NCBI RefSeq assembly: GCF_020509005.1
Contig: NC_063013.1
Location: 620,001-684,000, forward strand
Origin: Fulvia fulva
Lineage: Eukaryota > Ascomycota > Dothideomycetes > Mycosphaerellales > Mycosphaerellaceae
Direction of reading: 5' to 3'
Length of the DNA: 64,000 nucleotides
Shown here piece by piece: positions 1 through 64,000 of the stretch. The notes beneath the pieces are model-generated. The model was given only the letters and a program-made list of their open reading frames with translations, was not told where the DNA came from and made no database searches. Within the stretch, counting starts at the first letter, position 1; each line of letters begins with the position of its first letter. A program made the translations under genes and the position numbers.

Positions 1-239
1 AGTGCAAAGTACGTTGTGACCATATTCGAACACAGCTCTTGCTAATTCTTGACAGCTCCGCAACCATGTTGACCATCTTCGGTGGACGTATTGAGGACTT
101 GGGGCCTATGTTGACTGAGGAGCGATTCTCCGAGCATTGGGAGCCACGTGTCTTGGACCGCTACGGCCTGACCATGGCCAAGTTCAACGGCACAGTCCTG
201 CCGGTGGAGATGAAGATAGACCCAAAGAAGTACCAGTGA
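1..239 (+). CDS. 3' end of putative family-2 (heme-thiolate) peroxidase, partial
   Basis: An open frame enters from the window edge (first full codon at base 3) and stops at 237-239. The tail has a W-E-P-R-V segment followed by G-L-T-M-A-K-F-N-G-T-V-L-P-V-E. From memory this resembles the C-terminus of fungal chloroperoxidase-like (Peroxidase_2) proteins, which are secreted heme-thiolate enzymes. The catalytic N-terminal half, with its proximal Cys motif, lies outside the window, so activity cannot be judged. The first bases may be intronic, because the N-terminal dozen codons do not look like this family. The family call is tentative. Confidence 0.45.
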   Translation, partial: CKVRCDHIRTQLLLILDSSATMLTIFGGRIEDLGPMLTEERFSEHWEPRVLDRYGLTMAKFNGTVLPVEMKIDPKKYQ

Positions 240-593
240 GCGTGAGAATGGCTTTGAGGCGACGATATTTGCGTTCGAGAGGGTGGTAGAAGATGCTTTC
301 ACGGCCATGTCGAGCAGCTGCGAGTGGCTCTTTGGAAGCACTGTCGCCAGAAGAAGTTGAAATTAAATCCAGATGCTTGAACACTGGAGTTTGAGACATG
401 CTGTGCGCGATCTCAATGTCGTCAGGACAGAATATGTATGACTCTAGAGTGTGCAATGTTGTTGTCGAGGCACTGTGATTGTTCGTGCGAGCAAGTCAGT
501 TTCTCCCACTCAACCTCTTCCCGGTCGGCCGCGGCACATTGATACGTAGGTACATATTGTTCTACCAAACGTCTGCCCCATCAATAACCACAC
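240..593. other. Intergenic, no gene seen
   Basis: This holds the 3' flank of the peroxidase-like gene and the 5' flank of tRNA-Ile. The small open frames in it have no recognisable protein features. Confidence 0.5.
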
Positions 594-608
594 GGTCGAT
601 TAGCTCAG

Positions 609-663
609 GTTTGTCGCAACAGCCAGCAAGGTTTCGTGAGCATTTGACTAACATCGTTCGCAG
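609..663 (+). other. Spliceosomal-type intron 1 in tRNA-Ile
   Basis: 55 nt, donor GTTTGT, branch motif CTAAC at 648-652, acceptor CGCAG. It interrupts the D loop just after the AG that follows the D-stem 5' strand, and so splits the A box. Confidence 0.85.
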
Positions 664-674
664 TTGGTTAGAGC

Positions 675-727
675 GTATGTTCTCACATGACATCGGGCCC
701 TCGAGCACGCAACTGACATCGCATCAG
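675..727 (+). other. Spliceosomal-type intron 2 in tRNA-Ile
   Basis: 53 nt, donor GTATGT, branch motif CTGAC at 713-717, acceptor ATCAG. It lies between tRNA positions 25 and 26, the same place as intron 1 of the tRNA-Ser gene. Confidence 0.85.
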
Positions 728-768
728 GTGGTGCTAATAATTGCTTGTTAACGCCAAGGTCGCGGGTT

Positions 769-820
769 GTAAGTTGGATCCCAAGACCGTCTCACCACGA
801 TCCCGTCTAATACATACCAG
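769..820 (+). other. Spliceosomal-type intron 3 in tRNA-Ile
   Basis: 52 nt, donor GTAAGT, branch motif CTAATAC at 807-813, acceptor ACCAG. It lies in the T loop between T55 and C56 and splits the B box. Confidence 0.85.
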
Positions 821-846
821 CGACCCCCTCATTGACCATTGAATTA

Positions 847-854
847 TTTTTTTT
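847..854 (+). terminator. Pol III-type T8 terminator of tRNA-Ile
   Basis: Eight consecutive T begin 9 nt after the discriminator base. There is no run of four or more T inside 594-838. Confidence 0.7.
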
Positions 855-1777
855 GCTGTTCTACTACCACGAGGTTGACATTTTTTGGCGTTCGAATGGA
901 AGCTGAATCGTAGCATGTGGCCATGCTTCTTGAAGTTTTGGCTGATTAGACATGGTGGAAGCCGAGTCATAACTATAGAAAAGACCGCCTGATCGACAAC
1001 ATCGCGAGGATGGTCTACATGATGCTTTCCTTTCTGTCACATTGACGCCAAAGTAGGCTGCAAAGTTGACGCTTCCAACGATCTGAAGTACGACAGCAAA
1101 AGCCTTTTGCCCGGCAGTACGACGACGAGATGCCCCGATGACGAGATGCCTAGGACTGCCCTTCGGAACTCCTGGAGGGTCAGAATACCACGCAGCCTTC
1201 AAGATAGCGTCGGATGTCGAGTGGGTCCGAGACAGGGTGCCACACACATCACGCCCAAGAAGGAAATTGTCTCCACAAAGGATTGAACAGGGCCAGGTAC
1301 TTTCGCGGCGGCCATGCAATTTAATGATACGAAGGAAATGAGACTTCTAATGCAATTCAAAGATCACTCTGAGATGCTCCTCAAGCTCTCGCCCGCCGCG
1401 ATCCCTGTCCATTCCTCGCATTCTTTCCACAGCTGAAGCAGATATTGAGTTGAATCGCAAGGACATTAGATCAGAGTCGTCGGCTTCGATGGAGGTATTG
1501 CTGTGGTCATTTGGCTGCAAGTCTCGGTTTGAGATAGCAGTCGAGAATGGGTGCTTGCTGGCAGTAGCACTAGCTGGGCGAGGCGGCTTGGTGTCGTCTT
1601 GACCATTCCCATTGCAGAAGGAGCTGTGATACGGACCTTGGTTGACCACGGCACAGAAATGGGTATGTCTGCGGTCTTCCACGCACCATGGCAAGCACTC
1701 TGCTTTGTCAAGCCGTTACCATCTCGGTCCCTCGCTCAGAGCATATCACAAAGTTCGACTCTTTCAAGAGCACTTGA
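855..1777. other. Intergenic, no gene seen
   Basis: Open frames on the minus strand (864-1319, 1347-1694) are arginine- and serine-rich without domain character and overlap one another. I could not support any as a gene. Confidence 0.4.
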
Positions 1778-2464
1778 TCACTCTTCCTCTCCATCCTCAA
1801 CGACCCTCGCCTTCTTCACTTGCGTGCTTTCCTCCCCCACCAAAGCCGAGCTCGCACTCAGGCCAACATCGTCCATCGCCTCAACCAACAGCTGGACTTG
1901 CTTGAGCTCCAGCACACCCTCCTCCCTCACGATCATGAGCTCCTCGAACATTGTCATCAGCTCCTTGAGCTCTTCCAGCCTCGCCGCCTCCAGCTTTCCA
2001 ATCTCCTTATCTTGAGCCACAATATCAGCTTTGAACTTCTTGCCTCTGAATAACTTCTGGTCGTAGTAGCCCTGCAGATCAAGTTTCTTGTTGTCTTCGT
2101 CGCCCGCTGCTTTGCTCTCATTCGGTGGTACTTCCGCAGCGACCTGTAGCTGCTCCAGCAGCACAGCACATTGATCCGCAAGCTCGACTTGCTCGGTCTC
2201 GGCAGCGTTGTAGGCATTGATGAGGGCTTTATGGCGAGTTGGCAAAGTCTCTAGGATATGGCGGAGGCACTTGATTTTGGTTGCTGCGTCGGTTTTGTCG
2301 TCTGAGGTGAGAATCTCGTAAGATGGCGCGCCACTTTGCGAGTGCAGGTATATCATCCAAGACTTGAGCTCTTCCTCGATAATGCTGCCAAGCTTCTCAA
2401 GGTTGTCGGCGGCTATTGTGGCCCCTGGGTCGACTTCTTGTTCGGTCTGCGCGGAGTCGTCCAT
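1778..2464 (-). CDS. Hypothetical acidic coiled-coil protein
   Basis: 228 residues, taking the ATG at 2464 (M-D-D-S-A-Q), because the 23 upstream codons of the open frame are low-complexity and look like 5' UTR. The protein is acidic and largely helical. Heptad-like Leu/Glu/Lys stretches cover about residues 20-130, with a second coiled coil at about 150-205 rich in L-E-E-L-K-E-L type repeats. The tail is acidic and basic. There is no signal peptide or membrane segment. Its size and architecture resemble small kinetochore or spindle coiled-coil subunits, but I see no diagnostic motif and assign no function. Its stop lies in a poorly coding region, and its 5' end is about 190 bp from the 3' end of DML1 on the same strand. 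Confidence 0.7.
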   Translation of the reverse strand: MDDSAQTEQEVDPGATIAADNLEKLGSIIEEELKSWMIYLHSQSGAPSYEILTSDDKTDAATKIKCLRHILETLPTRHKALINAYNAAETEQVELADQCAVLLEQLQVAAEVPPNESKAAGDEDNKKLDLQGYYDQKLFRGKKFKADIVAQDKEIGKLEAARLEELKELMTMFEELMIVREEGVLELKQVQLLVEAMDDVGLSASSALVGEESTQVKKARVVEDGEEE

Positions 2465-2652
2465 GATGTGTCGCTGAAGTGGTGGGAGAAGTGCGTGAGG
2501 CTTTGGCTCGGAAGGGTGGAAAGATGAGCACATGCATCGGTGCTGTCAGTCAAACCGGACCTGCTGAGCCGAGATCACTTGCAGCGACAGCGTCGGCACA
2601 TGCAATTTGCTGCAGCTTCTGAAGTGAGCTTCACTCGTCATCACTCATATCC

Positions 2653-4273
2653 TCAGTCGCTCAAGTCATCGCTGTCCCAGCCGTCCTCATACTCTTCTGC
2701 AATAGTGGACAGGCCATCACAGAGCGCCTCGCGGTCTTCCACTCCTACCATGCGGCGCGCCACATTCTCAACAGCTCTCACATGGCTCGCGATTGCTGTG
2801 TTGGTTGTGAGTACAGCATCGATGGCCAGCTTCTGCGGGCGGCCGGGTATCCGAAAGATGCTCGGATAGGATGGAAGTATTGGATGGAGAAGACCAGATT
2901 GATGCAGCGATATGCGAGGAGCTTGAGCAGAGAAACGATCGTGAAGGCGTTCGCTCGCATCATGTATCTCAGTCGGAGTCTTCCAAGGTCCTCGAAGGGA
3001 GCCAATCTTGCTGAAGAGATGCACTCTTCCTCTGCTCTGTCTGCCAGATGTTGTACCAGGAGACATTTCAGGAAACATGTCGATATCATGCTTGTCATCA
3101 TCGGAATCGTCGTCGTCATCATGCTCACTGACTCCATTTGTCATGCGAGGATCGTGATGGCCATTAGGTTGGTTCTGCTTCTCTAGATTTGCCACGTCGT
3201 CGACCGACAGCGAGCAAGCCGCAATACGACGCATGCCGTTGCCATTAAGCACTGATTCCATGTTGTTGAAAGTGGCTCGGGCATGCTGAGCACTGCGTAG
3301 CCGCGTCGCCAGAGTCATTGTCTCCACAGCGGTCGCTTGGAGGGCTGAAGTCTGCCATCTGCTTGTGCCATCAATTGATGCATAGCCCGGTAGAGACCCC
3401 GGTATGCTGCCGAGAGGAACATGCAGACTTGCGGACGGATCGAGCGCATATAATGACTGCGCGGCGTTGGCCAAACGCAGCATTTGCTGCTCTCTTGCTG
3501 CTCGCTGAGTATCTTGTAGACCAAAGACCCATCGGCAGCCCTTGCCAAGCTCATCTGCAAGACGTTCCACATACTTGGATGCGAACCCTCCCCAAGCATC
3601 ATCTGTGCCCGAGAAAATCTGAATACCTTGTAACTGATCACACTCTTCCAGGAACAGCCTCAGGTCCCGGTCAAGTAGGTCGTGCTCGCGGTCAAGATTT
3701 GCAAACAGCTCCTCGCCCTTTTGCCACTGCTCGAACGGCATCAAAGAGCTATTCAGCTCGTACTCGTTCAGCTGCACAATGCTACGAGGGTGGTAGAATA
3801 CGTGGTTGCAGTCTGACCAGAATCGAACAGTCTCTGTGGTTAGTGTTGGTGCTTCAAGGCCTGCATCAAGCGCCTGCTGATAGGCGCTGGGAGCAATAGG
3901 TGGAAGCTGGAGGGACATCGTACTGCCGCTCCATTGGCCTTCCCGTGCAGGGTCCTCCTGCTGTTGAAGCTGGTACAGGGCATTCTCTCGACGTAAAGTG
4001 CCAAATGCTCCTTTCAAGTCGTAAATCAGGGTACGCGGTGTGTACGTTTCGGCACCATCAGCGCCAATGCCAGGACGGAATGAGACATCGTGATCGACTG
4101 GAGACTCGTCTTCGCCAGCGTAGGTGAAGTACGATTCCTGAGGGCGGCGTTAGTGACATTGATGCTGAGAGGAAGAGTCTCGCCCGAAGCACTTGCCTTA
4201 CCTGTGTGTTCCAGTAGTGCGTGCCTAGGTAGTTGGCCTGCTGGCCGAACTGCAGCGTCACAACCTCATGCAT
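2653..4273 (-). CDS. DML1: Misato/DML1-family tubulin-like protein
   Basis: Two exons, complement(2653..4137, 4202..4273), encode 518 residues. The 64-nt intron has donor GTAAGG and acceptor CTCAG, and the frame closes exactly. The N-terminus, M-H-E-V-V-T-L-Q-F-G-Q-Q-A-N-Y-L followed by T-H-Y-W-N-T-Q-E, is the hallmark of the Misato family. It is followed by the conserved D-H-D-V-S-F-R-P-G segment, the T-P-R-T-L-I-Y-D-L-K-G block, and later tubulin-like sequence. The family acts in mitochondrial partitioning and morphology (yeast Dml1, animal Misato); this is family knowledge. A Ser/Asp-rich acidic insert lies near residue 330. Length is normal. The gene is transcribed divergently from MDM10 across 257 bp, so the two may be co-regulated. 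Confidence 0.93.
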
Positions 4274-4530
4274 GATGCCTGCCGTTCACATGAACATCAA
4301 CTCGCGTTCGGTATTGATGCAGTGTTGATGGAATCGAGTGGTCTGCAGAAGACTTCACGATCCATGCTGCATGTTCCATCACGTCGGCGTAGGTTTCGGC
4401 ACTACTATTCCGGCCTCGACACCTCGATCAAGGCGACATTCTGAGTTGAGTGCTACTGTCGCAAGGCTTGTGGCAGTCGCCGACAACGCTATAGTCATGA
4501 TCGACACAAGATGATCGATCGTCAAGCAGC
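4274..4530. promoter_or_regulatory. Shared divergent promoter region DML1/MDM10
   Basis: 257 bp separate the two start codons, which point away from each other. No other gene fits here, so both promoters must lie in or overlap this interval. I did not identify a specific factor site. Confidence 0.55.
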
Positions 4531-5712
4531 ATGCTGGACTTCATGGACTATGTCCAGCATGCCTTTCACCAAACTTCGCGCTGGAACGTCGACAACAGCT
4601 ATGCCTCCCTAACGACCACCTCGAACAACTTACTCGACTTTCGCATACCACGAGGCATAAGACTGCACGTATCCTCCTTATCAGCTCCCAACTTCGCAAC
4701 AAGCTATGTCCTGGGCACCCAAGGTGTCGTCGACGGATCACTCAGCTTCCTGTACACAAGTCTCCCGATCCAAGTCGCGAGTCGGAGCAGCGATATATAC
4801 CTCACAAGCCTAGCTCGAGGATACAGACATCTCCGAGAGCTGCGGAAACCGGAGCAGAAGGAGCAGAGACAGATCGTGGATAAGGGCGAACACGTCCAGC
4901 GCAACAAGGATGCATTGCTGTACGGCAGGCTGTATCTGCCGTCGAGCACGCTGGAAGCATTATATCTCCGACGACTATCCCCAGCACGACTGCTGAGCTT
5001 ACGGTGCGTCTCTGATGCCACCTTGCCCAGTGGAGGCACGATCCTGGCAACACTGCAGAACGACTTTGGCAAGTACAGTACAGAGTACCTCTACTCCACA
5101 GACTCTGCTCTCGTCGGCTTTCGCGGTCTGTACAACTTCGGCTACGACCCACGATATCCCGATCAACAGCCATCCTCACGCCCGCCAGCTCATCCTTGGG
5201 ATCATCAAAGCGGACGGCTCAGTGCCGGCGCAGAGGCATACTTCAGCCCGCTCAACAAGAGCGGTGGTATCAGCACTGGTTTGAGGTTCACAACTTTATC
5301 CACCCATACTGGCTTCCCATACACCATGGCACTGACTGTCAATCCGCTCATGGGAAATCTGAGCTCCACCTACGCAGTCAAAGCAGGTCCCAATGTAGCA
5401 CTCTGCTCCCGCTTCGACTTCAACGTGTACAGCTACGAAAGTGACGTGGTGGTGGGGCTCGAGCTCTGGCAACGACAGCAGAGTCCCGTAAAGGTGGCAT
5501 GGGCAGCGGACCGGCTCCGGCATGGATGGCCGAGAAGCGGCGCAAATGTCAATGGCGTGTTGAAAGCGCGCATGGACAATCATGGAAAGGTCGGGCTACT
5601 GTGGGAGTGCAGGGCGAAGGAGCTGCTGTTGAGTCTAGGTGCAGGCTTTGATTTGAAACAGAGGGAGAGGATGGTTGGGAGTGTGGGAGTTGAGGTTAGC
5701 TATTCGAGTTAG
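4531..5712 (+). CDS. MDM10: Mitochondrial distribution and morphology protein 10 (ERMES beta-barrel)
   Basis: Intronless, 393 residues. The start M-L-D-F-M-D-Y-V-Q-H-A-F followed by N-L-L-D-F-R-I-P-R-G-I is typical of Mdm10. Family knowledge: Mdm10 is an outer-membrane beta-barrel. It belongs to the ER-mitochondria encounter structure with Mmm1, Mdm12 and Mdm34, and also helps the SAM complex. The rest shows alternating hydrophobic beta-strand character and ends in a short beta-signal-like stretch (G-V-E-V-S-Y-S-S), with no N-terminal presequence, as expected. A low-complexity loop near residues 210-225 matches the variable loop seen in fungal Mdm10. An ATG a little further in (M-D-Y) is possible, but the upstream ATG keeps the family N-terminus. 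Confidence 0.95.
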   Translation: MLDFMDYVQHAFHQTSRWNVDNSYASLTTTSNNLLDFRIPRGIRLHVSSLSAPNFATSYVLGTQGVVDGSLSFLYTSLPIQVASRSSDIYLTSLARGYRHLRELRKPEQKEQRQIVDKGEHVQRNKDALLYGRLYLPSSTLEALYLRRLSPARLLSLRCVSDATLPSGGTILATLQNDFGKYSTEYLYSTDSALVGFRGLYNFGYDPRYPDQQPSSRPPAHPWDHQSGRLSAGAEAYFSPLNKSGGISTGLRFTTLSTHTGFPYTMALTVNPLMGNLSSTYAVKAGPNVALCSRFDFNVYSYESDVVVGLELWQRQQSPVKVAWAADRLRHGWPRSGANVNGVLKARMDNHGKVGLLWECRAKELLLSLGAGFDLKQRERMVGSVGVEVSYSS

Positions 5713-6324
5713 ACTGAAGTCCTCACTGGTCTTCCACACCATCAGCCATGTCAAGGCTTCTGTTCCGACTTCTAGGTCCAGAGCCAGTGATGTGTACGCC
5801 GCCACATGTTCAAGATGATAGCCAGCACTACCCTATCCCGAGCGGCTGGATGAGACACCTCCGCTGCAAGCTCGCCCTGCACTGCATCCTACCTGCCTGC
5901 GAACTCATGTACGTCAGGCAATGAACTGTCGTTCATGCAGTCTATGAATGCATACAACGCCGTTCCATCATTGCTCATTGGCGTCATTACCGCACATATT
6001 GCATCAGGCGCACGAGGTAGATTGGCAGCAAACACGTTCACGCACCATGCCCCTGCACGTTCCAACGGATAGCAACATACAGAGGCTTGTCTTGGCGGCG
6101 GCATGTCTCAACTTGACGGCCGTCAGGCTTGATGAACAAAGAGGTGGCGGTCAGGAGCCGTCTGCGAACGCTGCCGGCTGCGAACGCTGATGCGAACACG
6201 TAGTGCGTGAACGATATTTTACTTTACCCGGTTCTTCTGTGCTGTGTTACCTTTCTTTTCATCCATCTACAGTCACACAGCATACCTACTCGCACACTAC
6301 CTTTTGCAGACCACGACACTCATC
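5713..6324. other. Intergenic, no gene seen
   Basis: This is the 3' flank of MDM10 and the upstream region and 5' UTR of the next gene. The final 100 bp are pyrimidine-rich (CT and CACA runs), typical of a fungal 5' UTR. Confidence 0.45.
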
Positions 6325-7323
6325 ATGTCTTGCGAAGTCGCCAACGCGTCACCGTTTGGTGATCCGAATGAGTGGGGAAAGGTTGAGAGTCCTGGCGGAG
6401 GTCTTGATGCCATCGTCAACTTCAATGCTTCATTTTTACCTCAGGATGGTAATACCGTCGATCCGCAGCTCTTCAGCAACAGTCCAGCTCCCAACGAATA
6501 CCACCACAGCACATACAACGTGCCGTCCAACGGCCTGGACCAGACCCTGTCTGCTGAGCCCTCCCCCTTCGGCGACTACCCAGCGGATTTCAACCAAGCA
6601 CCTAGCTCACCCTACTTTCCGTCCATCGAACACCCTCCGCAGCAGATCTACCACCCCTCGCCCCTTCGCAACAATGCCTTTCGCCGCTCCGTCTCCGAGC
6701 CACCTGGCGGCCCAGATCTCCAACAACCAGGTCCACCACCCATGATGTTCCACCGCGAACACCACTATCTTGGCAAACCCATGCCACGTCAAGCCGTCCA
6801 ACTCAAATCGCTTCCAAAGGCCAAGCAACAGCGCCCACACCCATACCAGCGCGCCCACACCCGCCGCGTCAACGTACCAGAGCCAGGCCCACCATTTCGT
6901 CCAGAACACCGCCGTGCGCATACATCTGGCGGTCGTACAGGTCCCACTTCCAGCCCCATGATGATGATGATGCAGATGCCGCATCAGCAGCAGTACATGC
7001 CTCATGCGCCGATGATGCAGGAGCCACAGCAGCAGTTCGTGTCATCGAGGGTTTGCACGCCAGTTCCGGAGATGCCGCAGATTGATCCGGCGTTGAGCGG
7101 ATCGAGCACGCCAATGCCAGCCTATATGCACAGCAGTCCGAGAAATGCTGTGTCGATCCCGTTGACGGTAGATGAGTTGAGGAGTATGATCTTTGAGGCG
7201 GTGCAGAAGGCTGTGGGTGAGAAGGAGAAGAAGGATAGTGTTGCTGGTGTGAGCCCGAGGAACATGGCGGCGACGGTGGAGGATAGAGAGGAGGCTGAGG
7301 CTGCGAAGACTGAGGATGCGTAG
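6325..7323 (+). CDS. Hypothetical Pro/Gln/His/Met-rich protein
   Basis: 332 residues from the ATG at 6325 (M-S-C-E-V-A-N-A-S-P-F-G-D). The open frame extends further upstream, but those residues are a CT-rich leader. Residues 1-100 are disordered with S-P-F-G-D motifs. The middle is basic and Pro/Arg/His-rich. At about 212-240 there is a Met/Gln/His tract (M-M-M-M-M-Q-M). The C-terminus has a short amphipathic helix around L-T-V-D-E-L-R-S-M-I-F-E-A-V-Q-K-A-V-G, then an acidic tail. There is no membrane segment or signal peptide. The pattern suggests a nuclear regulatory or RNA-associated protein, but that is a guess and I do not recognise a family. Confidence 0.75.
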   Translation: MSCEVANASPFGDPNEWGKVESPGGGLDAIVNFNASFLPQDGNTVDPQLFSNSPAPNEYHHSTYNVPSNGLDQTLSAEPSPFGDYPADFNQAPSSPYFPSIEHPPQQIYHPSPLRNNAFRRSVSEPPGGPDLQQPGPPPMMFHREHHYLGKPMPRQAVQLKSLPKAKQQRPHPYQRAHTRRVNVPEPGPPFRPEHRRAHTSGGRTGPTSSPMMMMMQMPHQQQYMPHAPMMQEPQQQFVSSRVCTPVPEMPQIDPALSGSSTPMPAYMHSSPRNAVSIPLTVDELRSMIFEAVQKAVGEKEKKDSVAGVSPRNMAATVEDREEAEAAKTEDA

Positions 7324-7490
7324 TAGGTTGCTCGTTCTTGGAGCCAATGGTCTTCTTTGCTGACGTGTTTCCAGATTGGAGGAGTGTGTTGGACGCTCGC
7401 ATCACCGGCGGAAGACACTGAGGTGTCGTCCGGACGTGTACAAAGATCCGGAATGCCCAGAATGCCATGATCTCAATGTCCTAACTGTCC

Positions 7491-7964
7491 TCAATCATCC
7501 TCATCCTCCTTAACCTTTCCCTGATTCCACACCTCCCAAATCTGATCCATAATCATATCCGCAAACCCCTTCCCCTCCTCGACATCCTCTTTTATCTCCC
7601 TCTGCCGTTGCACCTTCCACACATCCCTCTGCTTCGCCAATTCACCCCTGCCCTCTTTCTGCAGCTCCGCGATCACACTTTGCTCTTGTCTCTCCAGATC
7701 GTCTCTACCTGGAAGTGGTCGCATTGGCTGCCGACTGACATGCTGCCACACTGACCTTCCAGATGATTCACGGATCAGGTAGTTTGCAGAGTAGCCTGTG
7801 ACACCGACAAGACCGAGAGTGTAGATGTCGAGCTTTCGGGGTGGGAGGATTGCGAGGATTGGGCAAGCTATTACCGCGGCGAGGGCGGCGTTGTGGACGG
7901 CTTTTCTGTAGCGTTCGATTTCGGGGTTCACGGGTTGTTGGGGAGTCTCCTGTGGTTGTGACAT
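7491..7964 (-). CDS. Small two-helix membrane protein, fungal 'rhomboid-family-like' annotation group
   Basis: 157 residues, intronless. The N-terminus is short and Pro/Gln-rich. Hydrophobic segments at about residues 26-42 (A-A-L-A-A-V-I-A-C-P-I-L-A-I-L) and 49-63 (T-L-G-L-V-G-V-T-G-Y) flank a P-P-R-K-L-D motif. After these comes a soluble charged helix with many Lys, Glu, Arg and Gln residues and an acidic end (K-E-D-E-D-D). Similar small proteins in filamentous ascomycetes are often labelled rhomboid-family membrane protein, though they are far too short to hold the rhomboid catalytic Ser-His dyad, and none is visible here. Mitochondrial or ER location is possible but not shown. The function is unknown. 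Confidence 0.75.
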   Translation of the reverse strand: MSQPQETPQQPVNPEIERYRKAVHNAALAAVIACPILAILPPRKLDIYTLGLVGVTGYSANYLIRESSGRSVWQHVSRQPMRPLPGRDDLERQEQSVIAELQKEGRGELAKQRDVWKVQRQREIKEDVEEGKGFADMIMDQIWEVWNQGKVKEDEDD

Positions 7965-8379
7965 GTTAGATGTCAGCTATGGGAGGTGTTTTGTCTAGTG
8001 AACATTGCAAAATGATGTTTTGAACTTTTGCGAGATCGAGGTCTTCAAGTCTGATCGTCATGACTAAGATACCTTAGCTTCACTTAGCTTTAGAGTTTCA
8101 CACTAGCTGAGTGCCAAGAAATGACCGGGCAGACCGCACCCCATGATATCTCCTCATTGCAGCCTACGACGGAGGTTCGAAGAGCAGGAAAGAGAATGAA
8201 CAGAGTATGACATGTATACAGACCGTTTGTACTGTCTTGCGGACCGCTTTGGAAGTCTAGTGATCGAGCACAACTTTCAGACTTTCCATCACTGCGGAAC
8301 GTAGCAACATATGCAAAATAAATTTGACTTCCACCAATCAGCGCAGAGGCGATTGAGTAAACTCGATCGAATCATGTCA
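7965..8379. other. Intergenic, upstream of tRNA-Ser
   Basis: No gene seen. An AT-rich stretch at about 8310-8325 lies roughly 60 bp upstream of the tRNA 5' end and could serve as an upstream promoter element, but this is speculative. Confidence 0.4.
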
Positions 8380-8404
8380 GGCAACGTAGCAAAGTGGTTA
8401 ATGC

Positions 8405-8459
8405 GTGAGTTCTTCCAACGAGGAACTGTTCGCACTTCAATCTTCTAACCCAGCTACAG
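8405..8459 (+). other. Spliceosomal-type intron 1 in tRNA-Ser
   Basis: 55 nt, donor GTGAGT, branch motif CTAAC at 8445-8449, acceptor TACAG. It lies between tRNA positions 25 and 26. Confidence 0.85.
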
Positions 8460-8518
8460 GTTTGACTCGAATACGCTCTTCGGAGTAACATTCTGATATC
8501 AAATACCCTCGGGTGCGC

Positions 8519-8574
8519 GTAAGTTGTTGTAACCACATCAACTTCTGGTGTGTCCAATCTCTGACATGTAACAG
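8519..8574 (+). other. Spliceosomal-type intron 2 in tRNA-Ser
   Basis: 56 nt, donor GTAAGT, branch motif CTGAC at 8561-8565, acceptor AACAG. It splits the 5' strand of the T stem (GC|AGG). Confidence 0.85.
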
Positions 8575-8588
8575 AGGTTCGAGTCCTG

Positions 8589-8643
8589 GTAAGCTGAACT
8601 CGATCTCTTGTCGTTTCTAAACAATGTTCTAACAGCATCGCAG
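8589..8643 (+). other. Spliceosomal-type intron 3 in tRNA-Ser
   Basis: 55 nt, donor GTAAGC, branch motif CTAAC at 8629-8633, acceptor CGCAG. It splits the 3' strand of the T stem (CCTG|C) and separates the two halves of the acceptor stem. Confidence 0.85.
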
Positions 8644-8668
8644 CCGTTGTCGCTACAACCATCCATTG

Positions 8669-8673
8669 TTTTT
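8669..8673 (+). terminator. Pol III-type T5 terminator of tRNA-Ser
   Basis: Five T start 17 nt after the discriminator base. There is no run of four T within 8380-8652. Confidence 0.6.
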
Positions 8674-9368
8674 GCACTTTTGCCGTGAGATCAGCGAACC
8701 CATTGATGAATGTATCTATGAACTATTGTTGTGCTTTTTGCTAGTGTTGCGCGTCGACATAGCAGGCAAAGGCAGAGACGGGCTACGCAACGCTGAGAAT
8801 GACAGACCTGGTCGCTTCGCAGCATGGACTCATTCATAATCCTCAAATGCGGCCGATTCATGATTGTATACAGCTACATCCTGCTTCGATGTTGCGTCAA
8901 CGGTCTAAAGAGAAGTAGCGACGGCATGACTGCAAGTATGACAAGGCTGACCTGTACCTCGGTTTCTGTACAGGGCATATCTTGCCAGGAAATCCCTTGA
9001 TGTGCGTGAGACGTCCTTTGAGACGAATGGTGGAAGCATAAGAACTCTCCAATTCGTGGGTGCTCACGGAAGGCTTGCGCAACGTATGTTGTCCGTCTTC
9101 CTGCATGGCCTGGCAACAATCCTTTCCGTGCGACCTGTCCCGATCTGATGGCAAGCAAAGGCCTTGTCTTGTCTCCAGCTGACGACATGCTGTCTATATA
9201 GAAGCCTCGTGGGACATCCGAGACACTGCGGCTGAACCCAAAACTGAATCGTGGAACACCCTTGTTTGACAAAATTGTCCGACGGATCTCCACCTCAATT
9301 CAAACGTAGCAGGTGGTTCAAATATCGGTCTCTCTGTTCGTGGAGTCCATTGGTGTAGTTCAGCTGCA
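8674..9368. other. Intergenic, no gene seen
   Basis: Minus-strand open frames at 8874-9293 and 9194-9556 lack domain features, and the second overlaps the coding exons of the DUF1772 gene. Confidence 0.4.
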
Positions 9369-10077
9369 ATGGCTTCTGCTTCGCACGTTGCTACGTTCGT
9401 AGCAATCGCTCGGTTTGTTGGGATTGTTTTTCCGGCCTTGTACTGCGGTGTCACCTGTGATTGTGAGTATTCGGGCTGTGTTACAAATCCGCCACATTCT
9501 AACCAGGACTCTGTTCGATAGACAGCTTTACGTTTGTTCAACCGATCGTTGACCATGCTCCAAACCAGAAAGTCATGGCGAAGCAGTGGTACTATGGCTA
9601 CAGAACTGGTTAGTCCGCCATATCATGCCAATACTTGTCGAGCACAGCTGATGTTCAATGCGTCCAGGACCACTCTGGGTGCCACCCCTCGTAGCTCCAG
9701 GCACGTTTTCGAACCTATTCCTGGCATACATCGCGAAGGACCCTTTCCAGCAAAACTTCTATCTTGCGGCTGCCATGGGAATCTTCTCCATCCTACCGAT
9801 CACTTTTCTGTACATGGAGCCAGGGATCAATGGTGCCGCAAAGTGGAAGACTCAAACGCTGCTGAAGGATGAAGGGTTCAGCTTGCCCGAAACCACGATC
9901 TTCATGCCTTCTGCAAGAAAGCACGGAGGTACACAGGCGTCCAGAAGATGGGCAGAGAAGACCGATATGAAGGAGCTGATACTACACTGGCGGTTTATCA
10001 ACAACTTTCGGTGGGTCATTGGCGGCATAGCGGCTGTTCTGAGCGGATACGCCACGCTCTCGCAGCTAGCGGTTTGA
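9369..10077 (+). CDS. DUF1772 (anthrone oxygenase-like) membrane protein
   Basis: Three exons, 9369..9462, 9522..9608 and 9668..10077, encode 196 residues. The two 59-nt introns have donors GTGAGT and GTTAGT, and the frame closes exactly. The N-terminal hydrophobic helix contains A-R-F-V-G-I-V-F-P-A-L-Y. A membrane segment follows at about residues 73-90, then a Y-L-A-A-A-M-G-I-F-S-I-L-P-I-T-F-L-Y-M-E-P helix with the family's P-x-N-like turn (E-P-G-I-N-G). The last helix is G-I-A-A-V-L-S-G-Y-A-T-L, after a W-R-F-I-N-N-F-R-W stretch. Family knowledge: DUF1772 proteins include anthrone oxygenases of polyketide pathways, but most members are uncharacterised. No polyketide synthase is nearby, so a cluster role is not indicated. 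Confidence 0.8.
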
Positions 10078-10583
10078 GTCGGCCCAAGGACAGGCTGGAC
10101 GAATTGACAGAGCCGCTCTCAAGACCAAGCATCATTGGTACGAGATCGTAGATGTCGGATCCAGCAAAAGGTCGTGCCTCCGTATGGAGGAAGGTCGTTG
10201 TTGGTAGACTAGATTATGCCCGCAATGAAAAGGTTATTGTCGCCATGAGTAGAGTTCGAGCAAAGGTTGCGTTGCCATTCGGACTTGATGAAGCAGCACA
10301 TAATTGCACAAAGATGATCATGACGATACCGTCCTTCGAAGCCGATATGGTCGTTAATGATGGTGTCTCGTGACGAAGAGAAGATACAATCGCGGAAGGA
10401 TGTGGGCAAGCGCCAAGCATCCCCTCGTTCAAGGTTCCGCCCACCCAGATCTCGGTCAACCATCTGGTGGGGTTATTTCCATATATGAACGAGCTCATTC
10501 CGCGATGGCAGTGCTAGTGACCTATAGAAAGCGCGTTGAAGCACTCTTGCTATTACATGAATCTCTAAAGTGTTCTGTCGACC
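10078..10583. other. Intergenic, upstream of acetoacetyl-CoA synthetase
   Basis: No gene seen. Short open frames on both strands lack domain character. The region holds the promoter and 5' UTR of the next gene. Confidence 0.45.
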
Positions 10584-12629
10584 ATGGCTGACCTCAATGA
10601 CATACCCAAAGCCGAACTTCTTTGGCAACACCCCTCACCCAAGGACTCGAAGCTGTGGGAATTCCTCCAGACTGTCAACAAGAAGCACAACAAGAACTTC
10701 CAGACGTACCAGGACCTCTACCAATGGAGTATAGACAATGTGTCCGACTCATGGGGCGATATCTGGGATTACGTGGGCATTCGGGCCTCGAAACCGTACG
10801 AGAAGGTTATCTCGGATGAGCAGACAATGTACCCGCGGCCACATTGGTTCCCAGGCGCGAGACTCAACTTTGCCGAGAACCTGCTGTTTCCAACCCAAGC
10901 GGTCGACGAGTACAGTCTTGCCGTGATCGCCGCGACCGAAACCACGAGGGAGACGGTGACATGGAAAGAGCTACGAGAACGAGTCCGCAAGGCGCAGGGT
11001 GGGATGCAAGCTTTGGGTATCAAGACTGGCGATCGCGTTGGTGGATATGTTGCAAACCATACCAATGCTCTTGTAGCTATGCTGGCTGCTTCATCGCTGG
11101 GAGCCATATGGACAGCTGTGAGCCCGGACACCGGCGTTACGGCTGTATTGGACCGCATGGTCCAGATCGAGCCAAGTATACTTGTGACTGATAACGCTGT
11201 CATGTACAATGGCAAGACGCATCCTGTGTTGCCCAAAGTCAAAGAGATAGTGGAAAGTCTGCCGACCCTCAAGGCTGTGGTCATCTTTGACACTGTCTCG
11301 TCAATGGGATCTGAAGTGGAAGGACTATCCGATCAGTTCAAGCAGAAGGTATACACATACGACAGGTTCACACAATCCTCGGGAGAGTCGACGAAGTTGC
11401 ACTTCGAACAGCTCGATCCAGATACACCAGTCTACATCCTTTGTTCATCAGGCACGACTGGCGCACCCAAATGCATTGTCCACGGAGCTATCGGCACTCT
11501 CATCCAGCACAAGAAGGAACACGTTCTCCAGTCAGACATACGTCCCGGCGATCGTCTCTTCTACTTCACTACCTGCACGTGGATGATGTGGCATTGGCTC
11601 GTCTCCGGTCTTGCCGCAGGCGCAACACTGATCCTCTACGACGGCTCCCCGTTCCAGTACCTATCGAACGGCGAATCAGTCAAAGATGATCTCGCCATGC
11701 CTAGACTCATCGACGAACTCAATATAACACAATTCGGCACCAGCGCAAAGTACCTTTCCGTGCTCGAGCAACGGAACATATTCCCGAAACAGCAGGGACT
11801 GACACTGAAGACACTGAGAGCAATCTACTCAACCGGCTCACCTCTCGCACCTTCGACCTTCCAGTACGTCTACAAAGCCTTCGGTGCCATCAATCTCGGC
11901 TCCATCACTGGCGGTACAGACATCATCTCCCTCTTCGGCGCACCATGCCCGCTACACCCTGTCTACATCGGCGAGATCCAAGTCCTTGGCCTCGGTATGG
12001 CATGCCAAGCCTGGGACTTCGAAGGCAAAGACGTCAGCAAGAAAGGAGAGCCAGCCGATTTAGTCTGCGTGAAGCCATTTCCTTGCCAGCCAGTCATGTT
12101 CTGGGGCAAAGAAGGTGAGGCGAAATACAAAGCATCCTACTTTGAGGAATTCCCCGGCGTGTGGCATCACGGCGACTTCATCCGCTTGAACCCAGAAACT
12201 GGAGGCCTCATTATGCTAGGCCGCTCAGACGGTGTGCTGAAACCTTCCGGTGTCCGTTTTGGATCCGCTGAGCTCTATAATGTTCTTTTGAAGCACTTTC
12301 CCGATCAAGTTGAAGACGCTCTGGCTATTGGTAGACGGCGAGAACGGGATGATGATGAGACGGTTGTGCTGTTCTTGAAGATGAAGCAGGGTGAGAAGTT
12401 CAGTGAGGAACTGGTACAGGGTATTAAGGGTGTTGTGAGGAAAGAGCTGAGTGCGAGACATGTCCCGGGGATGATTGATGAGTGCCCGGACATTCCGGTC
12501 ACGACGAATGGGAAGAAGATTGAGAAGAGTGTCAAGCAGATTCTGTGTGGGTTGAATATTAAGACGAGCACGAGTGTGGCCAACCCGGAGAGTTTGGAGT
12601 TTTATAAGAAGTGGGCGGAGACTCATTGA
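10584..12629 (+). CDS. Acetoacetyl-CoA synthetase (acetoacetate-CoA ligase)
   Basis: Intronless, 681 residues, the normal family length. It is an ANL-superfamily adenylating enzyme that converts acetoacetate, ATP and CoA to acetoacetyl-CoA in the cytosol. The N-terminal acetyl-CoA synthetase-type domain has W-F-P-G-A-R-L-N-F-A-E-N-L-L. The P-loop-like A3 motif is Y-I-L-C-S-S-G-T-T-G-A-P-K (about residues 289-301). It is followed by the acetoacetyl-specific T-C-T-W-M-M-W-H-W-L-V-S-G-L and L-Y-D-G-S-P-F. Further on are G-S-I-T-G-G-T-D-I, the W-H-H-G-D-F motif, and the C-terminal G-R-S-D-G-V-L-K-P-S-G-V-R-F-G-S hinge. A C-terminal Lys in T-T-N-G-K-K fits the catalytic adenylation lysine. The C-terminal E-T-H is not a peroxisomal signal. 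Confidence 0.93.
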   Translation: MADLNDIPKAELLWQHPSPKDSKLWEFLQTVNKKHNKNFQTYQDLYQWSIDNVSDSWGDIWDYVGIRASKPYEKVISDEQTMYPRPHWFPGARLNFAENLLFPTQAVDEYSLAVIAATETTRETVTWKELRERVRKAQGGMQALGIKTGDRVGGYVANHTNALVAMLAASSLGAIWTAVSPDTGVTAVLDRMVQIEPSILVTDNAVMYNGKTHPVLPKVKEIVESLPTLKAVVIFDTVSSMGSEVEGLSDQFKQKVYTYDRFTQSSGESTKLHFEQLDPDTPVYILCSSGTTGAPKCIVHGAIGTLIQHKKEHVLQSDIRPGDRLFYFTTCTWMMWHWLVSGLAAGATLILYDGSPFQYLSNGESVKDDLAMPRLIDELNITQFGTSAKYLSVLEQRNIFPKQQGLTLKTLRAIYSTGSPLAPSTFQYVYKAFGAINLGSITGGTDIISLFGAPCPLHPVYIGEIQVLGLGMACQAWDFEGKDVSKKGEPADLVCVKPFPCQPVMFWGKEGEAKYKASYFEEFPGVWHHGDFIRLNPETGGLIMLGRSDGVLKPSGVRFGSAELYNVLLKHFPDQVEDALAIGRRRERDDDETVVLFLKMKQGEKFSEELVQGIKGVVRKELSARHVPGMIDECPDIPVTTNGKKIEKSVKQILCGLNIKTSTSVANPESLEFYKKWAETH

Positions 12630-12784
12630 GGTAGATGTAGTTGTGGATGTTGTAGCAACTCGATACCACAGTATCATAATGCAGTGTACTGCGATGTTCT
12701 AGACTAATGCTGCCTCTGGTGTCCGCATGCAAAGCTCTCGCCAGCTATCATTTTCCCTTATGCGACACATCAAAGGCTTGACCT

Positions 12785-13581
12785 TCACTGCTTCGCATTG
12801 ATAATATCCACAAACGCCGGCTTCAAGCTAGCACCACCAACAAGGAACCCATCAATATCAGCTTCCTTCGCCAGCTGCTTGCAGTTCTTCTCACTGACAC
12901 TTCCACCATAGATAATCCTCGTCTTCTCCGCTGCCTCCTTACCCAGATCCTTCGCAATCCACTCCCGGATGTCCTTGTGCACCTCCTGCGCCTGCTCAGT
13001 CGTCGCGACCTTGCCGGTTCCGATCGCCCACACAGGCTCATACGCCACGACGACCTTACTCCAATCCTTCACCTCCTTGGCCACAGCGCTGAGCTGCGAG
13101 AGCACAACCTCCTTCGTCTTGTTCCCCTCCCTCTGCTCCAACGTCTCACCAACACAGAGAATGACACCCAATCCGCCATCAATCGCTGTCTTCGTCTTAG
13201 AAGCGATGAAAGCGTCGCTCTCTTGCAAGATGACGCGACGCTCCGAGTGCCCGATGAGCGTCCAGGTGATGTTGGAGCCCTTGAGCTGCGAGACGGAAAT
13301 CTCACCGGTGAAGGCGCCGTTGGGCTTGTCGAAGACGTTTTGGGCGGCGACTTCGATGCCCGAGCGGAGGTGCTCGCGGGTTAGGAGCAGGTAGAGGGCG
13401 GGTGGGGAGATGACGACTTCGGTGTTTGGGTCGACTTTGGCGGAGTTGAGGTGGGAGACGATTTCTTTGATGGTTGTGATGTCGCCGTTCCTGGTGGGGT
13501 GGGGGTTAGTATGGAGGGGGGAAGTGTGGTGGGTGGTACTAACATCTTGAAGTTACCGCCCACGAAGAATTGGCGTGCCAT
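12785..13581 (-). CDS. TPI1: Triosephosphate isomerase
   Basis: Two exons, complement(12785..13490, 13544..13581), encode 247 residues, the standard length. The 53-nt intron (donor GTTAGT) splits the Met codon in the F-K-M-N-G motif. It is a glycolytic TIM-barrel enzyme interconverting dihydroxyacetone phosphate and glyceraldehyde 3-phosphate. Visible catalytic residues are Asn and Lys in G-G-N-F-K-M-N-G, His in L-I-G-H-S-E-R-R, and Glu in the A-Y-E-P-V-W-A-I-G-T-G-K loop. The phosphate-gripping I-Y-G-G-S-V and G-F-L-V-G-G-A-S-L motifs are intact. There is nothing odd. The adjacent acetoacetyl-CoA synthetase converges on it with only 155 bp between stop codons. Confidence 0.96.
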
Positions 13582-14396
13582 GATTGCGGTGTTAGTCTTT
13601 TTTTTGTGGAGTTGGATGTGAAGCGTGGTAGTCTTTGGTGTCGCTATAGTGCTTGTGAGTGTTGTGGTAAGAGTTGTCTCTGTAGCAGAAGAAAAGTTTA
13701 CAGCAAGACGTGGTCGAGGGGCAGCTGCTTGGTGGGGGTTGTGACATCAAGCTATCGGTGCATCGCCGGTTCTTGGAGGCATTGGCTCGGGATCAAGCTG
13801 CTGCCATCGGATGAGATCGGAATCGATGTTGTAGCAGACGCCTCCAAGTAGCACTATGATGGTCTAGAGTAACGTACGGGAAGTTCGAAGTTGTGTTACT
13901 ATGTGCCGCGCTACTTTTTCCACCGTACCAAAGCGCTGTCCTGCCTCGAAGGGGCACAGAAATTCCATGCTTGTCTGACTCGTGGACGATCGTACAGCTG
14001 ATAGCATTACCCGATGATACATACCTACCAGTACCACTACTAGTACACCCATGCTGCACCGACGCTGTTTGTTACTGTCAAGGGAAGAAAGACATCCAGT
14101 ACAGTAGCAGATAAGCAAGAAGGGAAACGGAGCCTCCCGAGATCTTTCTCTCCCTTTGCACTTCCTGTGCGTTGGTGCTGATCGTACAGTTTCGCAGCGC
14201 GAGCCGAGCTTACCCTTGAGGAGGTAGTCCGACTCACCGTTGGGTTTGCACACATCCTATTCTCCAGTGTGGTCGATCGAGGTGCTGTAAATCTGTTGTG
14301 AGTGCGGTGAGCTGTCTCGATCAGTATACTTACCTCAGGATGTTAGATTTTCAAGGGGATGTCTTACCATCTTGCTCACGGGTATGCAAGGTGAGC
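13582..14396. other. Intergenic, TPI1 upstream region
   Basis: Several minus-strand open frames (for example 13864-14253) lack domains. The long interval probably carries the promoter and untranslated leader of TPI1, a highly expressed gene. No supported gene. Confidence 0.4.
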
Positions 14397-15502
14397 CTAG
14401 TATCGCCGTCTTTGTCGCGAGTCGTCGTAGCCGCCTCCTTCGTATGGTCGCTTCTGGCCGCTGTTGTAGTCGCGATCACGGTCTCGGTCTCGGTCGTTGT
14501 ATCGTCCACCTCCCCGTGGAGGCAATGGTTCGAGATTGGCGTTTCGAGAGCCACCACGATCATCGTATCCTCCTCCGCCGTAACCTCCCCTACCACCGCC
14601 CCTACCACCGCCCGGCCCGCGAGGACCTGCTGGGGCGCCGTCGGGCGGTGCGCCGTTTTGATAGCCAAGGCCACCGCGTCCGCCAAACCCGCGATCTCCT
14701 CGGAATCCACCACCTCCCCTGCCCCCACGGAAACCGCCGCGATCGAAGCCTCCCCTAAAGCCTCCGCCGCGACTGAATCCGCCAGGACCAGGAGGAGGAC
14801 CGTAGCCAGAGGGCTTGGGCATCGAGCTCTTGGTGTAGTGTCTGCCACCTAGACCTCCGCCGAACCGTCGTGGGCGCCAGCCAGACACGGTACGGCCTCG
14901 TTCGACATCGACCAACACTCGGCGACCTCTGATCGTGAGATGCTCGCAGTCTTTGTAGGCAGCTGTGAAGCGTCAGTAATGTCCGAGTCAGTAGATGATT
15001 TGTACGTACTCTTCATGTCCTTCTCTTTCTCGAACAGAACAAATGCATAACCCTTGGATTTTCCCTTCTTAGATGAGTTCTCACCGTTGTCCTGCACGAT
15101 GCGGACTCGCTCGATGGGACCAAAGCGACCGAGTTCCCTTTCCAGATCCTTGGTGCCAGCATCATACGGTAGCCTACCCACGAAAAGCGTCTTGAAAGCA
15201 TCACCACGAATATTGGGGTCCTCGGCCGGCTTGTAAAGATCTTTGTGGTCGTGCTCCATCAGTCTCTTCTGCTTCTGTTGTTTCTCCAGCTTGGCGTTCT
15301 CCTTTGCCTGCATGGCCGAGTCCGTCACCACATCATCCTTCTCAGCCTCGACCTTCTCCTTGAGCGCTGGCAAAAAGGAAGCGATGCCATCGACGGCGTA
15401 GGTGCGGCGCTCTTCTGGAGCGAAGTCGTGGTGAGGCAGGTATCGGAGCGGTGGTCGTGGCTGGAAGAGCGCAAGGAGATTTGGCGGGAGTTGCGCGGTC
15501 AT
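14397..15502 (-). CDS. SNP1: U1 snRNP 70 kDa protein homologue
   Basis: Two exons, complement(14397..14962, 15010..15502), encode 352 residues. The 47-nt intron has donor GTACGT and an acceptor after TTCACAG. The N-terminal region ([15 protein letters not shown]) matches the U1-70K N-terminus, which contacts U1 snRNA core proteins. The RRM runs from about residue 100 to 180, with RNP2 T-L-F-V-G-R-L-P-Y and RNP1 K-G-Y-A-F-V-L-F. After it come [11 protein letters not shown] and W-x-P-R-R-x-G-G-G-L-G-G, the family's post-RRM block. The C-terminus is an RGG/Gly-Arg/Tyr-rich disordered region with an R-D dipeptide run. Family role: binds U1 stem-loop I and helps define 5' splice sites. Confidence 0.92.
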
Positions 15503-16094
15503 GGTTGCGGTATGGTGGTAGCGAGGCTATACAGCCTGCTTGTGTGTGATATCGGCCTTCTTGATCGCCGCCTACAATGCTATCCGTGATGATATTCGAG
15601 TGAAGCTCTCGATGGCGCGACGTGGTACTCGGCGCGCACGTGAGGTGACGATGCGCGTAGGGCTGGAACGATTCAGTCGCGCTGCATTCACCAGATTAGC
15701 TGCCGCTGGAAATATTGTTCAGCGAGTAAAGGCAGTGGCGATGGCGGCCGCGCAATTGCGACTGTGAGTTGGGGATCGAGGAAAGGGAGAAGCAGCTGGG
15801 TGAAGCCGAAAGTCTCAATAGCGCGTAGACGCCAAGACAATCATCAGGTTGGCAGGAAGCATCATCTTCGACAGTACATACTCCTAGCATTACGTAGAAC
15901 CTCTGCAGTCTGCCATTCACTCGACGGCCGACCTTTGTGCGATATTGCGACTTACAGGACGACGACATCGAAATCGCAAGTGGCAGAGCACGACCAGGAT
16001 TGTCCAAGCTGGCGCATAAGTGACGTGCATAACTGCATGAGGAGCGCGAACATCAACTTCTTCCTCTTCGACTTGCACAACCGATGAGTCCGTC
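15503..16094. other. Divergent intergenic between U1-70K and MGM1
   Basis: 592 bp hold both 5' flanks. The open frames inside are arginine-rich noise. No gene seen. Confidence 0.45.
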
Positions 16095-18947
16095 ATGATC
16101 TCGAGGCTGCGGTCCTCGCGGCTGGTCTCCTCTGCTCAACGGACATCTACGACCCTCGCCCGACCAACATCCCACAATGTAGCATCAATCTACAGCAGCA
16201 GCACTCTTGCTGCCAAACGATCAGTCTCGCTCGTCGCCCTATCTGGATCCAGAACGACACTCCGAAGATGGCAACAACGGAACGCGTGGCCGATGGGCGC
16301 GAATGGCATCCACAATCTGCCAGCCGTTCGGCACGCTTCCTTTGCGCGAGTGATACCCCAGCTGGCCATGAAGCTCATACGCATACCTGCCATGTTCGGC
16401 GCAGCGATGATTGGAGGCATGGCATACTTACAGTATCAGGCCGCACAGGGTTGGACATGGGCAACGAAGGCGCTTGGAGAGGCAAAGGATACCGCGAGCT
16501 CAACGGCAAACAGCTTGTATGATGGCTTTGGCAGTGTCTTTGGGCAGATTGGAAAGGGCTTTGACAAGACAAAAGATGAAGTCAAACGTGTTCAGATGCC
16601 GCAGTGGATGAAGGACATCTATGAAGGCAGAGCTGGACAGGAAGAAGGTGGTGAAGGAGGCAGCGGAGGTCCCAACGAGCCCAAAGAGAGCGGCACTCGT
16701 GCAGGTACTGCTGCTGCCGGCGCTGCTACTGCAGGAGCCTTTGCGCTGGATTCTGAAGGCGAAGAAGACACAAGACCTGACGATGTTGCTGCAAGAGACG
16801 ACCAGATGATGCTTTTGACAAGAAAGATGATCGAGATCAGGTCGCTGCTGCAGACAGTCGACCAGGGTGATACTTTGACGCTTCCGTCGATCGTTGTGGT
16901 AGGGTCGCAGTCGTCTGGCAAGAGTTCCGTGCTGGAAGCCATTGTTGGACACGAATTCTTGCCCAAAGGCTCGAACATGGTCACACGACGACCGATCGAG
17001 CTTACCCTGGTCAACACACCAAAGGCACATGCAGAATATGGCGAGTTCCCGGCTCTGGGACTTGGACGCATCACAGACTTCAGCAACATCCAGAAGACCT
17101 TGACAGATCTGAACCTAGCGGTGCCAGAGACCGAGTGTGTGTCGGATGATCCAATTCAACTTAGGATATACTCTCCCAACGTGCCTGATCTTTCACTTAT
17201 TGACTTACCTGGATACATTCAGGTAGAAGCCTTTGATCAGCCGACGGAGCTTCGAACTAGGATCCAGGAGCTTTGCGACAAGTACATCCAGCCACCGAAT
17301 GTTATTCTGGCTATCTCCGCTGCAGATGTCGATCTTGCTAACTCAACTGCCTTGCGAGCGGCTCGCAGAGTCGACCCTCGCGGTGAGCGGACCATTGGTG
17401 TCGTCACGAAGATGGACCTGGTCGACCCAAAGAGAGGCGCTCAGATTCTGTCAGACAAGAACTACCCTCTGAGACTGGGTTATGTCGGTGTGGTCTGCAA
17501 AGTACCCCAAGAGTCGAGGTCGCTCTTCTCAAGAGGTTCTGCCAGCATCACAAGCCTCATCACAAAGAACGAGAAGGCTTTCTTCGGCGCTCACCCAGAA
17601 ATATACGGTTCTGATGCGCAATCGAACGTCACGGTCGGCACGCCCGCTCTACGCAAGAAGCTTATGCACGTTCTGGAGTCTACGATGTCTGCTTCCTTGG
17701 AGTCTACCAGCGAGGCAATCCAGCACGAATTAGCGGAGGCATCGTACGAGTTCAAAGTGCAGTACAACGAGCGACCTTTGAACGCAGAGAGCTACTTGGC
17801 AGAGTCTCTGGACGCTTTCAAGCATGGCTTCAAGCGATACTCTGAGACCTTCGGTAAGGCCGAAGTTCGTGAGATCGTGAAGCATGAGCTTGATCAGCAA
17901 GTGTTGAACCTGCTTGCACAGAAGTACTGGAACAGACCAGTCGAAGACCTGAGGCCGATGGAGCAGTCGGCAGAAGGCGTGCTGGAGCCACTTGAGAATC
18001 TACCAAAGGCAGATCCCGAGAACCCATTGTGGCATCTAAAGCTTGACGCCTCGACATCGACTTTGACCAAGCTCGGCATTGGCAGACTTGCCACAACAGT
18101 CACGGCCCAAGCGTTGCAGTCCGCCGTGCAGGAGCTTATCTACAGCACGCCGTTCTCCACACATCCCTTTGCGGTGTCTGCCATCACCCAAGCTTCGGAG
18201 AACATCCTTCGCGATCTCAGCTACGATACCAGCGATGAGCTGGAGATTTGCGTGAAGCCATACAAGTATCGTGTGGAAGTCAACGACTACGAGTGGAAGC
18301 AAGGCCGTGAGAACATTACTCGTGTGCTCAAGGATGAGCTCAAAGATTGCGAGACTGCCTTCAAGGCTGTTGAGGACCAGATCGGTGGCAGAAGGAAAGC
18401 GAAGGATGTCCTCGCCTTCATCGACCGGCTCCGGAAAGGCGAGATAGTCCTCGAAGGTAATGGTGTCGGTGGCGCCGGTGGCTTCAGCGCGGCCCTCCTC
18501 GAGAAGGGCAAACAAGCGCTCTTCCTCCGAGACCGCTCCGACATCCTACGAATGCGTCTCGCAGCCGTGAAAAGCAAGCAATGCGCCCAGCCGAAGAACA
18601 AATACTACTGCCCCGAAGTCTTCCTCGACGCAGTGGCTGATAAACTCACCTCAACCGCCGACCTCTTCCTAGACGCCGAGCTCCTGAGCAAATTCTACTA
18701 CCAATTCCCTCGCGTCCTAGAAAAATGGGGCCGCGAGCTCGACGAGAGCACGATAGAGCGCTTCGCACGAGAGGATCCTAAGATCCGACGGCATTTGGAT
18801 GTCGTGAAGAGGAAGGGGTTGCTGGAGCATGTTTTGAAGGAGATGGAGAGTTTGAGGTTGCTGGAGGCGAGGGAGAAGAGGCAGAGTTCCAGGGGGACAC
18901 AGACCGAGGAGGGGGCGAGGAGGAGGAAGGGGTGGGGGTTGTTTTGA
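16095..18947 (+). CDS. MGM1: Mitochondrial dynamin-like GTPase Mgm1
   Basis: Intronless, 950 residues. The N-terminus is Arg/Ser-rich and lacks acidic residues, as in a matrix-targeting presequence. A hydrophobic segment follows at about 102-115 (A-M-F-G-A-A-M-I-G-G-M-A-Y-L). A disordered Gly/Ala-rich stretch sits where a rhomboid protease typically makes the short form. The GTPase domain shows G1 G-S-Q-S-S-G-K-S-S (about 272), T-R-R-P in G2, D-L-P-G in G3 and T-K-M-D in G4. Middle and GED-type helical regions follow. Family role: inner-membrane fusion and crista maintenance. The C-terminus is basic and Gly-rich. This is the third mitochondrial-morphology gene in the window. Confidence 0.95.
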   Translation: MISRLRSSRLVSSAQRTSTTLARPTSHNVASIYSSSTLAAKRSVSLVALSGSRTTLRRWQQRNAWPMGANGIHNLPAVRHASFARVIPQLAMKLIRIPAMFGAAMIGGMAYLQYQAAQGWTWATKALGEAKDTASSTANSLYDGFGSVFGQIGKGFDKTKDEVKRVQMPQWMKDIYEGRAGQEEGGEGGSGGPNEPKESGTRAGTAAAGAATAGAFALDSEGEEDTRPDDVAARDDQMMLLTRKMIEIRSLLQTVDQGDTLTLPSIVVVGSQSSGKSSVLEAIVGHEFLPKGSNMVTRRPIELTLVNTPKAHAEYGEFPALGLGRITDFSNIQKTLTDLNLAVPETECVSDDPIQLRIYSPNVPDLSLIDLPGYIQVEAFDQPTELRTRIQELCDKYIQPPNVILAISAADVDLANSTALRAARRVDPRGERTIGVVTKMDLVDPKRGAQILSDKNYPLRLGYVGVVCKVPQESRSLFSRGSASITSLITKNEKAFFGAHPEIYGSDAQSNVTVGTPALRKKLMHVLESTMSASLESTSEAIQHELAEASYEFKVQYNERPLNAESYLAESLDAFKHGFKRYSETFGKAEVREIVKHELDQQVLNLLAQKYWNRPVEDLRPMEQSAEGVLEPLENLPKADPENPLWHLKLDASTSTLTKLGIGRLATTVTAQALQSAVQELIYSTPFSTHPFAVSAITQASENILRDLSYDTSDELEICVKPYKYRVEVNDYEWKQGRENITRVLKDELKDCETAFKAVEDQIGGRRKAKDVLAFIDRLRKGEIVLEGNGVGGAGGFSAALLEKGKQALFLRDRSDILRMRLAAVKSKQCAQPKNKYYCPEVFLDAVADKLTSTADLFLDAELLSKFYYQFPRVLEKWGRELDESTIERFAREDPKIRRHLDVVKRKGLLEHVLKEMESLRLLEAREKRQSSRGTQTEEGARRRKGWGLF

Positions 18948-19483
18948 TGTGTAGTTTCTTCTTTGCAGAGGGCGTTTTTTGGAGTTGAGACACTGATCGA
19001 GCGAGCGAGTGATCTTTGAGGGTGGAGAATGATACCATGATTGCGACAAGGGTGTGCATAGCGAGCTTTGTGTTCCGTTCACAACTTATTCTAATCCGGG
19101 CTGCTTTCAACTACTGTACGTTTCTGCACGTGCCCTGTTGTTCATCTGCTGTAACCCGTCCGCCCAGCTCATCGGCGGGAATCGGCGTCTAGATCTAACG
19201 GATTCCTGATATTGAGCTCATGGTTTATGAGTAGCAGAGAAGATATCCACGATCCATGGCGCAGACGTCGCCGCTTCGTTCAAGTACTGCAGGCAACAAG
19301 CACAATGAAGCCGGATTGTCTGCCCCAAAGTGCATCAGAAACATGGCGAGCTGGGAACGCTCCACTAGAAGACGGTGGAGAAGCACGAGAAACGTCTGCG
19401 GGAAACTGTTCATTCGCTGCCGGATCGTAGTATCCTGTAGATTCTCTAATTCGACCTATGGGTAGCACTGATAGCCGTCCCAT
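18948..19483. other. Convergent intergenic, no gene seen
   Basis: This is the 3' flanks of MGM1 and CUL4. No tRNA, repeat or supported ORF recognised. Confidence 0.45.
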
Positions 19484-22222
19484 CTACGCGATGTAGGAGT
19501 ACATATTCCCTTCCTCCCGCTCCATATAGTCTTTCTCAATCAGCCGATCAATATTCTTCTTGATATCTGCAACTGCCAAGACACCCCTACTCATCGTGGC
19601 TTTGATGACTTCCGATACAAGCTCCTGGTGCGATATCGTCTTGCGGCCCTTGAGGATCCGCACGATTGCGGCCTGGCACTCGAAGTTGCGGTCCTCTGCA
19701 ACTCGCATGTGTGTTTCCTTGTTCTCTTGTTTGGTCTCCTTGAGCTGTACTTGGTTGATCTTGACGCGGTATTTGGGGTGCTCGAAGTTGGGGTTTATGG
19801 AGAATGTGTCTGTATCGTTGACGTCTTTGCCTTTGGGGTGCTTGGTCAGAGGACGAAGCTTGGCGCAGGCAAGGGATTGGAGAGTGCGTTTGACTTCGGG
19901 TTCGGCTGTGGCGTGTTAGCATGATTATTGACTGCATAGTGATCTGTAGGTGATTGACTTACGCAAACCAGTCTCGGCCAAGATGTGTGAATACTGGAGT
20001 TGATCGTTCTCGCCGAGACCGTTGAATAGCAGCAGGACGATAGCCTGGAAGCTGGACACGACGAGCTCCTTGCTACCCTTGCTGAACGTGGCCTTCATCT
20101 GGCAATGCGCCAGCGCATGCTTCCAATCAAGCTTGCGGCCAGTGTGTTTACTCTTGTAATGTAGTTCGAAGTCATCAATGGCGCGCTTGATGTTGACCGG
20201 TACATTGACCGGGATGTCAGGATATGTAGGCCATGCTGCCGCTGACAGGATGTTGACACTCAAATCGACGTTCTTGCCCTTCTCGTACCCGACTCGGTCC
20301 TCGAGACGTTGCTTGTAGGACTGCATCTCCTCTCTAGCAAGCTCAACATCCTTGAACATCTGCTCGAGGTTTTGCGTGAAGCCGCTGCCACATTCAGTCT
20401 TGAGACGGGTAAGCATACTACGCTCAGCATCCGCAGAAGCACTTCTTGCCATGAGTAATCTTCGTGCAAGATCCTTCTTGTAGAATGCTTCGAAAACAGC
20501 CTTCCCATGCACGAACCGGAAAAGATCCAGGACTTGATCGAGTTGTATGTTTACTTCGGCGTCTTCGTCCACGTCCCCATCCTCGTTGTCGTCCTCTGCA
20601 TCAGCTTGACCTGGAGGCGCAGTGATGCTCGACGATCTTCGAGCTGTGAGCACTTCGGGTATTGCCTTCGCGCCACCTCGTAGTAGTTGGTCAACATATT
20701 TCGCAATCATCTCGCCCACCTTCGTGTTGTCTGTTCCCCAAGTGGCTTCGCCCTTCTTCGTCTTGTTAATGAAAGTCTCGAAACTCTCTCTGAGACCATG
20801 ACCCAGGCCTTCGTCGCGCTTGAAGGACGTCCGCCATATCAGATCGAGCCTGCGTTTCAGTGACAGCAGCCGAACAACCATGTCTTCTTCAGGCCCAAAC
20901 ACGATACTGGTTCCTTCTTCGCCAACCCACTTTTCGAACGCAGGACGTAGCTTTCCGCCGAGTCGCCTTCGGTCAAGCAGCGAGTATAATGCTGTAAGAT
21001 CTGACATGGCGTTGTTGTCGAGCAGTGACTTTAAAGCCTCGTACTCTGTCAGGTCGGTCTCTTTTTGCTCAACAAGATGATCTTCCAGTAGGGTCAGCAG
21101 ATCCCGCCTCGTGCTGCTATCCATCTGGAAGTCTTCGCATCGTTTCATTTCCTTGGCAATCAGGTCTTCTGACAGAGCAATATACTGCGGGATGCTCTTC
21201 TCGCCAATCATGGTGTTCGACCACTCATCGATGTACTGCTGACTTAGCCCCAAGAATCTCGACTCGAACGACGATGTGTATGTTCCAAGGGCATGGAGCA
21301 TATCCACTGTCTGCTGGAAGAGGTCTTGGTCTAGCGCCTGAGTCTGCGTTCGGTCAGCCGCAACGAGATCGCAGGCGCCATCAACGATTTTCGATTTGAG
21401 GCCTTCATTACTGAAGACGGCCTGTCGGAACGGCTGAGGCGCAAATTGTTCCAGAGTCGGCTTACTCGACTGGAGAAGATATGACCTGTCCATGAAGAAG
21501 AATATCGCCCGAACCGTGGTCATTTGTTGTGTCCACTTTGCCCACTCTGCGATTACGGCCTTCAGTATGGTAACGTTGTCCGATCCTGTCTTCTCGAGTA
21601 ACGGATCTCGCATATCTCTTTCAACATGACTCCGACATCTGCCCTCCAGCCGCGAGAAGAGTGTCGACGCTCCACCTTGGTTGCAGACATTCTGCACGCC
21701 ACGGTACAAGTCTTCTTTGCTGAAGCCGCTTTGCCCATCCTTGAAGATGATGGTCAAAGCTTCGTCAAGCGATCGCCAGATCTTCTCCAAGTATGCCTTG
21801 CTGTCCCAGCTTGTGTTTGTCTTTAAGTTCTTGACTACCAGCTTCTTGGCCCCAGTATGCGGATTGAGGCCTGGCTTGTTCATACGTCTGGGTGCAATCG
21901 GAGAAGAGCCATTGGTGAGGTCTACCACAGTGGACCCGTTTGCCACGGGCGATCGGGAGGTGAAGGAATACATCTCGCTACGAGCCAGGGCACCAGGTGG
22001 AGTCAAGGGAGGGACAGTGCTATCTGCTTTGAGTCGCTTCTTGCTGGGCGAACTGGGTGAGCAGCTGTGATTCGGCTTCTGCTGGGTCGAGAACAAGGAC
22101 TTAAGAGTCTGCTGGCTCGATGTATCCTCTGCTCCAGCTACAGCTTGTCGGCTGGGTCGCTTGCGTTTGCGGTCGGTTTGCTGGTCGGACGTCGCACTAT
22201 GGACGCCAGGGGTTTCCTTCAT
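19484..22222 (-). CDS. CUL4: Cullin-4-type E3 ubiquitin ligase scaffold
   Basis: Two exons, complement(19484..19905, 19963..22222), encode 893 residues. The 57-nt intron has donor GTAAGT and branch CTAAC, and the frame closes. The N-terminus is Lys/Arg/Ser/Pro-rich with likely nuclear signals (K-R-K-R, K-K-R-L-K). Next comes K-K-L-V-V-K-N-L-K, typical of CUL4 rather than CUL1 or CUL3. Helical cullin repeats follow, then the cullin homology domain. The C-terminal Nedd8 domain contains I-V-R-I-L-K-G-R-K-T-I-S-H-Q-E-L-V, with the neddylatable Lys in the I-L-K-G-R-K context, and ends Y-S-Y-I-A. Family role: DDB1-linked ubiquitin ligase; in Neurospora it acts with DIM-5 in heterochromatin. Confidence 0.92.
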
Positions 22223-22990
22223 GTGTTTATGGCCGTCAGGTGCCTGGGAATGCTATCGAATTGCACTTCGCAAGGCTGATGTTGTAGAGAGCAACTCTTG
22301 CCTCTTCACCATGTCGATAAGCTGCATGAGCCTCGGAGATAGTGACATTCATGGCGGGAAAGCCCGTGCGACATTCGTGTCAAACTCGCGTTTCACAGCA
22401 ACGACATCGAAGACACCACATCATCGACCGTGCTGTTGAGCAAGCATCCACTCACGCCAATGACACACGCAATATTGAAGCATTGGCAAGTCTGTCGACG
22501 AACCCTCCTTGCAGCAGGTTCAGATCAGCTTTCTCACAAATCGACTGGTCACGTCGTGAAATGCGACGCGAGATGAGCCTCCTGCCATCCATCGACGACT
22601 CTGCTGTCACAAAGTAGCCAACAGTGAAGCGGAAGATCGGTCAAAGAAGCACGATGAATTGTAGGAATGATTGTTGCACGATTAAGCTGGGAAAGCGTTC
22701 TTCAGCCTTAGTGCTTTGTACTCTCGTAAGCGTGCTTATGCTGAATCTATTCCAACTAATTGCAGATGTCTCGAGAGAGGCCACATTCGTAGTGTGATCG
22801 AGCTTGGTCCACACAAGACCGACATCCTCGAAGCTCTCCACACGGCATCTCCTCACAACAGCTCAGCACTCAAGTGGCGGCCTGCAGATCCCGGAAACGC
22901 CATCCGCCAGTGCCGGCAATTCGTTCCGACAAGTAGTATATACAAGATCCGAAGACCATCAAAGTCCCACTCACTCGGCATACCGCAAAC
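22223..22990. other. Divergent intergenic with a candidate 5'-UTR intron
   Basis: No gene seen. A GT-AG interval at 22726-22765 (GTAAGC donor, CTAAT branch-like motif, TTGCAG acceptor, 40 nt) could be a leader intron of the MetE-like gene. It is immediately followed by a 9-codon upstream ORF. Confidence 0.4.
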
Positions 22991-24085
22991 ATGGCACCAC
23001 CGTACCGAATGGACCAGATCGGCTCACTGCTTCGGCCCGAGAAGTTACTGAAAGCACGCCAGGCTCTCTTCTCGCCATCGCAGATGTATGAGGTCTCCAA
23101 TGATGCTCAGATCAAACAAGCAGAAGCAGAAGCAATTGATGAAGTCGTCAAGAAGCAGCTTGAGTTGAAAATCCGACCGATCTGCAGCGGCGAGTACTGC
23201 CGTCATATCTTTTATGCAGGGCTCTTCGAAACGCTCGAGGGAATGAAGCCGGAGCCAGAGTTGCCGATTCCAGATGCATTCAGGACGGACTTCCCCACCA
23301 CGACTGGTCTTGCAAAGATGGGAGCCAAGACGCGTGCTGCTGTCGTGTGCAATGGACCTATCCGATGGAGGAAGAGTGCATATCTGGAGGAGTGGCAGCT
23401 GTTGACGAGGACATTACCTGAATCGGAGTGGAAGCACTGCAAGATCACTATGCCAGCGCCGAACTATCAGCACATTCAACTGAAGCCTGGAACTGCTTAC
23501 ACTGCGCAGTCTGGCTACCGTAATGACGAGGAGTATTTCCAGGCTCTGGGTGAAGCTTACACTGCTGAGATCAAGGCTCTGTACGATGCCGGCTGCAGGA
23601 ACATCCAGGTGGACGATCCGCATCTGACCTATTTCTGCTCTTCGCAGTTTTTGGGAGGATGTAAAGCCGACGGTGTCGATACTGATGCTTTGCTGGATTT
23701 GTACCTCGAATCACATAACCACTTCCTACGACAGAAGCCTAAGGACCTGCACATGGGCATGCATCTCTGCCGTGGCAATATGTCTGGGTCAACCCATTGG
23801 GTATCTGGCAGCTACGATCAAATCGCCGAGAAGCTCTTCTCGAAAACGCAGTATGACAGCTACTATCTGGAGTTTGACGACGTCGGTCGGACTGGTGGCT
23901 TCGAGCCATTGAGGTTCCTACCGAAGGGCAAGAATGTCGTACTAGGCCTAGTATCGACCAAGAAAGCCGAGCTGGAGGGTAAAGAAGATCTGAAGGCTAA
24001 GGTAAAGCAAGCTGCAAAGGAGGTGGCGCGTGGTCAGGGCGTGAGTGAGCAGGAGGCTTTGGATTCATTAGCATTGAGCCCGTAA
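22991..24085 (+). CDS. MetE C-terminal-like (cobalamin-independent methionine synthase family) protein, truncated by an in-frame TAA
   Basis: 364 residues to the first stop. It starts M-A-P-P-Y-R-M-D-Q-I-G-S-L-L-R-P and belongs to the short MetE-C/UROD-like TIM-barrel family common in fungi, of uncertain substrate. Zinc-site features by MetE homology are His and Cys in H-M-G-M-H-L-C-R-G-N and Glu in Y-L-E-F-D-D. The fourth ligand should be the Cys of a P-Q-C-G-F motif. Here the Gln codon of that motif is TAA (24083-24085): the frame reads ...L-A-L-S-P-stop-C-G-F-S-S-S-S. The residues after the stop continue the family C-terminus for 34 codons. The encoded protein would therefore lack the last zinc ligand. 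A CAA-to-TAA change fits a single C-to-T mutation at CpA. Readthrough, allelic nonsense or an assembly error are the alternatives. Confidence 0.85.
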   Translation: MAPPYRMDQIGSLLRPEKLLKARQALFSPSQMYEVSNDAQIKQAEAEAIDEVVKKQLELKIRPICSGEYCRHIFYAGLFETLEGMKPEPELPIPDAFRTDFPTTTGLAKMGAKTRAAVVCNGPIRWRKSAYLEEWQLLTRTLPESEWKHCKITMPAPNYQHIQLKPGTAYTAQSGYRNDEEYFQALGEAYTAEIKALYDAGCRNIQVDDPHLTYFCSSQFLGGCKADGVDTDALLDLYLESHNHFLRQKPKDLHMGMHLCRGNMSGSTHWVSGSYDQIAEKLFSKTQYDSYYLEFDDVGRTGGFEPLRFLPKGKNVVLGLVSTKKAELEGKEDLKAKVKQAAKEVARGQGVSEQEALDSLALSP

Positions 24086-24190
24086 TGTGGCTTTTCGAGC
24101 TCGTCGCTAGCTGGTGGTAAGGATATGACTTTTGAGAGGATGTGGGGAAAGTTGTTGCTTGTGAGAGATACTGCCAGCGAGGTTTGGTAA
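24086..24190 (+). pseudogene. Untranslated C-terminal remainder of the MetE-like gene
   Basis: This is in frame with the upstream CDS, encodes 34 residues starting C-G-F-S-S-S-S-L-A-G-G-K, and ends at TAA 24188-24190. It keeps family-like sequence (T-F-E-R-M-W-G-K-L, V-R-D-T-A), so the loss of coding is recent or is bypassed. Confidence 0.75.
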
Positions 24191-24296
24191 TCGTGTGGCG
24201 AGCGAATGTGTGTGCCATGGCACCCCTCAGTTATGAAAAGTACCGGAACTCTTGTCGTGCTCCCACTGCTCAGCCGATCCAGCTCTAATGATCGAC

Positions 24297-25339
24297 TCAA
24301 TTCATGTAGCCCTTGGTCAAATCGATGGGCAACTTCTCCCCTGCTTGCACGTTGTCTTTCGAAGCTGCTACGAGTTGCTTCGTGCCTTGAGTCGCAACAG
24401 CGCTGGCTGACGCTGCTTCGCGGATGCGGCGAGCAAGGTCAGCCTCCAAGGCCTTGAGCAAGTCCTTGTCCCAGAAGTAATCGCTGATCATTTCCACAAG
24501 CTCTGGTGGCAGGTGATGGCCAGCTGTCTTGGTCGCAAGTATGATTCCCACCTCTCGAGAGTGGCGTATGAAGGGCCGCTGCAGTGACTGTATGCTTCGT
24601 GTAAAAATCGGAGAGTTTTCCAGCGATATACCGACGCCACAGGGTTTGCGCTGCTTAACTCTTTCGCTCATCACTATTCTGCTGACCCTTCGTGTGTTGT
24701 GTGTGCGCAGTCGCTGTACTGTGTTCAACACCTGCTGTGGGTTCCAGCCATCGTACCATTGCTTGCTGCTGATCTTCATGATCCTGATCGTGTCGGCTAG
24801 CAAATTATCGAAAATCCAGCATACATAGCTGATCTTGTCGTAGTTGGGATTGAAGAGCGTCGTCTCGGTCTTGCAGAGATGAGACTCGAAGAGGGAGCAT
24901 ACGAGCCTCGCTGCTTCTGCAATGGCACCAGGGATGTTGCCGAGTCTGAGCACATCCTTGGACAGTGTACAGTAGTCGAATCGAGAGCTACGAGTACCCC
25001 TGTAGCGGGTAGGGCGTACATAGTGGTGAGATTGACCGCTGAGATACTTGATCTCGTCCGCGATGATTGGTATGGCATCATCGCCCAGGAGAGGCATCAG
25101 CTGCAACAAGCCGTTCGGTGACAGTTCTGTCGCATATGTCAGCACAGTCCCAACCTTGAAAGCCGCATAGATCGACGCTTACCCAGGAGCGCCTTCTTCT
25201 CACGTATAATGCTGGCCCATTCGCGGAGGAGACTTTCCTCGAAAGGTCTTGTAGTGGCTGCCGCCATTGCTGGGCCCGATTCTGATGGCAGGACCGCATT
25301 CCTGCTAGGGTTTCGTGATGGGGGGAGTTGGTACTCCAT
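24297..25339 (-). CDS. Hypothetical F-box-like protein
   Basis: Two exons, complement(24297..25126, 25183..25339), encode 328 residues. The 56-nt intron has donor GTAAGC and an acceptor after GCGACAG. The start is the ATG at 25339 (M-E-Y-Q-L-P-P). The body is helical without known catalytic motifs. Near the C-terminus, H-L-P-P-E-L-V-E-M-I-S-D-Y-F-W resembles the first helix of an F-box, which is an unusual position because F-boxes usually lie at the N-terminus. An Ala-rich stretch follows, then a hydrophilic tail. Such proteins form large lineage-specific families in plant-associated Dothideomycetes. The family assignment is tentative. Confidence 0.7.
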
Positions 25340-26238
25340 GGAGTAGCCCAACACACGTGTATGATGACAGTGTGTGAGATGAAGTCAAACGAAGCTCGGC
25401 GAGGTGTTAAAGGAAGTCGCGACTACCCCTGTCCATAACGTGGCCACGCTAGCGAGAGCGGAAGGAACACTTCACTTCTCTTCAACGCCTCAAACTTCCA
25501 ACACTGCACCACGAATACGTGTAAATTTTCTGCTCTTCGCCCCTTGTATTCTGCTTCACCACCCACCATCGATTCAAAGACTTCGCACTGCGGCCCATCT
25601 TACGCACCCACTATGGTCCGCCCATCATCACCCTATCGATTCCTGAACCACTCATCACCACTCTCAATCTCCCGCACCAGCGCGTGATCGAAAAGATACT
25701 CAAGGTAGCAGCCGCCGCAGCTCCGCGAGGTCCAGCTCTGCCGCAAATCAGCACGACTGCATCATCCACAAGACTTACAGGATGTACCCAGCAACACATG
25801 TTTCCAACGATGATCTGGGCCATTGCAGCAACAAGGCCGTCTCTACGCACTGTCCCAGGCGTGCCCCGTTCTAGCCGAGAGTGCATGCTTGCCGCCGATG
25901 GTCTTAACGTGCCCTTCAAAGGCACGTCGAAGGGATACTTCGAGTGTCCTGGCAAATAGCATCCTGTGATTCGCATGATGCCTGACTGTGAATAAGAAGG
26001 ATGGGACTGAACAGGGCTTGAGAGGCGACTACCATCTGTCATTACGTCCAACCAGAACCCGCGCGTAATCTTCACCATCAGAAGCAGTGGGTATCAATCG
26101 AAGGTGAAACACAGGATGCAACTCCCCGCAACCCCTGTTCTCTTCACCAACGCTAGTGTGCAAGGGAGATTCATGTGCAACACTGTAGCCTTCACCTTCA
26201 TACCGCCGCCTGATCATCACCCTCATTGAGAGCACAAC
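25340..26238. other. Intergenic with an unexplained open frame
   Basis: A plus-strand open frame runs in from about 25515 and ends at 25959. It looks protein-like in composition (an Ala-rich helix, then T-G-C-T-Q-Q-H-M) but has no ATG in its first half. The minus strand is also open over 25611-26078. Neither could be supported as a gene. Confidence 0.3.
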
Positions 26239-28989
26239 TCAACCCATACCGCCATTGCTGCGATTCAAGGCATTCTGCATCGCAGCAAACTGCGAACTCA
26301 AATCACCACCACCCTGCTGGCCGTGTTGGTTCGGGAAGTTCATACTATGTTGCGCCATGCTACCAAGACGTTAGAACAGCTCTATCAACGGTTCATGAAT
26401 AAACATCCGCACATAGTACAAAGGCGCATCCTGATACAGCTCTCACATCCACATAATCCAGCCTTTCCAACGACGCTACTGTTATACATACCTCATGCCT
26501 CCTCCCATCTGCCCACCCTGCTGTCCACCCTGCCCGTTCTGCTGTGCCTGCTGCTGAGCCGCCAGCATCGCCTGGTGCTGCCTGAGCGTCTGCATGTAGT
26601 CTGGATCCGCCTGTCCCGATGCCACAGCTTGGCCAGATTGTGCTGCCTGCTGTGCTCGCATCGCCATCTGCTGCGCACGCATGGTTTGCTGACTTTGCTG
26701 CTTCTGTCTCTGGAGCAGGACCTGGCAGTTTGGAGGTAACCCTGCAATGACCTGGGGAGGAATGTTATTGTAGCCGCCGTACTGTGAAGCGACCTCGGTG
26801 AGAGTCTTATTCGCCTGCTGAAGTGCTTGTCGTTGTGCCATCATTTGAGCTTGCTGCTGGTTCATGCCGCCTCCACCCTGTTGAGGATGTGCATGGCCCA
26901 TCTGAGGGGTTTGCTGCATTCCAGGATGCGGACTGCCGGCATGGGCTTGGGTTTGTGCCATCATGCGCTGCTGATTAAGCAATTGTAATTGTTGCTGCTG
27001 TCGCATCATCATAGCCTGCCGTTGTTGCATCATTTGAGATTGCAACGCCGGGTTCTGCATCATTTGCTGTCTCATTTGATTTTGCTGATGGAGTCGCTGG
27101 ATCTGCTCCGGAGTCATGGTTGCTGGATTCTGCTGCCCAGGCGAGCCAGCGTTCATCATGGCCTGTTGCTGCTGATTTGCTTGCTGTTGTCGCAGCATCG
27201 CCATCTGAGCTCCCGTCAAGCCACTAGCCTGCATTGCCATGTTATCCATGCCTGCAACTGCAGGAGTACCAGGAGCAGGACTGCCGTGTGGCATGCGTGG
27301 TGTTTGACTTGGCTGTCTGTTCTGCATCGCACCCCCCATATGAGGCGTACTCTGTGCCATTTGCGGTGTGCCGTTCCGACTTCCTGCTTGCTGCTGACTA
27401 GCTTGCCTCGCCATCGCAACGTTAGGATTGGGCATGACTGCAGTCGTTGGCCTGACTGGGCTGCCAGCCCCTTGGCTCGAGGTCGCTGTCATCGGGAAGC
27501 CGTTTTGTGGTACCATCGGTGACGAGTTGCTCATCATTGGTGTCTGATTCCGGACTACGGGACTCGATTGAGGCATCGAAGACGGATGCTGGAAGTTCTG
27601 TTGCTGTTGCTGACTCATCATCACGTTGCCCTGCTGAGGATGAGCGTGCAGCTGCTGCTGTTGTTGCGCCATACGTTGCTGCATCTGGTGTTCCTGCTGC
27701 TGCCGGCGAGCCAGTTCCTGTCGTTGCATCATAAGTTTCTTAGACTGCTCTGCCTGGTGCTCGCGTTGTGCTTGTGCTTGTGCCCGAGCTTCGTCCTCCT
27801 GCCTCTTCTTAGTGGCAGCCGCCGCGTCGGCTTCTTTCTTCGCTCGCTCTTGTTCCTCGGCCTTTTCTCGCGCGAAGAGTATGCTCTTGAAGCGGGAGAC
27901 GCCGATGTTATGTGCGTTCCCAGCCGCATCGCTAGCACCAGGCACCGACGGCTTGTTCCTTTCATCCATGATGAGCATTCTTCGTTCAGCGTCTGCAGCT
28001 TGAGCGTCGTCGGCAGCCATTTCTGCTGAGGTGCGTTTCCGAGTCTTCGGCGAAGGTGGAGCATCGCTGTGCAGAGGATGGGCTAGCATGTTCAGCACTC
28101 TGTCCGCTTCCTGTGGGGTCTTTACAGGCGCCAGATACAGAGGTGGCTGGGTCGCGAGGAGAACGTCCCTCTCAAACTCGTACATGTCTTGGGCATCTAT
28201 GCACATCTTCTTCTCGGTTCCAGCACCAAGTTGGGCGGGCGGGACAGCTAATTGTGGTGTGGTAGGGTTTGCAGAAGACGGCGTCTGCCTAGACTTCATC
28301 TCCGAGGCAAGAGTATTCATGAGCAACACTTGTTCCTTGTGCTGTGACAATTGGGTCGGAAACATGACGATGGTTGCGACCGTGGGCGCCTTGTTGTCCT
28401 TGTCTTTGCCAGCCTTCTTCCTCTCCTTCGCTGAAGCCTCCTCGGCGGCGGCCTTCTCCGCACGCTCGCTCTCGCTGGCCTTCTTGGGGTAGGGCGTGAA
28501 GGGAGAGGGTGTGACATAGTTGTTGTAGTTGTGCATGGAGAACTTGACCTGGCCCTCGGTCGCGGAGTCATTCCTCGCCTTGTCCTTCTTGTCGGACAAG
28601 CGGTTATTGTGGACCTCGACAATGAGGCAGCCATCGTAAAATGTGATGTTCTCGCTGAGGAGGTTCTCGATCAGAGAGTGCGGTATGGTCTGTTTTCGCA
28701 AATGCTCGAGGAAGGCCTTCATGGGCGAGTCATATGTATATGTGCTCTCCTGGTTGTCGAATTTGAAGTAGTGCTGCTCCAGATACAGCACCAGAGACGG
28801 CGGCTTGCCAGCGAACTTGCGAAGGATGTGTTCTTTGGTGATAACATATGGCTCCTCCATCTTGCGCTTCTTTGCGCCGGGCGCCATGTCGTCGCCGGCT
28901 GCCGATGGTCGCTTCATGGGAAGTGGTCGCGGTGCATCTCGTCGCGCGCGCAAGGCATTTCCGGGGCGGGCGACTGCGGCAGTTGCCAT
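26239..28989 (-). CDS. SPT20: SAGA complex subunit Spt20 homologue
   Basis: Two exons, complement(26239..26359, 26492..28989), encode 872 residues. A 132-nt terminal intron (donor GTATGT, branch CTAAC, acceptor GGTAG) adds 40 codons ending N-G-G-M-G. Without it the frame would stop shortly after M-R-Y-V. The N-terminal Spt20 domain (about 45-170) contains I-L-R-K-F-A-G-K-P-P-S-L-V-L-Y-L and Y-D-G-C-L-I-V-E-V-H. A charged Ala/Lys/Glu coiled coil lies at about 370-420. The last half is dominated by Gln, Met and His runs. Family role: structural subunit of the SAGA histone acetyltransferase coactivator in the nucleus. The Gln tracts suggest length polymorphism. Confidence 0.92.
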
Positions 28990-30487
28990 GACTGTTGTTG
29001 ACTGATACCGTAATGTGTGGTGTATGACTGGCAGGTAGGAGTGTCCACACGTGCTCGTGACGCAGTGTCAACCGTATATGTGGGATCGTCGCAATTTGAG
29101 GGCAGTAGCCTCAGGCTCCGATCGCCTTGTCCTAATCTTTCCGTCTCTTCATGTGTTCGTGCGACGTCTCCCGTGTCGACTTTGGACTCCCTCAAAGTGT
29201 CCACTGACGTCCCGCAGCGCGTCCAGTACTCTGATGTCGCGGACGGGAGTGGAGATGTTTGCCATGTCGATCTCCCACATGCAAGCATAGTTTGTGGTAC
29301 CTCTATACGCTCCGTGCACTTGCCGGCCACCGAAGTGACCGAACTATTCTAGCCCTAGGCGCGTCTTCCTTCTGTGTATTCTCATCTTCATCGTCTACAT
29401 GGTCAACGAAACCAATCCCGCTGTCTCAGACTCTTGAATGTGGTATCGCTCCTCACGATACAATACAGAGATATGTACAATCAGCTTACAAGACACACCC
29501 GGCGACAACGCTGGCGGCAGCTGAGCAGACTGGTCGAGCATACGATGATGCAGAGATGGCAAGTGGCATGACCCAGGTAATTTTGACTTGTCGTCAATGA
29601 AAGTACGAGGTGGCTTCGATTGAAGCGTATGGTGCCCGGCGCTGTGAAAGGGACAGCAATTGCTTACAGCACGACCAACCCGAGCCGCAAGCTTCACGAT
29701 GCATGAAGGCGGTGATTCGATCAGCAGGTACCATTGAACTCGGACTACACCAGTCTCATCGGCTCTTGCGACTGTGTTGACTCCCAACTTGTCTCCTTCA
29801 TGGTGACACAACTCAGCCAAGCGGATGCGAGACACCCTCGATGGCATATCTGAGGCTCTTGGTCCTCGTCAGTCGCCATCGCCTCGCATAAACACGCTGC
29901 CCTTTTGACGGAGATGAAAGTCGCTTCGCAAAACTCCGACTATTCAGTCACCTTCGATCTCAGCTCTGAATCGTCCAAGTGGGCGCCATCGATGGTAATT
30001 ATCAGCCCTTTCCTTCCAGATCCTGCGAAAAGAACACACACATCCTCTCTTCGCATCTTGGTCCAGTAGGCTCGACACCGTAATCGCTACACAGTAGCAT
30101 AGAAAAGCCCAACAGCCAACGCGAGCCTCCCTTTGTCGAAACATAATCACATTGTCCTCTGAGCAAGTCGTCAACTGGGCAGAATCTTTGTCCTGCATAA
30201 CAACGAGGGCTATTTCGAGTCTTTGAACAACTCGAGCATAATGGACTCTGCCAGCCACACGACGACAAAGAGAGCATGTGATATAACGAATCGACCCGTC
30301 GCTGGCTCTCGACCCTTCGGTCCCCAGATTCACATCACACAAGCACTTGCATTTCTTAAGTCTTACAACTCAGGCGTCCGGTACGCTTCATTCAATCATT
30401 ACAGTAACGACAGTGCATCCGCTTTCTAGACAATCAACCATCGTGGATCTCATCAACAACAAAACGTTCCACCAAACCAACACAAGC
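28990..30487. other. Long intergenic between divergent SPT20 and HMG gene
   Basis: About 1.5 kb. Open frames at 29017-29352 (+), 29395-29847 (-) and 29944-30342 (-) have no recognisable domains. The last 150 bp are probably the HMG gene leader. No tRNA or repeat seen. Confidence 0.4.
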
Positions 30488-32100
30488 ATGGACACTTATG
30501 GCGGCAGCGAGTCCTCATACGGCCCGGAGCCACTCCCTGCTTTTGATGCGCTGCTGTTCGACGATGTCGGCGACGAATATGCTAATGAGAACTTCCAGGC
30601 CAACCTCGACCCCGGGTACAACATGGAAACGCTGCACTTCAACACCCCGCAAGAGGTTGTGCAAGAAGAAGTCTCCCTCCCGCAGCACCCCGATGGCTAT
30701 CTTTCCTCCTTCAATCTCTGGTACGACATTGCCAGTGGCCCGGATGGGGGCGCACACTACCTCAGGCAGATTCGCTGGCACCATCCGCGACCTGCTCCTG
30801 CTATCGTACCCCAATGGCCAGCAGCAGCCGTCGCACAGCAGGCGCTCGCTGACGACCCAGATGGCTACAACCCAACCCTAAAGGTGTGGTACAACTTGGC
30901 TGTCGCAGAAGCGCCCGGTGCGGACTTCTACAGGGAGATTGGTTGGTACACTGTTGTGCCTGCTCCCGATGGCATGCCTCAAGAAGCCAGCACTCCCATC
31001 GTCGCACCTCTCAGGCCTCAAATCCCTGTCTACAGGGCAGCTCCTCGAATCTCTACACCTCGACCCCGAGTCGCCAAAGGCCGCAACCCAAAGAAGAACA
31101 GCATCATTCAAAAGTGTATCTGTAGGCCCCAATACAGCACTGTTGATGTTCCTCGCCCTCCAAATCAGTACATCTGCTTCCGTGTTCAGGAGAGCACGAA
31201 GCTTCAGCGTGAATACATTCGCGATGGCGGGCAGAAGCTCAGACACGACCAGATCTCCAAAATCCTTGGCGCGAAATGGAACGCAATGAGTGACGTGGAG
31301 AGGGCTCCCTACAAAGCCCAAGCTGACCGTCTCGCAGCGGAGCACAAACTCAAGTACCCTGGCTGGAGCTTCAAGCCAGGTCAGAAAGCTGCCCATCAGT
31401 TCGGTTCCATGAGCTGTACTTGTGGTGCTTACCAGATCAACGTGACTGCACGCGAGAGGCGAGCTCAGCTCGGCGAGGAGGAGCCTCCGATGAAGAAGAA
31501 GGGTCGTGGTCCAGGTAGGAAGTTCGCCGACATGGAGCCTGAGTTTCTCCCTGAGTACAACCCGGCACCGACGCCAACACTTCGCAAGCGCAAGCAACGT
31601 GATGAGGAGTATGATTACGAGCAGCCTACACCTAAGCGCTCTACTCGCAACAAGACCCCAGTCCGCTCCTACAACGAGGATGATGACGAGAGCGAGGACT
31701 CCCTCTTCATGCCCATGGGCGATGAGGGAATGGAGGATGCCCCAGCTGAAGACGATGACTACGTTGTCGCTCCAGGTAAGCGCCCCGACTTCACGAACTT
31801 CAAGTTCCCAACTAACAAGCGCTAGTTCTCACCCTCCCAGCAAAGGGTCGACGTTCGCCACCGGCGCCCATCATGACTATGCCTGCATCGCCGCCATTGA
31901 CACGCAGTGCAACGAGGGTGCCTACTCCACGGCCCAGCTCCGCTGATTTTGAGGCTCTCTACAATGACGTGATTGACTACTCTCAGGCTTTCGACGTGCC
32001 GACCTCTGCGAGGTCGAGTAAGAAGTCTTCGGGCAAGAGTCCGATCGCTCCTGTTACTCCCAGGCGGAGTACGAGGCTTTCGAGCAAGGGGCCGTTGTAG
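30488..32100 (+). CDS. HMG-box DNA-binding protein
   Basis: Two exons, 30488..31775 and 31826..32100, encode 520 residues. The 50-nt intron has donor GTAAGC, branch CTAAC and acceptor GCTAG. The start at 30488 (M-D-T-Y-G-G-S-E-S-S) follows a leader. The N-terminal 200 residues are acidic with two similar aromatic segments (D-G-Y-L-S-S-F-N-L-W-Y-D and D-G-Y-N-P-T-L-K-V-W-Y-N), a possible internal duplication. A MATA/Sox-type HMG box lies at about 220-300 (P-R-P-P-N-Q-Y-I-C-F-R, then I-S-K-I-L-G-A-K-W-N-A-M-S and P-Y-K-A-Q-A-D). Basic clusters and acidic Ser-Glu-Asp stretches follow, with a basic C-terminal end. It is probably a nuclear transcription factor; target unknown. Retaining the intron would give an alternative end (see findings). 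Confidence 0.85.
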
Positions 32101-32366
32101 GTGGTAATCTGCAACGACCTTTGCTTTGTTTGACCCATCCTGGCATTGTTAGTGGTAATGATACTCTTCTTGTCAGTTCTTTCTCCTTCTCATTGTGCTC
32201 TAATTTTGGAACATTTCATCAGTAATGCTATACAGGCTTATCGAATTGATCATAGCAACTTCATTCGCCACCAAGCCCATTTCCATCGTGCTCCTTGTAC
32301 GCCACAGAACGCCTTGATTCTTTGTCACATCGATCTCTTGTCTTACACAAAGCAAGCCTTCCCCAC

Positions 32367-33459
32367 CTACTGCGCTCGTTGGTAGATACCAGCGACCATA
32401 GCGTGGTCTCTCTCGAAAGGCTCGAGAGTAAGCTGCTCCTTTGGCTTGATGCGCTCCTCTCTGAGCTTGACAACTTCTCGTGCAAAGACAGCTTCAGGTG
32501 CGGCAGTAGAATCGATACAGTTGGCCTTGATGGAGACTACGACTCCACCGCCGACCTTCAGGAACTGGTGAGCGTTGATCCCGACGATACGGGCCTGATC
32601 GGGCTGGGCAACGTCGGCGAATATGCAGTCAACCATACCGACAAGCATGCGGTACTTGAGCGGGTGACGGGCGTCCTCGACGATGGGGATGACGTTGGTG
32701 CGGTGCGTAGCCATGTTGATCAGATCACGGCCTGAACGGTGCGAGAACTCGACGGCGTAGACAGTTCCGGTTGGGCCGACGATGTCTGCAACGTGCGAGA
32801 CGGATGTTCCTGATGCGGCACCGAGGTAGAGAACTTTCTTGCCTGGGCCCATGTAGATGTTGTCCATACCACCCAGAATACCTGCTGCCAACTTTGATCG
32901 GAAGGGGTTCCATACACGGTACTCGGTCTTGGTGGTGAGGGGTGCGTCGCCGTTGGTCGCATCGCCGGTGGTCGTTGCGGGTGTGTCGATGGAGATGCGC
33001 TTTTCGCCGTAGACGGCCTCGCCGGGTGTCAGGTTCTTGGTGACGAGCAAGTCTTCCTTGCCGCGTGCGACGAAGACGCCGGCGTGTCTGTGTGGCTCGA
33101 TGATGACCTTTTGGCCGCCCTAGGGTGTGTCAGTAATCGTGCCAGCCTCATCAGTGCGTCTTCATATGCTGTCGCACCTTTGCGCCTGGACCACCGCCTC
33201 TGCCGCCACGAGGAGCTCCTCTGCCTCTAGGTGCACCTCGTCCACGACCTCCTCCTCCACGTCCTCTGTCGCCGCCGCCAAATCCACCTAAAGGGAATCA
33301 GTACCTTCCTCATCTCAATTATTCGCAATGTGCAATACCTCTGCCTCCACCCCGGCCTCCACGGTCTCCTCCTCCACGGCCGCCTCGAGAAAAGCCTCCT
33401 CTTCCACCGCGATCGCCTCCGCCACGTCCACCGCGTCCGCCTCCAGGTGTGAATGCCAT
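32367..33459 (-). CDS. NOP1: Fibrillarin (box C/D snoRNP 2'-O-methyltransferase)
   Basis: Three exons, complement(32367..33119, 33178..33287, 33339..33459), encode 327 residues. The introns are 58 and 51 nt with consistent phases. The N-terminus is a GAR domain of Gly-Gly-Arg/Phe repeats (about 1-75), through which the family localises to the nucleolus. The methyltransferase domain then has [21 protein letters not shown] as SAM motif [23 protein letters not shown], and S-I-K-A-N-C-I-D. Family role: guide-directed rRNA ribose methylation and H2A glutamine methylation. The gene is divergent from RPL17 across 225 bp. Confidence 0.96.
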
Positions 33460-33684
33460 AATGTGCTGAGTTTATGGATGTTGTCGGTCGTTCCTGCTGC
33501 GAATCCTAGATCTCCAGAAAATTTGGGCGAGAGCTATGCAGCTTAAGGTTTCATGCAGCCCTGAATGGCTTAGCGCGCTTGGCGACATCGCACCTGCACT
33601 TTCCAACTTCGTCTCGCGAGGAAGGAAGTCTGTTGTTCAAGGTCGTCGATACCACACTCTCTCGCCTCAGCCAACACAGTCAAG
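33460..33684. promoter_or_regulatory. Shared divergent promoter region NOP1/RPL17
   Basis: 225 bp lie between two outward-facing start codons of ribosome-biogenesis genes. No factor site is asserted. Confidence 0.55.
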
Positions 33685-34491
33685 ATGGTCCGCTACGCCG
33701 CTGAGAGCATTGACAACGCCAAGAGCGCTCGCGGTATGATCACCTACACGCGACACCGATACTGCGAACCGCGCGCAACATGACCGAAACTAACGAAAAG
33801 ATTGTTTGAGCAGCTCGCGGCTCCTACCTCCGTGTCTCCTTCAAGAACACCCGCGAAACCGCCCAGGCCATCAACGGCTGGAAGCTCCAGCGCGCCCTCA
33901 CCTACCTCCAGAATGTGCAGACCAAGGACGAGGCGATCCCAATGAGGAGATATGCTGGGAGCACTGGCCGTACCGCTCAAGGTACGTAGCCCATCAAGAA
34001 CGATGCGGCGCCATGTGCGAGGATGCATTGAAGGAAGAAATACAATGGACAACATGTACTGAGACGAAAGTGTCGTAGGCAAGCAGTTCGGTGTCTCCAA
34101 GGCCCGCTGGCCAGTCAAGTCTGCAGAGTTCCTCGCGAACCTGCTCAAGAACGCCGAGGCCAACGCCGACACCAAGGGTCTGGACACCAGCAACTTGATT
34201 GTCAAGCACATTCAGGTCAACCAGGCACCAAAGCAGCGCCGCCGCACATACCGTGCTCACGGTCGTGTAAGTTTCTGGCCATTCACATGGAGGTGAAGTA
34301 CACTTTCTGACGGCCCTCTTTAGATCAATCCATACATGTCCAACCCATGCCACATCGAGCTTATTCTCACCGAGGGCGAGGAGGTCGTCCAGAAGTCCCC
34401 AGAGACTCTCGCTCGCAAGTCCGCACACTTGAGCTCCCGCCAGCGTGGTGTACGCACCCGCAAGGCCATCACCGCTGCTCCAGCCTCGTAG
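33685..34491 (+). CDS. RPL17: 60S ribosomal protein L17 (uL22)
   Basis: Four exons, 33685..33733, 33814..33981, 34079..34266 and 34324..34491, encode 190 residues. The introns (80, 97 and 57 nt) have consensus donors and keep frame. The protein starts M-V-R-Y-A-A and carries [39 protein letters not shown] and [15 protein letters not shown], all typical of eukaryotic uL22, which lines the ribosomal exit tunnel. The intron-rich 5' end is usual for ribosomal protein genes. I looked for box C/D snoRNA motifs in the introns and saw none that were convincing. Confidence 0.97.
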
Positions 34492-34877
34492 ATTCAGCGG
34501 CTGAGCCTGGAAAAGGAGTTGACGGACTGGCATGGTAGCGGCGCACGGGACAATTCATGAGAAGGGGCGGAGAAAGTCTTTGCAATGAGATGCAATGCAT
34601 GCAGTAGAGCTTCTATAGCAACTGCTTCTGCTTCTGTCTTCCGCAGCGTCTATTCAGGCGAAATGAACAGCTTGAACCAGCCAATGACTTTGATGCCTCA
34701 TAACCTTGATCCTCTATCTTTATCCTTGTTCCCATCCTTGACGCCTAATGACTCTGCGGAATAGTCTATCGCTTCGCTCGATACGAGTGGGAAATCCATA
34801 AAGCCTTCGTCGCCGGTGAAGTGCCTGTGTTGGCAATGCAAGTAAGTGAAGTGCGCTGATGTTGATGAAAGCAAAGC
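34492..34877. other. Convergent intergenic, no gene seen
   Basis: These are the 3' flanks of RPL17 and the phosphatase-like gene, including a CTTGATCCTCTATCTTTATCCTTG-like pyrimidine-rich stretch near 34700. Nothing further. Confidence 0.45.
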
Positions 34878-36154
34878 TCAAAACTCTGAGCCAGTGACTT
34901 TGCCGGCTTGCGCCTTCTCAATGTCAAAGTTCCTGTGACAAACAATACTGGTAAGTGGATCCTCCAAAGCAAAGCAAACAAGCAACTTGGTAGAAAGAAG
35001 GTCAGAAGACGGGAATGAAGAAGTGCAGACTTACCATCCTCTCTCCTCACCACCAGCCAGGAAGGAGCAGTCGCCATTGATCTCGCAGTGCCAGCCCCCT
35101 GAGACACCATTCCCGTTGCGCCAGCCAATGTCAGGGACCTGGTCGGGTGATTCAGGTGTCCAGTCGCTGTTGAGCTGTGTGCCGTTCGCCTTTGCGCCGT
35201 TGGTGCCATCCGTGATGGGCTGCTGCCGCCGCACAAATTTGCTGAAGCTGCAGGTGAAGCACTTGAAGTCCTCCTCGCCTTCATCCTCTGGCATACGTCC
35301 AGTCAGAGTACGACCGATGGCGATCATGGCAGCAGCATGGGTGCAGATGAGCAGCGTCTTGGGACCGGCTGGGTCGGCATCTGCGCGAGCGATGATGTGC
35401 TGGAGAGCGTATGCAACGCGGTCGTGGAGTTGAGGAATGCTCTCGCCCTTCGTGCTCGGGACAATACTTGGTGGCTTAACGGCTTGCAGGTGGTCGAAGT
35501 GGCGGTTGAGTTCCTCGATCGGTGCGGGTGAAGGATGATCGAAGCGCGCGAGACCATAGAACTCTCCTACACCTGGTTCGACGTAGACCTTGATGGTGTC
35601 TTTGCCTTCGCGTTCAGCTTTGGCGCTGACGAAGGGCTTGAGGGTATGGATGCAGCGGTAGAAGGGTGAGCTGTAGATCAGGTCGACTGTTGGGTCCACG
35701 GTCTCGAGGTGTTTGCCGAGTTCTTCTGCTTGCTTCACGCCGTAGCTGGCAAGGGCTGGGTCCGCGACGATACCGGTGGGCGATGGCACATTCGAGTTGT
35801 AGTGGCCAGTTGACGGGTCGACGTGCCTAAGAAATCATCAGCATATGTGAGATATGTTAGGCTAAGGTGTGGGTACCAGTTCGATCTGTACTGCGATGGT
35901 TGTTAGTGCTGATTTTCTTCATTTCCATGTTCGAACTCTTCATGACTGAGGCGAAACCCTTTAGATACAACGACATCTGGCCTTCTTGATCCTGTGCATT
36001 AGTAGACCAAGCAGTTCCTGCCAAACGGGGCAACATGGCCCCCACTTCATCTTGTGATCCGCCTTGGGATGCGAAAGTCTGTTGACATCAAGAGAAGAGA
36101 AATTGAGGAAGTACTTACGCCATGTCTGACCACATAGATCACCTCCAAGACCAT
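34878..36154 (-). CDS. Histidine-phosphatase (phosphoglycerate-mutase-like) protein, tau55/Tfc7-like
   Basis: Four exons, complement(34878..34932, 35035..35826, 35877..35890, 36119..36154), encode 298 residues. Exon 2 is only 14 nt. The active-site start R-H-G is in exon 1 (I-Y-V-V-R-H-G), continues as Y-R-S-N-W across exons 2 and 3, and then reads H-V-D-P-S-T-G. Later motifs are Y-S-S-P-F-Y-R-C-I-H-T, F-Y-G-L-A-R and the second catalytic His in I-C-T-H-A-A-A. The C-terminus G-G-E-E-R-G-W-N-F-D is restored only by the last intron (102 nt). Fungal relatives include the phosphatase-like domain of TFIIIC subunit tau55, but also uncharacterised mutase-like proteins, so a Pol III role is only a possibility. 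Confidence 0.85.
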
Positions 36155-36636
36155 ATTGACTGCGGTCTCTGTGGTTCAAGTTGTTGTGTTCTTAGATGTT
36201 GTCGTTTGCAAAGGAAGGATGATGACCAAGTTCCTCGGCAGAACAAGGGCAACCTTGAAGGATCGTGCCACATGCACCGACACAAACATTTTGAAACATC
36301 ATCCTTCTTCTGTCTTCACTGAAGCATGATGACCATCAAGCTTGCGTTGTCGGTGAATGCTGTTGCCAGCAAATATCGTTCACAACCGCTGAGAGAGAGC
36401 ATGCACGTACGAGACGACATGTGAAGTCATCGCGATGACGTTGGTCGTGATTCCCTGATCTGTGGTCACGGAAGCAGTACAACAAAGGTGAATCGCTCTA
36501 GTAAGAAATCTCCTACGATTGCATACTCCGTACTCCAGTTATAGCACATCGCTGCACGGTATATCTGCCTAGGAATCCATTCGATCTTACTTACAAGGCT
36601 GAATCCATCGTCAAGCGCACTGCCTAACCAGACAGC
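36155..36636. other. Divergent intergenic, no gene seen
   Basis: This is promoter space for two divergent genes. Only short, featureless open frames. Confidence 0.45.
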
Positions 36637-37347
36637 ATGTTCCGAAGACTGCCTCACAATCTACGACGACCACGACCCGAAGACATAGCCCGGGTCTCGG
36701 ACGATGGCACCTCGTCAGCAGCGGCAGCGGCAGAGTCAAATCAGCCAGCGACGTTCCCACGCACCCCTACAGATGTGCTCGACACCATCCGCTGGCTGCA
36801 GCGTGCTTCCCAGCACCGGCTTCCCAACGAGCTGATCAAGATGATACTCCACAACGCCGACTACGACTGCATCCACTTCCTTGCGTCGCACAACACACTG
36901 GTAAGTCGATTCAGCACCGGCGAAGAGACCCCACTGCAGCCATATCTGGCAACCACACCGTTGTTGTACCTTCCTACACAGAGCAGCTCAGAAGGGGGAC
37001 GAATCCGGCGGGTCACGGTCAGAGCCACTGGTAAAGATCAAGGATGGTGTCAGAACCGCGAAGGCGGGTTCTGGTCGTGGTACGAGCTGGGAAAGAATGG
37101 CGTCAACGGCGAGCAGCAAAGAGGTCCAGTGTGGGCGAGGAACGCTATGGCTAAAAAGGAGCCGCAAGACCATGAGATGGTATATGATGCGGAGAGGCCT
37201 GAAGATTCGAGTTCAGAGGTCAAAGCTTGGGTCGAAGATTTGAAGAATGGCGATGCAGTCAGCATTGTGCCTATGGCGAGGTTCAAAGGGTGGAGCTGTA
37301 ACGTGCTGAAGGCGAGCATCGATGTTGAGGTGGAGGTATGGTGGTAA
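36637..37347 (+). CDS. Hypothetical protein with fungal H-D-Q-G-W-type beta-sandwich-like domain
   Basis: Intronless, 236 residues. The N-terminus is Arg/Pro/Ala-rich and disordered. A short helical segment follows (L-P-N-E-L-I-K-M-I-L-H-N-A-D-Y), similar to an F-box first helix. From about 120 on, R-V-T-V-R-A-T-G-K-D-Q-G-W, then G-G-F-W-S-W-Y-E-L and finally I-V-P-M-A-R-F-K-G-W resemble a domain found in many fungal proteins that carry D-Q-G-(W/Y) and W-x-W-x-E motifs and whose function is unknown. The C-terminus ends in beta-like V-D-V-E-V-E-V-W-W. There is no signal peptide. Confidence 0.75.
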   Translation: MFRRLPHNLRRPRPEDIARVSDDGTSSAAAAAESNQPATFPRTPTDVLDTIRWLQRASQHRLPNELIKMILHNADYDCIHFLASHNTLVSRFSTGEETPLQPYLATTPLLYLPTQSSSEGGRIRRVTVRATGKDQGWCQNREGGFWSWYELGKNGVNGEQQRGPVWARNAMAKKEPQDHEMVYDAERPEDSSSEVKAWVEDLKNGDAVSIVPMARFKGWSCNVLKASIDVEVEVWW

Positions 37348-37701
37348 GCTTGACCTGAAATCTGCCGATAGAGACACATCACATATATGACCTGTTACCA
37401 TCATTAAGCGGCCTGACATGGATGACGCTTCACAGCTCAGGCGGACCACTACATGCCATGCAAGGAAGCCCTGCACCATCGTGTTGAAGGTCTGACGATT
37501 GCTCCGGTGATAAGGCGACGCGAATCGCTTCAGCGACGCGCCGTGATCCATCGCCGCAAAACCAGAGCCTGGGCGCAAGGGCTCACATGTCAACACATCG
37601 CTTTCCCGGTCCGGCGTCCCTCGACTTCTCCGTGTCGAACAAACATCACACCAACGCTCCACTGACATTAGACCACCGCTAATCCACCACAACGCCTCAA
37701 G
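37348..37701. other. Intergenic, no gene seen
   Basis: This is the 3' flank of the preceding gene and the 5' flank of an F-box-like pseudogene. No supported feature. Confidence 0.4.
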
Positions 37702-38327
37702 ATGTCATCCTCAAGGTTGCTTGATCTCCCAGCAGAACTGCGGAACAATATCTATGAGCTTACCTTCGAGCGCAAATTTCGAGAGCAACCAGTAGGCCTG
37801 CTGTGGGCCGAGCCTCCCTCATCTGCACTTCTCATGTGCTGCCGGCAGACCTATCATGAGGCAAAAGATTTCTTCATTGAAGCCTCTCAACACTACTGGA
37901 CCCACCAACACTGCAATATAGATGATACTCGCATCAGCAAGAGGGGCAAAGAACATCTGTCGGAGCTGCAGGCATATCGACGCCTCGAGGATATCAAGCA
38001 TCTCACGGTGGAGACACGTATTGTGATCTCGCTACACGGCTGGACTTAGACCTCCTTCAAGCTCGTCGACTCTAAAGGTGGCTGGAGCAGAGAGACCGTC
38101 CACAGGTCGGGGATGCCAGAACGGACTCGCAAGCAAGACTACATGTTCGTGGTGCCAAGAGAAGTGGTCGCCCGCGTCACCTTCCCGATGGTTCAGATAC
38201 AGTATTCGAGACTTCTGAAGAGCTGGAAGAGGTTTGCTTCCAGCAGACGAGGGTTGCGTCCATGGAGTCGCAGATCCTTGCGGTGCTTGCTATGTTGGAG
38301 AGGTGGATCGAACGACGAAGTGCATAG
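37702..38327 (+). pseudogene. F-box-like (2EXR-type) gene with nonsense codon and frameshift
   Basis: It begins M-S-S-S-R-L-L-D-L-P-A-E-L-R-N-N-I-Y-E-L, the N-terminal signature of a large fungal family, then L-L-M-C-C-R-Q-T-Y-H-E-A. The frame stops at TAG 38047-38049, yet the same frame goes on for about 50 sensible codons. Near 38190 the coding sense moves to another frame (D-T-V-F-E-T-S-E-E-L-E-E-V, ending E-R-W-I-E-R-R-S-A at 38327). The disruption therefore needs one nonsense and one indel. Either it is a true relic or the assembly carries errors. A shortened 115-residue product is possible. Confidence 0.65.
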
Positions 38328-38451
38328 AGGGCGCTAGAAAGACGCTTACACGTGCTCTTGGATCACTGAGCGCATGAGCACTACTTGAAAGGCCACGTCC
38401 TTTGCTACTTTACTTCTCTCATTCGACTAGTCCGCCTGTCCGGCATGCAAG

Positions 38452-38670
38452 ATGAAGATCAAGCGATCGCGTCAGCAGGCTGCTGCTTCTCAGCATAGTG
38501 CTAGCTCCGGGTTACTGCTGCTCCCGCCTGAGCTGCGAAACTAGATCTCCGAACTCGTAGTCACCTCGAATGGTGACTACGACGAAGACGATGAACCAGG
38601 CCCACAGCACATCTTCTGTCAACCCCCTCTCCGGCTTTCGTCCACTGTAATAGCCACATCTAGTGTTGCC
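38452..38670 (+). pseudogene. Second F-box-like relic with nonsense codon
   Basis: An ATG at 38452 opens a frame reading L-L-L-P-P-E-L-R-N, then TAG (38542-38544), then I-S-E-L-V-V-T. This is the same L-P-x-E-L-R-N-x-I-(Y/S)-E-L signature as its upstream neighbour, with the stop where the family has a variable residue. After about G-P-Q-H-I-F-C-Q-P-P-L the similarity fades. The 3' limit is approximate. Two tandem relics of one family suggest a former local duplication. Confidence 0.6.
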
Positions 38671-39623
38671 CGGCTTCCTTCTGCTTCTCGAAGTCAAGCA
38701 CATTCTTTTGCGTCCTGGTATCGGCTTGGCGGGTACTTGGTTTTATTGGTTGCAGCCAAATCCCAGTCTTTACGGGTTTACATCGGTGGAAGGTAATGAG
38801 GCAGCCTGACTGCAGTCGCCAGACAGGAAGACGACTTGACAGAACATAAGCAAGGCGTCCTGACAAAAGAGGTGGGTACCGCTCCAAGAGCATTAGTAGC
38901 TAGAACTTGCGTAAAACGCTTCGAGCGCCTTCGACTTGTTGAATGTCGTTTTGGAAGGGGGGTGCGCTTGGATGCTTTCATGTCACGAGCAGTCATCACG
39001 CTCCGATATCACTGTCGTAGCTAAGAATGAACTATCCTGCAATCGGGTGGGCGGCCATATTGTTTGTCGAGCGACCTGGGAACATCGATGGCTACGACTT
39101 CCATAACCCAGACGTGAGGGAGTGAATGAGATGGGTCTGACCTCAGCACAATTTTGTCAGCCATGAAGATGCATTGTGTATGTTGACGTGAAGTCGGCAT
39201 GATGGCCGCGAAAAGTGATCGGAGACAAGGGCAGACTCGGCACCGGGATGCCGATCTCTCAATCGGTGCAGTGCTGTTCCTGTGGTGGAGGTCTGCCTTT
39301 TTCCTCGCAGACCACATCACACTACTGTACGACAATGGCATCATGGCGGCTCCGTCGAAAACTGACTTTCTCGCGCATTCGTCTAATGACGATAACCTCC
39401 AATCGCTCTGCCACAGCACGCACCATCATTCCGAAACACGCGCGGCCACCACCAGTGCGACCAAGTTAGGTATATCCCAGGAAAGTGCTTTCCATCACAG
39501 ACTGTTTCCTACTGCAATACTCCTGCTTCATGACTCCTGCTTGCGATACTTTGAAGCGTTCAAGCCATTGATTACAGATCACGCTCCATCACCAGAAACA
39601 TCCGCCATCCTGCGCACATCAAC
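38671..39623. other. Intergenic, decayed sequence
   Basis: No supported gene. About 28 bp near 38812-38840 match, inverted and with about 4 differences, a stretch near 40958-40986. This may be an old dispersed repeat. Confidence 0.35.
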
Positions 39624-40277
39624 ATGTTCGAGACGACCTTCCAGCACACGACCAACACCCCTCTCCCTGCGAACGTATCCATCGAATCCGGCATAGAAAT
39701 TCTGCACGACTGCGAAACGATCCTAAGACTCGCTCCAGACTGTCGAGACTGCAGACCTATACCACCCCCAGAATCGAAAAATGGACAGCCTAAACCGAAC
39801 GACGACGCGAAGCTCAACAGCAACGACGACACAACAGAAGGCGAAACCCAACACTGGGAAGTCGAAGACGACCTCCCATTCATCCCAAAACGCCTCTGGT
39901 CCGGCGGCGTGACCTACCGCTGCGATTTCGTCCCCACACACGACGGCTGCATCATCACAGTCTACGCCCCCGGCGGCTTCACATCCATAAACCGCTGGCG
40001 ACTCCTCCGCGAAGCGATCCCCGAAGAAGGCGAGGCCACGTTGGAAAAGGTGCAGAGTAAGGACCTGCTACACGCAACAACGGATGGGAGTGGGTGGTTC
40101 GTGCAGATTCAGAGCGATGCGAAGTGCAACAGGACGTTTGCGGGGTTTGTGAAGGGGTTCTTGAAGAATAGTCATCTACACTTGCATAAGGGTTTCATTG
40201 AGAAGTTGCAGGCGAGTCCCGCGCAGCAGAGGAGTAGGAGGCCTACGATTGGTAGGAGTAACAGTAGTGAGTTCTGA
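39624..40277 (+). CDS. DUF7053-like fungal protein
   Basis: Intronless, 217 residues. It starts M-F-E-T-T-F-Q-H-T-T-N-T-P-L-P-A-N-V, a pattern seen in fungal DUF7053 proteins (T-T-x-x-x-x-P-x-x-x, then an I-x-x-L-H-D region: here I-E-I-L-H-D-C-E-T-I-L-R-L). A hydrophilic acidic linker comes next, then D-L-P-F-I-P-K-R-L-W-S-G-G-V-T-Y-R-C-D-F and H-A-P-G-G-like Y-A-P-G-G-F. The fold is probably a START-like or SRPBCC-like beta sheet, which is inferred. The C-terminus is basic with a helical K-G-F-L-K-N-S-H segment. There is no signal peptide. Function unknown. Confidence 0.7.
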   Translation: MFETTFQHTTNTPLPANVSIESGIEILHDCETILRLAPDCRDCRPIPPPESKNGQPKPNDDAKLNSNDDTTEGETQHWEVEDDLPFIPKRLWSGGVTYRCDFVPTHDGCIITVYAPGGFTSINRWRLLREAIPEEGEATLEKVQSKDLLHATTDGSGWFVQIQSDAKCNRTFAGFVKGFLKNSHLHLHKGFIEKLQASPAQQRSRRPTIGRSNSSEF

Positions 40278-41474
40278 GGAGCGGTGGAGTCGGGCATGTC
40301 AGAACGAGAGTTTGTGAAGCAGGCAACGGTACCACCTGTGAACAGAAACAGCCACGTTACGTTGGGTGAAGGAAAGTGCTATGGGGTCCCAGCAACCATA
40401 TTTGGGTAGAAGGCTACACTAGGAAAGAGAATGCAGTGGAATCCAGTCTCCGCTTTTGTCCCATTCCGGCGCCGAGATGGAACCATAGCACCGTTGCTGC
40501 CCTATGATATACCACTATGGCTGTAGCCAGGCTGAGGATCAATCACGCCGTACCAGGACCCAGATCAACGTTGTCGGCGTTCTAAGCAGACGGGCCTCGA
40601 ATTTCAGACGAACTGGCAGGACAATTGAGGGAATCTAAAAGGTGAGACGCGACATCAGCGAAGTCAATCTTGCCTCCTTTGCCGTCGTGGACATGAGTGA
40701 TTCTTGGTCCGGCGACGAAGTGAATACAGCGAGGGCTCGTGACAAAAAGAGGTGGCCGCTTGCACAATGGCAAGTAACGACTGCAACCTGCGTAGCCTGC
40801 TGCGAGCACCTTAGACATTGTGAATGTCGTCGAAGCAAAAGTGCGCTCGATCGTTTCCGCTTCGCAAGCAGTCGCCACCGCTCAGTGTTGCTGCCGTGAC
40901 GAATACATTAAACTCAGACCCCTGTACAGGCGAATATCTCTGTTCCCGAAGGACCTCGACCGACTTCCCGTCTGGCGGCTGCAGTCAGACCTCAGTTCTT
41001 CATACCACAGCTTGCCGCGACCTCCATCAGAATCCATTGCTACTGCCTTCACAACAATCGGAGATCAAGCTTATCGGGCACATACGGTGCAGGTGTGCAT
41101 TTGTCTTCGTGAGCTCCAACTCAACGATTCGAAGGCAGGCTTACTCAGGACTGGAAAGACACAGGCTTCCGAGAATGGTAATAACGGTACAGGTCTAGAG
41201 GTTTTCGCCTGAATCAGACAAAGTCTGAAAGCTTGGCGTTCCTCCGGAAGGGCAGACCGTACCTGTAGATCATGCACCCTTTCGGGCATGTATGGTCCAG
41301 TCTGGCGATGCACGGACTGCATATAATATAGCAAGATGATCCTCCAGCGCCACTATGGGACTTCGAAGGAACTTGATATTCTCACTACCCTCTCCACAAC
41401 TTCTCTTGGCCAGCATGGTTGACACATTGTACTAAGCATACCTACCGCATCACCGTCACAGCAGCTTATTCGCC
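40278..41474. other. Intergenic, no gene seen
   Basis: About 1.2 kb. The open frames inside (for example 40642-40899 and 40820-41212) are Cys/Arg-rich and overlap on both strands. The short inverted match to the 38.8-kb region lies here. Confidence 0.35.
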
Positions 41475-42532
41475 ATGCATCTACCGGACGGCTTTCTGAT
41501 GCTACTTCTAGCCAATGCCGCCGCCGCTGGACCAGCCGGTGCTGCGAACGTAGCTCGTCAATCGACATCGACAAGTTGCTCCACGCAGATGGCATACACT
41601 AAGCCGGGACATGACTTGTTCAAGCCTCAGACGACATAATCAACGAAACGACAGCAACGCACAGTGACGAAGACCGTGCAATCGACAACGACTGTGACGC
41701 CGATGAGTGTAGTGACGTCGACTTCAATAGTAAGCATACTGCACCCAGTGTGCCCCCTCGGCAATCCAAGCAAGCCAGTGTCAGGTCCGAGGGAAGCAGT
41801 TGAACCTTTCGATCCAGAGCCCCAGTTAACATACGTCCTTTCAAGATATGAGCAGCATCAACAACAACCGTCCCCACCCCACCAGGCTTCATACCTATCC
41901 AAACCTCTCTCCCCGGCGCCACCTACAACGGAGGCGGCAGCCTCCCATCCCAACAGCTCGACGCAGTAGCAGCAGCAGTAGACTTCAATCTCTCCTTCTC
42001 TCCAAATAAGCGCGCCCTCGTCCTCCGCCCCCAAAAAGTCCTCTGCACCAAAACAATTTTCACAGCCCCCTGCAAAACTTTCACCCTCACCACCTCCGCC
42101 CTGAGCACAGTCTACACCGCCACCAGCACGTCCACAACCACCGGCGTCTCAACTTCCTACACGACTACCACAACCCTCTACGCCGCTTGCGCAACGCCTA
42201 ACTTCACCGATGACATCAACGGCGCTGGCCCCTACGACATTCGCGGTCAGGCTGGAAATCTCGTTTTGGAGGGAAGGTACGATAGCGCGTATGACGGTTA
42301 CGTACGGGCGTTTACGAATACGCCCTCGGAGCTTAAGGAGGGGAGTGTAGGGGCGTGGGCGTATGACTATTTCGGTGGTGAGGCGGGAGGTAGTCCAGGG
42401 ACGTGTTATCTTTATTTTAGTAACATGTGTGCGAGTGGTGGGCAGAGTAATGCGTATAGGATGGTTAGGGGGCTGAAGTCGAGCGTGTTTGGGATTGGGG
42501 CTTGTGGGCTGTTTAATGCGTTGGAGCCGTAG
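41475..42532 (+). pseudogene. Secreted Thr-rich protein gene, apparently disrupted
   Basis: An ATG at 41475 opens a signal-peptide-like start (F-L-M-L-L-L-A-N-A-A-A-A-G) and then S-T-S-C-S-T. TAA 41637-41639 interrupts, after which the same frame continues as Thr/Val/Ser-rich sequence (T-V-T-K-T-V-Q-S-T-T-T-V-T-P). The C-terminal part (from about 41855) is clearly coding in another frame: P-G-A-T-Y-N-G-G-G, Thr-rich repeats, then F-G-G-E-A-G-G-S-P-G-T-C-Y-L-Y-F-S-N-M-C to 42532. A good donor at 41730 (GTAAGC) and acceptors at 41852 or 41855 do not restore frame. It is a pseudogene, an undetected splice form or an assembly indel. Confidence 0.5.
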
Positions 42533-42691
42533 GGGGTGGGGTTGGGTGTTGTGGGTGAGTGTCGTGTTAGTAATACTTTGAGAGTCGTGGGTTTAGAAGC
42601 AAAGCGAGCATTGGAGACCTCGCATTTCGTGAACATCATCGTTGAGATACGTTCGCTGGTACCGTCATCAAGCTGGGGCGAAATATCTGGC

Positions 42692-44274
42692 CTACGAGAT
42701 ATACTGGAAGTCGGGATGCCTGCAAACTTGTCAGCCTTCATCGAGATCACAAATGCGGTGCTTCTTCCAACATACCTATACCCCAAATCCGCAATCTCCT
42801 CCTCACTAAGACCCTGCAACCTCCCATCCCTCCCCCCTCTCGCCCTCAACCTATTCTCCCACACACAATACCCAATCCCCCCAACACTCAAACACAGCAC
42901 CATCACCTGCGCCACCAAATTGATAGTATGTCCAATCGGAAAGTCCGGTCCATCCGTAGCAAGATACGACCACGTCGCCACAATACCTCCAATAGTTCCC
43001 AGCGTGACAATCCATCCACTCGACACAGCACGCACAGCAGGACCGGCGGAGTTGTTGATACCCCAGGATAAGAAGCCCGGTCCGCCGGGGAAGGCGCCGA
43101 TGGCGCAGAGGTAGACGGCGCCGTACTGGACGTTGGAGTCCTGGTTCCAGCGCAGAAGGGCGAAGCCTGTAATGCCGAGGAAGGTGAAAGCGGCCAGGTA
43201 GACACCTCGTTGCCTCGTCTTGTCGCTGATGAACGCGATGAAGATTGCCACGGCGGACGCGGAGACGTACACAGGTACGGAGTAGAGCTGCGCTCGCGTG
43301 GCGGTCCAGCCGAGGTCGCGGAGGATGGTGGGCATGAAGACGGATAAACCCTGGACGGTGATGTTTACGCAGAAGAAGCCGGCGGAGCAGATGTAGTTGT
43401 TGATGTTGAGGAGGGCGCGTTTGATATGGTGGCGCTGGACCTGTTGATTCGAATTGGATCTGTGTTCGATGCGGAGACGTTCTGCGGCGATGAATCTTTC
43501 GCGGTCGGTGAGCCAGGTGGAAATTTCTGGGCTTTGGGGGAGAAGCAGGGGCGCGAGGCCGCCGAGGATCATGGTGATGATTCCCTCGAAGAAGAAGATA
43601 TTCCTCCATGTATGGATCGGTGCTGCAGAGGTACCCCATTCAGGGATGCGTGAGAGTCCAGCAGCTAAGAGACCTCCGAATGCACCGGCCATGGAAGCGG
43701 CGCTGACGTAGATGCCAACGCGGAAGTAGAGTTCCTTGCGTTTGTAGAAGCTTGATAGGAAGAAAGCAATGCCTGGCATGGTTCCACCTTCGAAGACTCC
43801 CAGGAAGGCTCTGGCGACGCAGAGCTGGTTGAAGTTGTGGACGAAGGAGGTGCACATGCTCACGAAGCCGAAGCCGATGACCAGTGCGGGAATGTAGAAA
43901 CGCGGTCCGACTTTCTTTAGGAGGATATTGCTGGGGACTTCGACTAGGAGGTAGATGATGTAGAAGATGCTGAGGGCCCAGTTGAAGCGGTAGCCGACTA
44001 GGTTGAGGTCTTCGGCCATTCCTTGGATTCGTGCGTTGCCGATGTTGGCTCGGTCGAGGAAGCACCTGTAGGAGTATGGATGTTAGTGTGTTCGTCGTGG
44101 CAAGAGGAGGACTTCGTACATCAAATACAGCACGGTCACCATAGGCACAATCTGAAGGTCCAGCTTCCTGCGGACTCGAGTCTCCTCCTCTTCTGTCCAT
44201 GACACCTCGCCACAGCTAAAGTCAGTCTTTGCCTCCAGGCTATCGATCTGTTCAGTCGCAATCTTCTCTGCCAT
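42692..44274 (-). CDS. MFS transporter, anion:cation symporter (Dal5/Tna1-like) family
   Basis: Three exons, complement(42692..42719, 42776..44065, 44120..44274), encode 490 residues. The introns are 56 and 54 nt and the frame closes. Omitting the last 28-nt exon gives a long spurious tail, whereas splicing gives the family-typical end L-G-Y-R-H-P-D-F-Q-Y. About 12 hydrophobic segments are present. Motifs are D-R-A-N-I-G-N-A-R-I-Q-G-M after TM1 and R-A-F-L-G-V-F-E-G-G-T-M-P-G after TM4, typical of fungal allantoate, nicotinate or vitamin permeases. It is a plasma-membrane proton symporter by family. The substrate cannot be read from sequence. Confidence 0.9.
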
Positions 44275-45432
44275 GTTGTGCTGTGGCTCCCAGCTTTTTC
44301 AAGAAAGTAGCGAAGAATCGGACAACAAGTCAGGAGATACTGAAAGAACACAGGCTGCATGATATATAGCGACCTCGCTTACCACATTCGCTCACTACAC
44401 CCACCATAGCTTCGGGAACGGATCTACCACGTTTCTACCGCGAGGTACGAGCCCGAGGATAGCTGGCCACGAGGTGGACGGCAGTCAATGCTTTCCGGTT
44501 TCAGCAACGCGCGAGTGTAGCCAAGGATGTCCTGCTGGGGTTTGACTGGAGAAGCTTGTGAGACGAGCGAATAAGGATGCATGCCAATGTCTTGAATGTG
44601 GAGTGCTGTATAACTCGCGTAGATAGTAGGAGGTAGCCTAGCCTGGCAATTGTGGGTGGAATCTGGAGTACATCTGCCGTTGATGATGCGACTTGATGGA
44701 GGTGGACCTCAACGCTGGCCTCAAAGATAGATATATGCTTCTCGTGTCGTACCAGATTTGGTCGTGCAATCGACAGAAAGGTATGCACTCTCCTTCATCA
44801 TGCAGATTGAGGATGCTCGTCTTCGTTCAGCGTCGGACAATCATCGCGGCAGGAGATTTGGAACAAGCCCTTTCGCTCCTCCAGGTGAAGAATCTGCTGC
44901 GTAACAGCTCTCCGACCATCATTAATCATGCACATGTGTGTACGCATCTAGTGTTGGCGGGGTGTGAATCGTCTCGGGCCAGTTCTCCTACCTCTTGTTC
45001 GAGCTCATGGACCAGCGCAGGACGTCGCGTACCCTCCAATGGCATTGCACGGCGCTATATCTGCAAAAGCACCTGATATTGCCCGTGGTGGATATCGAAA
45101 GTGCTGTTGATGAAGAAGAGTGTTGTTGAGGAAGTTGGCACCAGGCAACACGCCCTCGGCGCTGTGTTCACCGAGCGAACCCATCGTCTCCGCCTCCACA
45201 GCAGCATCGACGTCAACCACGAACCTTGGTCTTGACATCTTCTCCCGCGAGACAGCACACACGTTGGCGTGTGTATGATCGATACATGTGCCGTATTGCC
45301 GACATACTATGCAAGGCACAGCCGTTGGAGCCGCAGGGATGACGAAGACCAGCAGGCGTACATGTAGGTAACGTATATGAACGATGAGTGACAATGTAGG
45401 ACATTCTCTCCCCTTCTGCATGATCAGGTGAG
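44275..45432. other. Divergent intergenic, no gene seen
   Basis: About 1.16 kb between divergent genes. Minus-strand open frames (44501-44788, 45005-45451) lack domains, and the latter overlaps the next gene. Confidence 0.4.
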
Positions 45433-46755
45433 ATGTTGCTGTTGACCGCACTTACAGCACTGCTTGGTGCAGGAAGCGCCTTCGCGCAGATCACATACCA
45501 GAACCACTCCCAGACCATCCTTCGCGTCGATAATGGAACTTATGGTCCTGAGATCGAGGAAGTGCACTACTATTACGACCAATGGCCGATAGGCATTGCA
45601 GTAGCATCAGACGGACCTCTCTTCGCGACATACACTCGGGGCGACTACGAATACACACTCGGTGTGACTGTCAACAAGACGGCGGAAAAGCCATACCCAT
45701 CGCCAGAACTCAACCTTCCACCAAGCCAGCTCAACACGACCTTGGGCGGCATCCCATTCGGCTCGAACAATGCATCGGCATTCATCAGCGTGCAAGCCGT
45801 CTACATCACTTCGGAGACAGCCTCCAGACCTGAGACCCTGTGGGTGCTTGACACAGGCCGGCCGACCGTTTACAATGCTCAGAAAGAGCCATCGATGCCT
45901 TATGGGCAACCAGGTGGTCCCAAGCTAGTCGCAATCAGCTTGGCTAACAACACCATCTATAAGACGTACACCTTCCCTCCGAACGTCCATTATCCCGACA
46001 GCTACCTCAACGATCTACGATTCGACTTCAACCCAGATCTATCTGGCACGACCGGCCAAGGCATTGCCTACCTCGTCGATAGCTCGAACGAAGGCCGTCC
46101 TGGCTTCATCATGGTCGATCTCGGATCAGGCAAGAGCTGGAGAAGGTTGAATCAGGATAGATCCGTACTTCGAGGCAGAAATGATGTGCCGTCATATCAG
46201 GGACACCCGTTCTACCTGCGCATGAGCGGCATGCCCGTGCAATGGCAGCTAGAAGGTCTCGATGGCATCCAGCTAAGTCCGGATGGCAAGAGAATGTACT
46301 ACAGCCCCCTCTCCACAAAAGACCTCTGGTCCGTGCCGACTACGAACCTGCGCGTGGACGATGCGGATCCGCTGGCAGAAGTCCACGCAGTCGCGAACGT
46401 CTCTTTCCACGGCCAGCGTGGCGGTGATGCCAACGGCTTTGAGGGAGATAGCAATGGGCTCATCTATCAGCTCATGCCAGAGCATAACGCAATCTACTAC
46501 TTCGATCCCAACGACGGCTTGACACATGGCTTCGTCCGCGATCCACGAATCATCTGGCCAGATGGCGCGAGCGTTGGGGCTGATGGTTACATCTACATGA
46601 ACATCAATCAGCTACCATATCAGCCAGACTGGAACTTCGGTGTCGATTCGCGAGTCCATCCCGGCGCGATTTTGAGAGCGAAGCTACCGAATGGTGGTAC
46701 AAAGATTACGAGTCTGTATGAGTATGGAGGCAGCAACAGCACGATGGGAAGGTAG
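45433..46755 (+). CDS. Secreted Yellow/major royal jelly protein-family protein
   Basis: Intronless, 440 residues. A clear signal peptide (M-L-L-L-T-A-L-T-A-L-L-G-A-G-S-A-F-A) has a likely cleavage after A-F-A. The rest is a six-bladed propeller-type sequence. It has W-P-I-G-I-A-V-A-S-D-G near 55, L-W-V-L-D-T-G near 137, Y-L-N-D-L-R-F-D near 191, G-I-A-Y-L-V-D-S-S near 211, and D-G-I-Q-L-S-P-D-G-K-R-M-Y-Y-S-P-L near 278. These are the Yellow/MRJP signature blocks. Several N-x-T/S sites are present. Fungal members are extracellular and poorly characterised; lactonase-like or pigment-related roles have been discussed for the fold. Location is inferred from the signal peptide. Confidence 0.88.
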   Translation: MLLLTALTALLGAGSAFAQITYQNHSQTILRVDNGTYGPEIEEVHYYYDQWPIGIAVASDGPLFATYTRGDYEYTLGVTVNKTAEKPYPSPELNLPPSQLNTTLGGIPFGSNNASAFISVQAVYITSETASRPETLWVLDTGRPTVYNAQKEPSMPYGQPGGPKLVAISLANNTIYKTYTFPPNVHYPDSYLNDLRFDFNPDLSGTTGQGIAYLVDSSNEGRPGFIMVDLGSGKSWRRLNQDRSVLRGRNDVPSYQGHPFYLRMSGMPVQWQLEGLDGIQLSPDGKRMYYSPLSTKDLWSVPTTNLRVDDADPLAEVHAVANVSFHGQRGGDANGFEGDSNGLIYQLMPEHNAIYYFDPNDGLTHGFVRDPRIIWPDGASVGADGYIYMNINQLPYQPDWNFGVDSRVHPGAILRAKLPNGGTKITSLYEYGGSNSTMGR

Positions 46756-46942
46756 AGGAGGATTCACGATGTATAGAAAAGAAGTCAAACTCATAGTGCT
46801 GTACCAAGTCTTACACAGCCTCACAGTACGTACCATTTCTTACTAAGCTGCTGCCTGAATGGGCGGCCTGTACAACGATATAGACATTCTGATCCTTCAT
46901 TGCCCACATTATCCTAGCCCACTACTCGAATGTACGCGCTCA

Positions 46943-47726
46943 ATGACCGAAGCACACGAAAACCCCGACTGCCAAGGCTACACATCTACCATCTACAAAC
47001 TCCCCAGCTCCAGCTTCCCTCCCACAATCTGCAAATCGTTCAACGAAGACTGTGTAGCCGAGCACTTTCCCACCGAACTCGAAGCCTACAAACGCTTCGA
47101 ACAAGCAGCCAATGGCCCTCCAAGCAGTATCCTCAAATTCCACGGTCTGCACTCCACAATCCCCCATGGCCTCATCCTAAGCTACGCCGGAAATGGCGCC
47201 ATGTGGGACTACCGCTGGGGCGAAGCGTCCAGTCGCACGGCTAAGCCAAGTGTCGAGTTACTATATCGATGGACCTTTCAAGCAATTTCGGCGTTGTCGT
47301 GTGCTCATGGGTTGGGAGTGTTGAATTCTGATATTCACTGAATTCCACTCCTCCAATTTCTACCTCGACGCCGACCTGAACTTGAAGGTGGGTGACTGGG
47401 CCGGCGCATCCATTGATGGTGGAGAGTCGCATTCGAGTTATCGGTTGCGGTATAGGTTGCGTGATGAAGATGGGGTGGATCTGGCGAGGAAGGAGGGGGT
47501 TACGGTGAGGAGTGGGGTGTTTGCGTTGGGGAGTGTGGTGTATTTCATGGTGATGGGGGAGGAAGTTTGGGTTGAGTTGGAGGAGCCGGAGGGGGATAAG
47601 GAAGTTGTGAGGATGATTGCGGCACAGGAGTGGCCTGATGTGGAAGGGGTGGTGAGGGGGGATGTGGTGAGGGGGTGTTGGGAGGGACGGTATAGGAGTA
47701 CGGAGGAGGTGGGGAGGGCTGTTTGA
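46943..47726 (+). pseudogene. Protein-kinase-like gene broken by a 10-nt insertion
   Basis: Frame 1 (46943-47338) encodes a kinase-like N-lobe and hinge (I-Y-K-L-P, then F-P-T-E-L-E-A-Y-K-R-F, L-I-L-S-Y-A-G-N-G) and reaches the catalytic-loop region L-G-V-L-N-S-D-I-H. It then meets TGA at 47339-47341. Dropping 10 nt (47339-47348) joins D-I-H directly to S-S-N-F-Y-L-D-A-D-L-N-L-K-V-G-D-W-A-G, which carries the catalytic-loop Asn and a D-W-A in place of D-F-G. The second part ends at 47726. The inserted segment repeats the preceding TGAATTC-containing sequence, as in slippage. The Asp of H-R-D is kept as S-D-I-H; activity would be doubtful even if intact. Confidence 0.65.
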
Positions 47727-47898
47727 TGCGGAGATGCGACGCAGAAGCCGAGACAGAGACGAAGATGAGGATACCGCGTGAGAAATGCACAACGCGACTG
47801 ACACCGAAGGGGAACCGAGCGCAAAGATTGCGACGACGAAAACGACATTTTCACAGCTTCAACAGTTACGCGACGCGACGTACACAGACGCAACACAA

Positions 47899-48131
47899 TC
47901 ACAGCCCTCCAGTCCCAGGCCCGTGGGCACCGGAAATCTGATGGGCCTCCTCTTTCTGGGTTTCCCTGCCTATAGCATACCTCCTCCTGTCCTGCCGCCT
48001 GCATACCTCCACCTGCCCTGCCGCCTCACATCATCACGACTACTCGGATTCGCCGGAGCAAGTTTAGCGTCTTTTCGGGACGACCACAGCCCTCCAGTCC
48101 CAGGCCCGTAGGCGCCAGAAATCTGATGGGC
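47899..48131 (+). repeat. Pair of about 47-bp direct repeats
   Basis: Copies at about 47899-47946 and 48084-48131 share CACAGCCCTCCAGTCCCAGG and continue to ATCTGATGGGC with only a few differences. The two copies are about 185 bp apart. Confidence 0.7.
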
Positions 48132-48149
48132 AGTTTGATGTCATGCTGA

Positions 48150-48249
48150 GGACCATCGCGCAGATTAATGTCGTGAGATATGGACCATCGCGCAGTTTAA
48201 TGTCGTGAGAAATGGACCATCGCGCAGATTAACGTCGTGAGATATGGAC
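48150..48249 (+). repeat. 32-bp tandem repeat, three copies plus partial
   Basis: Units at 48150-48181, 48182-48213 and 48214-48245 begin GGACCATCGCGCAG and differ at one to three positions. A degenerate partial unit precedes (from about 48127) and another starts at 48246. Confidence 0.85.
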
Positions 48250-48951
48250 GGTTGCGAAAAGAAAGTAGGTGCTAGGAAGTGTAGGAAAGGAAAGAAGGAT
48301 TTCTGGCAAGAGAATTATCTATTTAACGTGACCTCGACCCAGCTCTTCCATAGCTCGACCGTGACCCACCAAGAGACATGGCCTTCGTCCGTATAGCATG
48401 TCGCTATTCTGCTTACAAGGCATGGAATTTTTCACCTCGCTATCTTGCCCGACCAGTGATATGAGTGGAATTGACAGCAGCCCTTCGGCATCCCGAAGTA
48501 ACGGAAGCAGCTCGCCGAGTCTCGGGCCGAACGATGTCGTTTGCGGGCTGCGAAGGCAAGGCTTTGCTGCGGCTGGGGGGATGTATGTCCTTGTATTTGG
48601 GCCGAAGTCGGAAACGAGGCTGGGTCAGTGTACATGTAAGAAAGATCGTGGTGAAATGCGTGTTGCAGGACAAGTGGGTTCTTCCTGAGGGTTGCCTCTT
48701 CAGACAGATATATGTGAAACCCTGGGACGCGGATTATGGTACAGTCAACCATCCCAGCGTCAAGCAAGTCCCCGCTGCTACACCATTTGTACGCTTGCTA
48801 CCAGATCAGCGCCATTCCCGAACGCCATCCGCCTTCATCTCAACATATATATAAAGAGAACAGCCGTCGTGAGATTTCATCATTATATCCACAACATCGA
48901 ACTCAAAAGAAAAGGCTGCCACGCATACGTGATGCAGCCTGGGGGGTATAT

Positions 48952-51089
48952 CTACAAATCGTTAGTATCCCAAGTGCGCCTCGTATCGCCCGAACGTCGA
49001 TATCCACCCATCGTATCACCAGACCGTCGCCAGCTGAACCGCAAAGTCTCCTCGCTAGCTCGCGGCGACATCTCAATGATGCTACTTGTCGGTGTGAACC
49101 CCGAGATGCGACTTCCGTTGCTACTACTGCTGCCGGTGAGACTACCCGGACTGAGTGAGCGCAGCGTGTGACCTGTGAAGGTGCCGTCTTCTGAGGTGTT
49201 TGGTGTGTACAGTAGTCCGTCCACGATGACGCTGTTCGCTCGTGAGCTGAGGACGACGCTGTTGCTGCGGACGCTGCTGCTAGTGCTGGCGTGACTTCCG
49301 GCTTCCGTTCGTTCGTAGCGGGATGTGTAGTCTGGGAGACTTTCGGAGTGGTAGGAGGGTAGTGTCATGGTGCTTGCTCGCGATCTTGTGGCTGGTGTGT
49401 ATGGTAGTGCGACGAGCGGTGGAGGCGGGTCGTTGGTGGGCGTGATGAGATCGAAACGATGCTCGTCGACTCGTACGAGGCTTGCCACGATCTCATGCGC
49501 GTGCCTGAGTTCACGAATCTCGGCGTCCATGATCTCACCCTTCTGTGCAGTCTCGACGTCTTGCTCGAGTAAGGCGTCTTGAAGGATGAGAGCCCGTTTC
49601 TCCTCGTAGTCTTTTATCGTTGGCTCTTCCTCTCCTCTGAAACAATTCAAAGTCTTCACAAAGACTTCCCATCGTCGCCTCATGTCTGCTCTTCGTGCAG
49701 CTCTGCGGTAGGCTCGTGCATTTCTTCGCTCTTCCCTGTCGGCTTCCCGCTCAACTCGCTTTCGCATTGACATGCATTTTCGCTGTATGAATGAGAACAG
49801 CGCGCTGAGACCGAGCAGTCCCGCGACTACGCCGAGAGCCTTGACCAGTGCATTTTGCGGGTAGATGACCTGTATAGGCTGTATGGCAGCTGATGAGAGA
49901 CTGCTAGTCCGTGTGGTGTTGTACGTCGAAGTCACGTCGATTCTAGGCCCAGCAGCCTTCTCATCACTGTCACTGTCAAACTGAATAAGCTGCTGTGAAT
50001 TCGGACTCTGCACCTTGGCATAGCCGGGTTTGGGCATAGTCAGAATGCCAACTTTGTCGCACATCCGCTGGGCGATGACTTTTGCAGCACAGACGAGGCC
50101 ATCGCATTGTTGTAGTAGATGCCGTAAAGTGACCTGATCCCGATGATCTTTGAGGCATTTGGCGATGGCCTCTTTCTTGTTCGCTATCGCCGAGTGAAGT
50201 TCTCCGGCTTCCAGTTCCAGCAGGATTAGCGTCTCGATCTCGGCCTCGATGTCCAATGGCTCCTGGCTGTCATTGCTGTGCTGTGTATAAGTGTCGCTAC
50301 CTGTAGCATCGGACTGCCACTTGTCGACCATGAAGGACTTGTTGTATTGGTCGAAGTTGATCGTGTCACCTCCGTATAGTGTAGCAAGTTTCACCAGCCG
50401 ACGCGGGGCCGTAGGATTCGTGACGATGCGGAAACCTAACCCTGAGGCGACGCCGTCTACTGAGTCAATGGTGAGGTTGACGTTCTGTACATTGTCATAT
50501 GCAGTCGGAAGACCCGGAGCAGCGGCAATATCGCCGGCGAGGACGATATGAACAAGATGTGGGAAGCCAAGCCTGTCCGGTACGGAGAGTGATTGTGATC
50601 TATGTCGGGCGATCAACTGCTTGCTATCCTCTGAAGTGATCCAGGTAGTGTCGAGTGGCTGAGAGTTGAGAGTAATGTTTGACGAGAATGCGTCTGACGT
50701 CGGGTTGACTTGCAGCTCGAAGACCTGAGGCACGCCAGATCAGCAACGCGTACAGCAGAAGGGTCTTGTCAGAAGGACGACAACAAGAGTGAAACCGAGG
50801 CTGTAGGGTGAGATCAGAGGGTCGAGAGGGACGGAAAAGCACCAAGGATGTTGCTGGACGCGTAGACTCACCAGTGCCTCATCCCTGCCAATAGGTGCCT
50901 GGAATTTGGTGTAGGAGTTCTCTACGTCTATAGCAACACCATAAGCATGTGCATAGCTGTAGCCTAGGAGCGGGACTGCTTACTATACTCAAGCACCTGG
51001 AAGTCGGTGACAGTGCTCATGGCTCTGGGAGGGATTGGTAGAGCCAAGGCCGACACCAAACTGAGAGATGCAGCTAGGAACCAGCGCAT
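48952..51089 (-). CDS. Single-pass membrane protein with signal peptide, unknown function
   Basis: Three exons, complement(48952..50724, 50872..50927, 50984..51089), encode 644 residues. The introns are 147 and 56 nt and the frame closes. The signal peptide is M-R-W-F-L-A-A-S-L-S-L-V-S-A-L-A. An extracellular part of about 310 residues has several N-x-T/S sites and a Cys-containing helical hairpin (C-L-K-D-H-R-D, Q-Q-C-D-G-L-V-C). A transmembrane helix lies at about 350-370 (A-L-G-V-V-A-G-L-L-G-L-S-A-L-F-S-F-I). A strongly basic stop-transfer stretch with Arg/Ala repeats follows. The cytoplasmic tail is Ser/Thr/Pro-rich with R-R-S-G-D-T repeats at the end. The topology suggests a surface receptor or sensor; no family recognised. 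Confidence 0.75.
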
Positions 51090-51367
51090 CGCTGCTCGAG
51101 ATTGACCCGCTTACATTACCGGGCAAGGATGAGTGGCCTTCGTACGAAAGGCCAGTCGCCTTTGAAGAGTGGCGGACTCAGAAAACGACGGAAGATATGA
51201 AATGGAGGAAGCGAAAGGACAACGTAGCCGTCGAAAAGATGCTGCCTGATCCTTCGTGAGGCGCAGCGCAGTCAGGTCATCGCTGTCTCATGCATCTCAG
51301 GCCCACCCATCTCTAGCACAGACTTTGTGAATTCGCATTCGCATTGCACCATTTCTGTACACACAAC

Positions 51368-51997
51368 ATGGCCATTCGTCAACACAGGGCGCCCGCCGCC
51401 AAAAAGGCCAAGCCAGTGAAAGCGATAGAGCCAGAGGTGGAGGATGATTCCAGCGAAGATCTAGCGCTGGACGATGGCGAAGAAGAGTTCCACTCAGAGG
51501 ACGAAAGTGAAGACGCAGATATTGCTGCGATAGCTGAGGATGAAGAAGAGTTCCACACCGCCTCAGGAGATGAAGGCGACGACGAAGACGACCATGTCCC
51601 AAGCGCGCCCCTCCTCCCCGCATCCCTCCTCAAATCCAAACCCACCAGCACATCCGTCCCAGTCAAGATATCATGGAACAGCCTAAGTCGCCATCAAAAG
51701 AAAGCCCTCCGCGACGAGATGGGAGTCAGTATGAAAGAACTGCGGACTCAAGTTCAAGGTACTGGTGTCATTGAAGCTGGCCGAGCTGCACAGCTCAAGC
51801 GTGGGATTCTGCCAGCGGATAAGGTGGCAGGGAGTAGGATCGCGAAGAAGAGGAAGAGGAAGGGCGGGCAGCCGAAGATTGAGAGTAGTGGGAAGCAGAA
51901 GTTGATTGAGGAGAGGAAGCGGAGGATGCTGGAGAACGCGAGGGGCAGTGTGTTGCCCGTGAAGAAGAGGAAGACGAAGGCGCACAGCAGGCGGTAG
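51368..51997 (+). CDS. Acidic-basic, probably nucleolar hypothetical protein
   Basis: Intronless, 209 residues from the ATG at 51368 (M-A-I-R-Q-H-R-A-P); upstream in-frame codons look like leader. Residues 20-75 are strongly acidic (E-D-D-S-S-E-D, D-D-G-E-E-E-F, repeated E-E-E-F-H). A conserved-looking core follows (V-K-I-S-W-N-S-L-S-R-H-Q-K-K-A-L-R-D-E). The C-terminus is very basic with several nuclear/nucleolar-type signals (A-K-K-R-K-R-K, E-E-R-K-R-R, V-K-K-R-K-T-K). This layout is common in ribosome-biogenesis factors such as the Faf1/C1orf131 group, but I cannot assign it. Confidence 0.75.
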   Translation: MAIRQHRAPAAKKAKPVKAIEPEVEDDSSEDLALDDGEEEFHSEDESEDADIAAIAEDEEEFHTASGDEGDDEDDHVPSAPLLPASLLKSKPTSTSVPVKISWNSLSRHQKKALRDEMGVSMKELRTQVQGTGVIEAGRAAQLKRGILPADKVAGSRIAKKRKRKGGQPKIESSGKQKLIEERKRRMLENARGSVLPVKKRKTKAHSRR

Positions 51998-52126
51998 GAA
52001 TGCGGTGTCTCGAGTAGCTGCTCGCTCTCACAGCTAACAGTATGGTTTACGCGAACTGCATGACACGTTGGAGGACATCCCATCCTCTCGTCAGTATGGA
52101 CACCGAACTTTTTACCATCGAACCGC

Positions 52127-52810
52127 TCATAAGAAGTCCAACACCAACCCCGGCGCAACCTTCTCCAGATCCTCCACCTCCAACCAGCCTACATCCGACT
52201 GCGTCGCAACCTCCCCCCCCTCCGCAGCCTCTTCCTTCTCCGCCTTCGTCCTCGCGATCGCCTCCCTTACGAACACCTCCACATACTTCTGAAACACCTG
52301 GATCGCCTGCGTATCGATGTTGGTGTTCTTGTCCGCGAAGGCTTCATGTAAGAGGCGGAGGAGAAGAGGCTGTGGGATTGAAGGCGTAGAGTCTGATTGT
52401 GTTGGCATGGGATCCGGATTGGAAGTCGTCGTGTCCGGAGGGTCATTAGGGTGTTCGGAGGATATCGACATGGCCTCATTAGATGGTCTGCGGGACGTTG
52501 TTGCCTTTGACTGTGGCTTCTTCTTCGACACTGCTAGGGGATCCTCCCCAAGCGAGTCGGAGTCATCATCCTTCGCAAGATCCGCAAGATCGTCATCATC
52601 CTCATCGCTAGATTCCAGCGGTATGCTCTGCGCTGCAGGCTTCTTTGCAGGTGCCTTCTTCGCTGCAGGACGCGATTTGACGGAGCTTTCGGGATCTGTT
52701 GTCGCAATCCGGGGGACTTTTGTTACTGGCTTCAGTGGTTTGAAGGCGGGTGTTTTGCGTTTGCTCGAGGGGTATACCACCGACTCTTTGGGCTCCTTTC
52801 GGGGCGGCAT
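52127..52810 (-). CDS. CENP-X/MHF2-like histone-fold protein with long disordered N-terminus
   Basis: Intronless, 227 residues from the ATG at 52810 (M-P-P-R-K-E-P-K); 35 further upstream codons are possible but low-complexity. Residues 1-145 are basic (K-K-A-P-A-K-K-P-A) and then acidic (S-S-D-E-D-D-D-D) and disordered. The C-terminal 80 residues match the CENP-X histone fold: I-P-Q-P-L-L-L-R-L-L-H-E-A-F, then I-D-T-Q-A-I-Q-V-F-Q-K-Y-V-E-V-F-V-R-E-A-I-A-R, ending W-L-E-V-E-D-L-E-K-V-A-P-G-L-V-L-D-F. Family role: pairs with CENP-S (MHF1) at kinetochores and with FANCM at stalled forks. Canonical CENP-X is about 80 residues, so the N-terminal extension is large, as in some filamentous fungi. 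Confidence 0.85.
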   Translation of the reverse strand: MPPRKEPKESVVYPSSKRKTPAFKPLKPVTKVPRIATTDPESSVKSRPAAKKAPAKKPAAQSIPLESSDEDDDDLADLAKDDDSDSLGEDPLAVSKKKPQSKATTSRRPSNEAMSISSEHPNDPPDTTTSNPDPMPTQSDSTPSIPQPLLLRLLHEAFADKNTNIDTQAIQVFQKYVEVFVREAIARTKAEKEEAAEGGEVATQSDVGWLEVEDLEKVAPGLVLDFL

Positions 52811-53090
52811 CTTGCGTGGTGGAATTCTTGTTGAAGATTTGGCTCCTCCCAAAAGTTCGCGTGTTGGAGCGTGGCAGTTTCGCGATGTGGGGAAGCTGCG
52901 GGCAGGGATCGACATTCACTTCCATCACCACTTCTTGAAGAGAAGGAGCAATCGAGTCTGCTTATGCTCCTTGGATCTTATATCCTGAGGCTGCATGTAC
53001 CGACATAAGGTTTTGACATGGACATCTTCTCGAAACCAGCATGAGGGCAATGCAGCGACTACACCCGCAACCCAAGACAAAGCAGTCGAG

Positions 53091-53705
53091 ATGACCACAA
53101 TTCACGCAACAACCATGTCCGCACAATATCAGGTCTTCACCACAACCGAACTCCTCGAATGCATCCTGCTCCATCTCGGCGCCCAAACATTACTCCTCAG
53201 CCAACGAGTCAATAAAAACTTCCACCAAACTATCCGCGGCTCCTGCCTGCTCCGCCAAAAACTCTGGCTCGAACCAGGAGACGGCGACCACGACGTTGAG
53301 AACCCCATCCTATCCACCCTCGCCCTCCGCCCCCGCATCAACCCCCTCCTCTCCTCCCCCTGGATCCGCCAACACTGCCACTCCCACATAGGCCGCATCG
53401 AATTCGGCGAGCCCGACACCTCAGGTGGTATTGGATTCCTCGCCTCCGTGCTCCGCATCATCTGCCGCAAGGGCGTCTCCTTCCAAGAAATGCCTCGAGC
53501 GAGTTGGCGGGATATGGTGGTTGTGAGTAACCATGAGTCGTACTTTCAGTTTAGGATTATGAGGCATAGTCCTGAGAATGGGGATTTGTTGCTGTGGCAG
53601 CTTGTGTTCTTCGAGAGGAGTCCTACGGCGGGGGGGTTGGTGGGGTTGGCGTTGGAGAAGCGAAGAAATCGAAGAGAGCGATGGCGAGTAGTCAGGCAGA
53701 TGTGA
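53091..53705 (+). CDS. F-box domain protein
   Basis: Intronless, 204 residues from the ATG at 53091; a second ATG at 53115 (M-S-A-Q-Y-Q-V-F) is about equally likely. The N-terminus reads Q-V-F-T-T-T-E-L-L-E-C-I-L-L-H-L, then L-L-L-S-Q-R-V-N-K-N-F-H-Q-T-I, the usual F-box of fungal-specific families that start V-F-x-x-x-E-L-L-E. These act as substrate receptors of SCF ligases by family knowledge. A conserved-type I-N-P-L-L block follows at about 85. Later beta-like segments end in a basic tail. The substrate is unknown. Confidence 0.8.
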   Translation: MTTIHATTMSAQYQVFTTTELLECILLHLGAQTLLLSQRVNKNFHQTIRGSCLLRQKLWLEPGDGDHDVENPILSTLALRPRINPLLSSPWIRQHCHSHIGRIEFGEPDTSGGIGFLASVLRIICRKGVSFQEMPRASWRDMVVVSNHESYFQFRIMRHSPENGDLLLWQLVFFERSPTAGGLVGLALEKRRNRRERWRVVRQM

Positions 53706-54123
53706 GTAGTGCTGTCTTCTCGTACGGCACGTCCTGACAGTTCTAGGTGCGTTGTAATAGTGGTGGATGGGCACCGACACATGGGAGCATGCGGCAAGAT
53801 CAAAGCATGCGGTGCGAGTCCTGGGATGCGATGATATGCGTAGCGAGTCTATGCGTAGTAGGTGAAGAGGCTTCGCTTTGGCGATGGAGCTGTATACAGC
53901 TGTGGTCTATTCTGGCTTACATTAAGTCGTTACTGTGTAGCCAACGCTAAACAAGTCTGCGACTCAGGAAGTTCCTCAATCTCATCGTACAGAGGCACCG
54001 TTCAACGTGACTCATGCTTCGTATATCTATCGCACCCCAAGTCTGTACACATCTATCGGTGGTCCGGTCCGTACACCAACACCAACATCAAAGCTATCCA
54101 CCCAATATCAACCCTTCACCGTA
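53706..54123. other. Convergent intergenic, no gene seen
   Basis: This is 3' flank of the F-box gene and of the large repeat-protein gene. Open frames here overlap the antisense of the latter. Confidence 0.4.
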
Positions 54124-57100
54124 TCAAAGCTCCCCATCAACACCGCGTCTCCTCGCCATCTCCGACCCATACGGCGGATAAACAATCTGATCATCAGGAA
54201 TCACATCCCCCACATAAACAATCCCACAATTGACCGAGTACGCTTGCGCATTCTCGTTAACACAAGTCGACTCACCCAGCCCAGCTTTACTTGGATCACT
54301 ACAAGTATCCTCGACCGATCCGGGACAAGGCGGTAAAGGCGTGTAAGCTGGGAGTGGAGGTGCTTCGCCTTCTACGGTTGCTGTAGTGGGGATGGTGGCG
54401 GTGGCGGATGTTCGGGTGAAGTAGAAGACTACGGATGTTGGTGGGTAGGTGTAGGAGAAGGATGTGCTGGATCTCGAGCGAGTGGTGCTTGATGGTGAGG
54501 ATGAGGGGAGTTGAGGAGTTGGTGAGTCCAGGGTGGTTGGCGTGGATGTTGAAATGGCGGGAGAGGACGGCTGAAGAGTCGTTGAGATGGGGATGTCGGC
54601 AGAAGAGGAGGTGAGTTCAGTCGTTGTCGGGGCGATGGCTTCTGAAGTGCTGCTGCTTGGCGGTGTCTCGGAGCTGCTTGATGTCGTGGAGGAGTCCAAC
54701 GGGCTTGAAGATAGGGTTGGAGAGGATGTGGCATCACTCGTTGATGAAGAGGTAGCGATATCAGGGGCGCTGCTCGTGATTGAGTTTGATGAAGCGGATC
54801 CCGCTGCTGTCGAAGATGGGCTGGAGCTCAAGGATACGATCGCTGACGACGTGGCTTCCACTGCTGTAGAAGATGGACTGGAGCTCGGAGGCGTGATCGA
54901 AGATGAAGTGGATCTCCCTGCCGAAGCAGATTGGCTAGAGCTGGAGGTACCGCTGCTTGCCTGCACATTTGAGCTGCTTGATGTGGCTGGCGAAGAAGTC
55001 GAAGTAGTCGTAGGAGCAGACGAGGAAGGTGTGTTCAGACTCAAGCTTGAAGATGAGCTCAATTCGGTGCTCGACCTCAGGGAAGTCGGAGACGGAAGTG
55101 ATGAGGATGAAGGACTGCTAGCTGGCTCCGGTGATATGATCACGGACGAGCTCGTCTGTGCACTCGGCGAAGTTGCCAGGCCCACACTAGAAGTCGTCGT
55201 ACTCGAAGCTTGTCCTGAAGAGCGTCCGATGACGGATGAAATCTCCCCATCAGAACTCGTCACTGAAGATGAAAGCAAGCTCGAAATACTACCATCAGCG
55301 GCGGTCGAAGGTGCCGTCTGGGTATCCGAGCTCTTCGAGCTCCTACTCGTTTGTGAGCTTACCGTCGACGATGTTGTTGCAACATCCAAAGAGGTCGAGC
55401 TCACCTCATCGCTCAGGCAAGAGATTGTCCCTTGAAGGAGATAGCAAGTCTTGCCGAATTGCGTCGAAATCGTCGTGGCGGTCTGCGTGGGTCCTGAGAC
55501 TGTGGTGGGTACGGTGGTCTGGAGTGTCTGAGTTGGCCCAGAAACTGTTGATATGATGGTGCTTGCCGGCTGCAGACTGATGACCGTTGTCTGCTGTAAG
55601 CTAACTGCTGTGGTAGTCTATCTTATGATAAGCTATTGTTTGGGATAGTCCATCTCGCGCGGTACGTACCTCAGCATAGCTGGTAGTGTAAGTGATCTCC
55701 CGTGTGCTGATTATGTCGCTAAAGACGACAGATGTCGTCGTCTCCGTAATGGCGCTCCCTAATGATTGTCAGCCTTGCCATCAGTGGGCTCGCCCCTAGC
55801 CAGGACCTGGCCATACCTGACACTGTGGTGACCACAAGCGATGTCGAAACGAAAGAAGTTGTGTATGTGACATCCTGCAATGACACTAGGGTGGTCGTGA
55901 CCGGGTAGCTGCAGAAGAACAGTTAGTCATGCTCGATGGGCAGTGACAGTGGTTTGATAGCTGGCCTTGAGCAGGACATGCAGAGGCCAAGTATTGCAAG
56001 CGTTGACCATTTGAACTGGCCGAATCACTGCTGGTCGCCTCCACCCTTCATAACTTACCTCGAAAGCACAGTGTAGGGAACAGATGTCGTCATAGTAACC
56101 GGCGGAACCGAGGAGATCAAAGTGGTCACCAGGATCGAGACATCAGTGGTCGTCCTCTGAAGAGTGCTGGTGGCTTGCGGAAGCGTTGAAGTAATGAACT
56201 GTGTTGAAGCAGGCTGGATTGAGAGGACCGTAGTCGTGCCCTCCGGCAGACTGATAAGACTTGTAAATGTCACCGCTGGTTGGACGCTCGTTGAAATGAC
56301 GATAGTGGTCGTCGTTTGTTCCAGCGTACTCGTGGCTTGTGGGAGCGTGGAAGTAATGAACAGTGTTGAAGCTGGCTGAATGGACAGCTCAGTAGTGGTT
56401 CCTTCCGGCAGAGTGATAAGGTTTGTGAATGTCACCGCTGGTTGGACGCTCGTAGAGATGGCGATACTGGTGGTCGTTTCTGTCCGATCGAGTGTTGAGA
56501 CTACGCTGGAGATAAAAGTGGCCGTGCTGACTTGTGTGCTTGTAATGTACTCAGTTGACGCAGGCTGCACTGAAAGTACTGTGGTGGTGCCCTCCGGCAG
56601 AGTGACAAGGTTCGTGAATGTCACCGCTGGAGCTACACTGGTCGAGACGATGTAGCTTGTAGAGACTTCCGTGATCGTGCTTCCAGGAGCAGTCGTTGTG
56701 CGGTCCAAAGTGGAGACAACGGTGCTGGCTGGGGCCGTGCTGACCTCGGTGCTCGTGATGTACTCCGTTGATGCAGGCTGTACTGATAGTATCGTCGTGG
56801 TCCCCTCAGGGAGAGTGACAACGTTTGTGAACGTCACCGCTGGAGCCACACTAGTTGATACTATGAGGCTCGTGGAGACCTCCCGGGTTGTCTCCGTGAT
56901 TGTACTCCCAGGAGCCGTCGTGGTGCGGTCCAAAGTGGATACAATGGTGCTGAGCTGGGTACTCGTAATATACTCCGTTGATGCTAGTTGGATCGAAAGC
57001 ACGGTCGTGGTTCCTTCGGGAAGGCTTACAAGACTAGTAAACGTCACGGCAGGAGCTACACTAGTCGAGATGATGAGGCTTGTGGATACTTCCTGAGTGG

Positions 57101-60100
57101 TCTCGGTGATTGTACTTCCCGGAGCAGTTGTGGTACGATCCAAGGTTGACACGACACTGGACACGACTGTACTGCCCGGAGCTGTAGTGATCTGCGTACT
57201 GGTGATGAGCTCTGTTGAAGCCGGCTGTATCGAGAGCACTGTCGTAGTTCCCTCCGGAAGGGTAATCAGATTGGTGTATGTGACTGCTGGTGCAATACTA
57301 GTTGAGACGATTAGGCTTGTGATCGTGCTGGCAGGGGCCGTGCTGATTTCGGTCGTTACCAAGGTCGACACCACACTCGATGTGACGGTTGTTCCTGGGG
57401 CCGTAGTGATTTGGGTACTTGTAATGAGTTGGGTCGATGCAGGCTGGATTGAAAGAACCGTCGTCGTGCCTTCAAGGAGGGTGATCAGGTTGGTATAGGT
57501 AACTGCAGGGGCGATGCTTGTCGAAACGATGAGGCTTGTAACTGTGCCAACCTCAGTCGACACTTGGGTTGAGACTATAGTAGTCCCTGGAGCCGTCGTA
57601 ATCTGAGTACTTGTAATAAGCTGGGTTGATGCAGGCTGTACAGACAAAATCGTTGTCGTGCCCAGATCAGATGTGAAAGTGACTGCAGGAGCGATGCTAG
57701 TCGAAATGATGAGGCTCGTGACTGTGCTCGCAGGAGCTGTGCTGACCTGTGTGGAAACAAAAGTCGAGACTATGGTAGTCCCTGGAGCTGTCGTGATTTG
57801 GGTGCTCGTGATCAATTGAGTCGATGCAGGTTGGACGGACAAGACCGTTGTCGTGCCTTGGAGAGACGTGAAAGTGACCGCAGGGGCGACGCTTGTCGAA
57901 ACGATCAAGCTCGTGACCGTACTCGCTGGAGCTGTGCTAATTTGCGTCACTGTACTTGCAGGAGCTGTGCTGACTTCACTAGTAACCAGCGTGCTTGTAA
58001 TGAGTTGAGTTGATGCTGGCTGAACGGAGAGAACCGTCGTTGTACCCTGGAGAGATGTGAAGGTGACAGCGGGTGCAATACTGGTTGAGATGACCAAGCT
58101 CGTGACCGTACTCGCTGGCTGTGTACTGACTTGCGTGACTGTGCTGGCAGGCGCTGTACTGACGAGGGTACTAGTGATGAGCTGCGTTGAAGCTGGCTGA
58201 ACAGACAGAACCGTTGTAGTACCCTGCAGGCTCGTAAAGGTGACCGCAGACTGGATACTCGTTGATACAACAAGGCTTGTTGAAACCGTTGTCTGGGTGA
58301 CAGTACTAGCAGGCGCTGTACTGACCAGGGTACTCGTGATGAGCTGCGTTGAAGCTGGCTGAACAGACAAAACCGTTGTAGTACCCTCCAGGCTCGTAAA
58401 GGTGACCGCAGGCTGGATACTCGTTGATACAACAAGGCTTGTCGAGACGGTCGTCTGGGTGACCGTGCTAGCAGGTGCGGTGCTCACTAGGGTACTCGTG
58501 ATGAGCTGGGTCGAAGCTGGCTGAACAGAAAGCACCGTTGTAGTACCCTGTAGGCTCGTAAAGGTGACCGCAGGCTGGATACTCGTCGATACAACAAGAC
58601 TCGTGGAGACGGTTGTCTGCGTAATCGTACTTGCCGGTGCGGTACTGACCTGGGTGCTAGTAATGAATTGGGTAGAGGCTGGCTGGATCGAAAGCACCGT
58701 GGTTGTGCCTTGCAAACTAGTAAACGTGACCGCTGGCTGGATGCTCGTAGAGACGATTAGGGATGTCGATACGATGGTCTGAAAATGCGAGAGTCAGCGA
58801 GAATATCATATTACAAGGGAAGGTCTGGTTCCAAAGGAAAACCTGGTTCCAAAGAAGGATACGGGATGGCGTGGCCTTACGTACCGTGGGTGCAGTGGTG
58901 GTAATTGTGCTCGCAGACTGCGTGGTGACTGCGGTCGTCGTTACGCTGCTGACGTACGTAGAAACGATGGTGGTTGGCCGTTCGCTAATTGAAGTTGTGG
59001 TCTGATGACGAGGTCAGTATGGGTGCCGCACGCTTGAGTTCGAAACTCACAATGTAGTAGCTGGACAGAACCGTGCTCACAACCAGGCTCGTGGATGTCT
59101 GGGTTACTGTAGTTCCTGTAGAATCGTCAGCCTAGAAATCTCTTCGAACACGATGCGTTGCATGTGATGCGTCGGTCAAACATCGGCAGATGGACGGCAC
59201 GAGCTGAATATAGACTTCACCTCCTACGCCTCAATATCATGCTTGCAAGCATCAACTCACCTTGCGCCGTAGTGACCTGTATCGAGAGCTGTGTACTTGT
59301 CACGACATTGGTTGTAGTTACCGGAAAGCTTGACAGCACAGTAAATGGATAGCTAGAAACCGAGACCGATGTTGTCGTAACTCCATAACTCGACAGGGTA
59401 GTAACGGTGGAAGCTGGCAAGGTCGAGGTGATGTCCCGGGTGCTCACAAGCGTTGTAGTGTAGGGGTAGCTGCTCAAGATCGTGCTGTAAATAGTCGTAG
59501 GAACTGTGACTGAAGCTGTGGAAACCAGCAAAGTTGTGTATGGGTAGCTGCTTAGGATAGTCGATACAACCGTGACTGGAGGTGCCGTCGAGACCAGCGA
59601 GGTGACGTATGTGGTGAATTGGGTGCTCACAAGGATTGTCGTTGATGTAAGCGTGTAGGGAATGCTGGTCACAAAGGTCGAGACTTGTGTACTGATGAGG
59701 GTTGAGGTAGCTCCGTAGCTGCTCAAGGATGTCGAGACTGTCAATCCGTCAGTACAGGATGATTGTCAAAAGCACAGCTCTTTCGCACGATGGCTAAAGT
59801 CATGGGAAGAGCCTTACCAATCGTTGTAGGCTGCGTCGTGGTCACTCCAAAGCTGCTAACACTCAAGCTCGTGGAGACTATTGTCGTCGGCTGTGTTGTC
59901 GTGACGCCGTACGAAGATACTGTCGTACTGACGACAGTGACGGGGTAAGACGATATCGAGACGGAGAGAGATGTGTACGTGATCGATTGGACCGACGTGG
60001 ACACAGAGGTAACCGTGAATCCGTAACTTGTTGTAGTGGTCAATGTTACTGGATATGATGAAACCCTATTGATGTGAAGTCAGCTCTAAGCAAGCGAGAA

Positions 60101-62959
60101 AATTTGAGCTTCGTGGGGCAACTCACGAGACCGAAATCGAGGTTTGCGTGACAGGGTAAGAGGACAGTGTTGTGTAGGTAATCTGTCAGAAAAGCGTTAG
60201 CAGCCTGGACGAATCGTCCGCAATGAGATCATACCGGATAAGACGAAAGCGAAATCGAAGTTGTTGTGACCGGTGGTGGGGTGGTCGTGACGCCATAGAA
60301 AGAGACTGTCGTGCTAACAATGGTTACAGGGTAAGATGATAGCGAGATCGACAGAGAAGTGGCCGTTATTGTTCGTTCAGCTGTCGAGACAGACGTGACT
60401 GTGACTCCAAAACTTGTCGTAGTGGTGAATGTGATAGGATATGAAGATATTCTGGATGAAGAATTAGCTCTGAAGTGGCAACTCGAATGAAGGACGCAAA
60501 AAGTTCCCGGAATTTTCTAGGGGCAACTCACGAGATAGATATCGAGGTTTGCGTCACAGGATAAGAGGATAAAGTCGTGTAAGTGACCTGGACGAATCAT
60601 GTCAGCAATCTGCGAAGTATCTCCCTGGACGAGAACTTACCGGATACGACGAAAGGGAGATCGAAGTCGTCGTGACCGCTGGCGGGGTGAAAGTAGCGGT
60701 GGCCGTAGTTGTGGCCGTAGAGGCAGGCAAGGTCGAGGTTATCAGTAGAGTTGAAGCGGGCTGGATAGATATTGATGTGGTCGTGCCCTGTGGAAGACTG
60801 ATAAGGCTCGTATATGTCACCGCTGGTTGGATGCTCGTAGAGATAACAACACTGGTGGCCGTGGTCGTAGCCGTGGATGCCGGCAAAGTGGAGGTAACTG
60901 CCGGCAAAGTCGAAGTGATCCGCAGAGTTGAGGCGGGTTGGATAGATATTGAGGTAGTTGTGCCCTGTGGAAGACTGATAAGGCTCGTGAAAGTCACCGC
61001 TGGCTGTACACTCGTAGAGACTACGATACTAGTTGCAGTTGTTGGGACGAGGCTTGTTACTGTAGTCGGCACGAGGCTCGTGATAGTTAATGAAGAGGTA
61101 TAAGTGATTTCGCGCGTCGATATGGCTGTTGTCGTTAGCCCAAAGGATGTCGTGAAAATTGAGCTGTAACTGGTAATGGTTAGCAGCCGAACGAGGGGAG
61201 AGACAGATCGGCCGTCTTGAAGCTGAAAAGCTGTGCCGGTTGAGGCCCCTGCTATCGGTCGAGTGGCGTGCGGTATCTCATAGTCGCCTCGTGTAATATG
61301 AATTTACTTACGTTATTGTCTGCACTGAGATCGAGACCGAGACAGTGGTGAAGCTATCAAATTCATCAGCAATGCTTCAACATTCGCATCTTTTATACTC
61401 ACGTGACCTGATTTGCGATAGAAGACGAGGAAGTTGTCGTGGTTGTCGTCGTCGTCGTCGTCGTCGTCGTCGGGGCCGCGGGGGAGGATGAAGATGTCGT
61501 CGTAGTTATGAACCCTTGCGGCGAAGAGCTCGCTACAGCTGAAGCGAGAGCATTATTCCTCACAGCCACGAACGCACTCCCCGTCATCGACGTAAAATAG
61601 CCTCCATTCGACGCAGGCTGCTTGCCATAGCACTGGTTATTGCTGTTGCTATACACCACTGCACCGCAACCTGCATAGTTGTCGCAATACAGCATGCAGG
61701 AGTCAAAATCGGGGGTGACAATTGGTCCAAACATGTTGCCGGGCGCTCCACCTCCCCAATCTGCACCGCAGGCAACATCGTACGGCACGTTGTATCGATT
61801 GTAGTATGTCTGGCCGTTATAGTCGGGACAGATCACGGTGGGATCGTTGGTGCTCGGGAAAGTCTGTCCAAAGGTAGGAGCAGGAGCTGCAGAGGCTGCG
61901 GCATATCGACGTACGTAGTTGTACTGCGTGGTGCCTCCTCCGACTGGACGGGCCTGTTGTCCTACGTGAAAAGTGCATGATCCGTGAGTGGTCGCTGCGG
62001 CACCTGGGACTTGTTCACCCGTGGGACTGTATGCATACTGGACTCCCACGCAGGAGGCGGCGGCTTGAGTCCGTGTAGCACACTGGCTGATGCACGCTGG
62101 CAGGTCTGGTTTACGAATCAGTATATTTGAACACCCGGTCGCTTGTGTACGACTCACTCTCGACTTGAGCGGTTGTGCCTGGCACTGGACCTGACCAGCC
62201 ACAGAAAATCTCCCATTGAACCCCACTGTTATCAGTATAGATCTGACCATCGTAATACGGGCAGAGTAGGGTCGGGCTGGATTGGAGCAGATATCCAGCA
62301 GCGTAAACCTTTCGCTGATCATCTCTGTTGGCAGGATTGCAACCTGTGTTGCCCGGATTGCAGCCGTTGCTGTAGTAAAGGCTTCCAGTGTTCCTGCCGC
62401 CCCGTATACGATTTCTAGACCCTGTCAGCTGGCCATCAAAAGACAGCGATATTTTGAAAGGTCTCACAAGCATAGCCCGGCACCAGTTCGTGCACCTGTA
62501 GTTGTACCGTAGTACACAAAACCAACACACCCAGGTCTTTTAGCACAGCCCTGAAAGCAAGAGAACAGACCTTGACCATTCGTCACGGCACCTGAGGCTG
62601 GATCTCCAGGATACATGATGCCCATGACAGTGTTGTCCGTCCAGTCGTATGCGCACTGCACTCTCCAGTAATTGCCTGGAGCACGATGAATACTATGACT
62701 GAAGACTCATCGAAGGTCTCGTGTCCATACCATTGATATCGTTGTATACACCACCAACCGGTGGAGCCGGACTGGGACCTGGTACACCTGTGCCGCCGGC
62801 TGAACACCATGCCGCTGTGGTAGGAATCGTGAAGACATTGGTGGGCGCGTCGGTTGCCAATGCATTGAGCGTAAGAGTCGTGACCGTCTGCGCCTGAGCA
62901 TCTGTCAATGTGAATAGCGCGGCGAACAGTGCCGCGACACGGCAGAAAGGGCTTAACAT
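54124..62959 (-). CDS. Giant secreted Ser/Thr-rich repeat protein with Cys-rich N-terminal modules (putative adhesin)
   Basis: 17 exons encode 2527 residues: complement(54124..55617, 55670..55758, 55817..55908, 56059..58778, 58885..59001, 59051..59115, 59261..59737, 59818..60065, 60127..60182, 60235..60451, 60532..60587, 60641..61169, 61312..61353, 61403..62105, 62158..62414, 62468..62660, 62731..62959). The exon sum is 7584 nt, a multiple of 3. The signal peptide (V-A-A-L-F-A-A-L-F-T-L-T-D-A-Q-A) starts at 62959. Exons 1-4 hold PAN/Apple-like Cys-rich modules (for example C-F-Q-G-C-A-K-R-P-G-C-V-G-F and C-M-L-Y-C-D-N-Y-A-G-C-G-A), then a poly-Thr run. The remainder is Ser/Thr/Val-rich with about 16 copies of a roughly 54-residue P-A-V-T-F-T repeat. 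The C-terminus (E-S-T-C-V-N-E-N-A-Q) has no GPI-type hydrophobic tail. Its role in adhesion or wall binding is inferred. The acceptors of exons 2 and 3 are the least certain. Confidence 0.82.
56059..58778 (-). repeat. Coding minisatellite, about 14 units in one exon
   Basis: Each unit carries G-T-T-T-V-L-S-(V/I)-Q-P-A-S-T-(Q/E) and S-(I/V)-(Q/A)-P-A-V-T-(F/Y)-T. At 58231, 58393 and 58555 an identical anchor recurs at exactly 162 bp (54 codons), so the high-coordinate (N-terminal) units are the most recently amplified. Low-coordinate units have insertions (T-N-L-I-T-L-P-E-G) and are more diverged. Confidence 0.85.
60066..60640 (-). repeat. Duplicated exon-intron block in the adhesin-like gene
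   Basis: Two 56-nt exons, 60532-60587 and 60127-60182, are near copies (I/V-T-Y-T-T-L-S-S-Y-P-V-T-Q-T-S-I-S). Each is flanked by a 52-53-nt intron on one side and a 61-80-nt intron on the other, and by similar larger exons. The pattern is one of tandem duplication including introns. Confidence 0.7.
61441..61472 (-). repeat. Trinucleotide (GTC/GAC) microsatellite coding poly-Thr
   Basis: A run of GTC repeats on the plus strand encodes consecutive Thr on the minus strand, between the Cys-rich modules and the Ser/Thr repeats. Length variation here would not shift frame. Confidence 0.8.
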
Positions 62960-64000
62960 CGTCCCAAGAAACAAGCCACGAGCCGCAACCAAGTCTTCTT
63001 GCGAGGAGAGACGGGAAGTCGATGTATATGGCCATAATCCTGGGTCGACACTTGCCATCAACACAAGGAGACATGCCGTATTTACCTTGCATCTGGGTTG
63101 GAATGCAGCAGTGGAGCCCGCTGTGCCGCGCGACCCAACCTAGATTCACGAAGTTATCTCGTCAGTCTTGGTACTTGTTGTCGTGGAAGCGGGCACCTCT
63201 CCGCGCATAACGCTCGATGCGAGTAGGTGCTCTGCGGAAGATGGTGGCATTGTTGAATAGCGTGACACGCGTGATTCTCATGCGGACTTTTTGGTGGTGA
63301 CGCGTGAAAGAGGTATGCAGAAGCGACTGGCCGCAGACTGTGATATGTTTCCGTGGTTCAATACTAGTGTGCATCGTCAGATGACACGCATATGATTTCG
63401 AAAGATGCGAAGTATACTTCACGATGGTGATTGAAGTGCAAGGTGTAAAGTGGAAGTCGCGTGTCGTAGATGGCGACGCTCACATCGGCACACGTGAGAT
63501 AGCGTGTTTGATGACCAAGCGAATCAAAGATCAGTGTCACAGTAGATAGACGATCAATACGTCATCAACGTATGCGGAAAGTCGTCCTCGTCTTTGCGCT
63601 GACCCAGCCAGTACGGCACTTCTGCGTCTCGTTGACTACCTCCCACCCTCCTAGCTTGTGCATTCCTGGAGGATGGCGAAATGTGGATAGCCGTCGACCA
63701 CTACTTGGCAGAGACAAGCATGCGCTGTCGTCCCGGATGTGGAATGACGAGCACATTCGCTTGAGTGTGCACGGTATGATGCCAGACACAACCAAGTCTT
63801 GTTCATTGTCTGTTCTGGCATCGATCCTCTGCGAAACAACAGACTCAATATCAGTACTACTCTGCTAGCGACCGGTACACAACCCTGCCGTCTGTGATGC
63901 ACGCGGTCGTGGTAGTCTCCTGGGCGTCAATATCTTGCGCATCGTATTGCACGGTAGCACATCGCCGCTCGCGCAGCCGGCTGACCACCTTTCATGCATC
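62960..64000. other. Upstream region of the adhesin-like gene, no further gene seen
   Basis: About 1 kb of promoter and flanking DNA. Open frames at 63572-63868 (+) and 63651-63902 (-) overlap and lack domain character. Confidence 0.4.

Follow-up and report, generated by a model that had tools for sequence, protein, structure and literature searches.

Spliceosomal-type introns in nuclear tRNA genes of Fulvia fulva: a predicted meeting of two splicing systems

Two split tRNA genes in one window

The stretch of DNA analysed here, the window, comprises 64,000 nucleotides of contig 2 in the assembly of Fulvia fulva (67,169,167 bases in 14 contigs). Positions 8380-8652 of its forward strand hold the body of a predicted primary transcript, delimited from the raw sequence, from ARAGORN after intron removal and from a structural fit, which would mature into tRNA-Ser(CGA). 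Exon 1 (8380-8404) carries the 5′ strand of the acceptor stem and the D arm, tRNA positions 1-25, and is followed by a spliceosomal-type intron of 55 nt at 25|26 (8405-8459; GTGAGT...CTAAC...CAG, predicted branch A at 8448). The next exon is itself divided by a canonical tRNA intron of 26 nt at 37/38 (8472-8497) into a first part with positions 26 to 37 (8460-8471), where the anticodon CGA lies at 8468-8470, and a second part with positions 38 to 50 (8498-8518), which takes in the long variable arm together with the T stem's first two bases. Intron 2 (8519-8574; 56 nt, GTAAGT...CTGAC...CAG, predicted branch A at 8564) falls at 50|51, and intron 3 (8589-8643; 55 nt, GTAAGC...CTAAC...CAG, predicted branch A at 8632) at 64|65. 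Between them, exon 3 (8575-8588) supplies T-arm positions 51-64 with an unbroken B box, and exon 4 (8644-8652) closes the gene with position 65, the 3′ strand of the acceptor stem and the discriminator G. We take TAGCAAAGTGG at 8387-8397 to be the A box and GGTTCGAGTCC at 8576-8586, contiguous in the DNA, to be the B box, and a TTTTT run at 8669-8673 on the same strand is the predicted Pol III terminator.

Joining the exons gives a complete cloverleaf. The structural fit pairs the acceptor stem as GGCAACG/CGTTGTC with one G-U, the D stem as GCA/TGC, the anticodon stem as TTTGA/TCAAA and the T stem as GCAGG/CCTGC, and leaves a 13-nt variable arm, a discriminator G, the anticodon CGA and zero stem mismatches. 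The T stem is interrupted on both strands (50|51 and 64|65), so that its pairing exists only once the exons are joined. ARAGORN finds no tRNA in the raw window and Rfam cmscan reports no match at E≤1, as expected of a gene in pieces. Removal of 8405-8459, 8519-8574 and 8589-8643 makes ARAGORN call tRNA-Ser(CGA). Alternative intron sets at the locus also yield ARAGORN calls, namely Val(AAC), Ala(TGC) and a Ser(CGA) whose intron 2 begins at 8513, and among all these sets only the former pairs all stems in the structural fit. A preliminary description of this DNA had placed three insertions of 55, 56 and 55 nt at the junctions 8404/8460, 8518/8575 and 8588/8644, and the same coordinates were recovered here; its donors, branch motifs and three CAG acceptors all proved correct on rereading. 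The structural fit likewise bears out a T stem cut on both strands and perfect after joining, as well as an intact acceptor stem, long variable arm and discriminator G, and the canonical intron that had been described beside the anticodon is present.

A second gene of the same architecture had also been announced for the window. It is a tRNA-Ile(AAT) gene at 594-838 on the forward strand, with its anticodon at 736-738 and a canonical intron at 740-750, and was picked up by a script that combines intron removal with ARAGORN once looser donors were allowed. Its three GT-AG introns lie in the D loop (609-663; 55 nt, GTTTGT...CTAAC...CAG), at 25|26, the tRNA position of Ser(CGA) intron 1 (675-727; 53 nt, GTATGT...CTGAC...CAG), and at 55|56, where the intron interrupts the B box (769-820; 52 nt, GTAAGT...CTAAT...CAG). 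The joined cloverleaf has a single T-stem mismatch, C50-U64, and the predicted Pol III terminator is a T8 run at 847-854 (forward strand). Just past this terminator, at 887-899, there is a B-box-like sequence, GTTCGAAT, beside a gene in which an intron interrupts the B box; U6 genes can have a downstream B box, a likeness that we mention for this element.

A pattern of this kind could be an artefact of the search, where a free choice of introns finds a cloverleaf anywhere. GT and AG are common dinucleotides, several introns are picked together, and ARAGORN alone accepts several intron sets at the Ser locus. The search script strips candidate introns, defined by a GT donor, a TRAY-like branch motif and an AG acceptor, and passes the remainder to ARAGORN; because the finder demands GT, AG, the TRAY-like motif and a donor score above a minimum, these features do not count as independent evidence. 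The structural finder returned 12 models in the window, 10 of them at the Ser locus and 2 at the Ile locus, with best scores of 54 and 52. When the window was dinucleotide-shuffled forty times, 200,472 intron combinations in 2.56 Mb produced a single model with a score of 27, against 54 at the Ser locus, and a control of 90 kb from other genomic stretches also gave one, with a score of 35. No model reached 50 in the shuffles or in these other genomic stretches, a score line that was set post hoc, after the results were known. A looser scan with at most two introns per gene found no gene at all, because both genes of the window need three introns removed. The near-fixed spacing of the branch motif, which the search did not impose, and identical mature tRNAs at unlinked loci also speak against an artefact, to which we assign a next to negligible probability. 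A chance origin of the split cloverleaf, which had been called very unlikely from the beginning, is rejected here, since 2.56 Mb of shuffled sequence contained no comparable model.

Split tRNA genes across the genome and their copies

The suggestion that these two genes reflect a genome-wide phenomenon holds in the assembly as a whole, where 22 more split tRNA genes were found elsewhere. The resulting 24 genes represent 15 anticodons, lie on 11 of the 14 contigs and contain 45 extra introns of 49-62 nt. The census consists of 23 curated genes (43 introns) together with a tRNA-Thr(TGT) gene, L029, whose two introns were set by eye and then fitted. It includes Ser(CGA), Ser(AGA), Ile(AAT), three Asp(GTC), Lys(CTT), Met(CAT), four Gly(GCC), Leu(CAA), Leu(AAG), three Gln(CTG), Gln(TTG), three Thr(AGT), Thr(CGT), Thr(TGT) and Glu(CTC). 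All stems pair without mismatch in 18 of the joined models; four models contain a single mismatch and two contain two, the latter being Met L030 and a probably decaying Gln copy (L047, 1436-1679). At Leu(CAA) L033, a competing model with a different anticodon gets a slightly better score. The extra introns occupy the D arm, the anticodon stem, the variable region, the T arm and the acceptor stem, and a canonical intron is present too in 20 of the 23 fitted genes and in Thr(TGT). Some positions recur across isotypes: 25|26 in both Ser genes, Ile and Leu(CAA), 50|51 in both Ser genes and the three Gln(CTG) genes, and 9|10 in Thr(AGT) and Leu(CAA).

The loci scanned for split genes were all 28 matches of the Rfam tRNA model and all 71 of a B-box pattern, 10 of which lie within Rfam loci. 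Over the whole genome, the Rfam model gave at least 22 matches above its cut-off and at least 28 at E≤10, both lower bounds from 63 scored candidates out of 1234, and one of the 22 (L023) is a split gene. The B-box pattern shows no enrichment, with 71 matches versus 79 in the control. This locus selection favours a contiguous T arm, and the true number of split genes may therefore be larger. A genome pattern for a T arm joined directly to a donor gave 33 matches versus 75 in the reversed control; six of the 33 fell in loci already examined, and two of the other 27 were inspected and gave no tRNA model. Probes for fungal-type initiator-Met and Lys tRNAs, run without a positive control, had no match in the genome, and pattern searches of the assembly, equally without a positive control, found neither the initiator anticodon arm GGGCTCATAACCC nor a fungal initiator D arm. 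Judging from these patterns, the initiator tRNA gene may itself be interrupted, or may simply be different.

Two further kinds of loci were met in this survey. At L055, on the minus strand at about 1440-1820, a Leu-like sequence has at least four intron-like insertions and no single good cloverleaf, and it was left out of the count. L015-L020 are six tRNA-like copies of 115 nt on six chromosomes (contigs 1, 2, 5, 9, 12 and 4), each scoring 41.9 bits with Rfam; five are identical, L020 has one difference, and ARAGORN labels them Trp(CCA) with a long intron. They are possibly a dispersed tRNA-like element and not ordinary genes.

Several of the split genes occur in copies that share the mature tRNA and differ in their introns, which allowed a within-genome version of a test put forward in the preliminary description, namely whether the genes drift as pseudogenes: the exons are identical or changed in pairs, and the introns have diverged. 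Five Gly(GCC) genes have an identical mature tRNA, four of them with an intron at 62|63 (61-76% pairwise identity among these introns) and one, L012, without it. Two Asp genes with identical mature tRNAs (L036 and L091) have first and second introns that are 67% and 70% identical, a third intron placed differently, in the variable arm versus at 51|52, and a boundary of intron 1 shifted by one base with the spliced product unchanged. Between two Thr(AGT) genes of identical mature sequence, one has an additional intron at 9|10, and the introns at their shared positions are 52% alike, a level that unrelated introns reach as well; in the same alignments, the median pairwise identity over all tRNA intron pairs is 56%. 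Two Gln(CTG) genes, also with identical mature tRNAs, have introns that are 85% and 73% identical. This identity of the mature sequences across diverged introns and flanks reveals purifying selection on the mature tRNA.

The Ser genes offer a second line of evidence. A search of the whole genome with the full 273-base Ser(CGA) query gave, apart from the gene itself, a single match at E≤0.001, of 71%, on contig 1. This locus is a tRNA-Ser(AGA) gene (L002) with introns at 25|26 and 50|51, as in Ser(CGA). It has no third intron, and the 3′ strand of its T stem is unbroken where Ser(CGA) has intron 3. The first and second introns of the two genes are 68% and 61% identical. Of the pairs in their acceptor, anticodon and T stems, four show two-sided compensatory changes (three in the acceptor stem, one in the anticodon stem), a fifth, in the T stem, has turned into G-U, and none is broken. 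Introns separate the strands of the acceptor and T stems in the DNA, and selection has therefore seen the joined RNA.

These comparisons bear on the possibility that the split loci are decaying tRNA pseudogenes or relics, killed by the insertions while uninterrupted genes do the work. The decayed look of Gln L047, with its two stem mismatches, fits such an account, as do an uninterrupted Ser(AGA) gene (L006) that is also present in the genome and the 25 distinct tRNA-like genes called by ARAGORN in the examined loci that lack introns of this kind (six are near-identical copies and some are doubtful). Decay is contradicted by the identical mature sequences despite diverged introns and flanks, the paired changes that distinguish split Ser(CGA) from split Ser(AGA), and the maintained branch spacing and T-run terminators. 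Moreover, DNA queries of the whole genome found no uninterrupted near-identical copy of Ser(CGA), Asp(GTC) or Gln(CTG). Such a query picks up a 38-nt exact stretch, and whole uninterrupted copies that are near-identical are therefore unlikely, though diverged ones may exist; queries with the spliced Ser, Gln or L036-type Asp sequence miss even the split exons of the gene itself, so these blanks concern uninterrupted copies only. We reject the pseudogene interpretation on the identical mature copies and the compensatory changes, and regard it as very improbable.

Signals of splicing and transcription

All 43 introns of the curated genes begin with GT, have G at +5 and end in AG, though the finder itself imposed GT and AG and, in part, the donor score; the by-eye intron 1 of Thr(TGT) has a weaker donor, GTAATG. 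A CTRAY branch motif occurs in 40 of the 43 and is missing from three. In all 40, the distance between the branch A and the 3′ splice site is 10-13 nt, a value that the search did not impose (10, 11, 12 and 13 nt in 8, 18, 12 and 2 introns, respectively). Among other CTRAY candidate introns in the window and loci, 290 of 1568 (18.5%) have this spacing, which yields a nominal binomial probability of 5e-30, a value that is too small, some introns being related by descent. Donor, acceptor, branch motif and near-fixed branch spacing thus all fit the spliceosomal type that had been ascribed to the insertions from their sequence. A comparison with coding introns was made with homemade sets of introns that join open reading frames, which are few and noisy and make it a weak one. 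The five with the top motif score measure 50-66 nt and have the branch at 10-16 nt, the 11 best supported measure 45-81 nt (CTRAY stands at 10-22 nt in nine and is missing from two), and a looser set of 63 spans 42-90 nt; the tRNA introns set beside them measure 50-62 nt.

A different enzyme could in principle be responsible. Multiple ectopic tRNA introns, also at 55/56, are documented in the red alga Cyanidioschyzon merolae in the excerpted text of PMC3978253, where they form bulge-helix-bulge (BHB) motifs that are cut by the tRNA endonuclease, and the introns of F. fulva might be of the same kind. With a BHB geometry coded in part from those excerpts, a strict motif was found in none of the 43 introns and a relaxed one in two, against a mean of 1.9 in shuffles. 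This lack of excess, plus the branch motif at near-fixed spacing, led us to reject ectopic BHB introns, which we regard as very improbable.

The downstream flanks of the split genes fit termination by Pol III. The 60 nt downstream contain a T5 run in 20 of 23 genes; upstream there is such a run in 1 gene and inside the gene also in 1 (the decayed Gln copy); for T4 the figures are 22, 3 and 4 of 23. In 17 of the 23, the first downstream run of T4 or longer is followed by GC (TTTTTGC). A contiguous B-box pattern is present in 20 of 23 genes, in a set of loci mostly selected by that box; an intron splits it in Ile of the window and in Thr(TGT) L029, and neither Lys nor Met matches the pattern. 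Within the tRNA introns there are 3 runs of T4 or longer versus 7.7 expected in shuffles. Such runs are found in 3 of the 43 tRNA introns and in 4 of the 63 mRNA-like introns, so the depletion does not differ and provides no specific Pol III signature inside the tRNA introns. In the 80 nt upstream, a TATA-like word stands 33-76 nt from 18 of the 23 genes, whereas shuffled flanks give 2.9; the choice of words was post hoc, made from flanks already viewed. Such TATA-like words might help Pol III where the internal promoters are stretched.

The polymerase is a point on which we are less sure than on removal by the spliceosome. The same introns might be removed by the same machinery from a Pol II primary transcript that is later trimmed to the tRNA ends, an alternative that shares the main claim. 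In its favour are the coupling of the spliceosome to Pol II, the interruption of the B box in Ile and Thr(TGT), and a depletion of T runs in the tRNA introns that equals that of mRNA-like introns. Against it stand the T5 runs, which closely follow 20 of the 23 genes and precede 1 of 23, and the B box, which is contiguous in 20 of the 23, in a set of loci chosen mostly by that very box. A Pol II transcript seems unlikely, and Pol III transcription is retained in what follows.

Maturation, origin and significance

The explanation that best accounts for these observations is that 8380-8652 is a working tRNA-Ser(CGA) gene whose three introns would be removed by the spliceosome, and we hold this to be very probable. 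Pol III, possibly aided by upstream TATA-like elements, would transcribe from the A and B boxes as far as the T run and yield a single Ser(CGA) RNA of about 290 nt. The spliceosome would then remove the three introns of 55-56 nt, upon which the acceptor, D and T arms could pair. The tRNA splicing endonuclease reads the folded tRNA body, and it would act next, on that body, to remove the 37/38 intron; it is this dependence on folding that places the spliceosome first and the endonuclease second. Recognition that depends on position in the cloverleaf is also described in excerpts of PMC3978253. RNase P, RNase Z and CCA addition would finish the ends of the Ser(CGA) tRNA.

Extended to the genome, we consider it likely that a large part of the nuclear tRNA genes, among them all the Asp and Gln genes that were detected, needs the spliceosome and then the endonuclease on one Pol III transcript, with the capacity of the spliceosome setting the supply of tRNA. 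As to their origin, the pairs of copies with and without a given intron favour intron gain. The spliceosomal introns may have come, plausibly, from the introner-like elements of F. fulva, and their gain would have been tolerated because splicing restores the tRNA exactly. Introner-like elements with ongoing spliceosomal intron gain have been described in F. fulva and relatives (excerpts of PMC4457414), and so the species and the process coincide, but no sequence family is apparent among the tRNA introns here: the Ser(CGA) gene matched only its Ser(AGA) copy over the whole genome at E≤0.001, in a similarity search that skips very common words and for elements that lose similarity with age.

Textbooks keep the splicing of tRNA apart from the spliceosome, and a 2026 review does the same in its available passages (PMC13149111). 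The canonical introns of nuclear tRNA genes are, like those reported here, intervening sequences, but they sit at 37/38, form relaxed BHB motifs and are processed by endonuclease and ligase, whereas the extra introns of F. fulva lie elsewhere in the tRNA, are GT-AG, mostly have CTRAY and show no excess of BHB. A likeness in architecture comes from C. merolae, known for ectopic BHB introns and permuted tRNA genes, where 34 of 43 nuclear tRNA genes are disrupted and several introns per gene lie at unusual positions; these introns depend on BHB and endonuclease in an alga in which few protein genes have spliceosomal introns, whereas the introns of F. fulva are of mRNA type (excerpted text of PMC3978253).

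U6 snRNA, a Pol III transcript, is encoded by genes that can contain mRNA-type introns. Fungal 18S rDNA can harbour spliceosomal introns as well (Rogers 1993, cited in the excerpts of PMC11782384). Both examples share with the present one the insertion of mRNA-type introns into non-coding RNA, which for U6 is a Pol III transcript, but they do not involve tRNA or a large share of a gene class.

In the titles and abstracts of the open full-text matches listed, from any organism, we found no report of spliceosomal introns in tRNA genes, subscription papers and preprints lying mostly outside this scope. Two papers that pair both subjects contain no such report in their accessible passages (PMC10161547 and PMC4494063). 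The words “tRNA” and “non-coding” are absent from the accessible text of the introner paper (PMC4457414), and “tRNA” is absent from the available main text of the Race 5 genome paper (PMC9453070), the 2012 genome paper and the 2022 introner survey; a 2024 paper on splicing in F. fulva (PMC11694984) has it once in its accessible text, in a protein name. Spliceosomal introns and interrupted tRNA genes are each known, and their union as a route of tRNA maturation is new within the literature searched.

Two splicing systems would thus meet in one gene class, of at least 24 genes, and introns of the spliceosomal type would be able to invade the most compact of structural RNA genes. The action of the spliceosome on Pol III tRNA precursors becomes directly testable in a fungus, and the exact pairs of genes with and without an intron provide material for the study of intron gain. 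Finders of tRNA genes can miss a large share of them in such genomes, and the tRNA counts of related fungi may therefore be wrong. For F. fulva itself, the fungus of tomato leaf mould, the sequences suggest that the spliceosome would likely be needed to make these tRNAs.
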